The notes below the pieces were generated by a model. That model was not told where the DNA came from, searched no databases, and was given only the letters and a program-made list of their open reading frames with translations. Shown here piece after piece: positions 1 to 64,000 of a DNA stretch of 64,000 nt. Origin of the DNA: Paludibaculum fermentans (GTDB lineage: Bacteria > Acidobacteriota > Terriglobia > Bryobacterales > Bryobacteraceae); NCBI RefSeq assembly GCF_015277775.1, contig NZ_CP063849.1:496001-560000 (forward strand), in the 5' to 3' direction. How positions within the stretch are numbered: the stretch's first letter is position 1; each line of letters starts with the position of its first letter. The position numbers and the translations under genes were made by a program.

Positions 1-924
1 GGCGGCTACGACGACATGGTGCTGGCGAAGATGCAGATCCGGTCGCGCATCGAGGCCCAGAACGAGCAGCGCGAGAAGAAGATCGCCCAGTTGAATGAGT
101 TCATCGCGCGGTTCTCGGCCGGTACGCGGTCGAGCCAGGTGACATCGCGCAAGAAGGAAGTGGAACGGCTGCAGAACTCCGACCTGGCGCGTTCGAATAT
201 CCAACGGCCGTTCATCCGCTTCCAGATCGAGCGCCCCTCCGGCCGCCATCCGCTCGAGATCCAGGGCTTGTCGAAGTCGTACGACGATCTCAAGGTGATT
301 ACCAAGTTCTCGGCCAAGATCGCTCGCGGCGAGAAGATTGCATTGATGGGCCGCAACGGCTGCGGTAAGACCACGATGCTGCGCAGCGTGCTGCGCAATG
401 CGCCGGGCGGTGTCGATGAAGCGGACCGGGCGTTTGCGATCGACGCAGGCACCGTTACGTGGGGGCACGAGGTCTCGGTTGGCTACTTCGCGCAGGACCA
501 TCGCGAGTCGATCCAGCACGGGATGACGGTGATCGAGTGGCTCTACCAGTTCGACCCGCGCGCGTCGCAGGAAGAGTTGCGCGGGCTGCTGGGGCAGATG
601 CTGTTCAGCGGCGACGATGCGTTGAAGCCCACACAGGCCCTTTCGGGCGGCGAGGCGGCCCGCATCATCTTCTGCCGGCTGATGCTGCAGAAGCCGAATC
701 TGCTGGTGTTGGACGAACCCACCAACCACCTGGATCTGGAATCGATCAATGCGTTGAACATCGCGCTGCAGAAGTATGAGGGTACGGTGTTGCTGGTGAC
801 GCACGATCACGATGTGATCGAAGAAGTGGCGACGCGCATCTGGCACTTCGACCACGGCAAGATTGAAGACTTCCCGGGGACCTACGAAGAGTACCAGGCG
901 GCCCAGGCGCAGGAGAAAAAGTAA
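1..924 (+). CDS. ABC-F family ATPase, YbiT-like, C-terminal part (5' end outside window)
   Basis: The reading frame is open from the first base, so this is the C-terminal ~307 residues of a longer protein. Seen: a charged helical linker (residues ~8-60, rich in E/K/R), then a complete ATP-binding domain with Walker A GRNGCGKTT, signature LSGGE, Walker B LLVLDEPTNHLD and the switch histidine in LLVTHDHD. There are no membrane segments, which together with the linker marks the soluble ABC-F class, whose members act on the ribosomal E site rather than in transport. The order of motifs (YFAQDH, LLGQMLFSGDD, LQKPN) resembles E. coli YbiT. It ends 49 bases from the convergent M28 peptidase gene. 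Family call is firm; the exact subfamily is inferred. Confidence 0.93.
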   Translation, partial: GGYDDMVLAKMQIRSRIEAQNEQREKKIAQLNEFIARFSAGTRSSQVTSRKKEVERLQNSDLARSNIQRPFIRFQIERPSGRHPLEIQGLSKSYDDLKVITKFSAKIARGEKIALMGRNGCGKTTMLRSVLRNAPGGVDEADRAFAIDAGTVTWGHEVSVGYFAQDHRESIQHGMTVIEWLYQFDPRASQEELRGLLGQMLFSGDDALKPTQALSGGEAARIIFCRLMLQKPNLLVLDEPTNHLDLESINALNIALQKYEGTVLLVTHDHDVIEEVATRIWHFDHGKIEDFPGTYEEYQAAQAQEKK

Positions 925-946
925 GGGCCGGCAGATCGCCAGCCCT
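924..946 (+). terminator. Hairpin between convergent genes
   Basis: A 9-base inverted repeat (AGGGCCGGC / GCCAGCCCT, one mismatch) with a 5-base loop begins inside the ABC-F stop codon. There is no T tract, so it is only a candidate bidirectional terminator between the ABC-F gene and the convergent peptidase gene. Confidence 0.4.
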
Positions 947-972
947 CGCTTGCATTCAGTTGGTTGACGGGG

Positions 973-2550
973 CTAGTCGCGTCCCGGCTTCACCGGTTCC
1001 GGCATCTGCTCCTTCGTGAATCGCGGCAGCATCTCGTCGCGATTCGCCAGATGCCACACGGCTCCGGCGATGACGATCGACGCGTTCATCGCGTCCTCGG
1101 GCACGATGCGCTCATACGTATCCAGGTTGGTGTGCCACGTGGTGCCGAAATACTCGATCGGATCCTGGCCCAAGCCGATGCCCGCCAGGCCGGCCGCGTT
1201 GAATGACGTGCTGTCGGTGCCTCCGGTGCGGCGGCTTTTGCTGGCCGAGGCTCCGGCGACTCCGAGATCGGCAAACGGATCCAGCGCAGACTTCAGTACG
1301 TCGGCCGCTTCCTGCGGTCCGAAGACGTTGGCCATGCGCACACGGCCCGTACCGCTGTCGATGTTGAAATAGGCCACCAGCTTGCCGAACTCGGCCTTCG
1401 GCTCTTCGAACGTTCCGAAGTGCTCCTTCACATACGCCTGGGAACCCAGCAGGCCCTGCTCTTCCGCGCTCCAGAGAGCGATGCGGATGGTGCGGCGAGG
1501 CTTCTCGCCCAGCGACTGGATGAGACGCGCGGCCTCCATCATCATGGAGGAGCCGATGCCGTTGTCGGTCGCGCCGGTGGCGGAATGCCAGGAGTCCAGG
1601 TGGCCGCCCAGCATCACGACTTCGTCAGCCTTGTCGGTGCCGGGAATCTCGGCGACCACGTTATAGGTGGTCTTGCCCTCCGGGTAGACGTGGTTGGTGA
1701 TGTCGAACTCCATCTCCACCTTTTCGCCGTCGTCCAGCAGGCGGGCGATGCGGCCGTAGTCCTCGTTGCGCAGGACGACCGTGGGCACCACTTTGGCGAG
1801 GTCGTACGACCGGTTATTGAACGCGCGGACCATGCCGTGGGCCATGGCGGCGTCGTTCACCCGGACCAGGGCTCCGCCGGCGACCAGCCATTCGTCCAAC
1901 TGCGTGTTCACCTGGGCGGCGGTGAGCTTGCCGGGCTCGGGCTTGGCCGGAGGCGTGCGGTTGGGGCCGCCGGGTCCGCCGGGCCCGCCCTGTCCGGAGA
2001 GCCGGCGCTGCAGGGCTTCGTCATCCATGCGCTTGGCCACGGCGGTGAAGTTGACCGGCACCACGGTGGGCTTGCCCACCATGACGATCCGGCCGCTGAC
2101 CTTGTCCTTGTTGGCGGCAAGCCATGCGGTGAGTTCCTCCTGTGTGGGGGTCTTGGGCGGGTCCACCAAGACCGCCTGTGACTTCGCCGCGCCCTTGGTG
2201 GAAGGGGTCCACGAAAGAACCTCGAACACCAGGTTGTCCTTCACCGGGGCGGTGACGTAGCCGGAGGCGCGCTCGTTCAGCCAGCCAGGATGCCCGAAGT
2301 CCCACGACTCCAGGTGCGCATTCTTGAGGCCCCACTCCGTCATTTTGTCGCGAGCCCACTTAGCTGCCGCTTCGTGGTTGGGCGAGCCGGTCAGGCGCGG
2401 TCCGTAACGGTCCGTCAGCATGTGCAGGGTCTTCATCACCTGCGAGTTGGCGGCCTCTTCCTTGCGGAGCTTCTGGTTGACGTCCGAGTTGATACGCTCT
2501 TCGGCGGTAACGAGGAGAGCGCTGGCGAGTAGGAGCAGAGCGAGACGCAT
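973..2550 (-). CDS. Secreted M28-family zinc aminopeptidase
   Basis: A 525-residue protein with an N-terminal signal peptide (hydrophobic LALLLLASALLV, cleavage likely near residue 16), a middle region containing a Gly/Pro-rich loop, and a C-terminal M28 catalytic domain. Zinc and catalytic motifs seen are GGHLDSW (His, Asp), ATDNGIG (bridging Asp), SAEEQG (general-base Glu and Glu ligand), FNIDSGTG (Asp) and TWHTNLD (His). The domain between signal and catalytic core probably includes a PA-type insertion. It should hydrolyse N-terminal residues of peptides in the periplasm or outside the cell. It is divergent from the adenosine-kinase-family gene with 40 bases between starts. Specificity cannot be read from the sequence. 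Confidence 0.9.
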   Translation of the reverse strand: MRLALLLLASALLVTAEERINSDVNQKLRKEEAANSQVMKTLHMLTDRYGPRLTGSPNHEAAAKWARDKMTEWGLKNAHLESWDFGHPGWLNERASGYVTAPVKDNLVFEVLSWTPSTKGAAKSQAVLVDPPKTPTQEELTAWLAANKDKVSGRIVMVGKPTVVPVNFTAVAKRMDDEALQRRLSGQGGPGGPGGPNRTPPAKPEPGKLTAAQVNTQLDEWLVAGGALVRVNDAAMAHGMVRAFNNRSYDLAKVVPTVVLRNEDYGRIARLLDDGEKVEMEFDITNHVYPEGKTTYNVVAEIPGTDKADEVVMLGGHLDSWHSATGATDNGIGSSMMMEAARLIQSLGEKPRRTIRIALWSAEEQGLLGSQAYVKEHFGTFEEPKAEFGKLVAYFNIDSGTGRVRMANVFGPQEAADVLKSALDPFADLGVAGASASKSRRTGGTDSTSFNAAGLAGIGLGQDPIEYFGTTWHTNLDTYERIVPEDAMNASIVIAGAVWHLANRDEMLPRFTKEQMPEPVKPGRD

Positions 2551-2590
2551 ATGGAGTCAGGATAACTGACGCGATACCATATTCGTTGCC

Positions 2591-3073
2591 ATGGAACTGA
2601 AATCGGTCCGCCTGAGCATTCCCGAGGACGGCAACATTATTGTTGGTCAAAGCCACTTCATCAAAACGGTGGAGGATCTCTACGAAGCCATCGTCAATAC
2701 AGTGCCGCAGATGAAATTCGGCATCGCGTTCTGCGAAGCTTCCGGCGCGTGCCTCATCCGCGCCGACGGCAACGACGACGCCTTGAAAGCACTGGCGATC
2801 CAGAACGCCCAAGCCGTGGCGGCCGGCCACACGTTTGTCATCTGCATGCGCGAGGGGTATCCCATCAACCTGCTGTCCCGTATCAAGGACGTGCCGGAGG
2901 TGGTGGGCCTGTTCTGCGCGACGGCCAATCCGGTGGAAGTGATTGTGGCCGAATCGGAGCAGGGCCGCGGCGTGTTGGGTGTCATCGACGGCGAGAAGCC
3001 GAAGGGCGTCGAGGGTCCGGACGATATCGAGTGGCGGCATGGCCTGCTGCGCAAGATCGGGTACAAACGGTAA
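2591..3073 (+). CDS. Adenosine-specific kinase family protein
   Basis: A 160-residue cytoplasmic protein matching the small conserved family annotated as adenosine-specific kinase (Pfam Adenosine_kin, formerly DUF355). Recognised stretches include the start [56 protein letters not shown] and the C-terminal [15 protein letters not shown]. Length is typical for the family. Biochemical evidence for the family rests on few proteins, so the adenosine phosphotransfer role is taken from the family name rather than from catalytic residues visible here. It stands alone, divergent from the M28 gene. Confidence 0.85.
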
Positions 3074-4939
<1,866 letters not shown>

Positions 4940-4966
4940 TTTTCGACGACGTTTGGCTTGACCGCC

Positions 4967-7615
4967 TTACTCCTGCCTCAGCGCCGACATGGGATCCACC
5001 CGTGCCGCGCGCCAGGCGGGCAGGATGCAGGCCGCCATGGCGACGCTGAGGAACAACGCGCTCACGCTAAACAACGTGAGCGCGTCCATTGCAGAGGTCG
5101 CGAAGAGCATGGATTGCAGGAACCGCGCCAGGGCCAGCGCGCCCACGAAGCCGGCGCCCAAACCTGCCAGCACGGGCAGAGAGCCGCCTCCCACCACGAG
5201 CCGCATCAGGTCGCCGCGAGTTGCTCCCATTGCTGCGCGGATCCCCATCTCCTGCGTGCGCCGGGCCGTCACGAACGAGAGGACTCCGTAGATGCCCGCG
5301 CACGCCAGCAGTAATGCCAGCACGGCGAAACCGCCCAGCAGCAGCGCCGGCAGACGGCGGTCCATCACCGTTTCCTCCTTCATTTGTGCGACCGTCATGG
5401 GCCGGTCCAGCACCTGATTCCTGTCGACGCGCCAGACGGCAGCCTGCAGCGACTTGATCAGAGCCGATGGATCGCCGCTGCCGCGGGCAACCACGCCAAG
5501 GCCGATTACGGGCACTTGGGCGAAGGCCGCATAGCAGCCGTCATCGGTGGCGGTGTCGAGGCCATTGCTTTTCTCGCTGCTCACCACGCCGACAATCTCC
5601 CAGGAGACCTCCTCGCCGATTTCGCGGCGCGAGGGCAGCAGACGGTTGGCGACGATACGTTGGCCAATCGGGTTCTGGCCCTTCATGTAACTGCGCACGA
5701 ACGAATCGTTCACGACAATCACCGGCGGGCCTCCAGCGACGTCCTGCTCAGTCAGGACGCGGCCGGCGATGAGGCGCAGGCGCAAGGCGGGGAAGTAGCC
5801 GGGCGTGACGACCTTGAATCCAATCGAGCGGTTCTCGCGGGCTTTGCCCGGGAAGTGGAAGGGCATTCCGTCGCCCCAGCCCTGCAAGGGCAGGGCACTG
5901 GCCAGGGCGGCCTCCTGGATTCCGGGCAGGCTGCGCGCCTCTTCCACAAGCTGGTTCGCATAACGAATCAGTTGTTCCGCCTCTGGTTTCCCCTGCCGGT
6001 CCTGGGGCAGGTAGCCGGCCACCACTCCGGTTTCATCGAAGCCGACGTCGACATTCAGCAGCCGGTGCAAGCTGCGCATCAGCAGGCCGCCGCCCGTGAG
6101 CAGGATAAACGCCATGGCCACCTGAACGGCGACAAACCACTGCCGGGCCAAGAACTTGCCGCGGCTGGCCGAGCCGCCGCGTCCGCCTTCCTTCAACGCT
6201 TCCGCCGCACTGCCGCGAGCTGCCTGAATCGCAGGCGCCAGGCCGAACGCCATGCCGGTGAGAACGGTGGCAGCGGCCAGGAACAGCAGGACGCGCCCGT
6301 CCAGCGCAATGCTGGATTCGTTGGGGAAGTAGTAGGGCGGCAGCACGCTCTGGATCCATCTCAGCAGCCCCGCGCCCAGACCGACGCCGAGCAGGGCGCC
6401 GACCGAAGACAGCAACAGGCTCTCCGTCAGCAGCATGCGGACCATGCGGCCGCGGCCCGCGCCCAGGGCCATGCGGAGCGCGATTTCTCTTGAGCGTAGT
6501 GTCGAGCGCGCCATCAGCAGGTTCGCCAGATTCGCACAGCCGATGAGCAGGACGGCCAGCACCGCGGACATCAGGATCACCAGCGTGCTGCGCATCTGCT
6601 GGCCCACCAGGCGGTCGAGATAGCGGTCGACTGTAGCACTCCAGCCAGTCTTGCCGACCGCCGGGTAGAGGTCTGCGATGTGTGTGGCCAGCGTTTCCAT
6701 CTCTGACCGCGCCTGCTCGATGGAGACGCCGGCTCGCAGGCGCGCCACCACGCGCAGGTAGTGATAGTTGCGGGCGGCATCCGGCGCCAGCACCAGCGGT
6801 ACGAACAGATCCGGCCAGCCGCGATCATACTCCGTGCCGCCCGGCAGCACGCCGATGACGGTGTAGGAGCTGCCATTCAAGCTAACCTGCCGGCCTACGA
6901 CGCCGGGCTCTCCGCCGAAGACGCCTTGCCAGAGCCGGTTGGTCAGCACGACTACCTTGTCTTTGCCTGGCTCGTCTTCCTCCCTGGCAAAGGTGCGCCC
7001 CAGGGCCGCGCGGGCGCCGAACACGTCGAAATAAGGCGCCGAGACGGTTTGTGCATGCAGGGAACGCGGCTCCCCTCCGCCGGTAAAGCTCATGCTGCCG
7101 TCCGTCAGAGCGGCCATCGCTTCGAACGAATGGCTCTGCTTCGCCCAATCCCGGAAGTTGCCACCAGAAACACCGTTTCGCTGGTAGCCGGGCGGTTTCT
7201 CCCAGATCTGCACAATGCGCTCGGGCTCCGGATAACTTGAGGGTTTCAGCAGGACTCCGTCCACGAGGCTGAAGATAGCGGCGTTCGCGCCCAGGGCGAG
7301 CGCGATGGTGAGTACGGCGAAGAACGTGAAGCCCGGACTCTTGCGCAGCACGCGGGCGGCGTAGCGCAGATCCTGCAGAAGCGTCTCAATGCTGGAACCC
7401 ATGCGTGCATCCCTCACTTTCTCTTTAACCTGTTCCAAACCCTCATATTCCAGACGGGTGGCTCTCAGCGCCGCTTCTCGGGATTGGCCCTTTCCCATGC
7501 GGCGCTCCACGTGGATCTCGAAGTAGGTGCGGACCTCTTCGTCGAGGTCATCTTCCACCTGGCGGCGGCGTAGGAGACCGCTCAGCAGGGCGCGCGTGCG
7601 GCTGGTCCAGCTCAC
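4967..7615 (-). CDS. ADOP-family ABC permease (MacB-like, FtsX domains), with PadR-type N-terminal extension
   Basis: An 882-residue permease of the type called acidobacterial duplicated orphan permease. Order: a charged cytoplasmic N-terminal domain (~1-85, [18 protein letters not shown] and [17 protein letters not shown]); a first transmembrane helix ([26 protein letters not shown]); a MacB-type periplasmic domain (~130-300); three helices of an FtsX core ([35 protein letters not shown]); a second periplasmic domain; and a final FtsX core ([22 protein letters not shown]) ending MSALRQE. No ATPase gene accompanies it. It starts with GTG three bases after the padR stop codon, so the two genes are co-transcribed and probably translationally coupled. 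Substrate unknown. Confidence 0.9.
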
Positions 7616-7618
7616 GGT

Positions 7619-7951
7619 TCAGGACTCCTCGGCCAGAACCTGGTTGACGGCCGTGAAGACTTTCCGCCAGTTCCGCTTCTCCACCGTCAACTGGGCGCGG
7701 CCTTCTGGAGTGAGCGAGTAGAACTTGGCCCGGCGGCCGCTCTCCAAGGTGCCCCATTCGCCTTCGAGCCAGCCCTTGTCGGCGAGGCGGTGCAGGGCAG
7801 GGAACAGGGACCCGGGGCCGACAACAAACACGCCGTTGGTTACCTGCTCGATCCGGTCGGAGATGCCGACGCCGTGCAGGGGGCCGTGTTCGACGGTGCG
7901 CAGGATGAGGAGGTCGAGGGTGCCTTGCAGCAGCTCGGCGGGCTTTGACAT
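7619..7951 (-). CDS. PadR-family transcriptional regulator
   Basis: A 110-residue winged-helix repressor. Seen: ELLQGTLDLLILRTVEHGPLHGVGISDRIEQ (helices 1-2), then GPGSLFPALHRLADKGWLEGEW (recognition helix and wing) and GRRAKFYSLTPEGRAQL. The open frame continues to 7987, but the upstream 12 codons are made of the TCGATA operator repeats, and family members start MSKPAELLQGTLD, so ATG 7951 was chosen. It is the first gene of an operon with the downstream permease (3-base gap). PadR proteins usually repress their own operon until a ligand binds; the operator next to the start codon fits autoregulation. Confidence 0.9.
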   Translation of the reverse strand: MSKPAELLQGTLDLLILRTVEHGPLHGVGISDRIEQVTNGVFVVGPGSLFPALHRLADKGWLEGEWGTLESGRRAKFYSLTPEGRAQLTVEKRNWRKVFTAVNQVLAEES

Positions 7952-7954
7952 GGG

Positions 7955-7980
7955 TCGATAATATCGATAGTCGATATCGA
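7955..7980 (-). promoter_or_regulatory. TCGATA-repeat operator in front of padR
   Basis: Immediately upstream of the padR start codon lie overlapping palindromes: TCGATAATATCGA (7955-7967, near-palindrome), TATCGATA (7962-7969, perfect) and TCGATATCGA (7971-7980, perfect). This AT-rich block stands out from its GC-rich surroundings. Position and symmetry suggest the binding site of the adjacent PadR repressor, overlapping the core promoter. Confidence 0.65.
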
Positions 7981-8086
7981 CGGTCAATAGGAACCGAAGA
8001 ACGTTACATTCGTTGCCAGGCGTAGCGGGGCAGGGCCGCCTCCGTTGTCACGTTGGCTTTCCCGCCCCGATTTATCCGTGGATGCG

Positions 8087-8560
8087 TCAAGCCTGCGCGT
8101 GGGCCGCCTCCAATGCAGCAATGTCCATCTTCTTCATCTGGAGCATCGCCTGCATCACCCGGCCCGCTCTCTTCGGATCGGGGTCCCCCATCAGACGGCC
8201 CAGGCACTCCGGGATGACCTGCCATGACAAACCGAACTTGTCTTTCAGCCAGCCGCATTGGCTCTCTTCGCCGTCTTCCGTCAGCGCGTCCCAGAACTTG
8301 TCCACCTCGGCTTGAGTCTTGCAGTGGATGGTGAACGAGACCGCCTCAGTGAACTTGTACTTGGGTCCTCCGTTGAGACCAATGAACGGCCGGCCATCCA
8401 GTTCGAATTTGACGAGCATCGCGCTGCCCGCGGGACCAGGACCTGCGTCGCCATACCGTGAAACATGCAGGATCCGGGAGTTCTCGAACAGGGAAACGTA
8501 CAGGTTCGCAGCCTCTTCGGCCCGGCCGTCGAACCAAAGAAATGGAGTGATCTTGTTCAT
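8087..8560 (-). CDS. VOC-superfamily (PhnB-like) protein
   Basis: A 157-residue protein of the vicinal-oxygen-chelate fold, in the group often annotated PhnB or 3-demethylubiquinone-9 methyltransferase-like. Seen: MNKITPFLWFDGRAEEAANLYVSLF, then a second beta-alpha-beta module with NGGPKYKFTEAVSFTIHC and the conserved C-terminal block GWLKDKFGLSWQVIP. Typical length. Family members bind small ligands or metals, but the catalytic identity is not predictable and the methyltransferase label is historical. It lies 18 bases downstream of the 9049 membrane-protein gene on the same strand, so the two may be co-transcribed. Confidence 0.88.
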   Translation of the reverse strand: MNKITPFLWFDGRAEEAANLYVSLFENSRILHVSRYGDAGPGPAGSAMLVKFELDGRPFIGLNGGPKYKFTEAVSFTIHCKTQAEVDKFWDALTEDGEESQCGWLKDKFGLSWQVIPECLGRLMGDPDPKRAGRVMQAMLQMKKMDIAALEAAHAQA

Positions 8561-8578
8561 GTGTGTGGTTCTCCTTGA

Positions 8579-9049
8579 CTAGTAATCAGTTGAGTTCGGG
8601 TCCGGCCCGTTAAGCATGCTGGGGCTTGTGATCGAGTCGGCTTGTCCACGCGACCGCATCAGGAACAGCCAGGCGCCCGCCCAGGAACACGGCAGCGAGC
8701 TGAGAGCGAGCAGCACGGGGTACCAGTGGGGTCCAAACTCCGGCCCCTTGTCCCAGGTCACGACAGCGCCGAAGGTGGAGACGAGCAAGCCGGCACCGCC
8801 CATCACGGTCGCCTGCGGCATCACCCAAGTCGGAGCCAGCCACGACGTCAGATAGCTGCCCGCGATCGCGAACAGGCAGCGGTAGGCGAGGGCGAAGGCG
8901 AAGAGCGGGTCGGACATCCGCTGGCCCATCGCGGGAAAGATCCCCGTTGAGTGAAAGAGCAGGTCGGCGGCAGTGGACGTCACCACGACGAAGACAAAAC
9001 CGGCGAAGATGGCGCCGGCGCGCCGGGTTTTCGAAGTAGTCGAGTTCAT
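8579..9049 (-). CDS. Four-helix membrane protein, unknown function
   Basis: A 156-residue protein with about four transmembrane helices: GAIFAGFVFVVVTSTAADLLF, PLFAFALAYRCLFAIAGSYLTSWL, VMGGAGLLVSTFGAVVTW and WYPVLLALSSLPCSWAGAWLFL. A strong AAGGAGA site sits 7 bases before ATG 9049, which decides this start over the longer open frame. The N-terminal helix carries STAADLLFH, a polar motif seen in small acidobacterial integral membrane proteins, but I do not recognise a named function. It is likely co-transcribed with the VOC gene, and divergent from the XRE regulator at 9337. Confidence 0.75.
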   Translation of the reverse strand: MNSTTSKTRRAGAIFAGFVFVVVTSTAADLLFHSTGIFPAMGQRMSDPLFAFALAYRCLFAIAGSYLTSWLAPTWVMPQATVMGGAGLLVSTFGAVVTWDKGPEFGPHWYPVLLALSSLPCSWAGAWLFLMRSRGQADSITSPSMLNGPDPNSTDY

Positions 9050-9301
9050 GGAATGTTCTCCTTGCGACGACGGCCTGTGAATTGCGCGATGAGCCCGGTG
9101 GACTCTCTGGATCCTACTGCACAGTCGAATCCGGTCCGTCGAATTCGACATCCTCCCTCGAGAATCGCGGAATAAATCTCGCTGTCCGGTCTCTCGAAGA
9201 ACGGCAGGGTGCTCGAACCCAACCGGTGGACGGGGCTTACCGGGTCCGAGGCCGGCCGCGAGCGTGGCTACCGGCTGACGGAGGAGGGGCAATCTCGTTA
9301 C

Positions 9302-9336
9302 TTGCGAGAATCTCAAATTAGAGATACAATCTCTAA
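9302..9336 (+). promoter_or_regulatory. Leaderless-type promoter with perfect inverted-repeat operator for the XRE-cupin gene
   Basis: A -35-like TTGCGA (9302-9307) and a -10 TACAAT (9325-9330) are separated by exactly 17 bases. The expected transcription start falls at or next to the ATG at 9337, so the transcript would have little or no leader, and there is no Shine-Dalgarno sequence. A perfect 8-base inverted repeat with 3-base spacer (TTAGAGAT / ATCTCTAA, 9318-9336) contains the -10 and touches the start codon, as an autoregulatory operator would. Confidence 0.6.
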
Positions 9337-9924
9337 ATGGAGACGTCACAGCTCCTCGAATCCTCCACCGATCCCATCGAACAGCGCATCGCGAAACGCC
9401 TCTCCAGCCTGCGCGCCGAGCACGGCTGGTCCCTGGAGGCGCTGGCGGAACGCACGGGCATCAGCCGCGCCAGCCTGTCGCGGCTGGAACGTTCGGAACT
9501 CAGCCCCACTGCTGCCATGCTGGGGCGCCTGTGCTCCGCCTTCGGCTGGACGCTGTCCCGGCTCATGGCCGATGTCGAAACGAAGCCCGCGAATCTGGTC
9601 CCGGCCGCGAACCAGACTGACTGGACGGATCCCGAGAGTGGATACCACCGACGGGCCGTCTCGCCGCCAGCACCGGGCCTGCGCGGCGAACTGGTAGAAG
9701 TCCGCATTCCAGTGGGAGCCACTGTTTCCTTCGCCACCGCGCCGGTCCATGGGCTGGAGCACCACCTGTGGATGCTCGACGGCTGGCTGCAGTTGGAGGT
9801 CGACGGGACCGTCTTTGACCTGCGCAGCGGCGACTGCCTGCGTTATCTCCTCACCGGACCGACTCGCTTCCGGTGCGCGGGCCGCCGGGAAGCCCGCTAC
9901 CTGATCGCGATGGTGCACCCATGA
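9337..9924 (+). CDS. XRE-family transcriptional regulator with C-terminal cupin domain
   Basis: A 195-residue regulator. Residues ~15-72 form an XRE helix-turn-helix (RIAKRLSSLRAEHGWSLEALA, then the recognition segment TGISRASLSRLERSELSPT). Residues ~110-190 form a small cupin beta-barrel (ELVEVRIPVGATVSF, HHLWMLDGWLQLEVDG, LRSGDCLRY). Such XRE-cupin proteins sense a small molecule through the barrel. The gene overlaps the following acetyltransferase by 4 bases (ATGA), so the two are translationally coupled. The promoter abuts the start codon and contains a perfect palindrome, pointing to self-regulation. Confidence 0.9.
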   Translation: METSQLLESSTDPIEQRIAKRLSSLRAEHGWSLEALAERTGISRASLSRLERSELSPTAAMLGRLCSAFGWTLSRLMADVETKPANLVPAANQTDWTDPESGYHRRAVSPPAPGLRGELVEVRIPVGATVSFATAPVHGLEHHLWMLDGWLQLEVDGTVFDLRSGDCLRYLLTGPTRFRCAGRREARYLIAMVHP

Positions 9925-10478
9925 CAAAGACGCCCATTCAGATCGCGGAGTGGCGGCCGGAGCTCCTGGACGATGCCGCGGTGGGGCGCGACCTCACGAT
10001 GCTGGCGGAAGTGCTGCGGGCAGTGGTCTATGGCGGAGCAGGAGTCAGTTTCTTCGTGCCCTTCTCACTGGACGATGCACGCGCCTTCTGGACCGCGAAC
10101 GTTCTGGCCGGCGCGCGGGCAGGCACCCGGCGTGTGCTGGTGGCGCGCCAGGCAGAACGGATCGTCGGAACCGTGCAGCTCAATCTGGCTGTGCCGCCCA
10201 ATCAGCAGCACCGGGCGGATGTCGCGAAGCTGCTGGTCCATCCCGAGGCGCGCCGGCAGGGCATCGCGCGAGCGCTGATGCTTGCTGTGGAGCCAATCGC
10301 TCGCGCGGAAGGCCGGAGCCTGCTGACTCTCGACACCGTCTCGCGGAGCAACGCCGAAACTCTCTACCTGGAACTCGGCTACATCGCCGCCGGGTTCATC
10401 CCACGCTATGCCCGTGGGTCGCTGACGCCAGACCTGGAGGATACCACCATCATGTATAAGGAGCTTGGGCCGGCGTAA
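9921..10478 (+). CDS. GNAT-family N-acetyltransferase
   Basis: A 185-residue acetyltransferase. Seen: beta-strand and motif A region VAKLLVHPEARRQGIARALM (acetyl-CoA pyrophosphate loop R-R-Q-G-I-A), followed by GRSLLTLDTVSRSNAETLYLELGYIAAG, the common C-terminal GNAT pattern. The start ATG 9921 overlaps the stop of the XRE-cupin regulator (ATGA), so the regulator probably controls this enzyme. The arrangement (regulator plus acetyltransferase) is often linked to antibiotic or amine detoxification, but the substrate is unknown. Confidence 0.88.
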   Translation: MTKTPIQIAEWRPELLDDAAVGRDLTMLAEVLRAVVYGGAGVSFFVPFSLDDARAFWTANVLAGARAGTRRVLVARQAERIVGTVQLNLAVPPNQQHRADVAKLLVHPEARRQGIARALMLAVEPIARAEGRSLLTLDTVSRSNAETLYLELGYIAAGFIPRYARGSLTPDLEDTTIMYKELGPA

Positions 10479-10557
10479 CCGGCGCCGGACGTGCCCCGGC
10501 TCCAGGACAGTCCCGGCCGCCTACGGCTGCTTTGTCCGTAAGCCAATGGGCCCGCGG

Positions 10558-11544
10558 CTACCAGCGAACCAGCTCCACCCGCCGGTTCTTTGCTCGCTCC
10601 TCTTCCGACGCATTCGAGGCGGCCGGCGCATAGGGCCCGCAGCCAAAGGAATCCATCCGGGTGGCCGCCACGCCGTACTTCGACGCAAGTTCCCGGGCCA
10701 CGGTCGCGGCCCGCCGCCGGCTCAGGTCCAGGTTGTAATCCGGCTTCCCCTGGTTGTCCGTATGGCCCACGACATGGATGCTCAGGCGCGGATTGTCCGC
10801 CATCAGCTTCCCGATCTCCTTCAGCGTCGGTTCGGAGTCGGGCCGCAGCGTGTCCTTGTCGAGATCGAAGTTGATGCCGTAGAGCACGACCTTCCCGAGG
10901 TCGTCGATCGACTTCGACATCTCCGCCGCGTTCAGCAGCGTCATGTTGGTCTCCATCGCCTGGGGCGCGATGACGATCAGTTCCGCCAGCGCGATGTCCT
11001 TCTGGACTGCGCTCTGCAGACGCTCCGGGATGACGCCGTCTTTGTAGCTCGTGACGAACAGATAAAAATAGGTAGGCTTGGCGTCCTTCGATTTCGCCAC
11101 CAGGACGCGCTCCTGTGCCTCGTTGTACTCAAGGATCTGGCCCACCTGGTCTTCATCCGAGACCTGGCTCAGCGTGGGCCCGAACCAGCCACGGTCGGCG
11201 GTGCCCTTCTGGTACAGCGTCGTCAGGCCGAGCCGCTGAAATTCCAACTGGTAGTTGCGGTACAACTCCGCCGGCGAACGGCCGGCAGGCGCCGCATAGG
11301 TGTACCGGCTGACCAGTCCATCCACCTTTTGGCTCTTCGCGAACTTCGGCGGACTGATTTCCGTGGGCGGCCCCAGAGGCAGCACGAATTCGTCAAACTT
11401 AGCGGCGCGAAATCCGATGATCTCGCTGCCGGTGTAGCGCTTCACTCCGGCCGGATCCTGCGATCCCGGCACGTCGGCCCCCAGGGCAGGGAAGGCGAGC
11501 GACAGTAGGAACAAACCAAGAGCGGAGCCAGTGCGGGCGGTCAT
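10558..11544 (-). CDS. OmpA-family outer-membrane/peptidoglycan-binding protein
   Basis: A 328-residue exported protein. Signal peptide MTARTGSALGLFLLSLAFPALGA, an N-terminal domain of unknown fold (~25-210), and a C-terminal OmpA-like domain (~215-325) with INFDLDKDTLRPDSEPTL, HVVGHTDNQGKPDYNLDLSRRRA and KNRRVELVRW. The Asp of the HTDNQG motif and the Arg of NRRVEL are the usual peptidoglycan (diaminopimelate) contacts. A longer open frame exists to 11580, but ATG 11544 has GAGGA in front and begins the signal peptide. It lies downstream of the EF-P-like gene on the same strand (67-base gap). Confidence 0.9.
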   Translation of the reverse strand: MTARTGSALGLFLLSLAFPALGADVPGSQDPAGVKRYTGSEIIGFRAAKFDEFVLPLGPPTEISPPKFAKSQKVDGLVSRYTYAAPAGRSPAELYRNYQLEFQRLGLTTLYQKGTADRGWFGPTLSQVSDEDQVGQILEYNEAQERVLVAKSKDAKPTYFYLFVTSYKDGVIPERLQSAVQKDIALAELIVIAPQAMETNMTLLNAAEMSKSIDDLGKVVLYGINFDLDKDTLRPDSEPTLKEIGKLMADNPRLSIHVVGHTDNQGKPDYNLDLSRRRAATVARELASKYGVAATRMDSFGCGPYAPAASNASEEERAKNRRVELVRW

Positions 11545-11611
11545 TGCATCCTCTGGACGCATTGTAGCCCAGCCGCACACACGGTCTGGCCAGCACTGAC
11601 GCGAAACCGGG

Positions 11612-12187
11612 CTATGCCCGGCCGGCGAACCCGCGAGTTTCCGTCGACACCCGCACCTTCTCGCCTTCCTTGATGAAAAGCGGCACGCGGATCTCCAGGC
11701 CTGTCTCCAGCGTCGCCGGCTTGGTCACCGTCCCACTGGACGAATCGCCTTTGACGCCGGGCTCTGTCGACGTCACTTCCAGTTCCACGAACGTGGGCAG
11801 TTCCAACCCGATGGGGTTGCCGTTGTACTTCAGCATCTCCACCACGGCGCCCGCGATCAGGAAGTCCTTCGCTCCGCCGAGCATGTCATCCGTCAGCGAA
11901 TGAGTCTCGAAGCTCTCCTGATCGAGGAACTCCGCACCGTCGCCTGTGCTGTAGAGGAACGAAGCCGCGACTCGCGACAGGTCGGGCTCCTTGAACTTAT
12001 CGCTCGCTTTGAAGGTCTTCTCAAACACCGCGTTGGTGAGCAGGTTGCGAATCTTCAGGCGGACCAGCGTCTGGCCGCCCCGCGCGGTAGGAGTGTTGAC
12101 CTCCGCCTCCAGGCAGGAGTACGGAACATTCTCGTGCTCGAACAAGGTTCTACGCTTTACGCTGATCGCATCAATCAATACGGCCAT
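11612..12187 (-). CDS. efp: Elongation factor P paralogue with arginine loop (YeiP/EfpL-like)
   Basis: A 191-residue three-domain EF-P family protein: KOW-like domain I (~1-65), EF-P OB domain (~68-125, ASFLYSTGDGAEFLDQESFETHSLTDDML) and C-terminal OB domain (~130-190, GLELPTFVELEV, EPGVKGDSSSG, PATLETGLEIRVPLFIKEGE). The loop that enters the peptidyl-transferase centre reads NTPTARGG, with Arg36 where classical EF-P has a modifiable lysine in PGKG. This PTARG loop is characteristic of E. coli YeiP (EfpL). A GAGGAG site precedes ATG 12187, choosing this start over the long open frame. No lysyl- or arginine-modifying enzyme is nearby. Function: relieving ribosome stalling at proline-type motifs. 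Confidence 0.88.
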   Translation of the reverse strand: MAVLIDAISVKRRTLFEHENVPYSCLEAEVNTPTARGGQTLVRLKIRNLLTNAVFEKTFKASDKFKEPDLSRVAASFLYSTGDGAEFLDQESFETHSLTDDMLGGAKDFLIAGAVVEMLKYNGNPIGLELPTFVELEVTSTEPGVKGDSSSGTVTKPATLETGLEIRVPLFIKEGEKVRVSTETRGFAGRA

Positions 12188-12380
12188 AAACTCCTCAGGG
12201 GCGGATGTGCAGGGAAATCGAATGCAGGCCCAGCTTCGATTTTCGCTCAAACCGGGCACACGGCGCGAGTGTCGCTGACGTGGTTCTGGCCGCTGTGGTG
12301 CCGGGCGGCGCCCTATTCCTGCATGGATGGATGTCTCATCGAGGCGGAACTGCCTGGGTTCCCATACGGCAGCAGGGAGT

Positions 12381-12998
12381 TCAGCAGTCCGCGGCTGCTG
12401 TGCCACTCGCGGCTCCGGCTGCGTGGGCAATTCGCACAATTTCCCGCGAGATGTCCTCCGGCGACAGGACAAAATCAATACACCCGCTGGCAATCGCGCT
12501 CTCAGGCATATCCGGCTGCACGGCGGACTCCGGCGTTTGGGCCATCGTAATCCCGCCGACTTGCTGAATCTCGCACAGCGCCGCTGCCCCATCCCCGTCA
12601 TAGCCGGAGACAATCACCGCGATCAGTGGCCCGTCCCAGTGCTCCTTGAAAGAACGGAGAAAGACGGTGATGACGTCAGGCCAGCCCCTCGGCTTGGAGA
12701 TCGGTTCCAGCCGGAACTCTCCCTCCAGGACGTGCAAATCCCTCTGTTCCGGGATGATGAACACCTGATTGGGCTGAACGACCAGTCGATCCGTGATGAG
12801 CGTCACCGGCATCTGCGTGTACCGCGGCAGAATCTCGTGCAGATGTGTGGCCACGGTTCTCAGGTGATTCACGATGACCACCGCGATGCCCAGATCGCAC
12901 GGCAGATGTTTCAGCAATCGAGTGTAGGCGTCCAGGCCTCCGGCCGACCCGCCCACGCAAACAACGGGGAAATTCGCCTCAGGGCCCAGCTTACTCAT
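12381..12998 (-). CDS. cheB: Stand-alone CheB-type protein-glutamate methylesterase
   Basis: A 205-residue protein consisting only of the CheB catalytic domain. Seen: VVCVGGSAGGLDA with the nucleophile serine, VVIVNHL with the catalytic histidine, and VIVSGYDGDGAAAL carrying the aspartate. These three make the known Ser-His-Asp triad that removes methyl groups from chemoreceptor glutamates. There is no receiver domain, CheR or receptor gene nearby, so it may serve a chemosensory-like system elsewhere. The zinc-ribbon gene ends 30 bases upstream on the same strand, suggesting one transcript. Confidence 0.9.
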   Translation of the reverse strand: MSKLGPEANFPVVCVGGSAGGLDAYTRLLKHLPCDLGIAVVIVNHLRTVATHLHEILPRYTQMPVTLITDRLVVQPNQVFIIPEQRDLHVLEGEFRLEPISKPRGWPDVITVFLRSFKEHWDGPLIAVIVSGYDGDGAAALCEIQQVGGITMAQTPESAVQPDMPESAIASGCIDFVLSPEDISREIVRIAHAAGAASGTAAADC

Positions 12999-13028
12999 TG
13001 CCAGCCACCACGCCGAGGCGGCCGGACT

Positions 13029-13202
13029 TCACATTGTCCTCGCTTCAAACTGGCGCACCTCATCTGCCTTGATGACGTAGCGCACCTCAATCGGCTGGCA
13101 GCACACTTCGCAATCTTCCACATAGGTCTGCCCCCGGACTGAGGTGTCCAGCACCATCGAAATCCGCTCACCACAATAGGGGCAGGTGAAGAAGTGCTCC
13201 AT
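13029..13202 (-). CDS. CPXCG-motif cysteine-rich small protein
   Basis: A 57-residue protein beginning MEHFFTCPYCGERI and containing a second cluster, YVEDCEVCCQPIEV. CPYC and CEVC form a likely zinc ribbon, and the pattern matches the conserved small family annotated as CPXCG motif-containing cysteine-rich protein (function unknown). ATG 13202 is the only methionine in front of the zinc ribbon that gives the usual family length. It precedes cheB by 30 bases on the same strand. Confidence 0.85.
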   Translation of the reverse strand: MEHFFTCPYCGERISMVLDTSVRGQTYVEDCEVCCQPIEVRYVIKADEVRQFEARTM

Positions 13203-13366
13203 CAGCCAAGCATAGCGGGTTCGCGGCGGAATACCAGATCTATAGAGAGTGGACCCTCGTTGTCGAGTCCTGGTGCTGCAGGGCCGCACACCGCCGCGGT
13301 TTGGAGCGTGGTGCTGAGCAAACATCCGCTTGCGGCCCGGCACACACGCATTGCTATGTTGGATGA

Positions 13367-14314
13367 ATGTCCGCAGGTGTCTCCGAATCCACCCGGCGCG
13401 AGTACGCCGCGAGGATGAACCGGGTCGTCGATCATATCCAGGCACACCTGGACGAACCCCTCGATCTGGAGCGCCTCGCTGCCGTCGCCTGCTTCAGCCC
13501 ATTCCATTTTCACCGTCTCTTCTCCGCCTGGATGGGTGAGACCCTTCAGTCTTTCGTCCACAGGCTACGGCTGGAACGCGCGGCTCAGTTATTGGTGTTT
13601 GACCGCCTGCGCGGGATCTCCGGCATCGCCCTGGAGTGCGGCTTTTCCAGCGCCAGCACGTTCGCCCGCGCGTTCAAGTCGGCCTATGGCGTCTCTGCCG
13701 GTGAATGGCGAAACCGCAAGATCTGTCAAACGAATAGCAATCCGGGCGAAGCGGAAGGTGCTGTTTCCCTGGGATTCTCGAAATTGCCGGGCCCCTCGGG
13801 CCGCCATCAGGAGAATCCAATGACCACCGCTATCCTCGACGTTCACGTGCGCCGGCTCGCCCCCTTCACCATCGCCTACCTCCGGCACATCGGGCCCTAT
13901 AAGGGCGACACGGACCTGTTCCGCCGCCTGTTTGGCAAGCTCTTCGCCTGGGCTGGCCCGCGCGGCCTCATGCCGCCTGGCTTTCGCTACCTCAGCCTAT
14001 TTCAGGACAATCCCAACCTGACGCCGGCTGCAAAGCAACGGCTCGAAGTGGCATTGATAGTCCCCTCCGGAACTGCGCCCGGCGGGGAGGTGGGCATCAG
14101 AAAGGTGGAGGGCGGCCTCTACGCGACCGCCCAGGTTCGGGTCCGTTTGGAAGACTACGCCGCCCAATGGGATGCCCTCGTGGCGGACTGGCTGCCCGCC
14201 AGCGGCTACCAACCGGATCATCGCACCGCGATGGAGTTCTATCTGAACAATCCGGACACCGATCCGGAAGGCCGGTATCACATCGAGATCTGCCTGCCCG
14301 TGCGGCCGCTCTGA
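13367..14314 (+). CDS. AraC-family regulator with GyrI-like ligand domain
   Basis: A 315-residue regulator. Residues ~15-115 hold two helix-turn-helix motifs (LERLAAVACFSPFHFHRLFSAWMG and GISGIALECGFSSASTFARAFK). After a low-complexity linker, residues ~155-315 form a GyrI-like small-molecule-binding domain (RLAPFTIAYLRHIGPYKG, EVGIRKVEGGLYATAQVR, ending HIEICLPVRPL). This Rob/BltR-like architecture usually senses toxic amphipathic compounds and activates transcription. It is divergent from the CPXCG gene (165 bases) and followed by an alpha/beta hydrolase 54 bases downstream on the same strand, a likely target or co-transcribed partner. Confidence 0.92.
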   Translation: MSAGVSESTRREYAARMNRVVDHIQAHLDEPLDLERLAAVACFSPFHFHRLFSAWMGETLQSFVHRLRLERAAQLLVFDRLRGISGIALECGFSSASTFARAFKSAYGVSAGEWRNRKICQTNSNPGEAEGAVSLGFSKLPGPSGRHQENPMTTAILDVHVRRLAPFTIAYLRHIGPYKGDTDLFRRLFGKLFAWAGPRGLMPPGFRYLSLFQDNPNLTPAAKQRLEVALIVPSGTAPGGEVGIRKVEGGLYATAQVRVRLEDYAAQWDALVADWLPASGYQPDHRTAMEFYLNNPDTDPEGRYHIEICLPVRPL

Positions 14315-14368
14315 TGCGGCGGTGGCGCCGTCGGCTCCGCGCCGACTATCCTGGGGACCTGGACTCCC

Positions 14369-15313
14369 ATGCCCATCACACACGGATTCGCCCAAGCCAA
14401 CGGCATCCGGATGCACTACGCGGAAGCAGGGACCGGCCCTTTGGTCCTCCTGCTGCACGGCTTCCCTGAACTCTGGCACGCCTGGCGTCACCAACTGGCG
14501 CCGCTCGCCGCGGCGGGCTGCCGGGCCGTCGCCCCCGACCTGCGCGGCTACGGTCAGACGGAGTGTCCGGAGCCGTTGGAGGCTTACGACATCTTTCAAC
14601 TGGCCGGCGACCTCGTCGGGCTCGTTCACGCTTTGTGCGAATCGCGGGCCATCGTCGTGGGCCACGACTGGGGCGCGTGGATCGCGGCCCACCTGGCTTT
14701 GCTGCGCCCGGACATATTCCGCGGGTTGGTGCTGCTCAGTGTGCCCTACGTCCCCCGCCGTACTGTGAATCAGACCCAGTGGGAACAGCAGACGTTTCCC
14801 GGACAGGTCTTCTACCAGGCGGGGCTCCGCTCGCCGATGGCGGACCAGTACCTGAAGCACGACGTCCGCGCCAGCCTCCTGCGCGGGCTCTATTCGCTCT
14901 CCGCCGAAGCCGGTCCGGAAGAGCGCTTCCGCCCGGCGCGTGCACCCGGTCCACCCTCCGGCGCACCCCCGGCCAGGGGTCCTTCGTGGATCGCGGAAGG
15001 GGACATCGACTATCTAGCGGGCGAGTTCCAACGGACCGGATTTACGGGCGGTTTGAACTGCTACCGCAACATGGACCGCAACTGGGCGCTGACGCCGTTC
15101 CTGGACGGCGCCAGAATCCACCAGCCCTCGCTGTTCGTCGCCGGAGAGCAGGACCCCGTCCTCGAATTCCTCCAGCCCGAATTCGCGGCGTTGCAGCAGA
15201 ACATGCCAAATTTGACAAAGAAAGTCCTGCTCCCGGCCACAGGCCATTGGACTCAGCAGGAACGCCCTGGCGAGGTGAATCGGCTGCTGCTGGAGTTCCT
15301 GGCCGGACTGTGA
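14369..15313 (+). CDS. Alpha/beta hydrolase, epoxide-hydrolase-like
   Basis: A 314-residue alpha/beta hydrolase. Seen: oxyanion motif LLLHGFPELWHAW, PDLRGYGQTE, nucleophile elbow VVGHDWGAW with aspartate as nucleophile, the acid in VAGEQDPV, and the catalytic histidine in TGHWTQQERPGEV. Asp as nucleophile plus HGFPE and GHDWG is the pattern of soluble epoxide hydrolases and haloalkane dehalogenases; the lid sequence (residues ~145-215) suggests the former. Cytoplasmic, no signal peptide. It follows the AraC/GyrI regulator closely. Confidence 0.88.
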   Translation: MPITHGFAQANGIRMHYAEAGTGPLVLLLHGFPELWHAWRHQLAPLAAAGCRAVAPDLRGYGQTECPEPLEAYDIFQLAGDLVGLVHALCESRAIVVGHDWGAWIAAHLALLRPDIFRGLVLLSVPYVPRRTVNQTQWEQQTFPGQVFYQAGLRSPMADQYLKHDVRASLLRGLYSLSAEAGPEERFRPARAPGPPSGAPPARGPSWIAEGDIDYLAGEFQRTGFTGGLNCYRNMDRNWALTPFLDGARIHQPSLFVAGEQDPVLEFLQPEFAALQQNMPNLTKKVLLPATGHWTQQERPGEVNRLLLEFLAGL

Positions 15314-15490
15314 CCCTCGTTTGTTCGGCTTGTGGGCTCGCTCTGGGCTTTCCCGCCGCGCCGGCGACTGCGGACCGCGATGCGCTATTGGACGGAGGCG
15401 TCCCGGAATCGCACACATGGGCCGCCTCTCGACTCAATAGAATCAGCTTATACAGCCCTGGCAGCAGACGTGCACATCCGAAACATTGTC

Positions 15491-17959
15491 ATGCGGTACT
15501 TCTGGAACGAATTCGGCTCGGCGGTTCGCCTGTTGCGCAACCGGCCCGCTTTCTCGGCGCTCGTTGTGGCCACCCTGGCCCTCGGGATCGCCGCCAATAC
15601 TACTGTATTCGCGTGGGTCGACTCGCTCCTGCTGCGGCCGATTCCGGGCGTCGTCAATCCCGGCGAACTGTTGGCCCTCGAGGCCGCCTCTCCTACCAAC
15701 CCCCGCATCGGACAGCTCCAGCATCCGGATTTCCGCGACTTCCAGCGTCAGATGACATCCGCCGCCGGTGTCATTGCCTCTCACATCTCGTTCTTCACGG
15801 TAGGTCCCGTCGATCATCCCCGCCGCGTGTTGGGCCAAGTGGTCTCGGCCAACTACTTCGATGTGCTCGGCGTCAAGCCGGCACTGGGCCGCATGCTGCT
15901 CACCGCGGAGGATCGCGACGAAAAGGGCGCGTACGCCGTCGCGGTGATCAGCCACCGTTTCTGGCTGAGCTATTTCCGCGGCGATCCCGGCGTAGTGGGG
16001 CAATCGGCCCGCGTCAACGGTCATCAATATGTGATCGTGGGCGTCGCACCCGCCAACTTCGCTGGTACCTACGGAGGGGTTGCGTTCGACGTGTGGATTC
16101 CCCTGAGCCGCATTGTGGAGGCCGGCGCCCTGAACACCTGGGCCGCCTCTGACCGCAACGCCCGCTTCCTGGATGTCATCATCCGCCGCAAGTCCGACGC
16201 CTCACTAACCCGGGTCCGCGCTGAGGCTGCGGTGGTAGGAACTCGCATCGCGGCCGCCTTCCCCGATACACACCGCGGCATCGGCGCGACCCTCGTTCCC
16301 ATGGCCGATGCCACCTCTGGCCTGCAGGCCAGCCTCGGCAGCCCCCTGCGCCTGCTGATGGGGGTGTGCGCGCTGGTCCTGCTGATTGCCTGCGCCAATG
16401 TGGCGAACCTGCTCATGGCGCGTTCCGTGAGTCGCCAGCGGGAGTTCGGCATCCGCATCGCACTGGGTGCCGGCCGGACCGCGTTGCTCCGGCAGATTTT
16501 CTTTGAAGTGCTCGTTCTGGCGGGTGCCGGCGCCGTCGTTGGGGTCCTGCTGGCGCAGTGGCTGGGCGAATCGCTCTTCCAGGTGATGCCGATCTTCGAT
16601 TCGACGCTGCGCGAGGCGATCGAGCCGCTGCTGCAGCCGGAGCCGCGCCCGATCGTGCTCGCGTTTTCGGCGCTGGTTGCCATCCTGGCTGCCTTCTGCT
16701 CGACGATTCTGCCTGCCCTGTACGCCGCCCGCGTGGATGTCAACGAATCGCTCAAGGACGGGTCCCGGAACGGCACTTCGGGTGTCCGCACCCATCGTGC
16801 GCGCTCCGTGCTGGTGGTGGCCGAAGTCGCCTTGGCCTCCATGGCCCTGGTCGGCGCGGGCCTGGCCGTCAATGCCTTCCAGAAGCTCTCTCGCGCCCGC
16901 CTTGGATTCGAACCGCGCAACGTGATCACGGCGCAGTTTCACCTGTCCACCAATGGCTATTCCCTCAAAAAGGAGCGGGCGTTTTCGCAGCAGCTCAGTG
17001 CCCGCCTGCAGTCAGCTCCGGGCATCGAACAAGTAGCGTATGCGAATTCGATTCCGCTCTCCATCATGGGTTCCGCCAGCGACCGGATTCGCGTCCCCGG
17101 CACCGAAAAGTCGCAGGGCGTGGTTTCCGTCTACGCGACGGCCGTCTCGCCCGGATACTTCGACCTGCTGAAGATCGCGCTGCTGGAAGGCCGGGACTTC
17201 GCGGCCCAGGACGATGCCACGCATCCCCGGGTCGTCATCGTCAATCAGACTCTGGCCCAGCGTTTCTTCCCGGGCTTGAACGCCATCGGCCGCAAGCTGC
17301 GCGTGAACGACGACGACTGCACCGTCATCGGCATCGCGCAGGACAGCAAGATCCGCAGTCCTCGCGAGGGACCGACGCCGGCTGTCTTCGCGTCCTTTGG
17401 CCAAAGTTTCTACTCCGGTCACAACAACTTCCTGTTCATCCGCACCCGCGACTTCGAAGCAGCCCGCGAAACGCTGCGCCGGGAAGTCCAGGCGATGGAC
17501 ACCAACCGCGCGTTGTATGAACCTTCGACCCTGGCCGAGCAGACCCAGGCGGGCCTGTTTGGCGAGCGCGTCGCTGCCGCCATGCTCTCCGCGCTGGCCC
17601 TGCTGGCCCTGCTGCTGGCCGCCGTCGGGCTGTATAGCGTAATGGCTTACGCGGTGAGCGAGCGCACGCGGGAGATTGGTGTCCGTATGGCGCTGGGGGC
17701 CCAGCGGCGGCAGGTCTTCGCGATGGTGCTGAACAATGCCCTCGCCTTGACGCTGACAGGGTTGATCGCCGGTGTTGCCGCTGCCATCGCCGCGGCTCGA
17801 GTGGTATCCAGTACCGTCGAGGCGGGCCTCGACTTCGCCGGCCCGGAGGTGTATGCGATAGCGGGTCTGCTCGTGTTGCTGGTGACCCTGCTGTCCACCT
17901 GTCTGCCCGCGCGCCGGGCCACGCGCATCGATCCGATGTCGGCGCTGCGGGCTGAGTAG
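15491..17959 (+). CDS. ADOP-family ABC permease (MacB-like), without the N-terminal extension
   Basis: An 822-residue permease. It starts directly with the first transmembrane helix (FSALVVATLALGIAANTTVFAWVDSLLL) after a short MRYFWNEFGSAVRLLRNRP segment. Then follow a MacB-type periplasmic domain, an FtsX core ([35 protein letters not shown]), a linker helix (VLVVAEVALASMALVGAGLAV), a second periplasmic domain and a final FtsX core (EIGVRMALGAQRRQVFAMV) ending MSALRAE. The frame is open to 15332, but ATG 15491 matches the usual start of this shorter class. No PadR gene or operator precedes it, in contrast to the 4967-7615 permease. No partner ATPase is adjacent. Substrate unknown. Confidence 0.88.
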   Translation: MRYFWNEFGSAVRLLRNRPAFSALVVATLALGIAANTTVFAWVDSLLLRPIPGVVNPGELLALEAASPTNPRIGQLQHPDFRDFQRQMTSAAGVIASHISFFTVGPVDHPRRVLGQVVSANYFDVLGVKPALGRMLLTAEDRDEKGAYAVAVISHRFWLSYFRGDPGVVGQSARVNGHQYVIVGVAPANFAGTYGGVAFDVWIPLSRIVEAGALNTWAASDRNARFLDVIIRRKSDASLTRVRAEAAVVGTRIAAAFPDTHRGIGATLVPMADATSGLQASLGSPLRLLMGVCALVLLIACANVANLLMARSVSRQREFGIRIALGAGRTALLRQIFFEVLVLAGAGAVVGVLLAQWLGESLFQVMPIFDSTLREAIEPLLQPEPRPIVLAFSALVAILAAFCSTILPALYAARVDVNESLKDGSRNGTSGVRTHRARSVLVVAEVALASMALVGAGLAVNAFQKLSRARLGFEPRNVITAQFHLSTNGYSLKKERAFSQQLSARLQSAPGIEQVAYANSIPLSIMGSASDRIRVPGTEKSQGVVSVYATAVSPGYFDLLKIALLEGRDFAAQDDATHPRVVIVNQTLAQRFFPGLNAIGRKLRVNDDDCTVIGIAQDSKIRSPREGPTPAVFASFGQSFYSGHNNFLFIRTRDFEAARETLRREVQAMDTNRALYEPSTLAEQTQAGLFGERVAAAMLSALALLALLLAAVGLYSVMAYAVSERTREIGVRMALGAQRRQVFAMVLNNALALTLTGLIAGVAAAIAAARVVSSTVEAGLDFAGPEVYAIAGLLVLLVTLLSTCLPARRATRIDPMSALRAE

Positions 17960-18136
17960 GAGGGCGATCCGTACGGCCGGAAACATCCCGCCGCGGTCCG
18001 GCCGCGAGCGCGGAGGCGCTCCCAACCCGCCGGCAACCAGCGAGCGGCGCGACTACACGATCGTTGCGGCGGCCTATCCTGGCTCCGACAATTCCAAGGC
18101 AATCATTGCTCCGCGATATCATCACTTCCAGAAGTT

Positions 18137-18634
18137 ATGCGTTTCCGGCTGTTGTTTGTAGGATTTCTTATTGCCCTAATCGGCTGGACTGCCGCTCCAG
18201 CAAACACCCGCCTCGCGGACAAGCTTGTCGTTAATAAATCGAAGCGCGAACTCCTGCTGTATAAGGGGCAGACTGTCATCCGAACCTACCGTGTCGCTCT
18301 CGGCCGCGATCCGGTTGGTCCAAAGCGCCGCGAAGGCGACGGCAAAACACCGGAAGGCACATACACAATCAGCGCCAAGTACGCCCAAAGCGCTTATCAC
18401 ATGGCGCTGCATATTTCGTATCCGAGCCCCGTTGATCGTGAGCGGGCACGCCGTGAAGGTGTCGCTCCAGGCGGCGACATCCTCATTCATGGACTCCCCA
18501 ATGGTCGAGGTTGGCTTGGCGCCGCCCACAGATGGATGGACTGGACCCAGGGCTGTGTGGCCGTAACCAACGAGGAGATGGAAGAGATCTGGCGTCTGGT
18601 CGCCGTCGGAACGCCAATTCAGATCAATCCCTAG
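18137..18634 (+). CDS. Secreted L,D-transpeptidase (YkuD domain)
   Basis: A 165-residue exported protein. A signal peptide (LLFVGFLIALIGWTAAPANT) precedes a YkuD catalytic domain: DKLVVNKSKRELLLYKG, YRVALGRDPVGPKRREGDGKTPEG, the catalytic-histidine motif ILIHGLPNG and the nucleophile cysteine in QGCVAVTNEEME. Such enzymes make 3-3 cross-links or attach proteins to peptidoglycan in the periplasm. It is a minimal version with no LysM or other cell-wall domain. It is convergent with the hypothetical gene at 18699. Confidence 0.92.
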   Translation: MRFRLLFVGFLIALIGWTAAPANTRLADKLVVNKSKRELLLYKGQTVIRTYRVALGRDPVGPKRREGDGKTPEGTYTISAKYAQSAYHMALHISYPSPVDRERARREGVAPGGDILIHGLPNGRGWLGAAHRWMDWTQGCVAVTNEEMEEIWRLVAVGTPIQINP

Positions 18635-18698
18635 CCGAGTCGTACCGGAACTTCAGCGGATCGAATCCACGCTCCTCATTCTTACCCCACATCCCCAC

Positions 18699-20093
18699 TC
18701 AATCGGCAAGCCTGCGCACGCGCAACCAGGCCAACGCTCTGGCGATCGCCTCATCGCGCGCCGCCAGCGTCGTGCCCCCGGAACCGAAGCTTCGCTTCAT
18801 CGACTTTTCGAGCCTTTCCAGGGCCTCATCGCAGTACCGTGCCCCAAGTTCGGTGCGGCGAGTATCCGCCATCACCACGGCGAGCACGCGTGCGCCGGGC
18901 TCCGATCCGGACACGGTAGAACCGTACCATAGGAAGCGGTACCTGATTTCGTCTTTGGCCTGGTATTTGCCCACCAATGCTGCGAGTTTCCGCCATTCTG
19001 CGTCCGTGCCATACTTCTGCAACAACTCCAACGCATTCTGTAGCTCGCTACCGGTGGCATCCGCCTGGTCAACCACTCTCAGGGCGCTGCTCAGCGCGTT
19101 GGGCAGGATACCCGTATGGCCTTCGCTGGCGAGAACGAAGGCGACCTTCGTCGTCCCCTCCAGATCTCGCTGCAAAGCCTCCCTCAGCAGGCGGATGGTC
19201 AGTGGGTGCTCCGCGAAGTTTCGGAGCGCCCAACCCGTTCGCCCCGCATTCACCGGAGCCTCGTCCACCCATGCTTGGATCAGCAGGGCCTCGCAATCCG
19301 TTCCTGGCCCGAGCTTGCTCAATACCTCGGCCATCAGATAGATGCGTTCGCGGTATTTGGAACTACGACGATCTACCTCTCCGCCCAGCATCTGAGCAAC
19401 ACTTGGACTCGGGACCCACTGCGTTGCCACCAGATTGGAGCCGATCTCCGCCCAGCGGAGACGGTCATTGCCGACCCTGGCTGTCAGCAAGGGCATGAGC
19501 TCGAGCGCCAGATCTCTCTCCTGGTCGGCCAGGTAATCGGCGAGATCAAAGACTTCCTTCGCGCCGCCGTAGCTCAATGTGTTGGCAAGTTCGCGATCCA
19601 GGAAGGCCCGTGCCGTCGCGGGCGGTGGTTCCGCGTTCGACATGTCGGCCCTCACCGGGATCACCAGTCGACCACCCGAATCGTGCGTGAGCCGCCACGG
19701 CTCATCCGCCTGATTCCGGTTGTCATGGAGAGGCAGGATCAAAACCTGACCCGCCTGAATGTCTGGCAACGGCGGAGGACTACCGATCGAGCGGAAGTGG
19801 ACTGCCGGACTATAGGCCAGGAACCGCACCCTCATCCGGCCAAGGCTCCTGCCCTCCTCCGAATCGGGAAAACGGCGGAGCACCTCGATCTCGGCGATCC
19901 TTGACCAGGTCTCATCACTCCACCCGGTTGCGGACGTGGGAAGCCGTTCCCCTTTGAGGACGGCCATCACCCGGCCGGTCACCAGGACTGGGGCCTTCTC
20001 AGCGTCCTCCAACTGCCAGGGAAACAGGATCTTTGCCGGAAGGACTAACGGCAGGCACGCAACAACCACGAGAAGCGACAGGAACCGGAGCAT
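18699..20093 (-). CDS. Secreted protein with helical C-terminal half, unknown function
   Basis: A 464-residue protein with a signal peptide (FLSLLVVVACLPLVLPA). Residues ~35-160 are beta-rich; residues ~170-460 are predicted mostly helical, with repeated blocks (LALELMPLLTARVGNDRL, LMAEVLSKLGPGTDCEALL, LLREALQRDLEGTTK, LQNALELLQKYGTDAEW) resembling HEAT-like repeats. It ends in a basic LAWLRVRRLAD tail. I do not recognise a family. It is convergent with the L,D-transpeptidase gene and followed upstream by a long gap to the M19 gene. Confidence 0.7.
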   Translation of the reverse strand: MLRFLSLLVVVACLPLVLPAKILFPWQLEDAEKAPVLVTGRVMAVLKGERLPTSATGWSDETWSRIAEIEVLRRFPDSEEGRSLGRMRVRFLAYSPAVHFRSIGSPPPLPDIQAGQVLILPLHDNRNQADEPWRLTHDSGGRLVIPVRADMSNAEPPPATARAFLDRELANTLSYGGAKEVFDLADYLADQERDLALELMPLLTARVGNDRLRWAEIGSNLVATQWVPSPSVAQMLGGEVDRRSSKYRERIYLMAEVLSKLGPGTDCEALLIQAWVDEAPVNAGRTGWALRNFAEHPLTIRLLREALQRDLEGTTKVAFVLASEGHTGILPNALSSALRVVDQADATGSELQNALELLQKYGTDAEWRKLAALVGKYQAKDEIRYRFLWYGSTVSGSEPGARVLAVVMADTRRTELGARYCDEALERLEKSMKRSFGSGGTTLAARDEAIARALAWLRVRRLAD

Positions 20094-20565
20094 CTAAATT
20101 CCCATTGCACTGCGCACGCTGGCTCTCATAGGTCCTCCATCATCCTAGCAGTCAGATGCACCCTCGACTCCGCAGGTTACGCCCAGTCATTCTGCCCGCC
20201 ACCGACTCGCCCAAACGTGCAGTGACCGCGGTGCGCCAGCGTTTGATCTGCGCCAATCTGCGACAGGACTTGGAGACCTGATGAATCGATCGGCAACCCA
20301 GGAATCCGCGATTGCATGAACCATCGGGCCTCTCGCCGTGGCCAGGGGTGAAGCCCGGCCGCGATCAGACGGAAAGCCAAGAGCTGATAGATGACAACCA
20401 ACACCTGACAGCTATCAGCGAACCGCTGCTCCCCCTTCCCCCGGCTGCTACCATATTCAAATACACGTCTTGTCCGAGACCTCCGTCGGTCTCCGAACTC
20501 CAAAGTCTCTATTAGTCAAGCGGCGCCGGGCGGTGGTCCTTCCGTCACGGACCCTGGGAGGTTCA
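20094..20565. other. Intergenic region between divergent genes (472 bases)
   Basis: No convincing coding sequence is visible. It should hold the promoters of the 20093 secreted protein and the M19 dipeptidase. The one structural feature I see is a perfect 8-base inverted repeat, GCTGATAG (20383-20390) and CTATCAGC (20412-20419), separated by 21 bases and lying about 150 bases before the dipeptidase start; it could be an operator or a weak hairpin. Confidence 0.4.
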
Positions 20566-21963
20566 TTGAAACACACACAGCGAAAGCTCATTCTTGCGGG
20601 ACTGACGGCATCCACACTCGGCCTCCTGTTCCACATCACGGCCTGGAACAGTCCGGCACAGTCGAACGACGCGAGCCTCATCGCAAAAGCGAAGAAGATC
20701 CACGACCACGTCATCAAGCTCGATACCCACAACGATATTGACGCGTCGAACTTCACCGCCGACTGCAACTACACCATGCGCCTGACCACGCAGGTGAACT
20801 TGCCCAAGATGATTGAGGGCGACATGGACGTCTCGTTCATGATCGTCTACGTCGGCCAGGGGCCGCTCACCAAAGAAGGCTACGACAGCGCCTACGCGCA
20901 GGCCGTCGAGAAATTCGAAGCCGTCCACCGGCTCACCGAGAAAATTGCGCCCGACAAGATCGGCCTGGCCCTGACACCTGCTGATGTCATCGCCCTCCAC
21001 AAGCAGAACAAGCGCATCGCTGTCATCGCCGTCGAGAACGGCTATCCGGTCGGTACCGAGATTAAGCGCGTCCAGGAGTTCTACGATCGCGGAGCGCGCT
21101 ACATGTCCCTCGCCCACAACGGCAACAGCCAGCTCGCTGACTCGAACACCGGCGAGGTGCAGGGCTACCTCTACAACAACGGACTCTCGCCGCTGGGCCG
21201 TGAGGTCATCGCCGAGATGAACCGCGTCGGCATGATGGTCGACCTCTCGCACCCCGCGAAGGGCGCCAACCTGGAAGCGATCCGTCTCTCTAAGGCCCCT
21301 GTCATCGCCTCCCACTCCGGCGTCCGCGCCCTGGCCGACGTCAGCCGCAACATGGACGACGAGCAGTTGCTCGCCCTCAAGAAGAACGGCGGCGTGATCC
21401 AGATCGTCGGCTTCGCCTCCTACTTGAAGGCGGAATCGAAGGAACGCACGGAAGCGCTCACCAAATTGCGCGAAGAGCTGTTCGGCTCCATGACCGGCGC
21501 CCGCGGCGGCCGTCGCGCGGCCGGCGGGGAAGGTGGTGCGGCTCCGTCGCGAGCCTGCCCAGTGGAGACTGAGACTACATCGGCTGCTCCGGCTCGTCGA
21601 GGCGGAGGACGCAACGGGTTCCTCGCCATGCTGCCGGCCGACAAGCGCGCCGAGTATGAAAAGCGCATGGCCGAGATCGACGCGAAGTTCCCGCCCGCGC
21701 CCCGCGCCAACGTCCAGGACATGGTGAATCACATCGACTACGCTGTGAAGCTCATCGGTATCGATCACGTCGGCATCTCCTCCGACTTCGATGGCGGCGG
21801 CGGCATCGATGGCTGGAACAGCGCCTCGGAAGCCTTCAACGTGACCCTCGAACTCGTGAAGCGCGGCTACACGGAAGAACAAATCGGCAAGCTCTGGAGC
21901 GGCAACCTGCTGCGCGTCTGGGGTGACGTCGAGAAGGTCGCCAAGAAACTGCGCAAAAGCTAG
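20566..21963 (+). CDS. Secreted M19 membrane-type dipeptidase
   Basis: A 465-residue zinc dipeptidase. TTG 20566 is preferred over an upstream TTG at 20470 because GGGAGG lies 4 bases before it and a signal peptide (LILAGLTASTLGLLFHITAW) follows directly. Active-site motifs of family M19: LDTHNDI (His and Asp), AVENGYPVG (bridging Glu), MVDLSHPA (His), VIASHSGVRAL (His), and GIDHVGISSDFDGGG (Asp). It should cleave dipeptides, possibly D-amino-acid ones from cell wall, in the periplasm. Odd feature: a Gly/Ala/Arg-rich low-complexity insertion at about nucleotides 21500-21620 (residues ~312-352), containing the only cysteine of this stretch. Confidence 0.9.
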   Translation: MKHTQRKLILAGLTASTLGLLFHITAWNSPAQSNDASLIAKAKKIHDHVIKLDTHNDIDASNFTADCNYTMRLTTQVNLPKMIEGDMDVSFMIVYVGQGPLTKEGYDSAYAQAVEKFEAVHRLTEKIAPDKIGLALTPADVIALHKQNKRIAVIAVENGYPVGTEIKRVQEFYDRGARYMSLAHNGNSQLADSNTGEVQGYLYNNGLSPLGREVIAEMNRVGMMVDLSHPAKGANLEAIRLSKAPVIASHSGVRALADVSRNMDDEQLLALKKNGGVIQIVGFASYLKAESKERTEALTKLREELFGSMTGARGGRRAAGGEGGAAPSRACPVETETTSAAPARRGGGRNGFLAMLPADKRAEYEKRMAEIDAKFPPAPRANVQDMVNHIDYAVKLIGIDHVGISSDFDGGGGIDGWNSASEAFNVTLELVKRGYTEEQIGKLWSGNLLRVWGDVEKVAKKLRKS

Positions 21964-21973
21964 AACACTCCGG

Positions 21974-22008
21974 CAGGCTGGGGTGGCTGCTCAAGGCTCC
22001 CCAGCCTG
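21974..22008 (+). terminator. Perfect 10-base hairpin after the M19 gene
   Basis: CAGGCTGGGG (21974-21983) pairs perfectly with CCCCAGCCTG (21999-22008) around a 15-base loop, 11 bases after the dipeptidase stop codon. No T tract follows. It probably ends the transcript or protects its 3' end. Confidence 0.5.
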
Positions 22009-22044
22009 ACCCGATCCGCCCTGGTTTGCAAGCTTTAATCGTCA

Positions 22045-22085
22045 TCAGGGGGGAGTCTCGGAGAGATCTTCGATTCCCCCCCTGA
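22045..22085. repeat. Second imperfect hairpin downstream of the M19 gene
   Basis: TCAGGGGGGAGTC on the left pairs imperfectly with GATTCCCCCCCTGA on the right (6-7 G:C pairs in a row). Together with the hairpin at 21974-22008 it forms a tandem pair in the 232-base gap before the next gene. Confidence 0.4.
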
Positions 22086-22195
22086 CTCGTTCCCGCCGCC
22101 GGCGTTCCGCCCCAGGAAATCCCCTTCCAAAAGCTCAAAATATCCAAACTCAGCGTGTGGATTGTCCCCTGCTGGCTGGATAAACTATTCGCAAT

Positions 22196-23239
22196 ATGTC
22201 CCCACGGTGGATCGGTATTCGAGCGAGCGCGGTGATCTCGATTCTCGGCAGCCTGGCCTTGCTGCTGATTGCAGGACTCATGTTGGTCTCCGTGTTGATC
22301 AATCCGCCAGCTCCCGAGGCCCCAACCCTTCCATTTCCAATGAAGTACTTCGTCATCGGCATGGCGAACGTGGTGATCCTGCTTGCTGCCTGGGGCATCG
22401 CGACAGCCGTTGGTATCTTCCGCCGCCGCCGTTGGGCCCGAATGTCCATCCTCATCTTCGCCGCAATACTCGCCTTCTTCGCAGTGGGAGGGGCTGCGAT
22501 GATGGCGGTCATTCCCCTGCCGGAGACGCCGGGCGCGGACCCCAGCATCATGCCCATAGTCAGGGCCGTCATCGTCGGGTTTTATTGTGTTCTCGCCGCG
22601 ATCGGCGCATGGTGGTTGGTGCTCTTCAATCTGACTCGCAGCCAGCCATACTTCTCCGGTCCCGTCACAACATCCGAACCCGTCCGGCCCCTGAGCATTA
22701 CCATCATCGGCTGGTATTTCCTCTTTGGGGCCCTATGCTGCCTGCCCATGGCGCTATTCCGATTCCCCTTTATGTTCCTGGGCATCATCTTCACGGAAGC
22801 CGGCGCCATCTGCCTCTACCTCGCATTTGCGGCGGTGCAGATGTATCTGGGCCTCGGGCTACTCCGGCTCCGAGAGCCGGCGCGCGTGGCCAGCATCGCC
22901 TATTTCTGCGTCATGGTCGTGAGTGGAATCAGCTCCCTGGTGCCTTCGAGACAACAGGAGCTCCTGCGGCAGATGAGACTCGCTTACTCCTGGATGAACC
23001 AGCCTGGTCAGGATAGTTACCCCTTTCAGTTGCAATGGCCCTTCACTTTGCTGATGCTGCTTCTGGCCGGGCTCCCTGTTTACTTCCTCCACCTTCGCCG
23101 GGCTGCATTTCTGCCTGCCTCGCTCACAACCCATTCCAATGGCCCTGGTGAGCGATCACAGGCGCTTCCATCAGGCGCCTCCGTGGAACCCGAGCCCTCA
23201 GGGGCTGGGGAGGGGCCAGGCCCGGACAAGGAGGACTGA
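22196..23239 (+). CDS. Multi-pass membrane protein, unknown function
   Basis: A 347-residue protein with about seven to eight transmembrane helices, for example AVISILGSLALLLIAGLMLV, FVIGMANVVILLAAWGIATAV, ILIFAAILAFFAVGGAAMMAV, VIVGFYCVLAAIGAWWLVLF, IIGWYFLFGALCCLPMALF and FTLLMLLLAGLPVYFLHL. The cytoplasmic C-terminal tail (residues ~310-347) is hydrophilic and rich in Gly, Pro, Glu and Ser. No recognised family or catalytic motif. ATG 22196 is the only start before the first helix in this frame. Separate transcription from the M19 gene is likely because two hairpins lie between them. Confidence 0.7.
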   Translation: MSPRWIGIRASAVISILGSLALLLIAGLMLVSVLINPPAPEAPTLPFPMKYFVIGMANVVILLAAWGIATAVGIFRRRRWARMSILIFAAILAFFAVGGAAMMAVIPLPETPGADPSIMPIVRAVIVGFYCVLAAIGAWWLVLFNLTRSQPYFSGPVTTSEPVRPLSITIIGWYFLFGALCCLPMALFRFPFMFLGIIFTEAGAICLYLAFAAVQMYLGLGLLRLREPARVASIAYFCVMVVSGISSLVPSRQQELLRQMRLAYSWMNQPGQDSYPFQLQWPFTLLMLLLAGLPVYFLHLRRAAFLPASLTTHSNGPGERSQALPSGASVEPEPSGAGEGPGPDKED

Positions 23240-23401
23240 GATCCGCCTCCCCCTTGACACCAATTCCTCCTCCTGTTTGTCTTGCGGCTCTGTCCGCATC
23301 TCCGGCTACTTGCCCAGCCTCCATCCGTCGACACCCGCTATTCCGCCAATCCACTAAACTGCCGTTCCTGCCCAACCTCAACGCCGCTACACTAGAGGCG
23401 C

Positions 23402-24667
23402 ATGAGCGACAGCATCGACCAGCTTCACGCGGACTACAAATCGAACACCAGCCGCGATCGCGATCAGCAACTGGTTGCCCGGCTCCGCTCCACTCCTGGC
23501 CTGGCCGCGGAACTCATCCAGCGGCTCCTCCTCGATCTACCCAATCTCCCCGGCATTCTCCCCGCGGCGCTGCTCGGCTTGCAGCTTGACCAGTTTGACC
23601 CTTTGGCCCGCACGGCGGCCTCCACCCTGCGCCAGGACCCCTGCCATGCCGCTGCCCAGGATTTCATAGCCCACGCGAGTCTACAGGCCCTGCCCCCCCT
23701 GCGCCCCCATTTGCAGGAGTTGTTCTACGTTCAGCCGAATTGGACCACCTACTACTCCATGTGGCCCTGGCGGCAAACCGGCGTAACGGAATTCGAGTTC
23801 CTGAAGCGTCACTTAGGAACGGGCATGACGTTCTGGGATGGCGGCTCAAGCAGGACCACGCAGCGCGCCGCCCTGGAAGCCCTCTTCGAGACCCGGGAAC
23901 CGGAAGTTCTCGAATTCCTGGAAGACCGTCTCCCCCGAGAGGACTTCCACCTCCATGCCCGCGATATCGGCATGGAAAAATCCGCCGAGGGGTATCGGAA
24001 GCTTCACAGCGAGCAGACGTTCCACCTCTCCTTCCCATCCAGCTACATCGACGGAAGCGCCCTCGCGGCCCGCTGGTTGCCGATGGCGGGTCTGGAGTAT
24101 CACGGCCTCTGCCTGCCCCAGGATCACATCTTCGGGGGAGAAGGCACCGGCGAGTGCCGCCGTTGTCATCAGAGACTCGTCAACCTGCTCACACTCACCC
24201 CCGTGCCGCCCGGCCTGGGCGTCACGGGACTCGACCAACTGTCACTGCAGGTCTGCTTCTCCTGCCTGGATCTCGGAGTCCTTTTCTACGAACACGACAA
24301 CCACGGCAGCACGCGCGAATCCGCCCTGACGGTGCGCGAAGGGGTTGGCCGGGTGGAGAACTGCGGATCCCTGCGCCAAACGCCGGTAGGTCTTATCCGA
24401 ACGCCCGAGCGTTGGAAGTGGCAGGACTGGGCGCTGTCCAACTCCCGCGAAAATCTGAACCGCCTCGGAGGCCATCCCGCCTGGATCCAGAACGCGGAGT
24501 ACCCTGCCTGCCCCCAGTGCCGCCAAACCATGATCCACCTTCTCCAACTCGACTCCGATCTGCCAATGGAAAATGGGAGCGAATGGTGGTGGGGCAGCGG
24601 TGGCTGCGGCTATGTCAGTTGGTGTGACCAATGCAAAATCAGCGCCGTCCAGTGCCAGTTCACTTAG
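23402..24667 (+). CDS. Cytosolic protein with helical-repeat N-terminus and YwqG-like zinc-binding C-terminus
   Basis: A 421-residue soluble protein with no signal peptide. Residues ~1-190 are helical (LAAELIQRLLLDLPNLPGILP, LEALFETREPEVLEFLEDRL), resembling HEAT-like repeats. Residues ~215-420 contain several cysteine pairs (ECRRCHQ, CFSCLD, CPQCRQ, CDQCK) and the phrases LGGHPAWIQNAEYPACPQC, MIHLLQLDSDLP and GSGGCGYVSWCDQC, which resemble DUF1963/YwqG-type domains found in some immunity or regulatory proteins. Function unknown; the assignment to that family is by motif similarity only. A hairpin follows at 24697. Confidence 0.6.
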   Translation: MSDSIDQLHADYKSNTSRDRDQQLVARLRSTPGLAAELIQRLLLDLPNLPGILPAALLGLQLDQFDPLARTAASTLRQDPCHAAAQDFIAHASLQALPPLRPHLQELFYVQPNWTTYYSMWPWRQTGVTEFEFLKRHLGTGMTFWDGGSSRTTQRAALEALFETREPEVLEFLEDRLPREDFHLHARDIGMEKSAEGYRKLHSEQTFHLSFPSSYIDGSALAARWLPMAGLEYHGLCLPQDHIFGGEGTGECRRCHQRLVNLLTLTPVPPGLGVTGLDQLSLQVCFSCLDLGVLFYEHDNHGSTRESALTVREGVGRVENCGSLRQTPVGLIRTPERWKWQDWALSNSRENLNRLGGHPAWIQNAEYPACPQCRQTMIHLLQLDSDLPMENGSEWWWGSGGCGYVSWCDQCKISAVQCQFT

Positions 24668-24696
24668 CGGCAACCCTTACCCCAGTGGCAGGATGA

Positions 24697-24712
24697 GAGT
24701 GCTAGGGCACTC
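24697..24712 (+). terminator. Short perfect hairpin between convergent genes
   Basis: GAGTGC and GCACTC pair perfectly around a TAGG loop, midway between the 24667 stop and the convergent gene ending at 24747. Six-base stem, no T tract, so a weak candidate. Confidence 0.3.
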
Positions 24713-24746
24713 GGCCGCGCCTCCTTGGCCTGATGTTCATTGACCG

Positions 24747-25604
24747 TTACGGCTTCAATGAGCAGCCGTTATCCGGACCCGCATCCCAGGGCTCTGTGAC
24801 GTACCGGAAGTTCTTTTCGGAACGCCCCGCAAGTGCGAACCCCTCCGAACCAAGCCTAAATTCGAGGTCGTAGAGTTGGCGCGGAAACCCAGCGGGCCGT
24901 TCTTCCGGCTGGACCGCGCGATTCCTGGGCTCGCCCTGCAGTTTGCCGGCCGCGGGCAGTCGATTGCGGCCGTATTCGACAACCAGGTGCAAGGTTCCCT
25001 CTTGATAATCGGCCGATTTCAGGCTGGCCCACGTGAGGCATCCAGCGCCCCGGCCCACCGTATCCCTGAGTTGGAGGAAGAACTCGGAGTCTGGAGGAGT
25101 CCGCGTGAAATCCAGCGTATAGAGGTTCGTATCGACCACGCCCTCTACGCCCACGAAGTTGGTTTGGCAGAGCAGGATGTCTTTCTTCGCGGAGGTTGGG
25201 ATCAAGCGGCAATAGGCCGCGTTGAGTAGATCATTCCGGAATCGCAACGCCCACCCACCGCTGCCTCTGGAAAACACGTAATTGGCCGGCGAGTAGCCAT
25301 TTGGCACTGGCAGGAATTGCATGGCGACCACCGCATCTCGACCGCCACCGAAGAAATGTCCATGCACCAGGGAGACCTCGGCTTCGACCGCTGCCTTGTT
25401 CCCTTGGCGTCCCACGATTTGCACGATCCCGGCATCTTCAGGCCGCGCCGCGTGAACATCGTTTCGGAAGGGCGGATCGAAGCGGGAAGCCTCGGTGCCG
25501 TCGGTAGAGGCCTGGCCGCAGGCGACAGCCGCAAGCGAAACAACCATCAGCGTGCACAAAACTGCGCGACTTCCAACGAATTGACGGATGGTCCTCGTCA
25601 GCAT
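24747..25604 (-). CDS. Exported protein, possible lipoprotein, unknown function
   Basis: A 285-residue protein starting at ATG 25604 with a signal sequence (AVLCTLMVVSLAAVACGQA); the cysteine after VA may be a lipoprotein attachment site, though the lipobox is not ideal. The mature part has several beta-rich stretches (GNKAAVEAEVSLVHGHFFGGG, YVFSRGSGGWALRFRND, DILLCQTNFVGVEGVVDTNLY, QLYDLEFRLGSEGFALAG) and three widely spaced cysteines. I do not recognise a family. It is divergent from the 25731 gene with 126 bases between starts. Confidence 0.65.
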   Translation of the reverse strand: MLTRTIRQFVGSRAVLCTLMVVSLAAVACGQASTDGTEASRFDPPFRNDVHAARPEDAGIVQIVGRQGNKAAVEAEVSLVHGHFFGGGRDAVVAMQFLPVPNGYSPANYVFSRGSGGWALRFRNDLLNAAYCRLIPTSAKKDILLCQTNFVGVEGVVDTNLYTLDFTRTPPDSEFFLQLRDTVGRGAGCLTWASLKSADYQEGTLHLVVEYGRNRLPAAGKLQGEPRNRAVQPEERPAGFPRQLYDLEFRLGSEGFALAGRSEKNFRYVTEPWDAGPDNGCSLKP

Positions 25605-25730
25605 TGCGGCTCTCAAGCTCCTTGCGCTGCTTTCGCATTTTACCAGCCAGTCATCGATGCTTTCGCGGCAAGCCCGCGGGTGACCAGCCCGGACGCCCAC
25701 TCGTCGGCCGGCGGGCTATCATGGCAGACG

Positions 25731-26438
25731 ATGCGTGACCATTTGTACTTGACCCTCGCGGCCGGGTTGACCGCAGTCCTGCTGCTGCCCTTGCATGCGA
25801 CAGCCGGCCAATCGTTTGCGCTCGATTCCACCCAGGGACTGCAACCGCACGGTGTCACCGTGGAGGCCGTCACTTACCAGGGACGCAAAGCCGTGCGTGT
25901 GCTGCCGGCAGTTGCCGCGAGCGAAGAGCCGCAGGCCGCGAAGAACGGCGAGGGCGGCGGAATTGTGGTGCTGCCAGCCACCGAGTTCCAGGACGGAACG
26001 GTTGAGTTGGAAGTCGCGGGCAAACCCCGGGCCGGCGCCGCGGGCGGTGCGCGCGGGTTTGTCGGGATCGCTTTCCGGGTGGCCGCTGACCCATCGAAAT
26101 ACGAGTGCTTTTACCTCCGCCCGACCAACGGCCGCGCCGACGACCAGTTGCGGCGCAATCATTCGACACAGTACATCTCCATGCCGGAGTACGAGTGGTC
26201 GCGGCTGCGCAAGGAAACACCCGGCGTGTACGAGTCCTATGCGGACCTGGCGCCGGGCGAGTGGACCAGGATCAAAGTCGTAGTCAGGGGCGGCAAGGCC
26301 CGCCTCTACGTGAACGATGCGCCACAGCCGGTGCTGCTGGTCAACGACCTGAAGCACGGCAACGGCAAGGGCGCCGTGGCGCTGTGGATCGGCATGGGCA
26401 CCGAGGGGTATTTCTCCAATTTGCGGCTGTCGAATTAA
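25731..26438 (+). CDS. Secreted concanavalin/LamG-like (DUF1080-type) protein
   Basis: A 235-residue protein with a signal peptide (LYLTLAAGLTAVLLLPLHATAG) and one jelly-roll domain. Seen: GTVELEVAGKPRAGAAGGARG, GIAFRVAADPSKYECFYLRPTNGRADDQLRRN, YISMPEYEWSRLRKETPGVYESYADL, GEWTRIKVVVRGGKARLYVND and a terminal GYFSNLRLSN. This is the pattern of DUF1080 / 3-keto-disaccharide hydrolase-like and LamG domains that bind or process sugars outside the cell; no catalytic residues can be confirmed. The open frame extends far upstream (to 25317) but the signal peptide fixes ATG 25731. Confidence 0.75.
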   Translation: MRDHLYLTLAAGLTAVLLLPLHATAGQSFALDSTQGLQPHGVTVEAVTYQGRKAVRVLPAVAASEEPQAAKNGEGGGIVVLPATEFQDGTVELEVAGKPRAGAAGGARGFVGIAFRVAADPSKYECFYLRPTNGRADDQLRRNHSTQYISMPEYEWSRLRKETPGVYESYADLAPGEWTRIKVVVRGGKARLYVNDAPQPVLLVNDLKHGNGKGAVALWIGMGTEGYFSNLRLSN

Positions 26439-26498
26439 ACTAAGCCCAGACTGAAAGCGTCAGGAAAGAAACGGCTCGCGCGCAGCGGGCAGCTCACA

Positions 26499-27100
26499 TT
26501 GCGGACCATCGAAGACGGAGCCCGGCGCGCGCTGGAAGGGGATCGCGACGCGCTCGATCGTGTGGTGCGTGGTTTGCAAGGCGACCTCTACGGCCTTGCC
26601 CTGCGCATGCTGCTGAACCGTGAGGATGCCGAGGATGCCACGCAGGAGATCCTGGTCCGCATCGTCACCCGGCTCCCTCCGAAGCCGAGCGCTTGCTGTT
26701 GATCGAGGAGGTGAAGGGCTCCTGCACGTTCGCCATGCTCCAGTGTCTTGACCGGCCGAACCGTCTCGCTTACGTGCCGGGCGAAATCATGGAACTCTCC
26801 GGGCCCGGCGCCGCCGAAGCGCTGGAGATCTCCGCCGATTTGTTTCGCAAACGCCTCCAGCATGCCCGCCCCGCCATTCTCGCTTTCACCAGATCCCGGG
26901 CAGGGAAGATCCGTGTGGACTCCTGCGCATTCGCAGGGAACGCATCGTCGTTCCAGGAGGCGCGCGCGATGGTCCGCCAGGTGGATGAGGCGCGCTGGGC
27001 CCTTGAGGTTCACCGGACCAACCATCCCCGGCATGCCTCCATCGATTTCGCGCGACGAATCGTCGCAGCCCTGGATGCCCGGGATCGGCCCGCCGACTGA
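26499..27100 (+). pseudogene. Broken ECF-type sigma factor gene with internal deletion
   Basis: From TTG 26499 the first frame encodes sigma region 2.1-2.2 (LEGDRDALDRVVRGLQGDLYG, NREDAEDATQEILVRIVTRL). At about 26670-26676 the protein changes frame; the second frame begins APSEAERLLLIEEVKGSC and continues with a region-4 helix-turn-helix (RLAYVPGEIMELSGP, EALEISADLFRKRLQHARPAI) to 27100. What lies between in related sigma factors (rest of region 2, the promoter -10 reading part, and the linker) is missing, so a deletion of roughly 60 codons plus a frame change has destroyed the gene. The remaining sequence is still well conserved, so the loss may be fairly recent. Confidence 0.75.
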
Positions 27101-27224
27101 TCCTCCATCCGCCAGGGAGTTCTGCTCCGGATCAACCGGTTCGGCCATTTCGTAAAAGAAAACAGCCTCAAGTTTTCACAGCGCCCTCTCCGCTCTCGTC
27201 CAAAGGACGAACAGGAGAACCAGT

Positions 27225-27680
27225 TTGCAGACAATTCGAATCGGAACCATGATGTGTGGGATGGCGATCTTCGCCGCCTGGCTGTCGCCGCCCCTCAACG
27301 CCCAGAGCGCTGCACCGAGCCATCAGTCGGCCCTGGCCAATGAGGCCGGTACTCTGTCGGACAAGTTCAGCGGACTCGCCCGTGTGATGGCGGGCAAGTA
27401 CGAATGGAAGCCTGGCGAGAGCGTACGCTCCGCGGGCGATGTGTTCAATCTGATCGTTAGGGAGAATGGCATGCTGAGCAGTGTGCTTTCGGGTGCGGGT
27501 GCGCCGGGCCGCGGCGGTCCGAGGCCTGCTCTGATTACCGACGCGGACAAGCTGCAGGAGGCACTCAATTCACGGGCGAACTCAGCAATAACCTGCCCAG
27601 CCAGCGTTGGGCGCAGGCGGCCATCCCGAACTCGCGGCTTTTCGTTTACACCGCAGCCGAGCAGGGTGATCACCTGCTGA
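27225..27680 (+). pseudogene. Exported DinB-like protein, 5' fragment
   Basis: The start encodes a signal peptide (MCGMAIFAAWLSPPLNAQ) and the first ~90 residues of a DinB-superfamily domain (LSDKFSGLARVMAGKYEWKPG, SAGDVFNLIVRENGMLSSVL, ITDADKLQEAL). After LQEAL (about 27565) the sequence no longer follows the family; the same bases in another frame encode the tail of an alpha/beta hydrolase. The open frame runs on to 27680 as nonsense. The gene therefore lost its last third in a deletion that joined it to an unrelated gene. Metal-ligand histidines of the DinB C-terminal half are absent. Confidence 0.7.
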
Positions 27681-27736
27681 TGTTCAGGAACCCGGTGAAG
27701 TTCGCAAACGACCTGCAGGCGTTCCTGGAGAAATAG
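27566..27736 (+). pseudogene. Alpha/beta-hydrolase C-terminal fragment fused behind the DinB remnant
   Basis: In a different frame from the DinB fragment, about 56 codons read QFTGELSNNLPSQRW, AQAAIPNSRLFVYTAAEQGDH, LLMFRNPVKFANDL, QAFLEK and then a stop at 27736. This is the typical end of an alpha/beta hydrolase: a strand, the catalytic histidine in GDHLL, and a final helix leading to the FLEK end. No start codon or upstream hydrolase core is present, so it is a relic. Confidence 0.65.
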
Positions 27737-27868
27737 CGAGCGCGCGCCGGATTCCAGCTCGGGAGAGCTCTCAACGCGATGGCCAGTCAGCGCGCGAGGC
27801 CGAGGAGACTGGCCCGAGTCGCGCATCCGTTGACCCGGCGGTGCCGTGACGCATACCGGAATTGGAGT

Positions 27869-30226
27869 TCACTCCACCCGCAGCACGACCAAGGTAATGT
27901 CGTCATGTTGCGGGGCTCCAGCCGCAAAGCCGTCGACGGCTCGCACCAGCGCGTCGCATAACTCCGGCACGGAGAGCGCCCGTCCGGCGCAGATTGCCTG
28001 GGCCAGGCGCGCCTCACTGAACTCTTCCCCTTCCGGGCTCATCGCCTCGGTGATGCCGTCGGTGTAGAGCACCACCGTATCGCCGGGCCCCAGTTCCAAT
28101 TCCGCCTCCGCGAACGCCGCTCGCCGCTTCAGTCCCAGCGCCAGACCCTTGGTCCGGATCCACTCCACTTCGGAGGCGCCACTGCGCCACAACGCCGCGG
28201 GGTTGTGGCCGGCTGAAGAGTACATCAGTCGGCGTGAGCCTCGCGCACAGGCCAAAGCAAAGAGCGTGATGAAGCGGTTGGCCGGCGTCGAATCGAATAC
28301 CAGCTCATTCAGGCGCCCGAGCATCCCGTCGAGATTCTCCCCGGTGCGGCCAAAGGCCAGTCCGCGCAAACTCGCCTGGAGATTCGACATCAGGAGCGCC
28401 GCCGGCACTCCTTTGCCCGCCACATCGGCGATCGTGATCAAGAGGCGATCGCCGGCTGCGATGTAGTCATAGGAGTCGCCTCCGATCGACTGGGCGGGAC
28501 GGCAGATGCCGGAAATCCTGAAGCCAGGCAACTCGGGGTCGCGCTTGGGCAACAGGCGCGCCTGGACGTCCTTGGCAATCTGCAGTTCGCGCTGGATGCG
28601 CTCGCGCTGCACCGCCTCTTCGGCCACCCGGTGTGTGAGCCGCGCATTCTCTATCGCGAGCCCGGCCTGGTGCGCCACCGACTGCAACAACTGCTTCTCC
28701 GCCGGGGAATAGGGTTCCTGGCTCTTCTTCGGTCCCAGATGCAGCCCGCCCAGCACGCCATTGCGGCCCTGGACCGGCAGCGCCAGGCACCCCAACGCGG
28801 TCTCGGCCAACCAGTCGGGTGAAGGAGCCGTGCCGGCCAGCCAGGTGCGGACCTCCGGCACATGCAGCGCGGACGACACATGCCCGGCCACTGAGGCCAG
28901 CACCGCTTCGGGTTCGGTCATCGTGCGCAGCAACTCGCCGGTCCCGGCCAGCACCCGTTCGGCTTGCAGGGCCTCGCGGAAGAAGCGCCGGTCGACCCAG
29001 CCGTGCAAGCGCCTGGCCAACGGACCCACCAACAACATGGCCAGCAGGCTCCACGCGATCGCGGTCCAGCGGTTCTCCAGCAGTACCAGCGGCGCCAGCG
29101 CCAGCAGGATCCGCAAGGCGTCGACGGAGCGCCGCGCGAACGCATACTGCAAGCCTTGCCGCACCACGACGCCAACGTCCATCGCCCGCTCCACGATCAA
29201 CACGTAGGCAAAAGTCAGCGGCACCAGCGACAGCAGCAGGTACGCCACCCAAGTGATCACGGGATAAGCGCTGTACGAAAGGCCGGCCGCCAGGTTCGTG
29301 AGCTCCATTGCGAGCAGCGGACCGCGGCCCAGCAACAGCCCCGCCACCAGCAGGCGCAGCCTCCGCCGCGTGTCCGGGTCCGTCTCCCCCGCCAGGCGAT
29401 AGATGATATTCGCCACGCCTAACGCCATCGCGCCATACAGGATCGTGGCCTCCCACGAATCCGGCAGATCCCAGGCCTTCCACCGGTCGAGCCCGGCCGG
29501 AAACTCGGCGCCCATCAGGGCCAGCGCCGTATTTAGCGCCGCCAGCCACACCACGCTCAAGGTCAACGGCCAACGCAGCCAGGAGAGCAAACGCCGCGGA
29601 CTGCGCTCGGCCCCAAAGTCCAGTCCGAACCAGAGCCAGGCGGCCGCGCTCAACTGCCCGAGCCCGCGATTGAAGAAGCGCATCAGGCCCGACCAGAACG
29701 GCGGCCAACCGTCCACTTGAAACAGGTAGGAGTTGAACTGCGCTTGAGCCAGCAGGATGGAGAGCACCAACCAGGCCATCCGGTCCGTGGGCCGGCGGTA
29801 CACGATGAAGAATCCCAACAACACGCAGAACGACGGAACCAGGATGTTCTGGACGACCATGAACAGCCGCTCCACCGGTCCGATCCTCGCTGGAAACGGT
29901 CGCGTCGGCGCCGAGACGTCCAGCCGTCGCCCTTCGCGCTCCACGGTCAGCGGCACCGGCGGACCCATCGGGCGCCGGGTGAGGGCTCGATGCGCCTGCC
30001 CCCTTGACGCCACCGGCGTGCCGTCGACTGCAACGATTCGATCGCCGCGCCGCAGGCCGCCAAACTGGTCGACATTCACCTTGAGCGAGTCCGTCATCGG
30101 CAGACGGTAATGGATCGCCTCGGGATGAGCAGCGAACTCAATCGTGGTGACGACGAGGCGCACTTCGAGCGCGGTGACAATCGCGAAGATGATCCCCAGC
30201 AGGGACAGGCAGGCCGTGCGAGCCAT
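27869..30226 (-). CDS. Membrane-bound SpoIIE-type protein phosphatase with PDZ-like and GAF domains
   Basis: A 785-residue signalling protein. Order: N-terminal helix; periplasmic PDZ-like segment (~45-110, QFGGLRRGDRIVAVDGTPV); seven to eight transmembrane helices (~115-365); a GAF-like domain (~400-520, EAVLASVAGHVSSALHVPEV, GVLGGLHLGPKKS); a coiled segment; and a C-terminal PP2C/SpoIIE phosphatase domain (~560-785) with RPAQSIGGDSYDY, IADVAGKGVPAALLMS, YSSAGHNPAALW, VVLYTDGITEA and HDDITLVVL, whose aspartates bind the two metals. Such proteins dephosphorylate anti-sigma-factor antagonists in partner-switching pathways. No RsbW/RsbV homologue is adjacent. Likely a sensor of an envelope or external signal. 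Confidence 0.92.
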   Translation of the reverse strand: MARTACLSLLGIIFAIVTALEVRLVVTTIEFAAHPEAIHYRLPMTDSLKVNVDQFGGLRRGDRIVAVDGTPVASRGQAHRALTRRPMGPPVPLTVEREGRRLDVSAPTRPFPARIGPVERLFMVVQNILVPSFCVLLGFFIVYRRPTDRMAWLVLSILLAQAQFNSYLFQVDGWPPFWSGLMRFFNRGLGQLSAAAWLWFGLDFGAERSPRRLLSWLRWPLTLSVVWLAALNTALALMGAEFPAGLDRWKAWDLPDSWEATILYGAMALGVANIIYRLAGETDPDTRRRLRLLVAGLLLGRGPLLAMELTNLAAGLSYSAYPVITWVAYLLLSLVPLTFAYVLIVERAMDVGVVVRQGLQYAFARRSVDALRILLALAPLVLLENRWTAIAWSLLAMLLVGPLARRLHGWVDRRFFREALQAERVLAGTGELLRTMTEPEAVLASVAGHVSSALHVPEVRTWLAGTAPSPDWLAETALGCLALPVQGRNGVLGGLHLGPKKSQEPYSPAEKQLLQSVAHQAGLAIENARLTHRVAEEAVQRERIQRELQIAKDVQARLLPKRDPELPGFRISGICRPAQSIGGDSYDYIAAGDRLLITIADVAGKGVPAALLMSNLQASLRGLAFGRTGENLDGMLGRLNELVFDSTPANRFITLFALACARGSRRLMYSSAGHNPAALWRSGASEVEWIRTKGLALGLKRRAAFAEAELELGPGDTVVLYTDGITEAMSPEGEEFSEARLAQAICAGRALSVPELCDALVRAVDGFAAGAPQHDDITLVVLRVE

Positions 30227-30301
30227 CCTGCTATGTTACTTCCTCGAGCCCCGGTGTCCAGTCCGTCGTCGGCTGGCGGCCGGGCGATTCGGTGCCAGTC
30301 T

Positions 30302-31527
30302 CTACCTCGGCGTGATCAAGCCGCCCAGCTTGTCGCTCTCGCTCTCAGAGGTCCTTGGGAATAAGGTGGAGTACGCCTCCAGGTACTTCAGCCCGGCGCC
30401 CGTGTTGTAGACCACGATCTTCTCTTCCGGCTGCAGGAAGCCGGTCTTCAATAGATGATCCAGAGCAGCGAAGCAGGCCGCGCCCTCCGGCGCCGCGAAG
30501 ATGCCTTCCCGGCTGGCCAGTTCCGCCCCTGCCAGCAGGGACGCCCGGTCGCTCACCGCCACGCACGTCCCCTTGCTCGCCCTCACCGCCTGCAGGATCA
30601 GGAAATCGCCCAGCGGCTTCGGCACCCGCAGTCCGCTGGAGACCGTCATCGCGTTCTCCCAGAACGTGCTGCGTTCGGCCCCCTGCTCGAAGGCCCGCAC
30701 CACCGGCGCGCAGCCGTCCGCCTGCACGACAATCATCTTCGGCCGCTTGGACCCGATCCAGCCCAGCGCCTCCATCTCGTCGAACGCCTTCCACATCCCG
30801 ATCAGGCCCACGCCGCCGCCCGTGGGATAGAAGATGGCGTCGGGCAAATTCCACTGGAACTGCTCGGCCACCTCGTAGCCCATCGTCTTCTTGCCCTCGA
30901 TGCGGAACGGCTCCTTCAAGGTATTGATTTCAAACCAGCCCTCGGCCTCTTTCCGCTCCACCACGATGCGGCCGCAGTCGCTGATCAACCCGTCCACCAG
31001 GGTGACCTTGGCGCCGAAGCTCTTACATTCGATGTAGTTGGACTGCGGCACGTCCTCGGCATAAAGATATGCGCTTCGATGCCCGCCGCCGCGGCATAGG
31101 CCGCCGTCGCACTGGCCGCATTGCCGGCCGAGCCCAGGGCCACCTTCTTGATCCCCAACTCGTGGCACATCGAGATGCAGCACGCCAGGCCGCGCGCCTT
31201 GAAGCTGCCGGTAGGATTGATCCCCTCGTCTTTCACCCACAGGTTCTGCGCTCCAATGGCCGCGCCGTAGTGCCTCGCCCGGATCAGCGGAGTCCAGCCT
31301 TCCCCCAATGAAATCATGGACATAGGCTTCGACACAGGCAGCACCGGGGCATACCGCCACATCGACGACGGACCACTGGCGATCCACTCCCGGCTCCAGC
31401 CATTGCGCGCGGCTTCCAGGTCGTAGCGCACCAGCAGCGGCCCGCCGCACTCGCAAAGATTGTGCGGCTGGTTGGCCGGGTAGGTTTTTCCGCACAGGCT
31501 GCATTCCAGGTGTGTGAGAGTGGTCAT
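30302..31527 (-). pseudogene. thrC: Threonine synthase, interrupted by a single-base frameshift
   Basis: From ATG 31527 the protein has an N-terminal zinc ribbon (LECSLCGKTYPANQPHNLCECG), then GEGWTPLIRA, the PLP lysine in NPTGSFKARGL and GSAGNAASATAAYAAAAG. At about 31056-31058 the frame breaks: one missing base (CCG-AG where CCGGAG is expected) turns the continuing VPQSNYIECKSFGAKV into another frame. The second half is intact to 30302 (EPFRIEGKKTMGYE, FYPTGGGVGLIGMWKAF, VVYNTGAGLKYLEAY). Total length is one base short of a whole number of codons. Either a true pseudogene or an assembly error; a second, intact thrC lies at 38358. Confidence 0.88.
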
Positions 31528-31548
31528 CTCTTGCAGCATACTGAAAAC

Positions 31549-34479
31549 ATGTCTCGCGTGACTTGTCCTGCGGTCCTCTTTTTCCTCGGCGCCAGCCTCG
31601 CGCTGGCTCAAACCCAGAAGCTCGACGACGGTTACGCGAAGAAAATCCGCGAATTTACGACGGATCCGATGTTCCTGACGGAGTTGGTCGATCACCTGCC
31701 TGCTTCAGACAAAGTGCCCACTCCGGAGAAGTTCCTCGGCTACATCGCCGGAGCGCAGAACAAGCTCACTTACGCCAAGGACATCTACCGCTACATGCGC
31801 GAGGTGGAGAAAACCTCGCCGCGCGTCCGGGTCCTCTCCATCGGCCAGACCGAGGAAAACCGCGAAATGGTCATCGTGGTGGTGTCGAGCGAAGCCAACC
31901 TCGCCCGGCTCGATCGCCTCAAGCAGATCACCGCCACGCTGGCCGATCCGAGCAAGACCACGCCCGCCGAGGCCGAAAAGCTGATCGCCGAGGGCCTGCC
32001 GTTCTATTGGGCCACCGCCTCCATCCATTCGCCCGAGACCGGTTCTCCCGAGATGTCGATGGAACTGGTCTACCGTCTGGCGGTCGAAGAGACCCCGTTC
32101 ATTCAGAAGATCCGCGACAACGCCATCGTCCTGGTCACCCCGGTAGTTGAGGTGGATGGCCGCGAGAAGATGGTCGACCTCTACCGCTGGCGGAAGGAGA
32201 ATCCCGGCAAAACCGCCCCCAGCCTCCTGTACTGGGGTAAATATGTTGCACACGACAACAACCGCGACGGCATGGCCCTCTCGCTCGCCCTTAGCCGCAA
32301 CATAACAAAAGCCTTCCTGCAATTCCACCCGCAGGTTCTGCACGATCTGCACGAGTCCGTGCCGTTTCTTTACACGTCCACCGGCATGGGGCCTTACAAC
32401 GCTTGGCTCGATCCCATCGTCATCAATGAGTGGCAGAAGCTCGCCTACTACGAAATTGAAGAGATGACGAAGCGCGGCGTTCCCGGCGTCTGGACCCACG
32501 GGTTCTACGACGGTTGGGCCGCTAACTACCTCATGGAAGTCGCCCACGGGCACAACTCGATCGGCCGGTTCTACGAGACCTTCGGCAACGGAGGCGCGGA
32601 TACGCGCGAGCGCACCGTCCCCGCCGCCCAGACCACCCGCGCCTGGTTCCGCCCCAATCCGCCGCTGCCCAAGGTGAACTGGTCGCAGCGCAACAACGTG
32701 AACATGCAGCAGTCCGCGCTGTTGCTGGCGATGAACTACACGGCCACGAACAAAGAGACATTCCTGCGCAATTTCTGGCTGAAGAGCCAGCGCAGCGTCG
32801 CCAAGGCGACGACCGAGGGTCCGGCCGCCTACATCATCGACGCCGCTGCCCGTCCGAACGAAGCCGCTTCGCTGGCTGACCAACTCGCCCTGCACGGCGT
32901 GGAAGTGCAGCGCCTGACCCAGGCCTATCAGGGCAATGCCGCCGGATCCTACGTTGTCCGCATGGACCAGCCCTACTCGCGGCTCGCCGACATGCTGCTC
33001 GACCGGCAATATTACAACGCCAACGACACCCCGCCGTATGACGACACGGGCTGGACGATCCAGGCGCTGCGGAACCTCAAGAGCAGCAGGATCACCGACG
33101 TGGCCGTGCTGAAAGCGCCCATGGCGCCGGTCACTGGGCCGGTCAAGCCGGAAGGGAAGGTCATCGGCGACGGTTCTGTCTATGCTGTGAATCACAATGG
33201 CGACCGCGTCCTGGCCACCTTGCGCTACAAGCTCAAGGACGTGAAGATGGACGCCGCCGAGGAGTCCTTCGAAGCCGAGGGCCAGAAATTCGCAGCGGGT
33301 TCGTTCCTGATTCCCGCGGCCGGTAATCCGGCGGATCTGAAACAGCGGCTGCAGTCCGCCGCGACGGAACTGGGCGTCAACATCGTAGCCCTGAAGGCCG
33401 CGCCTAAGACCGCGCAGCATCCGCTGGCCGCTCCGCGCATCGCCCTGGTCCACAACTGGCTGAATACACAGAACGAAGGCTGGTTCCGCCTGGCCATGGA
33501 CACGACAGGCGTCCCTTACACCTACATCTCTGATCACACGGTGGCGGCCACCTCCGATCTGCGCTCGAAGTTCGAAGTCATCATCCTGGGACCCATGGGC
33601 GGCACCGCCCAGCGCATCGTCAACGGCATGCCGAAGCGCGGCGATCCGGTGCCGTGGAAGGCCTCTACGTTGACCCCAAATTTCGGGACGTCGCCCGATC
33701 AGACCGATGACATCCGTGGCGGCCTGGGCCTGGAAGGCGTGCAGCACATTCGCGACTTCGTCGAGGCCGGCGGCCTGTTCATCACCATCGGAGGCAATGC
33801 GTCATTGCCGATTACGTATGGCTTGATCGACGGCATCACCATCCAGCCGACACGGGAATTGAAAGTGCGCGGCAGCGTCCTCGATTCCGGCATCTCTGAT
33901 CCGCGCAGCCCCATCGCTTACGGCTATTCCGAGCATCTGCCGGTCTACCTGGGTTCGGAACTGGTCTTGAACGCCAGCGCCACCGCCGGTTTGGGCGGGG
34001 GCGGCGGACAGGCAGGCAGCGTCAGCGGCCAGAACCGCGCCAGCGGCCGTGGCGGTCTCACCGATCCGGATGTCATCCAGGGGCGTCCTCCGGCTCCGGC
34101 CGTGCCCGAGCCCAAGCCCGATGAGCCCAACGCCGAGATGCTCGAGAACATGCGCGCCTACCTGCCCACCCCGGCCGAGCGTCCGCGCACCATCCTCAAG
34201 TTCGGTGAGGAGAAAGACCTGCTCATCTCCGGCCTGCTCGCCGGGGGCAGGGAACTCGCCGGCAAGCCTGCCCTGGTCGATGTACCCCAGGGTAAGGGCC
34301 ACTACGTCCTGTTTGCTATCAACCCGATGTGGCGCCAGCAGACACAGGGCAGCTTCATGCTGCTCTTCAACGCCGCCATGAATTTTGAGAACCTGGGAGC
34401 AGGCCGGTCCGCCGGCAATGGCCGCTCGACCGGGACGCCCACCGCCGGTGACGACGACTACAACGACCTGATGCAATGA
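31549..34479 (+). CDS. Secreted M14-family zinc carboxypeptidase
   Basis: A 976-residue exported protein with a signal peptide (VLFFLGASLALAQ). Residues ~40-420 form an M14 carboxypeptidase domain: GQTEENREMVIVVVS, zinc ligands in ASIHSPETGS (His and Glu) and QVLHDLHESVP (His). The long C-terminal part includes a class-I glutamine-amidotransferase-like fold (IALVHNWLNTQNEGWFRLAM, VIILGPMGGTAQRI) and a Gly-rich linker (~825-850). Start chosen at the signal peptide. Only 21 bases separate it from the divergent thrC start, so both promoters overlap coding sequence. It overlaps the next gene by ATGA, suggesting a cell-wall or peptide-processing operon. Confidence 0.88.
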   Translation: MSRVTCPAVLFFLGASLALAQTQKLDDGYAKKIREFTTDPMFLTELVDHLPASDKVPTPEKFLGYIAGAQNKLTYAKDIYRYMREVEKTSPRVRVLSIGQTEENREMVIVVVSSEANLARLDRLKQITATLADPSKTTPAEAEKLIAEGLPFYWATASIHSPETGSPEMSMELVYRLAVEETPFIQKIRDNAIVLVTPVVEVDGREKMVDLYRWRKENPGKTAPSLLYWGKYVAHDNNRDGMALSLALSRNITKAFLQFHPQVLHDLHESVPFLYTSTGMGPYNAWLDPIVINEWQKLAYYEIEEMTKRGVPGVWTHGFYDGWAANYLMEVAHGHNSIGRFYETFGNGGADTRERTVPAAQTTRAWFRPNPPLPKVNWSQRNNVNMQQSALLLAMNYTATNKETFLRNFWLKSQRSVAKATTEGPAAYIIDAAARPNEAASLADQLALHGVEVQRLTQAYQGNAAGSYVVRMDQPYSRLADMLLDRQYYNANDTPPYDDTGWTIQALRNLKSSRITDVAVLKAPMAPVTGPVKPEGKVIGDGSVYAVNHNGDRVLATLRYKLKDVKMDAAEESFEAEGQKFAAGSFLIPAAGNPADLKQRLQSAATELGVNIVALKAAPKTAQHPLAAPRIALVHNWLNTQNEGWFRLAMDTTGVPYTYISDHTVAATSDLRSKFEVIILGPMGGTAQRIVNGMPKRGDPVPWKASTLTPNFGTSPDQTDDIRGGLGLEGVQHIRDFVEAGGLFITIGGNASLPITYGLIDGITIQPTRELKVRGSVLDSGISDPRSPIAYGYSEHLPVYLGSELVLNASATAGLGGGGGQAGSVSGQNRASGRGGLTDPDVIQGRPPAPAVPEPKPDEPNAEMLENMRAYLPTPAERPRTILKFGEEKDLLISGLLAGGRELAGKPALVDVPQGKGHYVLFAINPMWRQQTQGSFMLLFNAAMNFENLGAGRSAGNGRSTGTPTAGDDDYNDLMQ

Positions 34480-35177
34480 AGCGCTTTGTTCTTTTTCTCG
34501 CTCTCGCCGCCCTGCCGCTCGCCGCGGCCGATATCGCCGTGCTCCACACAGGCGCGCGGATTCGTGCCCAGCGCATCGAGAAACTGGACGACCGCTACAT
34601 TCTCACCACCGCCGACAGCCGGATCGAGTTGAAGGCCGACCTGATTGCGGACCTGGAACACGAAGACGATCCCCCTCCGCCGCCAGCGGTTGTGGCGGAC
34701 AAGTCCCTCACGCCCCCGCCAATCAAGGAAACGGATCCCAGGAAGCTGGTCACCGAGGCCGCGATCAAGTACGGCCTGCCACCCGCCATCGTCCACGCCC
34801 TGGCCATGACCGAATCCGCTTATCAGACGAACGCCGTCTCCCGCGCGGGTGCGATTGGCGTGATGCAACTCATGCCCGGCACCGCCCAGTCTTTCAACGC
34901 CGATCCCCGCGATGTCGAGCAGAATATCGACGCGGGCACGCGCCTGCTGCGCGAACTGCTGCTGAAGTACGAGAACGATCCCAACCCGGTGCGCCGCGCC
35001 CTCGCCGCTTACAACGCGGGTTCCGGCGCCGTCGCCCGCTACAACGGGGTTCCGCCCTATCGCGAAACCCAGGCCTACGTGGAAAAGGTGATCGAGCGCT
35101 ACTGGAAGCAGGTCAACGCTGCGCAGCCGGTATCACTCGCAGCTCAAGGTTCTGCGGTCCAGACTCCCGGACAGTGA
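34476..35177 (+). CDS. Secreted lytic transglycosylase (SLT domain)
   Basis: A 233-residue protein with a signal peptide (FVLFLALAALPLAAA), a short N-terminal domain (~18-60), a proline-rich linker (DPPPPPA) and a C-terminal SLT catalytic domain (~90-225). Seen: catalytic glutamate in ALAMTESAYQ, RAGAIGVMQLMPGTAQSF, LLRELLLKYENDPNP, LAAYNAGSGAVARYNGVPPY and ETQAYVEKVIERYW. It cleaves peptidoglycan between MurNAc and GlcNAc. Translationally coupled (ATGA overlap) to the M14 peptidase gene. Its 3' end overlaps the convergent gene by 65 bases. Confidence 0.92.
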   Translation: MKRFVLFLALAALPLAAADIAVLHTGARIRAQRIEKLDDRYILTTADSRIELKADLIADLEHEDDPPPPPAVVADKSLTPPPIKETDPRKLVTEAAIKYGLPPAIVHALAMTESAYQTNAVSRAGAIGVMQLMPGTAQSFNADPRDVEQNIDAGTRLLRELLLKYENDPNPVRRALAAYNAGSGAVARYNGVPPYRETQAYVEKVIERYWKQVNAAQPVSLAAQGSAVQTPGQ

Positions 35178-36732
35178 CCTTCTTCGCCCTGGACATCAGC
35201 GGCTTCAGGAATTCCTCGTCTTCCAGCGCGCCCGGCTCCATCTGATCCAACGACAGGATCGCGTACTCCCCCGGAGCCACATTGGGCAGCCTGAAGGCGC
35301 CGTTCTGGTCGGTGCGCGTCACCCTCACGCGAAAGGCCTTCTTCGGCACCGGTACCAGCCCGACATTCACTGAAGGCACTGGTTCGCCCTTATCGTTCTG
35401 CACGACTCCGCCCAATTCGGCCGTCGCCAGGTTCATTGACACCGCTACCGGCGTCGCCGCGTTCGAGATTTCGGCCTCATCGCTTTCCAGTACCTTCTCG
35501 CCCAGCTTGATCTCTTTTACATAGTGGGTCGAGGGCATGCCAGTGAACGCGATCCGGTACCGGCCCGCCACCAGATTGCCGAGCACGAAATCGCCGTTGT
35601 CGGCCGCCGATGACATCGCGAACGTCGCCACAATGTCGTCCGCCGGTACGGCCACGATCTTGATCGACCCGACCTTCAGGTCCGGAGAGGGCTCCGCCGT
35701 CAGATGCCCCTTCACCTCAAACGGAGCAGCAGCCTGCACGGTCACCTTCTCGATGGGTTGGTCACCGATCTCGATGGACGACTTCACGACGAAAGCCGTA
35801 TTGCCCAGTCCGGTCGGCAGCGTCTGCAGGATATAGGAGCCAGGCGGCACGTTTTTGAAGGTGAACTTACCGTCCGCCCCCTGCAGCAGCGCCCGCGGAC
35901 CCATCGCCCGGCCCATCGGCCCCATGTCCTTGGGCACCAGGCTCAGGTAGGTCACCGACGAAGTGCCGGGCGGTACTCCGGCAATCTCACCCGTGAACGT
36001 CACCGTCTTGATCTTGCTCAGCCGGATGTCGATACCGGGCACCTCGGACGCGTCCTTGATGTCGATGGACTGGGCCTCCGTCATGGTGGGCACCGACGGG
36101 AAGCACGTATTCGACAGCGCCTCCTCCACGCCCGTCTTGACGTCCTTGGGGTTCAGTTGCGGCTGGTAGGATCCTTCCAGCACCGCGCAGACCACGAACT
36201 TGCCCGGCGGCAACTGCCCAATCCTGTACTCGCCCAGGTCATTGCTCATCACGGGCACGGTGCCAGCCGGCAGGCGAATCTTCTTGCCGTTGGCATACAT
36301 GCTGTTCATGGCCAACACCAACGCCTTGGCCACCGGTTCGCCCTCGTTGTCGGTGATCTTGCCGGCGATCACCCCCTGCTTGGGGAGCGCGATGTTTAGG
36401 CCGGTCAGCGCGGCTCCGGCGTCAATCCGCAGCGTCTGCCCCAGCGCTTCGCCCGGATTCTTCGCGCCATAGCCAGTCGCCTGGTATCCGGCCCTCTCCG
36501 CCGACAACCGGTAGCGGCCCGGCTTCACATCCTTCAGAATGTACTTGCCGTCGTCGCCCGTTTCCGCCGACTGTGCCTGTTCGCTGCCGCCGAGCAGAGT
36601 CAGCGTCACCTTCGCCTTCCGGATCGCCGTCTGCGTGGCCGCGTGGGTGACGGCCCCTTCCACCGTGGCCGGCTTCACCTCCTGCGTGGCCGGAGCCTGC
36701 ATCAGCATCGCCATCACGAACAGGGAAATCAT
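35113..36732 (-). CDS. Surface protein with tandem carboxypeptidase-regulatory-like (Ig-like) domains
   Basis: A 539-residue protein. A short hydrophobic N-terminus (ISLFVMAMLMQ) may act as signal. The body is made of several beta-sandwich repeats of the carboxypeptidase-regulatory type: VEGAVTHAATQTAI...DDGKYILKDVKPGRYRL, IAGKITDNEGEPVAKALVL...GEYRIGQLPPGKFVV, ...GKFTFKNVPPGSYIL, ...NGDFVLGNLVAGRYRI and LGGVVQNDKGEPVPSVNVG...NGAFRLPNVAPGEYAIL, about five copies. Such domains are very common in acidobacterial exported proteins. It begins one base after the dehydrogenase stop codon, so it is the last gene of an operon with the HhH and dehydrogenase genes. Confidence 0.85.
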   Translation of the reverse strand: MISLFVMAMLMQAPATQEVKPATVEGAVTHAATQTAIRKAKVTLTLLGGSEQAQSAETGDDGKYILKDVKPGRYRLSAERAGYQATGYGAKNPGEALGQTLRIDAGAALTGLNIALPKQGVIAGKITDNEGEPVAKALVLAMNSMYANGKKIRLPAGTVPVMSNDLGEYRIGQLPPGKFVVCAVLEGSYQPQLNPKDVKTGVEEALSNTCFPSVPTMTEAQSIDIKDASEVPGIDIRLSKIKTVTFTGEIAGVPPGTSSVTYLSLVPKDMGPMGRAMGPRALLQGADGKFTFKNVPPGSYILQTLPTGLGNTAFVVKSSIEIGDQPIEKVTVQAAAPFEVKGHLTAEPSPDLKVGSIKIVAVPADDIVATFAMSSAADNGDFVLGNLVAGRYRIAFTGMPSTHYVKEIKLGEKVLESDEAEISNAATPVAVSMNLATAELGGVVQNDKGEPVPSVNVGLVPVPKKAFRVRVTRTDQNGAFRLPNVAPGEYAILSLDQMEPGALEDEEFLKPLMSRAKKVTVRESGPQNLELRVIPAAQR

Positions 36733-36733
36733 G

Positions 36734-37687
36734 TTAGGAACCTCGCAACAGCACCTTCAAAACCCCGCGTTCCTGCGCACGCGCAAACGCCCGCGGCGCG
36801 TCGGCCAGCGGACATTCTTCTGAAATCATCTGGTCCAATTGTAATTTGCCGGTTTGCAGCAGTTTCAGCGCCGGCTCAAACCGCCCGCACCGCGAGCCCA
36901 CCAGCGTGATCTCATTCACGATCACCGGAGCCGCATCCAGCGGGACCGTGCCGTGCACGGTCGACTTCATCACAATGGTCCCTCGCGGCCGGGTCATCCC
37001 CACGGCCTGCATCAGACCTTCGCTGGAGCCGGTTGCTTCCACCACATAGTCATACGCGGCCGCCGGCAATTTGTTCGAAAATCTCGCCTCGATTCCAGCC
37101 GCCTCCGCCACCCGCAGCTTCTCCTTGTGCCGCCCATATTGGTGGACTTCCAACCCCGAAAACCGTAGCGTCTGCCCAATCAGCAGCCCCAGTTTCCCAT
37201 CGCCGAGCACGGCGACCTTCTCTCCACGAGGAATCTTGACCTGGTCGAGAATCTCACAGGCGGCCGCGATCGGCTCGGTGAAGACCGCATGTTCCGTCTT
37301 CACCTTGGCCGGCACGGCGCGCAGGTTCGCCTCCGGCAGGGTCAACAACTCGCGAAAGGCGCCCGGATGCCGGACGATCCCCAGCACGGTCCGCCGGGGA
37401 CAGTGCCGGCCCAAACCGCGCTTGCACCACTCGCAGTGCCCGCACGGCAGGTTGATCTCGCCCACCACCCGTCGCCCCACCCAGCCCGGATCGTCGCTCT
37501 CCACCACTTCGCCCACGAACTCATGCCCCGGCGTACCCTTAAACCCGTAGTAGCCGCGCAGCAGCTCGATATCCGTATTGCAGATGCCGCCGCAGATCAG
37601 CCGGATCAGCGCCGAGCCCTTCGGCCTGCGCGGAGCCGCCATCTTGCGGACCGTCACCGCCCCCGCCTCGAGATGGACTCCAATCAT
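36734..37687 (-). CDS. Zinc-dependent medium-chain dehydrogenase
   Basis: A 317-residue member of the MDR (alcohol/sorbitol/threonine dehydrogenase) superfamily. Catalytic zinc site: ICGGICNTDIE (Cys) and TPGHEFVGEVV (His, Glu). Structural zinc site: four cysteines in LPCGHCEWCKRGLGRHCPRR. NAD(P)-binding Rossmann motif AVLGDGKLGLLIGQTL. The sequence fits polyol- or threonine-type dehydrogenases but the substrate cannot be assigned. Start ATG 37687 overlaps the stop of the HhH gene by 4 bases (ATGA), so translation is coupled. The surface-protein gene follows after one base. Confidence 0.9.
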   Translation of the reverse strand: MIGVHLEAGAVTVRKMAAPRRPKGSALIRLICGGICNTDIELLRGYYGFKGTPGHEFVGEVVESDDPGWVGRRVVGEINLPCGHCEWCKRGLGRHCPRRTVLGIVRHPGAFRELLTLPEANLRAVPAKVKTEHAVFTEPIAAACEILDQVKIPRGEKVAVLGDGKLGLLIGQTLRFSGLEVHQYGRHKEKLRVAEAAGIEARFSNKLPAAAYDYVVEATGSSEGLMQAVGMTRPRGTIVMKSTVHGTVPLDAAPVIVNEITLVGSRCGRFEPALKLLQTGKLQLDQMISEECPLADAPRAFARAQERGVLKVLLRGS

Positions 37688-37959
37688 CGGATCTGGCCCT
37701 TCCGTACCCGGCTCCAATGCCACCAGTTGCGCTGCTCGGCCGGCAGGTTCGGATCCTTTGCCTGCGCCACCGCGCAGACGAATACATCCAGCACGCACGG
37801 ATCCTGCCGCTGCCCGGTCAGCTCACACAACCGGTCGTACATCCTCCGCCCCGACTGCTTCTTGAGCTGATCGATATTCGCGACGCCCAGCAGCTCGAAG
37901 TCCTTCAACATCTTTGGACCGATGCCGTCCAATTCCTTGAGTTTTCGCAAATCGGCCAT
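37684..37959 (-). CDS. Helix-hairpin-helix (Cdd1/pathogenicity-locus-type) small protein
   Basis: A 91-residue protein. Residues ~3-35 form a helix-hairpin-helix (LKELDGIGPKMLKDFELLGVANIDQLKK), and the second half (MYDRLCELTGQRQDPCVLDVFVCAV, LPAEQRNWWHWSRVRKG) matches the small Cdd1-like family often called pathogenicity locus protein. HhH domains typically bind DNA without sequence preference; no enzymatic role is apparent. It is translationally coupled to a dehydrogenase. Only 13 bases separate its start from the divergent rhamnose mutarotase gene. Confidence 0.82.
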   Translation of the reverse strand: MADLRKLKELDGIGPKMLKDFELLGVANIDQLKKQSGRRMYDRLCELTGQRQDPCVLDVFVCAVAQAKDPNLPAEQRNWWHWSRVRKGQIR

Positions 37960-37972
37960 GGCAAGGGATATG

Positions 37973-38302
37973 ATGCCAGAGATGCAACGCGTCTGCTTCC
38001 TCCTTCAAGTCAAGAAAGACCGCCTGGCCGAATACAAGGAACGCCACAAAGCCGTCTGGCCCGAGATGCTCCAGGCCCTGAGCGGCACTGGCTGGCACAA
38101 CTACTCGCTGTTCCTGCGGGACGACGGCCTGCTGGTTGGCTACGTGGAAACACCCGATTTCCAGGCGGCGCTCGACGGCATGGCCGGGCTCGAAGTGAAC
38201 GCCCGCTGGCAGGCGGAGATGCGCGAGTTCTTTGAGGACACCACCGGCCGCAATGCCGACGAACGGATGCGTCCCCTGGAGCAGGTTTTCTACCTCGCCT
38301 GA
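37973..38302 (+). CDS. rhaM: L-rhamnose mutarotase
   Basis: A 109-residue protein of the dimeric alpha/beta barrel fold. Seen: MQRVCFLLQVKKDRLAEYKE, RHKAVWPEML, WHNYSLFLRDDGLLVGYVETP, ARWQAEMREFF and the C-terminal PLEQVFYLA; these are the signature blocks of RhaM, which interconverts alpha and beta anomers of L-rhamnose. AAGGGA lies 4 bases before ATG 37973 (ATGs at 37970 and 37982 are alternatives). No other rhamnose genes are nearby. A hairpin at 38323-38339 separates it from thrC. Confidence 0.92.
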   Translation: MPEMQRVCFLLQVKKDRLAEYKERHKAVWPEMLQALSGTGWHNYSLFLRDDGLLVGYVETPDFQAALDGMAGLEVNARWQAEMREFFEDTTGRNADERMRPLEQVFYLA

Positions 38303-38322
38303 GGGGCGCCGCAGGGCCGGTT

Positions 38323-38339
38323 AGGATTCTGCGAATCCT
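38323..38339 (+). terminator. Perfect 7-base hairpin between rhaM and thrC
   Basis: AGGATTC and GAATCCT pair perfectly around a TGC loop. Located 20 bases after rhaM and 18 bases before the thrC start. No T tract; a CTAGTAAACTAG mini-palindrome follows. Could be an end-of-transcript or attenuating structure. Confidence 0.35.
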
Positions 38340-38357
38340 CACTAGTAAACTAGAGGG

Positions 38358-39677
38358 TTGGAACCCGCATTTCTTTCCTGCCTGAACCACGACTGCCGCG
38401 CCCAGTTCGCCGTCGAAGAGGTTCTCTACACCTGCCCGCGCTGTGGAGCCCTGATCGAAGCCACTTACCCCGGCATGGCTCTGGAACCCGCCGCCACCAA
38501 ACGGCTGTGGCGCGAGCGACGCATGTCGAATGCGCCCATCGACCAGTCGGGCGTCTGGCGCTACCGCGAACTGCTCGGCTTCGTCGACACCACGGTCCAC
38601 AAGGCGGTCACGCTGCGGGAAGGGAACACCCCCCTGTTGCCGGCCCCGCCCGCGGCCCGGTACGGCGGCCTGGATGCCCTCGTCTTCAAGCACCAGGGCT
38701 TCAATCCCACGGGCTCGTTCAAGGACAACGGCATGACCTGCGGAGCCACGCAGGGCCTCCGCCTGGGCATGCGGCGCGTGGCCTGCGTCTCCACCGGCAA
38801 CACCTCGGCGTCGATGGCTGCCTACGCGTCCAGCGCCGGCATGACGCCCATCATCTTCCTGCCCCACGGCAACATCAGCTACGGCAAGCTCGCCCAGGCG
38901 CTGGAGTACGGCGCGCTGACGCTCCAGGTGGAAGCGAACTTCGACCAGATCCTCGCGCTGGTTCGTGTGCTGGCTGAGAAGACCGGCATCTATCTGCTCA
39001 ACAGCGTGAACCCGTTCCGGATCGAGGGCCAGAAGACGATCATGGTCGAAATGCTCGACCAGCGCGACTGGCAGGTGCCGGACTGGGTGGTCGTCCCGGG
39101 CGGCAATCTCGGCAACATCTCGGCCTTCGGCAAGGGCTTCCGCGAACTGCTCGCCATGGGCTTCATCGACCGCCTCCCCCGGTTTGCCGTCATCCAGGCC
39201 GCCGGTTCGGCGCCGTTCTACGACTACTTCCAAGACCGTTCCGAGTTCCGTTCCATCCCGGATCCGGAGACCCTGGCGACCGCGATCCGCATCGGCGATC
39301 CGGTATCGTGGCCCAAGGCAATTCAGGTCATTGATGATTCCAATGGCGTGGTGGAGAGTGTGACGGAGCAGGAGATCGCGGACGCCAAGGCGATCATCGG
39401 CCAGTGCGGCATCGGCTGCGAACCCGCCTCGGCGGCGACGCTGGCAGGGATCAGGAAGCTAACGGCCGCGGGGGTAATGGCTCCGGACGCGGACGTGGTG
39501 GCGATCCTCACGGGCAACGTCCTGAAGGACCCGGATTACATCTACAAGTACCACACGGGCCAATTGAAGACCCCCTCCTCGGTGCCGATCGTGCCGACGT
39601 ACGGAAATGCCCCCATAGTGGTGCCGAACGACCCGGAGAAGATCGCGGCGCTCCTGGCGGAGAGAGTCGGCGCGTAG
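38358..39677 (+). CDS. thrC: Threonine synthase (intact copy)
   Basis: A 439-residue PLP enzyme catalysing O-phosphohomoserine to threonine. N-terminal zinc ribbon (FLSCLNHDCRAQFAVEEVLYTCPRCG), then LREGNTPLLPAP, the PLP lysine in NPTGSFKDNGMTCG, STGNTSASMAAYASSAG (phosphate loop), VNPFRIEGQKT, VVVPGGNLGNISAFGKGF and CGIGCEPASAATLAGI. Start is TTG 38358: it is the only start upstream of the zinc ribbon, because a stop codon precedes it by four codons; AGAGGG abuts it. This copy belongs to a different subtype from the frameshifted thrC at 30302 (about 30 residues longer). Probably supplies threonine if the other copy is inactive. Confidence 0.93.
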   Translation: MEPAFLSCLNHDCRAQFAVEEVLYTCPRCGALIEATYPGMALEPAATKRLWRERRMSNAPIDQSGVWRYRELLGFVDTTVHKAVTLREGNTPLLPAPPAARYGGLDALVFKHQGFNPTGSFKDNGMTCGATQGLRLGMRRVACVSTGNTSASMAAYASSAGMTPIIFLPHGNISYGKLAQALEYGALTLQVEANFDQILALVRVLAEKTGIYLLNSVNPFRIEGQKTIMVEMLDQRDWQVPDWVVVPGGNLGNISAFGKGFRELLAMGFIDRLPRFAVIQAAGSAPFYDYFQDRSEFRSIPDPETLATAIRIGDPVSWPKAIQVIDDSNGVVESVTEQEIADAKAIIGQCGIGCEPASAATLAGIRKLTAAGVMAPDADVVAILTGNVLKDPDYIYKYHTGQLKTPSSVPIVPTYGNAPIVVPNDPEKIAALLAERVGA

Positions 39678-39789
39678 GCGCTGAGCGCGTGCAGTCCGAA
39701 AAGTAGGTAGGTCCTGGGTGCAGTGGTAAAATTACAGCAGGCTGATCGCACTTCATCCAAGGCAGAAGATCCGCCCGTGACAGCAGTTT

Positions 39790-39866
39790 GGGACCGTAGC
39801 TCAGCCGGATAGAGCATCTGCCTTCTAAGCAGAGGGTCGCAGGTTCGAGTCCTGCCGGTCCTACCA
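39790..39866 (+). tRNA. tRNA-Arg (anticodon UCU)
   Basis: A complete 77-base cloverleaf. Acceptor GGGACCG pairs with CGGTCCT (first pair G-U); D stem GCTC/GAGC; anticodon stem TCTGC/GCAGA with loop CTTCTAA (anticodon TCT, reading AGA); T stem GCAGG/CCTGC with loop TTCGAGT. CCA is encoded. It lies 112 bases after thrC and 128 bases before an orphan gene on the other strand. Confidence 0.97.
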
Positions 39867-39994
39867 TAAACTGTTAACTTCGCGCGGCTCATTCCATTCC
39901 ACCTCGTCGCGTGCCGTCCGCGCGAGAGCCCAGCGCCGAGTGTGCCAAACTGCTCTCCGTTTGGCTCGGCTTTGTCGGAAGACGCTCCGGCCAT

Positions 39995-40828
39995 TCACAA
40001 GCGTGCGTTCGGCGTGAAGCCCCCCTTAGGAGCCCAGAGCTGGATCGACTTCTGCGGTGTCCACGGCATCCAGATCTGCCGGTCCCCGCCAGGCAGGAGT
40101 TGTCGCGCGACCGGCAGCACTCTGTCTGGGAATCTGCCGGCGTCCGCTCCAGGAGTGATGATCTCCATCGGTAACCCTCGGCCTGTGATCACCGGTATCG
40201 ATTCGTTGCTCGCCAATACCAGTCTCCGCAGGGCCTTGATGGTGTTCCAGTCGAGGCGAATGGCCAGACGCCTCCGCAACTGGACACGGAGGCACCGATC
40301 GGGCGTCAGGTTTGTTAGTGTCGGGTTGCGGTTTCGCTCCTGCATCAGCCCACGACAGTGCAGGAGACAAGTCTCCAGCAACTCCTCGCTGAACCACCAG
40401 TCGCCTATATAGGCCGTGTTCCTTCTCAGGTCATCGGGCTCAGAACCCTTCTGCCGCGACGACATTGCCCGATAGAGACTCATCGGGCCCTGAATGACCT
40501 CTGCGCGAAGCGTTTTGTCTTCCGCCAGGCAGCCCAGTTGCTTCACCTGGCTCACAATCAACTGAGCATACGTACGGCAGGTACCCTCGTAGGACGGCGG
40601 CATCGGGTCCGGCGTGTGCTTCAGATATTGGGTGAAGGGAGGCGTCAGGCCGCCTTTTCGCAGCATACTCGTGTAACTGGGTGTTCGGAGCAGACAGTCG
40701 AACAATTGGTGAGAGAGGATATGCGCAAGCTGCTGGCTGACGTCGTTCCACATTTGAGCCTCAGTTTTTCGTCTCTTGGCGGCTTCTGGTGTTTGAACTC
40801 GACGTCCTGGCTCACTGCCCCTGGACAT
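39995..40828 (-). CDS. Orphan protein downstream of tRNA-Arg, unknown function
   Basis: A 277-residue, charged, soluble protein without signal peptide or membrane segments. N-terminal half mostly helical (MWNDVSQQLAHILSHQLFDCLL, YAQLIVSQVKQLGCLAEDKTLRAEV); C-terminal half contains LDWNTIKALRRLVLASNESIPVITGRG and DRQIWMPWTPQKSIQLW, loosely reminiscent of DUF4238 proteins whose tails carry a similar FPL(S/T)P strand. Less typical amino-acid use (many Thr, Asn, Gln) than neighbours and a position next to a tRNA hint at acquired DNA. Start could also be the internal methionine of MWNDV. Function unknown. Confidence 0.55.
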   Translation of the reverse strand: MSRGSEPGRRVQTPEAAKRRKTEAQMWNDVSQQLAHILSHQLFDCLLRTPSYTSMLRKGGLTPPFTQYLKHTPDPMPPSYEGTCRTYAQLIVSQVKQLGCLAEDKTLRAEVIQGPMSLYRAMSSRQKGSEPDDLRRNTAYIGDWWFSEELLETCLLHCRGLMQERNRNPTLTNLTPDRCLRVQLRRRLAIRLDWNTIKALRRLVLASNESIPVITGRGLPMEIITPGADAGRFPDRVLPVARQLLPGGDRQIWMPWTPQKSIQLWAPKGGFTPNARL

Positions 40829-40905
40829 AGATAGAAATCATTAGCGCCGATCTTCGATGGCGGGCTGGAGAGATCCTTGTTTCGTGCGCCACCAGGAATG
40901 CTGTG

Positions 40906-40928
40906 CCTTCGGCCTCGCACGCCGAAGG
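40906..40928. repeat. Perfect 8-base hairpin
   Basis: CCTTCGGC and GCCGAAGG pair perfectly around a 7-base loop, about 80 bases upstream of the 39995-40828 gene and in the gap after the beta-barrel gene. No T tract in either direction; may be a terminator of the beta-barrel transcript. Confidence 0.35.
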
Positions 40929-41106
40929 TCTACGCTCTTCCTCCCCGAATGCTGGAGTCCCCCCGTGCCCCGCACGATGCATTCACCGTACGCATAAGTT
41001 GATCGGAACTCCGGATCTCGTCTGGCAGGGCCAGAACCGCCAATTCGATCGGTGGCTTCATGGAACCACAGACCGGCTCCATACGCAATTGACCATAATT
41101 CTGAAT

Positions 41107-42459
41107 TCAGAAGGTGTACGACCCACCAAACATAGGCACCACAGTGCTGCGTAGGCCACTATCGTTCATCTTGAAGATCAGATTCGCGGTCAGCACGAAA
41201 CTGGAAAAGGGGTTCAGTTTAAAACCCAGGGAACCATTGTTCAGATTGAAGCTGTGGTTCGACAGGGCGATGTTGTTGAATGTCTTCGAGCTATTTTCCG
41301 GGTGGGCGGTGGAGGCTGCCGTCGTGAACGTGGTTCTGACCACTCCGGTGGCATCAATGACACGCTGTCCCAGGAAGTCGAAAGTAATGGTTAGGGGCTT
41401 GGCCGCTGAGAATTCTGTCCCCAGCGAGTAGAAAAACTGATTCGGGAGATGAGCCTTCACATTGCTCGTGACGTCTCCGGCGAGAACGGAATCGCCATTC
41501 CACTGATAGCCGACATTGACGTGAGGCGCGAAGCGGCCGGCGTGCAATGAAGCGGCGACGAACGGCTTGAACCCGGCAGCGCCAGACCCCAGAAAGTTCT
41601 TTTCGTCTCCGGTGGGGGCGCGAAAGTCCGCGGCCACGGCGAGCCCGGCCTTTGCGTTCTTCCAGACATTGCCCTTCAATCGAAATGTCACGTCGCCCAG
41701 GCCCGTGGAGGATCCACGGCCAGTGAAGGTCTTATTGATGCTGCCCGTCGGATCAGCGGAGTCAAAGTAGTGAGCTTCCCCGAACTGGGAGTTGGGTCCG
41801 GCGATGCGGCGGATCGTAGCGTTCGACTTCACGTCCAGCGACACATCCATGAGTGGAATGGCCACGGAGAGGTCGATGCGGTTGGTCAAGCCTACCGCGC
41901 CAAAAAGAGTGAATTGGTTGACTTTGAAGTTAATGTCGTTATCGGTCGTAATAACGTCATTCTCGTATTCAGGTTCGGGCGTTATGTTCTCGGCATGCGT
42001 GTGGGTGAAAACGGCTGGCAGGCTGTCGAGACTAACCCCATCGACGCTGCTGAAATTGAAGCGCTGGTAGGCGAACGATAGAAAGAACTTGCCCCGGCCG
42101 AGTGTCTCCGCGCGTTCCGTCAGAATGGGGCCCAGGCTCTGGGCTGAGCGAGTGTAGACGCCTGCGGTCCTGTCGAAGGTATACGTGAATCCCGAGGCCG
42201 GGGAGGCCAGCGGCAACAAAGTCAGTTGCGTCGCCAGCGCGCCGCCCAAAGGGGTGAAGTTCGACTGGAACGAACTCACAAAGTGCGCCTGATGGAAGGC
42301 GTTCGGAAGCACCAGCCCCTGCGGCCCGTACAGATTAGGTATCACGCAGGCAAGCTTGCTGCTGCTCGCGCAAGCAGTGCCGGCAGTTGTTTGCCCCAAG
42401 GCAGACCCCACCCCCGCGCAAATCAGAAGGCACAACCCAATTGAATCACTCGTTTTCAC
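41107..42459 (-). CDS. Outer-membrane beta-barrel protein
   Basis: A 450-residue exported protein. Signal peptide after GTG 42459 (SIGLCLLICAGVGSALGQ); GGAAGGAG lies 9 bases before this GTG and overlaps the codons of a longer form starting ATG 42483, so the GTG is preferred. The mature protein alternates short amphipathic strands and turns (FTLFGAVGLTNRIDLSVAIPLM, GLGDVTFRLKGNVW, LAVAADFRAPTGDEKNF, HVNVGYQWNGDSVL, LTANLIFKMNDS) and ends in a terminal phenylalanine, GGSYTF, the standard sorting signal of barrel proteins. It resembles the Phenol_MetA_deg-type transporter family. Two cysteines near the N-terminus (TACASSSKLAC). It lies 198 bases after the giant kinase on the same strand. Confidence 0.85.
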   Translation of the reverse strand: MKTSDSIGLCLLICAGVGSALGQTTAGTACASSSKLACVIPNLYGPQGLVLPNAFHQAHFVSSFQSNFTPLGGALATQLTLLPLASPASGFTYTFDRTAGVYTRSAQSLGPILTERAETLGRGKFFLSFAYQRFNFSSVDGVSLDSLPAVFTHTHAENITPEPEYENDVITTDNDINFKVNQFTLFGAVGLTNRIDLSVAIPLMDVSLDVKSNATIRRIAGPNSQFGEAHYFDSADPTGSINKTFTGRGSSTGLGDVTFRLKGNVWKNAKAGLAVAADFRAPTGDEKNFLGSGAAGFKPFVAASLHAGRFAPHVNVGYQWNGDSVLAGDVTSNVKAHLPNQFFYSLGTEFSAAKPLTITFDFLGQRVIDATGVVRTTFTTAASTAHPENSSKTFNNIALSNHSFNLNNGSLGFKLNPFSSFVLTANLIFKMNDSGLRSTVVPMFGGSYTF

Positions 42460-42681
42460 TGCTGGACGCTCCTTCCGAGGCATTGCAATTACTCACTTCT
42501 GACGGCAATCACGCCGCACGCACACGTCTCCTCAGGCAATCCACAGTGGCGTGAGGCTTCGATCTGTGATTCAGTCCAGTATCGTCAAGTTTGTAGAAAT
42601 TGTAATCGTAGCCTTCGCCGGCTGCAAGGATAATCTTTGGTGCCAAGTGCTACAAACTGGGATTCTTGTCCGCAAGATTCC

Positions 42682-45600
42682 TTATTGAATGGACGAGATG
42701 GACCAGGCGTCCCCCTGCTTGACGAAGCCGATTGTGACCCTGTCCCGCGCAGCCGGCGGTGCGCCGTCCTTGTATCTCTGGGTCATGCTTCTGGCGCAGA
42801 CAACCGAAGCCTTGGACCCTGAGATGACCGGTGCCGACTCCGGCTGCAACTGCAAATCGATCGAAACCGCGTTCTTAAATGCGGTTTTGAGAAGAGCCAG
42901 CGACTGGCTTGGAATCGATGGCCAGAGGGCACGAACCTGGTCGGCATTCTTCGCGGCGAATGCGGCAGAGTAGCGGCTCACCAGGGCCAGAATAGCCTGC
43001 TCGTCGGCTTTCGACTGTGAGGCGCCTGCGAACTTCGCCAGCTCGTCCCTGGCCTGCTGAGAGTTGGCGCCCCTCGGGTGCTTTTGCAGAAAGGACTCCA
43101 GGTCCGCTTTGTTCGACTTATTCAGGTTGTCCCACTCGATCTTCTCCACCGCGCGGGCAGCTTCCGCGGCAAAACGGCCGTTCGGGTACTTCTTCTGGAA
43201 AGCATCCAAGGCGGCCACGTCCCTGGTGCTGCTCAGACCCGCCCATTCCACCTGTTCGATCCTGTGTCCCGCCTCCTCGGCATGCGGGCCATTTGGAAAT
43301 TTCCTCCGGAACTCCTCAAGCGCGGAGGTGTCGCGGGTGTTTTGCAGGGAGGCCCATTCCTGGGCCTCGAGAGCCCGCGGATCGGCCGGCTTCGGAGATT
43401 CAACGGGCGGAGGAGGAGACGCGGGCTTGCGGATCTCCTGCATCTGTGTCCGCTCCGGTCCGAAGCGCACAGTCGAGCCAGGATCGAAGCGGCTGGCGAT
43501 CTGCCGGGGCGTGAAACCGTCCTTCCTCAAATCGATCGTGTGCTCACCAGATGGCAGCCGGCCCGAGTAGCGGCCATCGGCGCCCGCAAGTCCGTGTTGC
43601 CGGCCATCCACCAGGACCTCCGCGTTCGGAGCCAATCCCGCCAGTTCCAGGTTCGCCTCCCGCGGCGTCAGCCGGAAAGAGAGGCGGAGCACCTCGCCAC
43701 GGTGCAATTCTACGGACTGTTGCCCGGTCGTGTCGTAACCCGGCTTCTCCACTCGAACCGTATACGATTTGGATTCCAACGGAAGCTGCAGGAGTCCGCG
43801 GCTGGTGTAGCGCCGCGAGCCCACCACGACATCGGCTCCGCTTTCATTCGTCTCGACAACCAGAGTGCCGACGTCCCGATTGGCAGTCAGGAAAAGATTC
43901 ATTGAGGGAGAGTCATGCGTCATCAGAACCAGAGGACTGCCATTGCCGACCTTCAACTCATGCGTTCCGGCTCGCATACTCGCCACTTCCAGCGCGGGCG
44001 GCTTCATCACACCCGACGGTTTCCCATCTACTGCGACCGGCTGACCGGCGCAGTTGCACAGCAGCCGGATTTTGCCCGCAAAGCTGGCGACGGCGACGGT
44101 CTTGAGTTCGTTCGAGTTGATGAGATTGGCGAGCCCGGGCATGGCATCGCGGTGAACCTCGAACGACAATGACGCATTCCCATCGGGACCGGAGATCCTC
44201 AAGGTGTGCTTGCCGGGTGCGGCTTCAGTCAGGCGGAATTGACCATTCTCAAGCTTTCCTGCCGGGCGATTGTCGACCTGCACCGTGGCTTCCGCCAGAT
44301 TAGTGGTCAGTTCGAGGATGGGCGGCGGAGGCTCCGGAATGGCCGTCTGTTTCGGACCTCCGGCTGCGCTGCCTTCAGTGGCCGTCTCTTTCCCTGCATG
44401 GGACATGCGCCGGATCGCGACAGTGCCCCCTATTAGGGCAACTACGACAACCGCCGCCGCCGCCCAGCGCGGAATGCCGGCGATGAGCGGCGCCTTCGCC
44501 GGTTCGGATGGGGAGGACTCTTCCACGCCGGCAGGCACAGCGGCCGCCAGGGCCACGGGTTGCTTGGTTGTGGCAGGGGCCGGCGGCCCGCTCAAAGGTG
44601 GTGAGGTAGCGGCCTTCGGCGGTTCCAATCCCTGTAGGGCGGCCTGGATCTGGGCGATGGCCGCCTCGGTCAACAGTTTAAATTCACGATCGGCGGAGAA
44701 AGGCGCCGCCAGTAGCCGGACCTCCTCCAGGCGCGCCTGCAACTTGCCGGGCTCGCGGACGTTGGCGGCTGTTTGCCCCAGCTTGTTCACTTTTGCCGCG
44801 GCTGCTTCACGTGCCTTCTGCAGGCTCCTTTCAGCGGCAATTTCAGCCAGCGACGCCAGGCTTGGCTCGTCGGGAAACTGAGCGCGACTGCGCGCGAGGG
44901 CTTCCAGCGCCTCCTCGCAGCGGCCCTTGTCGATCAGCGATTTGGCGGCCTTCTCCGCCTTTCGAAGTTCCTCTGCTCGTTTGTGCTGCTCCAGTTCCGC
45001 GGAGACTTCCTGCTGGACGGCGGCCAACCGCGGATCCGGCCCTGATTCCTTGACCGCCCGCTCGATGCGTCTGAGTGCGTCGGTGAATTTCTGTTTCTGA
45101 CGCAACCGGTTCGCCTCGTCAATTGCGGCGCCGATAGCCTGGCTGAGCACCTGCGCCTGCCGGGCGGCCGTTGCTCGTTGCAGGAGTTCCGTGAGCGAGC
45201 GTTCACCGGGAAACTCGCGCAGCCCTGCTTCCAGCGCTTGTATGGCGCCGGCGAAGTCCTCTCGCTCAGTGAGAGTCCGGGCCTCCAGGCGGACCCTTTC
45301 GAGAGTGGCGGCCTGCTCCGCCTGGCGAATCCTGGACAATGCTTCGGCCAGCAAAGCAGCGACTTCCGCATCGTTGCCTTCCTCGCGGACAAACGCCTCC
45401 AGCGCTTGCCTTCCCGGAATCAGTTGCCCCGCCGCAATGGTGGATCGCGCCTGGGCGAGAGTCGCCTGCCGCCTATGCTCCCTGCGCTGCGCCTCAATCC
45501 TGGCCGCGATATCGTCGCGTTTGGCTTGCAGTGCCGGATCTGCCCCGACGGTCTGCCGCGCCTGGTCGAGCCGCCTCAACGCATCGGTGAACCGGCCCGC

Positions 45601-48600
45601 GCCGCAATTCTCATCGGCCTCGCGGATGGCTGTGGCGACGGCCTCGGCCCGTTCGAGCGCGCGTTTCTGCTCTGCAAGCTGCAATTCGGCCGACCGCAGC
45701 AGGGCTTCCAGTTCCTTGTTGGCGGGAAAGCGCTGCAGCGCATTCCTCAGGTCCCGCGCCGCGCTGCTCGCGTCTCCTGCCTTCAATCGCGCTTCCGCGT
45801 CCCGGGCGGCCGCGGCGATCTCCGCAAGCTGCCGGCGGTTCTCGACCTCGCCTTCGACAATGCGCTGCAACTCAACCAGCAAAGGCTGCCGTCCCAGTTC
45901 CTTCAGCCCCCGGTTCGCGCGGCGCAGGGCGTCCTCCGTCTTGCCCTGGCTGCGCAGGTCCTTCACGTCCTGCACCACCATCAGGATCGACTGCTGCAGC
46001 TCCGCGGCAGCCTGCGCCGCGGCGGCCTTTTTCAGCAGCGCCTCCATCTCGCCGTTGCGGGAATGCGATCGCAAGCCGTCTCTCAATATCCGCTGAGCCT
46101 CGGCGAAATGTCCCTTGCCTATCTCCTGCTCGGCGCCGGCGAGAACCCTGCCGATCTCCGCCTGCTTCCTCTTGGCCTCGAGGCTTGCCGCGGCGCTCTC
46201 GCGCAACTGGACCAGTGCGGGGAGGTCGGGATAGCGTGCCGTCAAACCATCAAGAACCCGGAGGGCTCCTTCGAAATCACCTTTCGCGATCAAGGATCTG
46301 GCCTCGGCCTCGCCGTCCGCGATGGCTGTGTCGCGGCGCAGGCGTTCGGCCTCCATCCTCACCTCGGCGGCCATCTCTGTGACAGCCGGATGCGCGCCCC
46401 AGCGCTGAGTCCACGCTTCGAGCTGCGATTGAGCTTCCTCATGGCGCCCCTGCGCTCGCAGCGCTCGCGCCTCTTCCACAGCTTGCTCCAATTCCTGTTT
46501 GCGCCGGTGGCCCTGCTGCGCCTCGAAGAGCAGTTTCGTCAGCGCGGCTTCGCCCGCATAGACAGTGGCCGCTTTGCCCAGAATCTGGCTGGCGCCCGCG
46601 AAATCGCCCCGCCGGATCAAGGCCTGTGCGTCGGCCTCCACCGCGCGGACAGCTTCATTCCTTTTTTGTATCTTGAGCCCGTCCGAGAGTTCCCTTTCCA
46701 GACGTTGGAGCCGCGGGTCGGAGGCGTACTCCTTCGGCAGGGACCGTAGGAGTTCCACGCCTTCGGAGTACCGTTCCGATTGCCGCAGTTCGCCGGCCTT
46801 CGCAACAGCCTCCTCGATCTCCCGGTTCCTCTCTTGCGCCGCCCTGTCAGCGCGTAATGCCACCAGGCGAGCCGCAATCTGCTCCTCGCCGGGGAACGAC
46901 TGGACTCCAGCTTCCAGGCTCCGTACCGCGGCGTCCAAGTCGTTAGCCTGCACCTGGGCGTTCACCTTGCCCAGCAGCTGGTCCAGTCTGGCCCGCTGCT
47001 GTGCCGCCGCGCGGGCTTTCGCGAGAAGCGCTTCCAACTCGGGCTCACCGGGGTACTCAGCGCACCCCTGCTCCAGCCGGGCGGCCGCCGCGGCGGCTTG
47101 CCCGCCGGCCAGTAATCGCTCCGCCTCTCCCACGGCCGCCTTCACCGCCGCCGACTTCTTCTGCTGTGCCTTCTCCTCAGCCAGTTGGGCCCGGATACTC
47201 AGGAGTTCCGGTTCCTGGGGATGCGCGTGGAGAGCATCCCCCACCATCTGGAGCGCCTGATCCAATGAACCCCTGTCGCGTAATGCCGCGGCCTCCTCCA
47301 ACGCGCGTGCGACCGCCTGACGCTTCCGCCAAGCCTCCTGGGAATCGCACACGGCTTTGTGGGTCTCCCGCAAAACCGCTGCGTCGGGATACAACTGGAT
47401 CGCCTGATTCAGCAGTTGGATCGCCTCGGAATAGTTCTCCCGCGCGGCAAGGCCGGTGGCCTGTGCGCGGATCTTTTCCACCTCCCCCGCCTGCTGCGCG
47501 ATCTGGAGCCGCTGCCTGGCAGTGGCCATGAGCGGCTGGATTTGTGAGTCGCCGGGAAACCGCGCCAGCGCTCCTTCCAACGTCGCGATGGCCTCGCTCA
47601 CACGGTCCTCACCCAGTTGTCGCTGCGCCTCCTCCACCACTTGACGAACGGCCTGGTCCCGCTGATGCTTCGCCCAGCCGGCTTCTATCTTTGCGCGCAA
47701 CTCCCGCAGTCGGGCCGACCCGGGATGTGCGGCGAGGGCCTCGCGAGTCACATCGAGCGCTTCCTCGAAGAATCCGCGGCGAAACAGGGAATCTGCCTTG
47801 GCCAGCTCTCTTTCCAGCGCCTGCTCGCGCTCCCATGCCCGCTTCGCCGCTGCCGTCTCCGTGAGTAACGACCGGATCGCCTCGCCGCGCTCCGGGAAGT
47901 CGCGCGCCCCTTGATCCAACACCGAACGCGCCTGCTCAAAATCACAGGCACTTGTGAGTTCGCGCAAACGCTGGCGCATGCGTTCGAATGCTTCCGCCTG
48001 TTGCAGCGCCTGTATAGCCTGCTCGGCCTCTTCGAGTAGAGAGAGCAGCAGCGGTTCGCCGGGGAATCGCACAATGCCATGCCGGAGGAGCGGAATCGCT
48101 TTCCCTGGTCGTCCGCCCTTCAGGTAGGACCGCGCGTCCTCCTCAATGCCCCGGATCGCCTGCGTTCTGCGCTGCTGGGCCAGGGCCGCTTCCGCGTCCC
48201 GGCGCAGTTGCAGGAGTGACTCGTCGCCGGCAAACTTGTTCAGTGAGGAGTCGATCAAATGCAAGGCCTCTGCAAGCATCTGCTTCTCAATCAGTTCCTG
48301 GCATCCCTGCACGGCCTCGCTGACGGCCGCTCTACGCTTGTAGGCGGACCAGTCCGCGATTGTCGCCTGTAGCGTTTCCAATAGAAGTTGCTCGCCCGGG
48401 TACTGCCGGAGTCCATCCTCCAGCCGTTCGACGGCTTGCGCGTACTGCCCTCCTTTGCGCAAGGCAACCGCATCGCCTGCCGTGGCGGCCGCGAACTCCG
48501 CCTTTTGCTTCAAACGCAACTCATCGCGAATAAAGCCCAGCAGCCCAACTACTTCACGATGGTCCGGGAACTCTTTCGCCAGCCCCTCCGCCAGAACCAA

Positions 48601-50151
48601 CGCCTCTTCCAAGCGATTTTCCCGAAGCAACTGGCGGGTAGCGTCGAGATACTGCTGCAATCGCTGGCGATGCAGTTGCTCCTTCTTCAGCACCTGTGCC
48701 CGTTCCATCGAGGAAGCGACCTCAGGAGAGCCTGGGAACTTCGCCGACAGATCGGTCAGAGCGGCAATTGCCTCATCGATGGATTGCATCAGAAACATCG
48801 CCTGCACGCGGCTCAACTCGGCTTTCAGGCGCTGCCCACGGTCCCGTTCCTGCATCTGCCGTCGAATTTCGTCCAGCAGTTGCATCGCCTCGGGATTCTC
48901 GGGGTCGCTTTCGGCGGCTTCTGAAGCGTGCTTGAAGGCCCCAGTGAGGTCGTTGTGCTCCAATCCTTTCTTGGCACTGGTGATCAGTTCGGCGGCTCGG
49001 CGGCTCTGCTCCAGCAACGAACGGGCCTGCTCCACCAGCGCAATCAATTGGCTGTTGGAGGGATCCAGGGCCAGGGCGTTCTCGAACCACCGGACCGCGT
49101 CCTGGAAGCGCCTGCTTTGTAGCTCTGCGTGCCCCTTCGACCGCAGTGCGTCAACCTCGTGCTTCAGCGCCTGCCGTCTGGTGGCCTCCCGGACATTCTC
49201 CCGAAGACGCCGCGCGCTTCTGTTTCCGGGATCGAGTTCCAGCACCCTTTTGAGGATCTTCGACGCGGCATTGAATTCGCCGCTGACAAAATGCCCCTGC
49301 GCCTCGGACAACAGCGAAACTGCCTCTTCATATTGCAGTTCCATCATGATCGGCTCCGCGTCCAGCCTGCATTCTTCAATGGACTGGTAGCGCAGCGAAC
49401 GGTCTTTCGCCATCGCCCGGTGGACAACCTCAGCCAGGGCGGGCGGGCACTCGGACAAGTATTCCTTGAGGCTTCTGGGCTCCTGATTCATGATGGAAGC
49501 CATCACCGCTGGAGCCGTTGGACCCGAAAAGGGATGCTTTCCGGTCAGCAACTCGTAGTAGATCACCCCATAGGCGAATATGTCGCAAAGCCCGTCTGTC
49601 TCGGCGCCCAGAAACTGCTCTGGCGACATATAGGGGATGCTGCCCACCAGATACCCCTGCTGGGTCAAGCGGGTTCCCTCCCCATCCACCAGGCGGGCAA
49701 TCCCGAAATCCATGATCTTTACCGTCAAGTCCGGCAGCAGCATGATGTTAGCCGGCTTCACGTCTCGATGCAGCACGCCATTTGCATGCGCGCAGTGAAG
49801 ACCCTCCGCCACCTGCGACATGACGTGCATCTTTTGCAGTAAGGTCAGCTCACGTTTGCGGTGGATGGCTTCGTTGAGATCCTCTCCTTCCAGCAGTTCC
49901 ATCACGATGTATGCCATGCCCCGGTCTTCGCCGAAGTCGTGAATCGTAACGATGTTTTTGTGGTGGAGATTGCCAGCAGCGGACGCTTCGTTGCGAAACC
50001 TCGCCAGCATGGCGGCATCGGCGCTCTCGGTCAGGACTTTGATCGCGACAGGACGCGAGACCACCGGATCGAAGGCACGGTAAACCCGGCCGAACCCGCC
50101 TCTGCCAAGCTCAGCCGCGATCTCATACTTGCCGATGCGTTCGATCGTCTC
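42682..50151 (-). CDS. Giant membrane-spanning Ser/Thr protein kinase with ~27 TPR-like repeats and periplasmic PEGA-like domains
   Basis: About 2,490 residues. Residues 1-265: kinase domain with ETIERIGKYEI, Gly-rich loop LGRGGFGRV, lysine in VAIKVL, HRDVKPAN, DFGIARL and SIPYMSPEQ, all catalytic residues present. Residues ~275-1835: about 27 tandem 55-60 residue TPR-like units (pattern A..L...G.F..A...L...L..FPG...L..L) joined by charged coiled helices. Residues ~1888-1915: one transmembrane helix (WAAAAVVVVALIGGTVAI). Then periplasmic: PEGA-like domains (ATVQVDNRPAGKLENGQF, ADVVVGSRRYTSRGLLQLPL, AEVLVDGRQHG), three WA.L..TRD..AL..F repeats and a C-terminal NTF2/SnoaL-like domain. The start is unresolved: the kinase frame contains no ATG, GTG or TTG upstream of the glycine loop, and a run of six Gs (50151-50156) separates it from an upstream frame; with five Gs a TTG at 50194/50191 would lead in frame. 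Coordinates begin at the first codon of ETIERIGKYEI. Confidence 0.9.
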   Translation of the reverse strand, partial: ETIERIGKYEIAAELGRGGFGRVYRAFDPVVSRPVAIKVLTESADAAMLARFRNEASAAGNLHHKNIVTIHDFGEDRGMAYIVMELLEGEDLNEAIHRKRELTLLQKMHVMSQVAEGLHCAHANGVLHRDVKPANIMLLPDLTVKIMDFGIARLVDGEGTRLTQQGYLVGSIPYMSPEQFLGAETDGLCDIFAYGVIYYELLTGKHPFSGPTAPAVMASIMNQEPRSLKEYLSECPPALAEVVHRAMAKDRSLRYQSIEECRLDAEPIMMELQYEEAVSLLSEAQGHFVSGEFNAASKILKRVLELDPGNRSARRLRENVREATRRQALKHEVDALRSKGHAELQSRRFQDAVRWFENALALDPSNSQLIALVEQARSLLEQSRRAAELITSAKKGLEHNDLTGAFKHASEAAESDPENPEAMQLLDEIRRQMQERDRGQRLKAELSRVQAMFLMQSIDEAIAALTDLSAKFPGSPEVASSMERAQVLKKEQLHRQRLQQYLDATRQLLRENRLEEALVLAEGLAKEFPDHREVVGLLGFIRDELRLKQKAEFAAATAGDAVALRKGGQYAQAVERLEDGLRQYPGEQLLLETLQATIADWSAYKRRAAVSEAVQGCQELIEKQMLAEALHLIDSSLNKFAGDESLLQLRRDAEAALAQQRRTQAIRGIEEDARSYLKGGRPGKAIPLLRHGIVRFPGEPLLLSLLEEAEQAIQALQQAEAFERMRQRLRELTSACDFEQARSVLDQGARDFPERGEAIRSLLTETAAAKRAWEREQALERELAKADSLFRRGFFEEALDVTREALAAHPGSARLRELRAKIEAGWAKHQRDQAVRQVVEEAQRQLGEDRVSEAIATLEGALARFPGDSQIQPLMATARQRLQIAQQAGEVEKIRAQATGLAARENYSEAIQLLNQAIQLYPDAAVLRETHKAVCDSQEAWRKRQAVARALEEAAALRDRGSLDQALQMVGDALHAHPQEPELLSIRAQLAEEKAQQKKSAAVKAAVGEAERLLAGGQAAAAAARLEQGCAEYPGEPELEALLAKARAAAQQRARLDQLLGKVNAQVQANDLDAAVRSLEAGVQSFPGEEQIAARLVALRADRAAQERNREIEEAVAKAGELRQSERYSEGVELLRSLPKEYASDPRLQRLERELSDGLKIQKRNEAVRAVEADAQALIRRGDFAGASQILGKAATVYAGEAALTKLLFEAQQGHRRKQELEQAVEEARALRAQGRHEEAQSQLEAWTQRWGAHPAVTEMAAEVRMEAERLRRDTAIADGEAEARSLIAKGDFEGALRVLDGLTARYPDLPALVQLRESAAASLEAKRKQAEIGRVLAGAEQEIGKGHFAEAQRILRDGLRSHSRNGEMEALLKKAAAAQAAAELQQSILMVVQDVKDLRSQGKTEDALRRANRGLKELGRQPLLVELQRIVEGEVENRRQLAEIAAAARDAEARLKAGDASSAARDLRNALQRFPANKELEALLRSAELQLAEQKRALERAEAVATAIREADENCGAGRFTDALRRLDQARQTVGADPALQAKRDDIAARIEAQRREHRRQATLAQARSTIAAGQLIPGRQALEAFVREEGNDAEVAALLAEALSRIRQAEQAATLERVRLEARTLTEREDFAGAIQALEAGLREFPGERSLTELLQRATAARQAQVLSQAIGAAIDEANRLRQKQKFTDALRRIERAVKESGPDPRLAAVQQEVSAELEQHKRAEELRKAEKAAKSLIDKGRCEEALEALARSRAQFPDEPSLASLAEIAAERSLQKAREAAAAKVNKLGQTAANVREPGKLQARLEEVRLLAAPFSADREFKLLTEAAIAQIQAALQGLEPPKAATSPPLSGPPAPATTKQPVALAAAVPAGVEESSPSEPAKAPLIAGIPRWAAAAVVVVALIGGTVAIRRMSHAGKETATEGSAAGGPKQTAIPEPPPPILELTTNLAEATVQVDNRPAGKLENGQFRLTEAAPGKHTLRISGPDGNASLSFEVHRDAMPGLANLINSNELKTVAVASFAGKIRLLCNCAGQPVAVDGKPSGVMKPPALEVASMRAGTHELKVGNGSPLVLMTHDSPSMNLFLTANRDVGTLVVETNESGADVVVGSRRYTSRGLLQLPLESKSYTVRVEKPGYDTTGQQSVELHRGEVLRLSFRLTPREANLELAGLAPNAEVLVDGRQHGLAGADGRYSGRLPSGEHTIDLRKDGFTPRQIASRFDPGSTVRFGPERTQMQEIRKPASPPPPVESPKPADPRALEAQEWASLQNTRDTSALEEFRRKFPNGPHAEEAGHRIEQVEWAGLSSTRDVAALDAFQKKYPNGRFAAEAARAVEKIEWDNLNKSNKADLESFLQKHPRGANSQQARDELAKFAGASQSKADEQAILALVSRYSAAFAAKNADQVRALWPSIPSQSLALLKTAFKNAVSIDLQLQPESAPVISGSKASVVCARSMTQRYKDGAPPAARDRVTIGFVKQGDAWSISSIQ

Positions 50152-50193
50152 CCCCCAGAGTGCGGCGAGTCCGGTCCCAGAACAGGCTCAACA

Positions 50194-50217
50194 AATCGCT
50201 CCCGACCAGGAGCGATT
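50194..50217 (-). promoter_or_regulatory. 5'-leader hairpin of the kinase gene, covering the candidate ribosome-binding site
   Basis: On the + strand AATCGCTCC (50194-50202) pairs perfectly with GGAGCGATT (50209-50217) around a 6-base loop. On the kinase transcript this hairpin includes GGGAGCGAT, the Shine-Dalgarno-like sequence in front of TTG 50194/50191. Read on the + strand it is followed by a T run, giving a classical terminator shape, but no + strand gene ends here. Confidence 0.5.
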
Positions 50218-50225
50218 TTTCACCA

Positions 50226-50234
50226 ACTATATCA
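50226..50234 (-). promoter_or_regulatory. Extended -10 promoter of the kinase gene
   Basis: Reading the minus strand, TGATATAGT is an extended -10 element (TGn plus TATAGT, five of six matches to consensus). Transcription would begin near 50219, exactly at the foot of the 50194-50217 hairpin and about 25 bases before TTG 50194. No good -35 element is visible, as is common with extended -10 promoters. Confidence 0.5.
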
Positions 50235-50449
50235 TTGCAGGGGCGGTTGCCATCTGCCCCGCGAGTTTGGGAGCCGGGTAATTGTCCCGGCAACGAGAGA
50301 AAATGGATCACTGCGCGTACTTATGCAACGCGCTGGGCGCATCGCGGAACATCCGATCCAACATTTGGACGAACTGCTGGCCGGGAACAGGAAGCCGCTA
50401 CAGGCGTAGTCGTCGACGCCATGTCTCGTGCTCATCGGGCATGGTTTCA

Positions 50450-50792
50450 CTAGACGCATACAGATTCATGAGCCCATCGAAACCGCGCCGCGTGTCGCAA
50501 GGCGCAGTGTAGGGATAGACGCGCACCGCTGCGGGGAGGCTGATCGTGGGTTGGGCTGCAACGCATCCAGCACCACTTCCAGAGTCTCCTGATCCACCCC
50601 TCGCTGAACACGGGGCCGCCAGCCGTCGGCGGTCACCAGTTCCAATGCGGCGCCCTCCTCGCGGTCCGGCAGGGAAAAGGCCCAATTCAACCACAGGAAT
50701 TGACGCGATGCGTGGTCCTATTGATTCCTGTGAGCCAGCACCTGGCGCCAGGAGAAACAAGCGACGTCAAGGCCGCGAGCCCGGCCGAACTC
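50450..50792 (-). mobile_element. IS66-family remnant (degraded tnpA end and tnpB start)
   Basis: On the minus strand three fragments in different frames match IS66 accessory genes in order: a TnpA helix-turn-helix piece (FGRARGLDVACFSWRQVLA, ~50720-50792), the TnpA C-terminus (LELVTADGWRPRVQRGVDQETLEVVLDAL split over ~50548-50690), and the TnpB N-terminus (ISLPAAVRVYPYTAPCDTRR then GFDGLMNL, ~50450-50547; TnpB normally has CDMRKGFDGL). Frameshifts and the loss of the TnpB remainder and transposase show that it is dead. No terminal inverted repeats were identified. It sits just upstream of the giant kinase gene. Confidence 0.65.
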
Positions 50793-50977
50793 TGCCGAGA
50801 CGCGCAATTCGGGGTGCTCCAACTGCGGAGCTTTCCCAACCCGCTCAAACCCTCCGCTCGGATGAGCTGCGCAATAACCCTCAACAAAGCTTCCCTCGCG
50901 GCCGATTCTAACCCGGTTCGAGCTTGGCCATTGAGATTCAAAATCACCACACGGCGCTGCCCAGCCAGGCAAGTATC

Positions 50978-51730
50978 TCAATCAGCGCCGGTTGCAGAGT
51001 CCAACGCAACAGCGACGAGCACCTCCGTGCCAGCGCCGGGCCTGCTCCAAATTCCGAATCGAGCGCCGATGCTCTTTGCCCGGTTCCGCATGACGCAAAG
51101 ACCGCCATGCGCAGTCGCCTCCTCAACCGCCAGGGGATTGATTCCGCAACCGTTGTCACGAACGAAGACTTGCACCCGGCCGCCCCGGTACTGGATCTCG
51201 ACTTCGATGCTCGTCGCTTGAGAATGCCGCATCGCATTCACAAACGCTTCCCGGCAGATCAAAACGAGCTGCTCCTGCATGGTCGGATCTAGCGTCCGTG
51301 GCCTTCCCTGGACAAAAACCCGAATCCTACCACCCGGAGAGCATCTTGCCTCCTCAACGAGCGTCGAAAAGGCACCCTCCAGACCCGACAGAGCGCGAGA
51401 AGCACAGTGGACGCCGCTCACGGCCGCACGGCATTCATCCGTGACTCGGCGCACCCAGCGTATAGCGCCGCTGAGCGTCAGTCGGCAAGGTGAATCCGCA
51501 CCCACGTCTTCAATGGCCTGCTGGAGTAGCATGGACGCACCGGGAAATCCCTGCGGGCGAGTGTCGTTCAACTGACAAACCGAGCGCGCCCCGTTCCAGG
51601 AGTGGACTTCCAGGCGGATTTCCTCTCCGCGCATCGGATGTGCTGCAGCGGTAGGGCGGCCACACGGCGTCATTTTGGGCATCAGGCCCTGCGATCGCAA
51701 GGGGCTCGCAATGGATTGCCCTGGTTTCAA
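50978..51730 (-). pseudogene. Histidine-kinase C-terminal fragment lacking the phospho-accepting histidine
   Basis: A 250-codon open frame. Residues ~155-245 form a HATPase_c domain of the NarX/LiaS type: N box ICREAFVNAMRHSQATSIEVE, G1 box FVRDNGCGINPLAVEEA, GGLCVMRNRAKSIGARF and GAGTEVLVAV. In front is a degraded dimerisation helix, CQLNDTRPQGFPGASMLLQQ, where related kinases have HDTLLQGF: the phospho-accepting histidine is replaced by asparagine. No sensor or membrane part is present upstream. Taken together it looks like the tail of a larger two-component kinase left behind by deletion. It may still be expressed as an ATP-binding protein, but kinase activity is unlikely. Confidence 0.6.
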
Positions 51731-52085
51731 GTTGAAAGACCATCACAGAAGCAGAGTTGATTGGCATGGCTACTTCACTCCATTGGAAAGGTCACGGCAG
51801 TTTCTGCCGCGCCAGAGTCCAGCACTCGCCGCCTGCCGGAAACCTATGAGCGTCAGGCTGGCGATTGTTAACCCGCAACTGCTCAGCGGCTCATTCGAAA
51901 CGACCCCGGGCACACTCGATCGAAGAGCTCGCTCTGCTAAGTTGGGCCACTAAGGGAGCTTCAACCAGACCGGTAGTTCCCAGCGAGGCCCGGGCACTTC
52001 CCGCGCAGTGCGCCGAAGCGGCACGGGCTTCCCGCTGCATCTCATTCGGCAGGACCCGCCGGCGAGGCCGGGTAGATAGCCCAGT
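51731..52085. other. Intergenic region in decayed segment (355 bases)
   Basis: Between the histidine-kinase fragment and the PfpI/GlcG chimera. Open frames exist on both strands but none resembles a known family or has a ribosome-binding site with a credible start. I see no repeats, terminal inverted repeats or promoter elements that I would defend. Probably residue of lost genes. Confidence 0.4.
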
Positions 52086-52499
52086 TCAAAACGCCTTCGC
52101 CTCGTCTTCCGCTGTAGCCTGATCCTGGTCGGTCATTCCTCCGCTGACGCCGATGGCTCCGGCAACCTCACCGCCCCGCTTCAGCGGGCCGTGGCCTCCG
52201 ACGTAGAATATGGTGGCGAAGTCCTCAGACTTCATGTCTGACAGCTTGCGGGTTTCGGACAGCGCCTTCTGCGCCTGTGAATCCTGCGTGAATCGAGCCA
52301 TTGCCCCCGTCTAATTCCCTGGCTCGCCACTCTTCGGATCGATCGGGGGCTGACCACCTTTCGGCGAGGCCAATGTCAGCTCAACACCGGCGTCCCGGGA
52401 GACGAAATAAGGGGCGGCGAATTCCTCCAGCCAGAAGCCTGTCTTCCGGCCGGTTTCGCCCAGTTGATCGTGGGATGTGAGCACCATCAGTATCTTCAT
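52086..52499 (-). pseudogene. PfpI/DJ-1-type N-terminus fused to GlcG/HbpS tail, interrupted by an in-frame amber codon
   Basis: From ATG 52499 the sequence reads MKILMVLTSHDQLGETGRKT, GFWLEEFAAPYFVSRDAG and VELTLASPKGGQPPIDPKSG, the start of a PfpI/DJ-1-like amidotransferase. A TAG stands at 52311-52313 where related proteins have glutamine; after it the same frame continues (GAMARFTQDSQAQKALSE, TRKLSDMKSEDFATIFYVGGHGPL) up to the GGHGPL motif. There it switches, without frame change, to KRGGEVAGAIGVSGGMTDQD, the end of a GlcG/HbpS (DUF336) haem-binding-type protein, and stops at 52086. The nucleophile cysteine region of PfpI and the first two thirds of GlcG are missing. A deletion joined two genes at a shared GG.PL sequence; a C-to-T change made the amber codon. 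Confidence 0.7.
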
Positions 52500-52896
52500 A
52501 GTTGTTCTCATTCCTGTCGAACCCAACACCCTCTTCATTGACGCACGTTAACAACCATCGCCAAACCATTGAAAAGAAATGGCATCGAGAAAGACACGGA
52601 AGGCGAGTGTTCGCCGGCCGACACAATTACTTGACGCGACCTGGAAGCACCCGGTGATGGCCAGCCCGGATCTTCCTCGGGAAGCTCTTAGCCGCGCCAA
52701 ACAGGTCGCCCCGCCCCCACTTCTCCCCCAATTCCAACATTGAGGATTTCTTCATAACCGCATCCGAAACTCTTTTTTCCGTTTATTTTCAACGCGACCC
52801 TCCCCAAAGCCGCCCTTTTCCCCTTGACGTACCCCTTACCCTGGAATCGCGCCGGCACCCACGCCGGCCATTTTCATTTACAAGGAGATAGAAATC
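52500..52896. other. Intergenic region upstream of the STGP-family gene (397 bases)
   Basis: No coding sequence recognised. The last ~150 bases are C-rich with poly-T patches. A TTGACG (52824-52829) could be a -35 element of the downstream gene, but no convincing -10 lies 16-18 bases further on. AAGGAG follows close to the start codon at 52897. Confidence 0.35.
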
Positions 52897-53604
52897 ATGG
52901 CTACCGCAGCTCAGATCAACGCCAACCAGGCCAACGCCAGGAAGTCCACCGGACCCGTCACCATCGAGGGCAAAGCCCGTTCATCCCAGAACGCCCGCAG
53001 CCACGGCTTCACAGCCAAACATCTCGACATCACGCCCGAAGACCGCGCCGCATTCACCACACTCGAAGCCGCCCTGCGCCTCGACACCCGGCCCGCGAAC
53101 TGCATTGAGGAGGAGATCTTCCACCGCATCCTCACCCACACCTGGAACCTGCGCCGCATCGAATCCTTCGAGTGTTTGATCCTCGCCGAAACGGACCCAT
53201 TGGCCGAAACCGACTCCCACGGAGCCCAACTCGACCGCTACGCCCGCTACCGTCGCGACCTGGAACGCGGCCTCTACCGCGCCATCAAGGAGCTCAGCAA
53301 ACTCCAAACCGAACGTGCCGCCCTCGCCCAGCAACACCCCGATGTCGTCAAAGCCGTCCGTGAGAACGTCCCCCTGGCCGAAGTCACCCGCCTGACCAGC
53401 AACACCGATGAACTTTTCTTCTATGAAGGCTATGGCCGACCCCGCCGCGCCCTCGAACACCTCACCACCGGCATCGAAACGAACCACCCCGACAACCAGG
53501 ACCCGCTGGCAGACCTCCAGCCCATGCGAGTTCCACGAAACGAAACCAACCCGATGCGCGATGACGGACTGCCCAACCTGAATTACAAGTTCTCGGCCCT
53601 TTAA
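52897..53604 (+). CDS. STGP-motif family protein, unknown function
   Basis: A 235-residue soluble, highly charged protein starting MATAAQINANQANARKSTGP and then TIEGKARSSQNARSHGFTAK. This N-terminal signature (NQANA..STGP.T.EGKA.S..NA..HG) marks a multi-copy family seen in acidobacteria and planctomycetes; its function is unknown. The middle is helical (IEEEIFHRILTHTWNLRRIES, YRRDLERGLYRAIKELSKLQ) and the C-terminus is Asn/Pro-rich, ending LPNLNYKFSAL. Ribosome-binding site AAGGAG 11 bases before ATG. No signal peptide or membrane helix. Stands alone between two long intergenic stretches. Confidence 0.8.
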   Translation: MATAAQINANQANARKSTGPVTIEGKARSSQNARSHGFTAKHLDITPEDRAAFTTLEAALRLDTRPANCIEEEIFHRILTHTWNLRRIESFECLILAETDPLAETDSHGAQLDRYARYRRDLERGLYRAIKELSKLQTERAALAQQHPDVVKAVRENVPLAEVTRLTSNTDELFFYEGYGRPRRALEHLTTGIETNHPDNQDPLADLQPMRVPRNETNPMRDDGLPNLNYKFSAL

Positions 53605-54077
53605 TCACCACAGCCCGGCCAAGCAACCGCGCGTCAACGAAACGAAGCCGCTGCCAATCGCCTTCGCCGTTCGAGCCCAAGCCGGAGTTCCCCCTGGCAC
53701 TGTTCCTTGAAAACTGAATACAGAACCTACCCCGGGCGCGGACTCTTCCGCTCTCCAACGGCCGTCGTGTCTCGGACAAGCGCGATTCCACACAGGCCTC
53801 CGGCTGGACGGCCCTGCCGATGAACTACTTCAGCGGAGCGGCCCAGGTGATAGGCCGCTGCTTGCTTGAAGATTGCCGCGAGCTCTGCCACCACGCACAA
53901 CCCGGGCGAGTTGCAGACCGTCAGCATCCTGCCATCGACAACACCGGACGCGCTCTCACGCAAGTTCAACCGCGGCGTCGGCCACAGGGAAGTTGCGCGT
54001 GAGCGCGTTGCAGTCCACTTCGGCGGGTGAGCGCCTGCGATAACCCAGGCGCCGTTACCCCTGCCTGCTCCTCTCTC
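53605..54077. other. Intergenic region between STGP-family gene and dnaK (473 bases)
   Basis: A minus-strand open frame (53727-53969) reads ESASGVVDGRMLTVCNSPGL then CVVAELAAIFKQAAAYHLG; it is compact but unrecognised and lacks a ribosome-binding site, so I leave it uncalled. The rest shows no RNA gene, repeat or promoter I can support. Confidence 0.35.
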
Positions 54078-55982
54078 CTACTGCCCGATGTCGACGAACT
54101 CGGCGTCGACCACATCATCCTTTGCAGCGTTCTTCTGGCCGTTTGCGCCGCCATTGGGTGGCGGAGCCTGGGCGCCGGGCTGAGCGGAGGATTTGTACAT
54201 CGCTTCGGCCAACTTGTGGCTGGCGGCCGTCAGCCGGTCAGTGGCGGCCGTGAGCCGCACCGCGTCGTTCTCGCCGATGGCCTTCCTGGTCTCTTCAATG
54301 GCCAACTCGATCTCCTTCGCGCCTGCCTCGCCGATGCTGCCGCGATGCTCCTTCAGCGTCTTCTCAACGTTGTAGACCATGGCGTCGGCCTTGTTCTTGG
54401 CCTCGATGTTGTCGCGTAGCGTGCGGTCATCGGCCGCGTGTGATTCGGCATCCCTGGTCAACTGATCCACATCGGCCTTCGAGAGCCCGGAAGAAGCCGT
54501 GATCGTGATCTTCTGTTCGTTCTGGGTCGCCGTGTCCTTCGCCGCGACGCTGAGGATGCCGTTCGCATCGATATCGAAGGTCACTTCAATTTTCGGCAGG
54601 CCGCGCGGAGCCGGAGGGATGTTGCCGAGTTGGAACACGCCCAGCAGCCTGTTGTCACGGGCCATGGCGCGCTCGCCCTGGTGGACCTTGATCTCCACCG
54701 ACGGCTGGTTCTCAGTAGCCGTGGAGAAGGTCTCGCTCTTGCGCGTCGGAATGGTTGTGTTGCGTTCGATCAGCTTGGTGAACACGCCGCCCATCGTCTC
54801 GATACCCAACGACAACGGCGTGACATCCAGCAGCAGGACGTCCTTGACCTCTCCGCCCAGCACGCCGCCCTGGATCGCGGCGCCGATGGCCACCACTTCG
54901 TCCGGGTTCACACCCTTGTGCGGCTCTCTGCCGAAGAGCTCACGAACCAGCGTCTGGATTCGCGGCATGCGCGTCTGTCCGCCCACCAGGACCACTTCGG
55001 CGAGCTGTTGCGGCGTCACTTCCGCATCGGCAAGAGCCTGCTTGCAGGGGCCCACTGATCGCTGGATGATGTCTTCCACCATCTGCTCGAAACGGGCCCG
55101 CGTCAGCTTCAAGGTCAGGTGCTTGGGGCCAGTGGCGTCGGCGGTCACAAACGGCAGGTTGATTTCCACTTCCAACAGCGTGGACAGCTCCATCTTGGCC
55201 TTCTCGGCCGCTTCCTTCAAACGCTGCAGCGCCATCGGATCCTTGGACAGATCGACCTGATTCTCCTTTTTGAACTCCGCCACGATCCAGTCGATGATCC
55301 GCTGGTCGATATTGTCTCCGCCCAAATGGGTATCCCCGTTGGTGGACTTGACTTCGACTAGCCCCTCGCCAACCGTGAGGATCGAAATATCGAAGGTGCC
55401 GCCGCCAAAGTCATAGACGGCGATGGTCTCGTCTTTCTTCTTATCGAGTCCGTAAGCCAATGCGGCCGCGGTCGGCTCGTTGATGATCCGCAGGACTTCG
55501 AGACCGGCGATCTTGCCGGCATCCTTGGTCGCCTGGCGCTGCGCGTCATTGAAATAGGCGGGTACGGTAATCACGGCCTGCGTGACTTTGCCGCCCAGGT
55601 AGGCCTCTGCCGCTTCCTTCAGCTTCGTAAGGATCATTGCGGAGATCTCAGAGGGCGAGTATTTCTTGCCGGCGATCTCCACCCGCGCGTCGCCATTCTC
55701 GCCGCTGACCACCTTGAAGGGCACCATCTTCATCTCTTCACTGACCTCGTCAAAGCGGCGCCCCATGAACCGTTTGATCGAGAAGATGGTGTTCGCCGGG
55801 TTGGTGACCGCTTGCCGTTTGGCAATCTGGCCGACAAGGCGCTCCCCCGTCTTGGTGAAGGCCACGACGGACGGTGTAGTTCGGGCCCCCTCCTGGTTGG
55901 CAATGACGGTGGGCTGGCCGGCCTCCAGAACACAAACCGCGGAGTTAGTAGTGCCTAAATCGATACCGATGATCTTTCCCAT
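54078..55982 (-). CDS. dnaK: Chaperone DnaK (Hsp70)
   Basis: A 634-residue Hsp70. Nucleotide-binding domain (~1-380): [91 protein letters not shown]. Substrate-binding domain (~390-510): [46 protein letters not shown]-type lid edge [20 protein letters not shown]. Helical lid and a short acidic tail ending [18 protein letters not shown] lies about 12 bases before ATG. There is no grpE, dnaJ or hrcA beside it and no CIRCE element upstream, so it may be a paralogue with separate regulation. Confidence 0.95.
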
Positions 55983-56619
55983 TTGCTGAACAACCTTTCA
56001 CTCATGGATTCCAATTTCGACCCCCGGAGCGAGCACTGGAGTTAACGGAGCAGTGACCCTCAACGGTGTGGCGCGCCGGCGGCTGGTTGCCGCTTTCAGC
56101 TCGCCACCTGCTTGTGAGTGCACGCCTTGCGCCAACCAGTTAAACCCCGGCGAGCTTAAGGAATCCGTCATCGCGCCTGGGATCCGCCCACGACGACGCA
56201 CGATCCGATGTGCCCCTCATTCAGTTGATCGGCGCTGCCTGGGCGCACCTTGGCGTATGGAGCATGACAGTTCACCTCCGCCGGAGCAACGGAAACATCG
56301 GCGTTCCACTCCTGCCCGGTCCTCCTGATCCACCGTGCGCTACCGACGAGATCTGGTCAGATGACGGCAGACAGTCAGATACGCGGCCCACAAAGTTCCC
56401 CGTTCGGCAATAAATGCCGGGGATCCCTCGATACCTGGCCGGTCATTTTTGGGTTCGCGGCTGTAATCATTTCTCCGGTACGTGCTCCGGAGAGCCATGT
56501 CCTGCCATCGAGTCCAATGGTCATCCCTTCGGCATCAGTCAATTGCCCCGGCCCACGCGGAGTGGCCCTGCTCGTGCATCGGACGATAGCGTTGGATTCG
56601 AACAATGGAAAGGACACCT
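55983..56619. other. Intergenic region between divergent dnaK and BON genes (637 bases)
   Basis: Should contain both promoters. I searched for a CIRCE inverted repeat or heat-shock-type promoter before dnaK and did not find one. No open frame on either strand resembles a known protein. Nothing else defensible seen. Confidence 0.4.
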
Positions 56620-57168
56620 ATGAAGACTCTCGGCTCGTACTCGCTTATCTTCGCCCTGGCCTTCGCAGGCGCGATCACCGGTTGCTCCACGGAGAGCACC
56701 AAGACTGTCGATGTCACCGACAGCGTCCGCGCCTCTCTGGACAAGGCCGGCTACAAGGATGTTTCGGTCAAACAGAATCGGGACAAGGGGGTTGTCACCC
56801 TAAGCGGACATGTGGCTCAGGAAGCCGATAAAGCGCAGGCGGAAGCCCTCGCCAAGTCCCTCGCCGGCGCCCAGGTTGTGGCGAATGAAATCGCGGTTCT
56901 GCCGCCCGGCGTCGAAAGCGAAGCCAAGACAATCAACTCTGACCTCGACACTGGCATTGAGAAGAATCTTCATGCCGCCCTCGTGCAGGCCCGGCTCGAT
57001 GACGCGGTGAAGATCTCTGTCAAGAACCGCGTCGTCACACTCAGCGGGTCAGTGGATTCACAGGCAAAGCGTACGCACGCCCAGGATGTCGCCACCGCGG
57101 TGGTCAACGTCCAGCAGGTCGTCAACGAGTTGCAGGTGAAGGGCCAGAAGGCCACCTCATCCATGTGA
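56620..57168 (+). CDS. BON-domain lipoprotein
   Basis: A 182-residue exported protein. A signal peptide ends in a lipobox (FALAFAGAITGC; the cysteine at position 22 is the attachment site). The mature part has two BON domains: VTDSVRASLDKAGYKDVSVKQ then KGVVTLSGHVAQEADKAQAE, and KNLHAALVQARLDDAVKISVK then NRVVTLSGSVDSQAKRTHAQ. BON domains bind membranes or peptidoglycan and occur in envelope stress proteins such as OsmY. AAGGA lies 6 bases before ATG 56620, chosen over the upstream ATG 56605. Convergent with the GH43 gene, separated by a strong hairpin. Confidence 0.9.
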   Translation: MKTLGSYSLIFALAFAGAITGCSTESTKTVDVTDSVRASLDKAGYKDVSVKQNRDKGVVTLSGHVAQEADKAQAEALAKSLAGAQVVANEIAVLPPGVESEAKTINSDLDTGIEKNLHAALVQARLDDAVKISVKNRVVTLSGSVDSQAKRTHAQDVATAVVNVQQVVNELQVKGQKATSSM

Positions 57169-57187
57169 CGGCGAACTCAAGGAAGCA

Positions 57188-57220
57188 GGGCTCTCCGCGC
57201 CAGTGGAAGGCGGAGAGCCC
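57188..57220. terminator. Strong bidirectional hairpin between BON gene and xylan operon
   Basis: GGGCTCTCCGC (57188-57198) pairs perfectly with GCGGAGAGCCC (57210-57220): an 11-base, mostly G-C stem with an 11-base loop, 20 bases after the BON stop and 42 bases after the end of the convergent GH43 gene. No T run. Confidence 0.6.
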
Positions 57221-57261
57221 CTTCCCCAATTGCCGGCGTGCCCCTGGTGCGCCCAGCGAAT

Positions 57262-58917
57262 TCACCCTTCAGCGAAAGGATCCTCGCAATACGCCCGCTC
57301 CCGGTAAGTGAAGTGGTCGAAGTCAGCCGGACACCGCGTACCCGCCGTATCCTGGCAGCAGACCCCCACAAATGCACCCGTGAAATTGGGAGTGCCCGCG
57401 GCCGCGGCCTCGTCCGACAGAATGCTCGCATCGAGCAGCCCCGGCAGCCTGCGCCATGCGCCGCCGCCCGCACGGAAAGCGAAGTACAGCCGTTCGTAAT
57501 CCAATTCAACACGCAGTTCGATCGGCACACCTTCGGGGATCGCAACCGCGGCACTGAACACATCCGATTGCACCTGGTCGGGCAGGCAGGACATCACGCG
57601 CACGTGCTTCCCGATCTCCTCATCGTGTGACACATACAGGTAGTGGAACTTGCTGCCGTTGTAATAGCAGACCAGCCCGGCCATCTGCGCGAACCCTTCC
57701 GGCTGAAACTCCAGCGAGGTCTCGGCACTATAACAATGCGACTGCTGCCGCCGCGCCACCAGCGACTGCCGGAACAGGCTGCCGATCGTCTCTCGGCCGT
57801 ACAGACGCAGGTAGCCAGGCCGGTCCGTCAGGCTGAAGAGTTCCTCGGGCCAGGGCGAGCGCAGCCATTGGAAGTCCAGCGGCAGAGCCGGGCAGTCGAA
57901 ATCCTCGCGCTCGGGCGAGGCAGGGAACTCCCGTTGGGGCAATTCCGGCGCGGCCACTTCCATGAGCGGGATTCCAGTGCCGTCGCCGGTACGCAGCCAA
58001 TCGTCCTCTGACCAGGCCATGCGCTGAATCGCGGTCTCCCGCCCCAACGTACAGCGCCCCCGATTGCGGATGGGCCGCCCGCATAGATGGACCATATACG
58101 TCTCGCCGGCTGCTGTCTCCACCAGGTCAGCGTGCCCGGCGCGCTGCAGTTCGACATCCGGCCGGTGACGGGCCGTCAGGATATATACGTCGGGATGCAG
58201 TTCATACGGGCCCGTCAGTACGCGCGAGCGCGCCATGGTCACGGCGTGGCCCCAGCCGGTGCCCCCTTCCGCGGTCAACAGATAGTAGTATCCATTGCGC
58301 TTGTACAGATGCGGAGCCTCGGTAAACCCGATCGGCGTTCCACGGAAGATGTTGTGGACCGGCCCGGTCAACGCGCGCCTGGCCGGCGAGTACTCCTGCA
58401 AGGCGATCCCGGAAAAGCGGTTGCTGCCGGGCCGGTGATCCCAGCGCATATTGACCAGATACTTCCGGCCGTCGTCGTCGTGAAACAGCGAGGGATCGAA
58501 GCCGCTGCTGTTCAGGTAAACCGGGTCCGACCATTCTCCCTCGATGCTCGGGCTGGTCACCAGGTAGTTATGCGTATCCCGCAGCGACGCGCCGGCGGAC
58601 CCGCCCTGCGTCGTCCGGCCGTACCGCTTCACATCCGTGTAGATCAGCCAGTACAGGCCGTCCGCGTAGCTGAGACATGGCGCCCAGACCCCGCACGAGT
58701 CGGGATCGCCCAGCATATTCAACTGGCTCGCCCTGTTGAGCGGACGCCCCACCAGCCGCCAGTGGACCAGGTCACGGGAGTGGTAAATCTGCACCCCGGG
58801 AAACCACTCGAAGGTGGACGTAGCAATGTAGTAGTCGTCCCCAACCCGGACGATGGAGGGATCCGGATTGAATCCGGGCAGGATCGGGTTTCGGATGATT
58901 GCGGCCTCTTCAGCCAT
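57262..58917 (-). CDS. Glycoside hydrolase family 43 (beta-xylosidase/arabinofuranosidase type)
   Basis: A 551-residue cytoplasmic protein without signal peptide. Five-bladed beta-propeller catalytic domain (~1-320): general base Asp in PGFNPDPSIVRVGDDYY, pKa-modulating Asp in SSGFDPSLFHDDDGRKY and general acid Glu in PIGFTEAPHLYKRNGYYY. The C-terminal beta-sandwich (~325-545: SLFRQSLVARRQQSHCYSAE, FAQMAGLVCYYNGSKFHYLY, GVPIELRVELDYERLYFAFR) is the DUF1349/concanavalin-like module of xylosidase-type GH43. ATG 58917 begins 3 bases after the MFS stop. Last gene of the GH8-MFS-GH43 operon; would cleave imported xylo-oligosaccharides. Confidence 0.93.
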   Translation of the reverse strand: MAEEAAIIRNPILPGFNPDPSIVRVGDDYYIATSTFEWFPGVQIYHSRDLVHWRLVGRPLNRASQLNMLGDPDSCGVWAPCLSYADGLYWLIYTDVKRYGRTTQGGSAGASLRDTHNYLVTSPSIEGEWSDPVYLNSSGFDPSLFHDDDGRKYLVNMRWDHRPGSNRFSGIALQEYSPARRALTGPVHNIFRGTPIGFTEAPHLYKRNGYYYLLTAEGGTGWGHAVTMARSRVLTGPYELHPDVYILTARHRPDVELQRAGHADLVETAAGETYMVHLCGRPIRNRGRCTLGRETAIQRMAWSEDDWLRTGDGTGIPLMEVAAPELPQREFPASPEREDFDCPALPLDFQWLRSPWPEELFSLTDRPGYLRLYGRETIGSLFRQSLVARRQQSHCYSAETSLEFQPEGFAQMAGLVCYYNGSKFHYLYVSHDEEIGKHVRVMSCLPDQVQSDVFSAAVAIPEGVPIELRVELDYERLYFAFRAGGGAWRRLPGLLDASILSDEAAAAGTPNFTGAFVGVCCQDTAGTRCPADFDHFTYRERAYCEDPFAEG

Positions 58918-58919
58918 GC

Positions 58920-60197
58920 TTAGCTTGCTCCCTTCGCGTCGTCCAGTCCCTCCGCCCGGCGTTCGCGCACCAGCGTCCACAGCACAGCGGCGCCCAGCAG
59001 ATCCAGCAGGCCCAGGCAGATAAAGAACGGCGTATAGCCGACCGTGGCGACCAGCCCGCCGATCATCAGCGAGAAGATCAGCAGGCCCGCATTGCCGAAC
59101 GTTCCAGCCATCCCAGCCGCGGTAGCTACTTCGTTCTTGCGAAACAGGTCAGACGCCATCGTGATCACGGTCACCGACAAGGTTTGATGCGCGAAGCCGG
59201 CCAGGCTCAGCAGCGCAATCGCCGCATACGGGCTTTCCACGAAGCCGACGAACCCGACCCCCAGCATCAGCACCGCCCCCAGCGTGAACGCGCAGCGCCG
59301 CGCGTTGATCAGGCTGAGGCCCGCCATCTTCTGCAGCCGCATCGCCACCAGGCCTCCGAACACACAGCCGAAGTCGGCCGCCAGGAACGGCAGCCAGGCG
59401 AACATGGCGATATGCTTCAGGTCCATGTGGCGGACGGTGCTCAGGTAGAGCGGCAGCCAGAAGCTCAACGTGCCCCACGTCGGATCGGCCAGGAACCGCG
59501 GCAACGCGATGCCCCAGAAGTTCCGCTGCACCAGGATCTTGCCCAGCGACGGCCGGGATCCGTCGCTCTGCAGGTGCTTCTCCTGCCCGGCCGCAATGTA
59601 GGCTTTCTCCTCGCTGGAAAGCGCGGGATGCCGGTCCGGCGGTTGATACAGGAACAGCCAGAGCGCCACCCAAACCAGGCCCAACGCGCCGGTGATCACG
59701 AACGCCGCTCGCCAGTTGTACGCCAGGATGGCCCATGCCACCAGGGGCGGCGCCAGCATCGAGCCCACCGAGGCTCCGATGTTATAGATGCCGCCCGCCA
59801 GGCCGCGCTCCTTCGCCGGGAACCACTCGGACGTGGCTTTCATCCCCGCCGGATTGGCGGATCCTTCGGCGAAGCCGAGCGCGCCGCGCAGCCAGGCCAG
59901 AGCCTGCCAGCTGCCGGCCAGAGAGTGCGCCATGTTCACCAGCGACCAGGTGACCGCGAAGATCGCAAAGCCCATCTTGAGCCCCAACACGTCCAGCACA
60001 TAGCCGCAAAGGGGCTGCGCCATAATAGCGCCCTGAAACGCCCCGACCATCCAGGAATACTCCTTCGCGCTGATATGCAGTTCCTGCAGCAGCGTGGGAG
60101 CGGCCACGGCCAGCGTGCTTCGGGTGAGGTAGTTGATCACCGACCCCAGCATGATCAGGCCGATCATCCACCAGCGGAGTGCTTTAATTTTTGGCAT
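58920..60197 (-). CDS. MFS transporter (hexuronate/ACS-like)
   Basis: A 425-residue protein with 12 predicted transmembrane helices, for example WWMIGLIMLGSVINYLTRSTL (helix 1), GAFQGAIMAQPLCGYVLDVLG with the loop following, and ALLSLAGFAHQTLSVTVIT. The early motif YLTRSTLAVAAPTLLQEL and SEWFPAKERGLAGGIYNIGA match the anion:cation symporter branch (ExuT/GudP-like). It lies between the oligoxylanase and xylosidase genes with 2-base gaps on both sides, so it likely imports xylo-oligosaccharides or uronate-containing products. Start ATG 60197 chosen over a longer frame because family members begin MPKIKALRWWMI. Confidence 0.93.
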   Translation of the reverse strand: MPKIKALRWWMIGLIMLGSVINYLTRSTLAVAAPTLLQELHISAKEYSWMVGAFQGAIMAQPLCGYVLDVLGLKMGFAIFAVTWSLVNMAHSLAGSWQALAWLRGALGFAEGSANPAGMKATSEWFPAKERGLAGGIYNIGASVGSMLAPPLVAWAILAYNWRAAFVITGALGLVWVALWLFLYQPPDRHPALSSEEKAYIAAGQEKHLQSDGSRPSLGKILVQRNFWGIALPRFLADPTWGTLSFWLPLYLSTVRHMDLKHIAMFAWLPFLAADFGCVFGGLVAMRLQKMAGLSLINARRCAFTLGAVLMLGVGFVGFVESPYAAIALLSLAGFAHQTLSVTVITMASDLFRKNEVATAAGMAGTFGNAGLLIFSLMIGGLVATVGYTPFFICLGLLDLLGAAVLWTLVRERRAEGLDDAKGAS

Positions 60198-60199
60198 TG

Positions 60200-61483
60200 T
60201 TATTTCGGCGGCCAGATGCGGAATTCGCCGCTCACATGGAGCAGGCCCATCAGGTACCACATGCCGTCGTAGTAGCGGTAGCGGCCGGCAGGGATCTCCG
60301 CCTTCCACAGCGCCTCGACGAAACGCGCCGCCCGCTCCCGGTCCGTGGCCGCCAGGCTCGTCACCGCATTCGCCGCCACGAGTGCGGTGGAGTGCGAGCC
60401 GCCCAGCGATTTGCCGTCCAGGGTGTACCGGTTGACGTAAGCGTCGATGCCCTGCGCTTCAAAGAACGCCTGGATCTTGTCGCTCAACTCGCGCTCCCGC
60501 GGATCGGCGGCCCACCACGACCAGTCCACGCCCCAGTTCGCCGCCGTGCGCCAGGCATCCGGCCCGAAGTTGCCGTTCTGTCCGCCGGCGCCAGGCACGG
60601 GCGTGCCATCGTAATTGGCGTAGTTCGGAGCCAGCGCCGTCACCGGATGCGTTGCCTTCTGCAGGTAGTCGCGGCTCACCTGGGCGGCAGCCGCCCAGAA
60701 CGGCCGGTCCGCCGCGGGTCCCCAACGTGCCCAGAGTTCGTAGAACGCAGGCAAATGATAAGAGGGATCCGTATGGTCTGGACGCCGCAGGTTCGGAGTG
60801 AACCGTACCATCTTGTGCTCGGGATGAAACTCAGGCCCGCCGGTCTCCGCGCCTCGATTCGTCGGCCCGTCGATGATCTTGCGATTCTTCATGCTGTCCA
60901 GCAGACGGTCGGCCTCGGCGCGATAGTCGTAAATGCCCTTGCCGTTGCCCCATCGCCCGGAGGCGAAGTACAGCGCCATCGCCCAGTATTCTTCCCCATC
61001 CGGAGCCGGTGACTCGCTGTTCGGTGTCCCGTCCAGCTTCATCGACCACGAGAAGAACCCATACGACGGGTGCGTCGGCGAAGCCTGGTACATATAGGTC
61101 TTCGACCAGTTCCACAGCGCGTCGAACTCGGCCTTCCTGTCGAGCTGCACCGCGATCATCATCCCGTACGACATGCCTTCCGAACGCACGTCGTGGTTGT
61201 TGATGTCGCTGACATAAGCCAACGGGCCATTCACGTTCTGGCCCGCCGCGTAGTACACCGTCTGCGTCTCAGCATCACCATGGAACAACTGTTGGAACGC
61301 ACCCTGGATCTTCGCCGAGATCTCCTTCTGCGGATGCCCGGCTTCCAGGAACAGATTCCGGTAGTGCTTGGTGGCGAAAGCACCGCCTTTCGAGGCGGGA
61401 GCACGGTCAGCGCGAGGCTGCGCGGCGATTCCGGCCATGCCGGAGAGCAGGAGGGCGAGAAAGCGGGACAGCGGCTTGCTCAT
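60200..61483 (-). CDS. Secreted GH8 enzyme, reducing-end xylose-releasing exo-oligoxylanase type
   Basis: A 427-residue exported protein with signal peptide (LSRFLALLLSGMAGIAAQ). An (alpha/alpha)6-barrel GH8 domain: catalytic acid glutamate in DVRSEGMSYGMMIAVQLD, WNWSKTYMYQASPTHPSYGF, APDGEEYWAMALYFASGRWG, PNYANYDGTPVPGAG and DAWRTAANWGVDWSWWA. It has the compact form of Rex-type exo-oligoxylanases, which remove xylose from the reducing end. First gene of a tight operon (2-base gap to the MFS gene). The membrane-anchored DNA-binding-like gene ends 83 bases upstream. Confidence 0.92.
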   Translation of the reverse strand: MSKPLSRFLALLLSGMAGIAAQPRADRAPASKGGAFATKHYRNLFLEAGHPQKEISAKIQGAFQQLFHGDAETQTVYYAAGQNVNGPLAYVSDINNHDVRSEGMSYGMMIAVQLDRKAEFDALWNWSKTYMYQASPTHPSYGFFSWSMKLDGTPNSESPAPDGEEYWAMALYFASGRWGNGKGIYDYRAEADRLLDSMKNRKIIDGPTNRGAETGGPEFHPEHKMVRFTPNLRRPDHTDPSYHLPAFYELWARWGPAADRPFWAAAAQVSRDYLQKATHPVTALAPNYANYDGTPVPGAGGQNGNFGPDAWRTAANWGVDWSWWAADPRERELSDKIQAFFEAQGIDAYVNRYTLDGKSLGGSHSTALVAANAVTSLAATDRERAARFVEALWKAEIPAGRYRYYDGMWYLMGLLHVSGEFRIWPPK

Positions 61484-61566
61484 AAAGTGAGCACCATCGC
61501 ATCAAATGAACTGCAGCAAGTCAAGAGCCGGACCGCTCTATTGGACCCTCGCGGCCATCGCCTCTT

Positions 61567-62814
61567 TCAGAACAATTGCGCGGCGAGGATGTTGGGCGGC
61601 CCCGAGCTGCCGTGGATGACATCCGTCGAGATCACCACCTGCAGATTCCTCTTCCGCCAGTTCGCCGGCACAAAGCCCGCCAGCTTCTTCAGGTACTCCG
61701 GGTTGGTGACGAACTCGCCTGAAGCCAGGCTCCCCCACGGGCCGATACCGGCCAGGATCACAGCCGTCTGCTCCGTCTGAGAATCGCGGAACCTGGACAC
61801 AATCGCGTAATCCCGGCGCATCTGCTCGATCGGTGTATTCGGTTCCACACGCCACGCTTCGTTCGAAGGGTCCTGCTTGTCCACCACCCGGGCACCGCTG
61901 CCGTTCGAGACAATGCTGAACCGGAAGTCCTTTGTGAGCCGCAGGGACCACTCGTTGTTCAAGCTGCCAATCAGCACAAATGGGCCCGATTGCAGGTCCC
62001 GGAACGACGTCGCTCCCGCCCGGTTCAGCAGTCTGTACGCCTTGCCGTTCGCCCGCAGCAACCCGGTCACCTCGGCCAACACCATCGCATCGTAGACGTG
62101 GATGCGGCGCGACGGAGCCAGGGCGAAATCAATCACCGTGCCAGGCTCCTGGACCTCCGTCGCATTCGGTCCGGAGCCACCTCCGGGCACGCAGAGCAGC
62201 ACCGGAGTCGAGGCGGAATACAGAGGCTTCCAGAATCCCTCCAACGCAGTCGCCCTGCCTCCGGCACGGCTCGCTATCCAAACCACCAACGCCACGGTGC
62301 AAATCGCCAGCACCACCGCGGGCGGCCACCAACCCCAGGTGCGAGCCTTGGTTTCCATCGCCACCGCAGGCAGCGCCGCCGCAGCTGCCGGCACGGGCTG
62401 TTCACCAACCATGCGGAACTGCGGAACGTACGATCCGGCCAGCAGGTCGATCCGCATCTCCGAGTCCGTCCCGGATTGCGCGTAATACTGTCCCAGCCGC
62501 CGCCGCACTTCGCCCGCCACGCTGCGCACGATGTGGTCGCTGTTCGTGTCGTAGTCCACCGGCCGGTCGAAGACATCGGCCCCGATCCTGCGCTCCTTCA
62601 GGTCCTCAATGTTCCCGCTCAATGCGCATTCGATGATGTGCCTCAATAGACTGCACGTGCGCCTACTGGTACGGAAGGCGGGGCTAATGACGATCCGTTC
62701 GAGCTCAGCTCGCACCCGGCCGGCATCGATGCCCGCCGGTAACAGCGCGCCAACTGTCGTGGATGGAGCAGGGAACTGAGTGTTCGCCTCTGCTGCCATG
62801 GGGTCGTCGTTCAT
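61567..62814 (-). CDS. Membrane-anchored protein with winged-helix-like N-terminus
   Basis: A 415-residue protein. Residues ~30-125 form the acidobacterial DNA-binding-like domain (FRTSRRTCSLLRHIIECALSG, ERRIGADVFDRPVDYDTNSD, HIVRSVAGEVRRRLGQYYAQ, LLAGSYVPQFR). One transmembrane helix follows (~162-182, PPAVVLAICTVALVVWIAS). The extracytoplasmic domain (~190-415: TPVLLCVPGGGSGP, SRRIHVYDAMVLAEVTGLL, GPFVLIGSLNNEWSLRLTKD, FSIVSNGSGARVVDKQD) is unrecognised. This ToxR/CadC-like layout suggests a one-component sensor-regulator. It is transcribed toward the xylan operon and divergently from GH2, so could control both. Function inferred, not proven. Confidence 0.75.
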   Translation of the reverse strand: MNDDPMAAEANTQFPAPSTTVGALLPAGIDAGRVRAELERIVISPAFRTSRRTCSLLRHIIECALSGNIEDLKERRIGADVFDRPVDYDTNSDHIVRSVAGEVRRRLGQYYAQSGTDSEMRIDLLAGSYVPQFRMVGEQPVPAAAAALPAVAMETKARTWGWWPPAVVLAICTVALVVWIASRAGGRATALEGFWKPLYSASTPVLLCVPGGGSGPNATEVQEPGTVIDFALAPSRRIHVYDAMVLAEVTGLLRANGKAYRLLNRAGATSFRDLQSGPFVLIGSLNNEWSLRLTKDFRFSIVSNGSGARVVDKQDPSNEAWRVEPNTPIEQMRRDYAIVSRFRDSQTEQTAVILAGIGPWGSLASGEFVTNPEYLKKLAGFVPANWRKRNLQVVISTDVIHGSSGPPNILAAQLF

Positions 62815-62859
62815 CGCGGGTCCTGTCGTAAACGCCTAAGCATATCATCATGTTCGCGG

Positions 62860-62903
62860 CTGCCCAGGCACGTCCCGGCCCTGTCCGGGACGTGCCTGGG
62901 CAG
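62860..62903. repeat. Perfect 19-base palindromic hairpin between the regulator-like gene and GH2
   Basis: The left arm (62860-62878, begins CTGCCCAGG and ends CCCGG) is the exact reverse complement of the right arm (62885-62903); the loop is 6 bases. It lies 45 bases upstream of the regulator-like gene start and 150 bases before GH2, in a region upstream of both. Too long and perfect for chance. Could be a regulator site, a transcript hairpin or a mobile REP-like unit. Confidence 0.7.
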
Positions 62904-63052
62904 GACCGTCCGGTACTTGAACTGACTCCAGGCCGGGTATACAGTCACCCTGCGGGTGCACTCCCCTTGACCCTGTCCGGAGCGCCACCCCGGCCGCCCC
63001 TCCCTTGGGCCGTCGACGTCCCGTGAACCCTTGCCCGCTTCAGGAGATCCGC

Positions 63053-64000
63053 ATGAAAGTAACCCGCCGTCACGTGATGAAAAGCGGCCTGGCTGTGCCC
63101 GCTGCGGCCGGCATCCTCGAAGCCGCCCCTCAAGCGCAGCCTGCCCCGCGCCAGGACGGACTGCGCGACCGGCTGCTGCTCGACTTCGGTTGGCGCTTCC
63201 ACTTCGGTCATGCGAACGACGCGGCCAAGGACTTCGGCTTCGGCGCCGGGCGCTCCGGCGGCTTCCAGAAGTCTGGTGGATTCCTTGCCCCCAGCAACCT
63301 CGCCTTCGACGACAGCGACTGGAAACCCGTGGACCTGCCCCACGACTGGGCCATCGAACTGCCCTTCAAGAACGACCCCGCGCTCGCCAGCAAGGGTTCC
63401 TATCCGCTCGGCCGCGACTACCCCGAAACCAGCGTGGGCTGGTACCGCCGGGTTCTCGACATCCCAGCCTCCGACGCGGGCAGGCGGATCACAGTCGAGT
63501 TCGACGGCGCCTACCGCGAAACCATGGTCGTCTTCAATGGCTATTACATCGGCCGGCATAGCGGCGGCTACGACCCCTTCAGCTTCGACCTGACCGATTT
63601 CGCATTGCCCGGAGAGCCGAACGTCCTGCTGGTCCGCGTCGATGCGACCCTCAGCGACGGCTGGTTCTACGAGGGCGCCGGAATCTACCGCCACGTCTGG
63701 CTGGTCAAAACCGCTCCGGTCCACGTCAAGAAGTGGGGCACGCTCGCCGTCGCGAAAATCACTCCCGGACAGGCCTCCGTCGCCATCCGGACCGAGATCG
63801 AGAACCAGTCGAAGAGCGCCGCCATCGTGCGCGTCATCTCGACCATCTTCGATCCCGCCGGCAAGGAGGTCGCGAAGTCCGCCACCCCGCCGGCCGCGGT
63901 GGCCGCCCTGCGCGAACACTCCTTTGAACAACAGGCGGCCGTCCGCCAACCGGCGCTGTGGTCCCTGGAGCAGCGCAACCTCTACAAGGTCGTCAGCGAG
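63053..64000 (+). CDS. Glycoside hydrolase family 2 enzyme, N-terminal part (runs off the window)
   Basis: 316 codons visible, open to the end of the window. Signal with twin-arginine-like start (MKVTRRHVMKSGLAVPAAAG). N-terminal jelly-roll sugar-binding domain of GH2: LLLDFGWRFHFGH, WKPVDLPHDWAIELPF, SVGWYRRVLDIP, EFDGAYRETMVVFNGYYIG and YDPFSFDLTDFA, then NVLLVRVDATLSDGWFYEGA and the start of the second Ig-like domain. The catalytic barrel lies outside the window, so whether it is a beta-galactosidase-, glucuronidase- or xylosidase-type GH2 is undecided. AGGAGA precedes ATG 63053 by 5 bases. Divergent from the membrane regulator-like gene. Confidence 0.9.
   Translation, partial: MKVTRRHVMKSGLAVPAAAGILEAAPQAQPAPRQDGLRDRLLLDFGWRFHFGHANDAAKDFGFGAGRSGGFQKSGGFLAPSNLAFDDSDWKPVDLPHDWAIELPFKNDPALASKGSYPLGRDYPETSVGWYRRVLDIPASDAGRRITVEFDGAYRETMVVFNGYYIGRHSGGYDPFSFDLTDFALPGEPNVLLVRVDATLSDGWFYEGAGIYRHVWLVKTAPVHVKKWGTLAVAKITPGQASVAIRTEIENQSKSAAIVRVISTIFDPAGKEVAKSATPPAAVAALREHSFEQQAAVRQPALWSLEQRNLYKVVSE

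Follow-up and report, generated by a model that had tools for sequence, protein, structure and literature searches.

A giant Ser/Thr kinase with 27 TPR-type units and a linked candidate outer-membrane barrel gene in Paludibaculum fermentans

How single-pass bacterial Ser/Thr kinases sense conditions beyond the inner membrane is, to our knowledge, a largely open question. In the PknB/PASTA receptor kinases, the kinase domain is followed by a membrane helix and extracytoplasmic repeats. TPR cores usually bind proteins, and in spectrin-type rods helical units are linked by continuous helices into an extended structure. Actinobacterial PknG is a Ser/Thr kinase followed by TPR repeats which, in the excerpts of the source used here, are proposed to act as a scaffold for localisation and regulation, and its operon includes the envelope sensors GlnX and GlnH (PMC8546545). 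The TPR- and WD40-array Ser/Thr kinases of Planctomycetota are described, again in excerpt, as mostly single-spanning, with up to 15 TPRs that are mostly predicted to be periplasmic (PMC11032199).

Here we describe a giant kinase from a window of 64,000 nucleotides of the P. fermentans genome (contig NZ_CP063849.1), its relatives, and the gene beside it (Table 1). A literature search over titles and abstract openings, with most subscription papers and preprints outside its range, returned neither the array kinase nor the kinase-barrel pair; the portable C-terminal tail and its linkage to a barrel gene are new results of this analysis.

Table 1. Features of the giant kinase locus (window positions).
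Feature	Position	Strand	Basis
Partner gene for a predicted outer-membrane beta-barrel protein of 458 aa	41107..42483	-	PF13557 E 1.2e-10; ~200 bp downstream, same strand
Giant kinase stop-to-stop open frame, 2501 codons	42682..50187	-	ORF call and codon-position GC
Weak NTF2-like (DUF4440/SnoaL-like) end, ~residues 2385-2501	42685..43035	-	Sub-cut-off Pfam
Three W..L repeats, helical hairpins, ~residues 2271-2370	43078..43377	-	Sequence; pLDDT near 90 in most
Beta-rich PEGA-type region, ~residues 1956-2265	43393..44322	-	Pfam; low-confidence predicted strands
Single transmembrane helix, ~residues 1901-1925	44413..44487	-	Kyte-Doolittle, 19-residue window; only one hydrophobic segment (~1899-1929)
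Array of 27 contiguous TPR-type units of 56 residues each, residues 289-1795	44803..49323	-	Autocorrelation and iterated HMM
Ser/Thr kinase domain with the full set of catalytic motifs, residues 19-275	49363..50133	-	Pfam and motifs
Likely start region, ACG-ATC codons, no canonical start	50143..50148	-	Comparison with 47 relatives

Kinase domain and integrity of the frame

The domain at the N-terminus has the sequence hallmarks of a Hanks-type Ser/Thr kinase, namely the glycine loop (GRGGFG, residue 28), the VAIK lysine (47), HRD (HRDVKPAN, 140), DFG (160) and an APE-type motif in the form of SPEQ (188). Its Pfam E-value is 5.8e-50, and in its motifs it is as complete as the first-pass annotation had proposed. 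That annotation had allowed for a broken frame; in the sequence given, the frame is single and intact, and its codon-position GC pattern is consistent with one coding frame, the limits being those of a stop-to-stop frame and not of the gene.

No ATG, GTG or TTG lies in frame ahead of the glycine loop, and the first one encountered is GTG 50064, within the kinase N-lobe. By comparison, all 47 relatives have ATG, GTG or TTG upstream of the kinase, and 37 of the 47 have ATG (31) or GTG (6) at the ACG-ATC site, which is position -5 or -4 relative to the start of the kinase. This could be the mark of a decaying locus, yielding either no full-length kinase or just a GTG 50064 form that lacks the glycine loop. 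We consider decay improbable, given 7.5 kb of intact frame with complete kinase motifs, the fact that one base-call error would account for the missing start, and the existence of near-cognate start codons. Neither the missing start codon nor the conserved barrel partner had been mentioned in the earlier annotation.

PADLOC matches (PD-T4-6 and mad6, among the best 25 of 32) fall on the kinase domain, or on the kinase and early repeats (C3a189, MkoA), and PADLOC gave no match for the barrel, a caspase-type protein or a HATPase protein. A role in anti-phage defence was provisionally set aside, the matches listed being to the kinase part.

The repeat array and its relatives

BLOSUM autocorrelation of the array peaks at 56, 112 and 168 residues, with a value of 0.271 at 56 against a highest value of -0.39 among 20 shuffles. 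An iterated HMM, in a search of this one sequence, recovered 27 contiguous units, each at E <= 1.5e-11, whereas the same HMM, which was trained on the real units, made only 2 matches in total in 20 copies whose array had been shuffled. The 27 units previously counted by eye are thus exact, the period of 57-60 residues given with them has to be corrected to 56, and the repeat region, put at about 1,550 residues, measures 1,507. The units carry a TPR sequence signature and are TPR-derived: Pfam TPR_14 matches at 140.9 bits (cut-off 23.5; E 7.8e-43), and designed PPR and TPR proteins are the best PDB sequence matches among the 60 of 88 listed. A generic coiled coil, the reading against which the annotation had set its own, was rejected on the periodic TPR-type units and the strong TPR_14 match.

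In an AlphaFold2 model of six units (four-row alignment, one row shifted by a unit; pTM 0.56, pLDDT 94), each unit is predicted to form a 14-residue helix and a continuous helix of ~35 residues. This differs from the canonical arrangement, in which 34-residue TPR units stack directly into a superhelix. Among the 50 of 1170 Foldseek matches listed, the best are TPR proteins, with local agreement only to TPR superhelices (TM 0.13-0.20, rmsd ~28-47 A). A conventional reading, in which a standard bacterial kinase carries a standard long TPR superhelix like those of Planctomycetota and has neither an unusual shape nor a partner, would fit the TPR_14 score, the best listed sequence and fold matches, and the 15 TPRs reached by published kinases in the excerpted source (PMC11032199). 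It fits poorly with the fixed period of 56 instead of 34, the predicted fused helix, the failed global superposition and the strong tail-barrel linkage described below, and we regard it as quite unlikely. Because the predicted unit has a continuous ~35-residue helix, we favour a rod of single TPRs, resembling that of spectrin, over a compact solenoid. Such a rod would extend by ~3 nm with each unit, to a total of roughly 85 nm at most. Spectrin itself was absent from the Pfam matches, from the 60 of 88 PDB sequence matches and from the 50 of 1170 fold matches listed. Of the very long cytoplasmic solenoid envisaged earlier, the cytoplasmic placement is retained, since the kinase needs ATP, and the solenoid is doubtful for the reasons just given. 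A TPR rod built of 56-residue fused-helix units, if true, would differ as a repeat architecture from the TPR superhelix.

Identity among the 27 units averages 24% and never exceeds 43% in protein, and the highest ungapped nucleotide identity is ~51%, values on which a recent expansion within this gene was rejected. The units are old and diverged, yet all keep their pattern and frame.

To place the array among its relatives, a search gave 71 rows including the giant kinase itself. We took in 45 of the other 70, leaving out strong rows that were short, at contig ends or extra (G062:C835, G070:C711, G122:C402, G063:C128, G170:C445:12725, G129:C392 and G129:C317) as well as the 18 weakest rows, which begin with G093 at 4.2e-78, and added three rows from a second search. 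Requiring a kinase score of >200 bits dropped 13 of 60 loci, among them L086, whose kinase lies at a contig end, and L032/L203, and left a family set of 47. L032/L203 is a second giant, outside this set. In L074, L077 and L078, the frames do not run into a contig end and stop <=20 residues from the array; these may be broken genes.

Array kinases occur in several genera of the giant kinase's order; those from other parts of the phylum have fewer units. A back-translated scan for named relatives with a C-terminal query found none. A second scan with universal kinase motifs returned at least 80 loci, among which an HMM built on window units alone found <=2 units per kinase frame, and the family HMM 3-4 in the best (Edaphobacter aggregans, a Terriglobia MAG and an Acidobacteriota MAG). 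The 39 relatives that no contig end truncates have between 1 and 24 units, so that the 27 units form the longest array measured here. The array is therefore unusually long within this set, as the annotation had supposed, and is not a singleton, belonging as it does to a family of array kinases.

Could array length be nearly neutral, with recombination expanding and contracting the repeats and the kinase tolerating any length? The range of unit numbers, differences within supported kinase clades (17 versus 7 and 4; 8 versus 14), and fresh unit duplicates with 86-96% identity in three relatives (L033, L068 and L082) point that way. Against this, a kinase clade of nine members (g23) holds steady at 14-16 units, and the old, diverged units of the giant kinase have all kept pattern and frame, which leaves neutrality unlikely.

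Between proteins, same-numbered units show an excess identity of 11.4 points for unit 1, which is down to 3.6-3.9 in units 6-8 and to between -0.1 and 2.5 in units 9-14; numbered from the C-terminus, the excess is -0.4 to 1.9. At the sequence level, kinase-side units hold their position between genera and membrane-side units do not. This bears on the possibility that the array is mainly a multivalent cytoplasmic docking scaffold, with unit number setting its capacity and the envelope partner incidental. The divergence of the units is as expected of distinct binding sites, TPR cores usually bind proteins, and the PknG TPR domain has been proposed as a localisation scaffold in the excerpted source (PMC8546545). 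The near absence of positional identity in membrane-side units is instead what a spacer would show, and the kinase-tail-barrel set also occurs without an array. We hold the scaffold to be a tentative alternative, rather unlikely as the main function.

A portable tail and its barrel gene

The single transmembrane helix annotated earlier was recovered as the only hydrophobic segment, and its flanking charges show no clear preference for C-terminus-out. Beyond it, one of the PEGA-like domains foreseen lies at residues 2107-2176 and exceeds the Pfam cut-off (PF08308; E 2.2e-15, 56.7 bits against 20.8). The three W...TRD repeats are present as three W-repeats, with TRD in two of them, and the NTF2-like cap has weak matches below Pfam cut-offs (DUF4440 E 0.0047; SnoaL_3 E 0.0093). 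Folded without an alignment, the C-terminal part is predicted poorly apart from the W-repeats (mean pLDDT 49). Judged by its matches, the segment of W-repeats and NTF2-like end is a portable tail, found on different kinases.

For the neighbouring barrel, searches gave no solved structure at E <= 1 and no NCBIfam family, and its relative from L171 has neither a Pfam nor an NCBIfam family. In 257 genomes of the order, the barrel family occupies 51 places (merged by hand from 60 rows; a few repeat tail rows were merged or omitted), of which 40 lie <=1.6 kb from a tail match and 36 <=310 bp, against a chance expectation of <0.1 by arithmetic from genome size. Barrel and tail counts are lower bounds, as only some first-look candidates were scored (for the window's own genome, for instance, 6 of 8 and 12 of 18). 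The 40 tail-linked barrels are on the same strand in 31 cases and on the opposite strand in 9. Three further barrels adjoin an array kinase, and for 8 of the 51 neither a tail nor a kinase turned up, 2 of these 8 having been looked at.

The tail keeps its barrel across contexts: on array kinases, on short kinases with a Pro-rich linker, and on a caspase-like domain with a separate upstream kinase ORF. Of the 31 array kinases with >= 8 units and >= 500 bp downstream (window included), 9 are adjoined by neither a barrel nor a caspase-type gene; in one of the nine, L069, a caspase-type ORF lies 1.3 kb away. The gene linkage of tail and barrel is thus established, though common descent can by itself preserve such adjacency. 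With one and the same barrel gene retained beside the tail as kinases change, there is a concrete candidate outer-membrane partner to test, and a portable tail beside a barrel hints at signalling that crosses the cell envelope from end to end.

Proposed mechanism and comparison with known systems

From this architecture, we infer topology, rod shape, tail-barrel contact and the direction of signalling as follows. The giant kinase would be a single-pass receptor-type Ser/Thr kinase spanning the whole Gram-negative envelope in the order barrel, tail, membrane, rod and kinase, a reading to which we give a probability of about one half. The tail, on its PEGA stalks, would lie in the periplasm and touch the barrel encoded next door, and occupancy or strain there would pass through the one membrane helix to the cytoplasmic 27-unit rod, which would hold the kinase, at the N-terminus, at a distance from the membrane. 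The constrained kinase-side units are probably docking sites for the kinase or for its substrates, a role also proposed for the TPR domain of PknG, and the membrane-side units may be a spacer and docking strip, interchangeable and changing in length by tandem duplication. Extending this to the family, with a barrel read by the portable tail, a kinase on a rod of 0-27 units, growth by duplication on the membrane side, a fixed kinase end and length setting reach, is possible, yet we put it forward with low confidence. Since related kinase domains carry anything from 1 to 27 units in nature, this series would make rod length, reach and signalling testable.

PknG likewise has TPR-type repeats behind a Ser/Thr kinase, and differs in having one TPR domain of ~390 residues with a linker (433-822 in CgPknG) and in taking its membrane part from another protein; neither a 56-residue rod nor a barrel partner is described for it in the excerpts (PMC8546545). 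The giant kinase has a membrane helix of its own, and a Pfam scan of its eight neighbouring genes gave nothing named glnX or glnH. Its best NCBIfam match is the PknB/PASTA family (NF033483; E 2.6e-89, residues 19-290), with which it shares the overall layout, but it lies outside that family at 300.8 bits against a cut-off of 450, with no PASTA domain in Pfam at E <= 0.1 and the PEGA/W-repeat/NTF2-like tail instead. The predicted rod resembles spectrin in being extended by continuous helices, and differs from it in a TPR-derived sequence. With the Planctomycetota array kinases, the giant kinase shares a single membrane span and a long tandem array; relative to the excerpted description of those proteins (PMC11032199), it is set apart by an array placed between kinase and membrane and built from 27 copies of a 56-residue unit.

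Architecture of the kinase frame

The giant Ser/Thr kinase occupies a single frame in which GC content by codon position fits one coding frame; its parts are listed in the table. Because a Kyte-Doolittle scan of the protein finds no second membrane segment, the C-terminal ~570 residues should be periplasmic if the kinase is cytoplasmic; the charges flanking the membrane segment do not settle the orientation.

Features of the giant kinase, its surroundings and selected relatives (L numbers, fetched loci of relatives)
Feature	Position	Remarks
Giant kinase	window 42682-50187 (-)	one uninterrupted open frame, 2501 codons
Kinase domain	residues 19-275	Pfam E 5.8e-50; full set of catalytic motifs
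Repeats	residues 289-1795	
Pro-rich linker		after repeats, before hydrophobic segment
Hydrophobic segment, one	residues ~1899-1929	
Beta-rich region		C-terminal to hydrophobic segment; contains one clear PEGA domain, residues 2107-2176
Tail		C-terminus; three W-repeats, then weak NTF2-like end
Barrel gene	window 41107-42483 (-)	~200 bp downstream of giant kinase
HATPase_c protein	window 50978-51730 (-)	upstream of giant kinase
DnaK-type Hsp70	window 54078-55982 (-)	upstream of giant kinase; Pfam E 5.5e-260
539-aa protein	window 35113-36732 (-)	three carboxypeptidase-regulatory-like domains
Caspase-like/tail fusions	L191:1635-3068, L192:1878-3263, L193:1891-3282 (+)	separate kinase ORF upstream, barrel downstream
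Caspase-like neighbour	L178:11702-13246 (+)	Peptidase_C14 E 1.5e-10; FGE E 7.5e-49
Second giant kinase	L203:4356-11789 (-), also L032	2478 codons

No ATG, GTG or TTG stands in frame before the glycine loop. Among 47 relatives, 31 have ATG and six GTG four or five codons ahead of the kinase start, and in the remaining ten a start codon lies further upstream; where those 37 have ATG or GTG, the window reads ACG-ATC (50143-50148, minus strand). A gene finder limited to ATG, GTG and TTG would place the start at GTG 50064, cutting off the glycine loop. The missing canonical start may reflect a miscalled base, use of a near-cognate codon or loss of a working start.

The repeat array and its family

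An iterated profile resolves 27 contiguous units, each at E <= 1.5e-11 in a one-sequence search, exactly the number counted in the first-pass annotation; the period, placed there near 57-60 residues, measures 56 (autocorrelation peaks at 56, 112 and 168). The unit profile, trained on the real units, yields two matches over 20 shuffled copies. With 150 of 415 first-look candidates scored in the organism's own genome, the 27 best matches all fall in this frame; the following seven score poorly (E no better than 4.5e-6), and three of these belong to a 1681-codon kinase frame elsewhere. The units share 24% identity on average and 43% at most, and the array is therefore not recently expanded.

By sequence and fold searches, the unit falls among TPR-type repeats, designed PPR proteins heading the PDB sequence matches and TPR designs following. 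An AlphaFold2 model of units 5-10 (337 residues; alignment of four window-only rows, one shifted by a unit) has a mean pLDDT of 94 and a pTM of 0.56. Its predicted helices alternate between 14 and ~35 residues, every unit passing at its end, with no interruption, into the helix that opens the following unit. Foldseek matches the model locally to TPR proteins (best E 1.9e-5, probability 1.0); global superposition on them fails among the 50 listed of 1170 matches (TM 0.13-0.20 on the query, rmsd ~28-47 A). On the simplest reading of the model, continuous helices would link single TPR hairpins with their capping helices into a chain. Should long and short helices run antiparallel, each unit would add a net rise of ~(35-14) x 1.5 A = 3 nm, and a rod of 27 units would measure at most some 85 nm.

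In 55 of the order's 257 genomes and 128 of 396 taken from the phylum, a query of the kinase and first repeats found matches at E <= 1e-60; most of the phylum-wide ones cover the kinase domain alone. We fetched 60 loci and measured unit number in the 47 relatives with a kinase score above 200 bits: it spans 1 to 24 (24 in L068) in the 39 uncut by a contig end, and rises to at least 24 (L062) among the eight truncated by one. A single unit is present in each of two relatives (L071, L072) whose kinases are 54-55% identical to the window's over ~325 residues. Unit number varies within supported clades of the kinase tree, in which the window's own position is without support. The second giant kinase has a more distant kinase domain, the same tail and a divergent barrel gene; the family profile finds 14 units in it, the window's only four.

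L033, L068 and L082 contain near-identical units (86-96% protein identity) that are adjacent or separated by one other unit, so tandem duplication is still under way in the family. We also compared the identity of same-numbered units between proteins with a random baseline of 23.4%. Counted from the kinase side in 19 proteins, some closely related, which raises every position equally, the excess is 11.4, 7.5, 7.5, 5.4 and 4.3 points for units 1-5, 3.6-3.9 for units 6-8 and -0.1 to 2.5 for units 9-14; from the membrane side (17 proteins) it is -0.4 to 1.9. Kinase-side units are thus the more fixed, and those on the membrane side turn over.

Gene linkage of the tail to a predicted outer-membrane barrel

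Relatives of the window's barrel, a predicted outer-membrane beta-barrel protein, were found at E <= 1e-8 in at least 42 of the order's 257 genomes (51 places once merged), and relatives of the tail (query, the last 201 residues) at E <= 1e-4 in at least 46; both genome counts are lower bounds because only part of the first-look candidates was scored. Forty of the 51 barrels have a tail no more than 1.6 kb away (310 bp or less in 36), encoded on the same strand in 31 cases and on the opposite one in nine. Three more adjoin an array kinase (genomes and contigs G039, G130:C79 and G173:C210), and no kinase or tail was found for the remaining eight, two of which were inspected (L197, L209).

Tail carriers vary. 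Besides array kinases they include fusions to a caspase-like domain, short kinases whose linker is Pro-rich (L194-L196, L198) and array-PEGA-tail frames in which a full kinase is missing (L199-L202, L204); of these frames, L201 runs into a contig end and L200 shows pieces of a kinase in a second frame. Since different proteins carry the tail, the array is an optional part of the kinase-tail-barrel set.

Across 21 loci (20 fetched plus the window), four neighbour families recur in at least three genera: a barrel-type protein of 455-555 aa (9/21), a caspase-like plus FGE-sulfatase protein (6/21; the L178 copy is the sole one domain-tested), a PP2C phosphatase (3/21; E 8.1e-16 in L176) and a large exported protein (3/21; L185, L189, L190). 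Simple ORF picking overlooked neighbours recovered by tblastn, namely a barrel at G063 and a caspase-like gene at G101. The Hsp70 and HATPase_c proteins are absent from the neighbour families listed for at least three loci.

Of the 31 array kinases, window included, that have eight or more units and 500 bp or more of downstream sequence, the next gene is a barrel in 12 (eight same-strand, four convergent) and caspase-like in ten, these without a barrel next door; nine have neither next door. Array kinases with fewer than eight units have a barrel next door in none of seven cases and a weak caspase-like match in two of seven.

A candidate receptor and its precedents

The most economical model, to which we give about even odds, is a receptor kinase that would read the predicted outer-membrane barrel via a tail in the periplasm, while inside the cell the rod would set the kinase's reach or docking capacity. 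That tail and barrel are linked is far more certain than what the linkage means. Going by excerpts of the published accounts, the nearest tested precedent is PknG, in which a TPR part ties the kinase to envelope sensors (PMC8546545), and the longest printed arrays that we found are those of Planctomycetota kinases, with up to 15 TPRs, mostly predicted to be periplasmic (PMC11032199).
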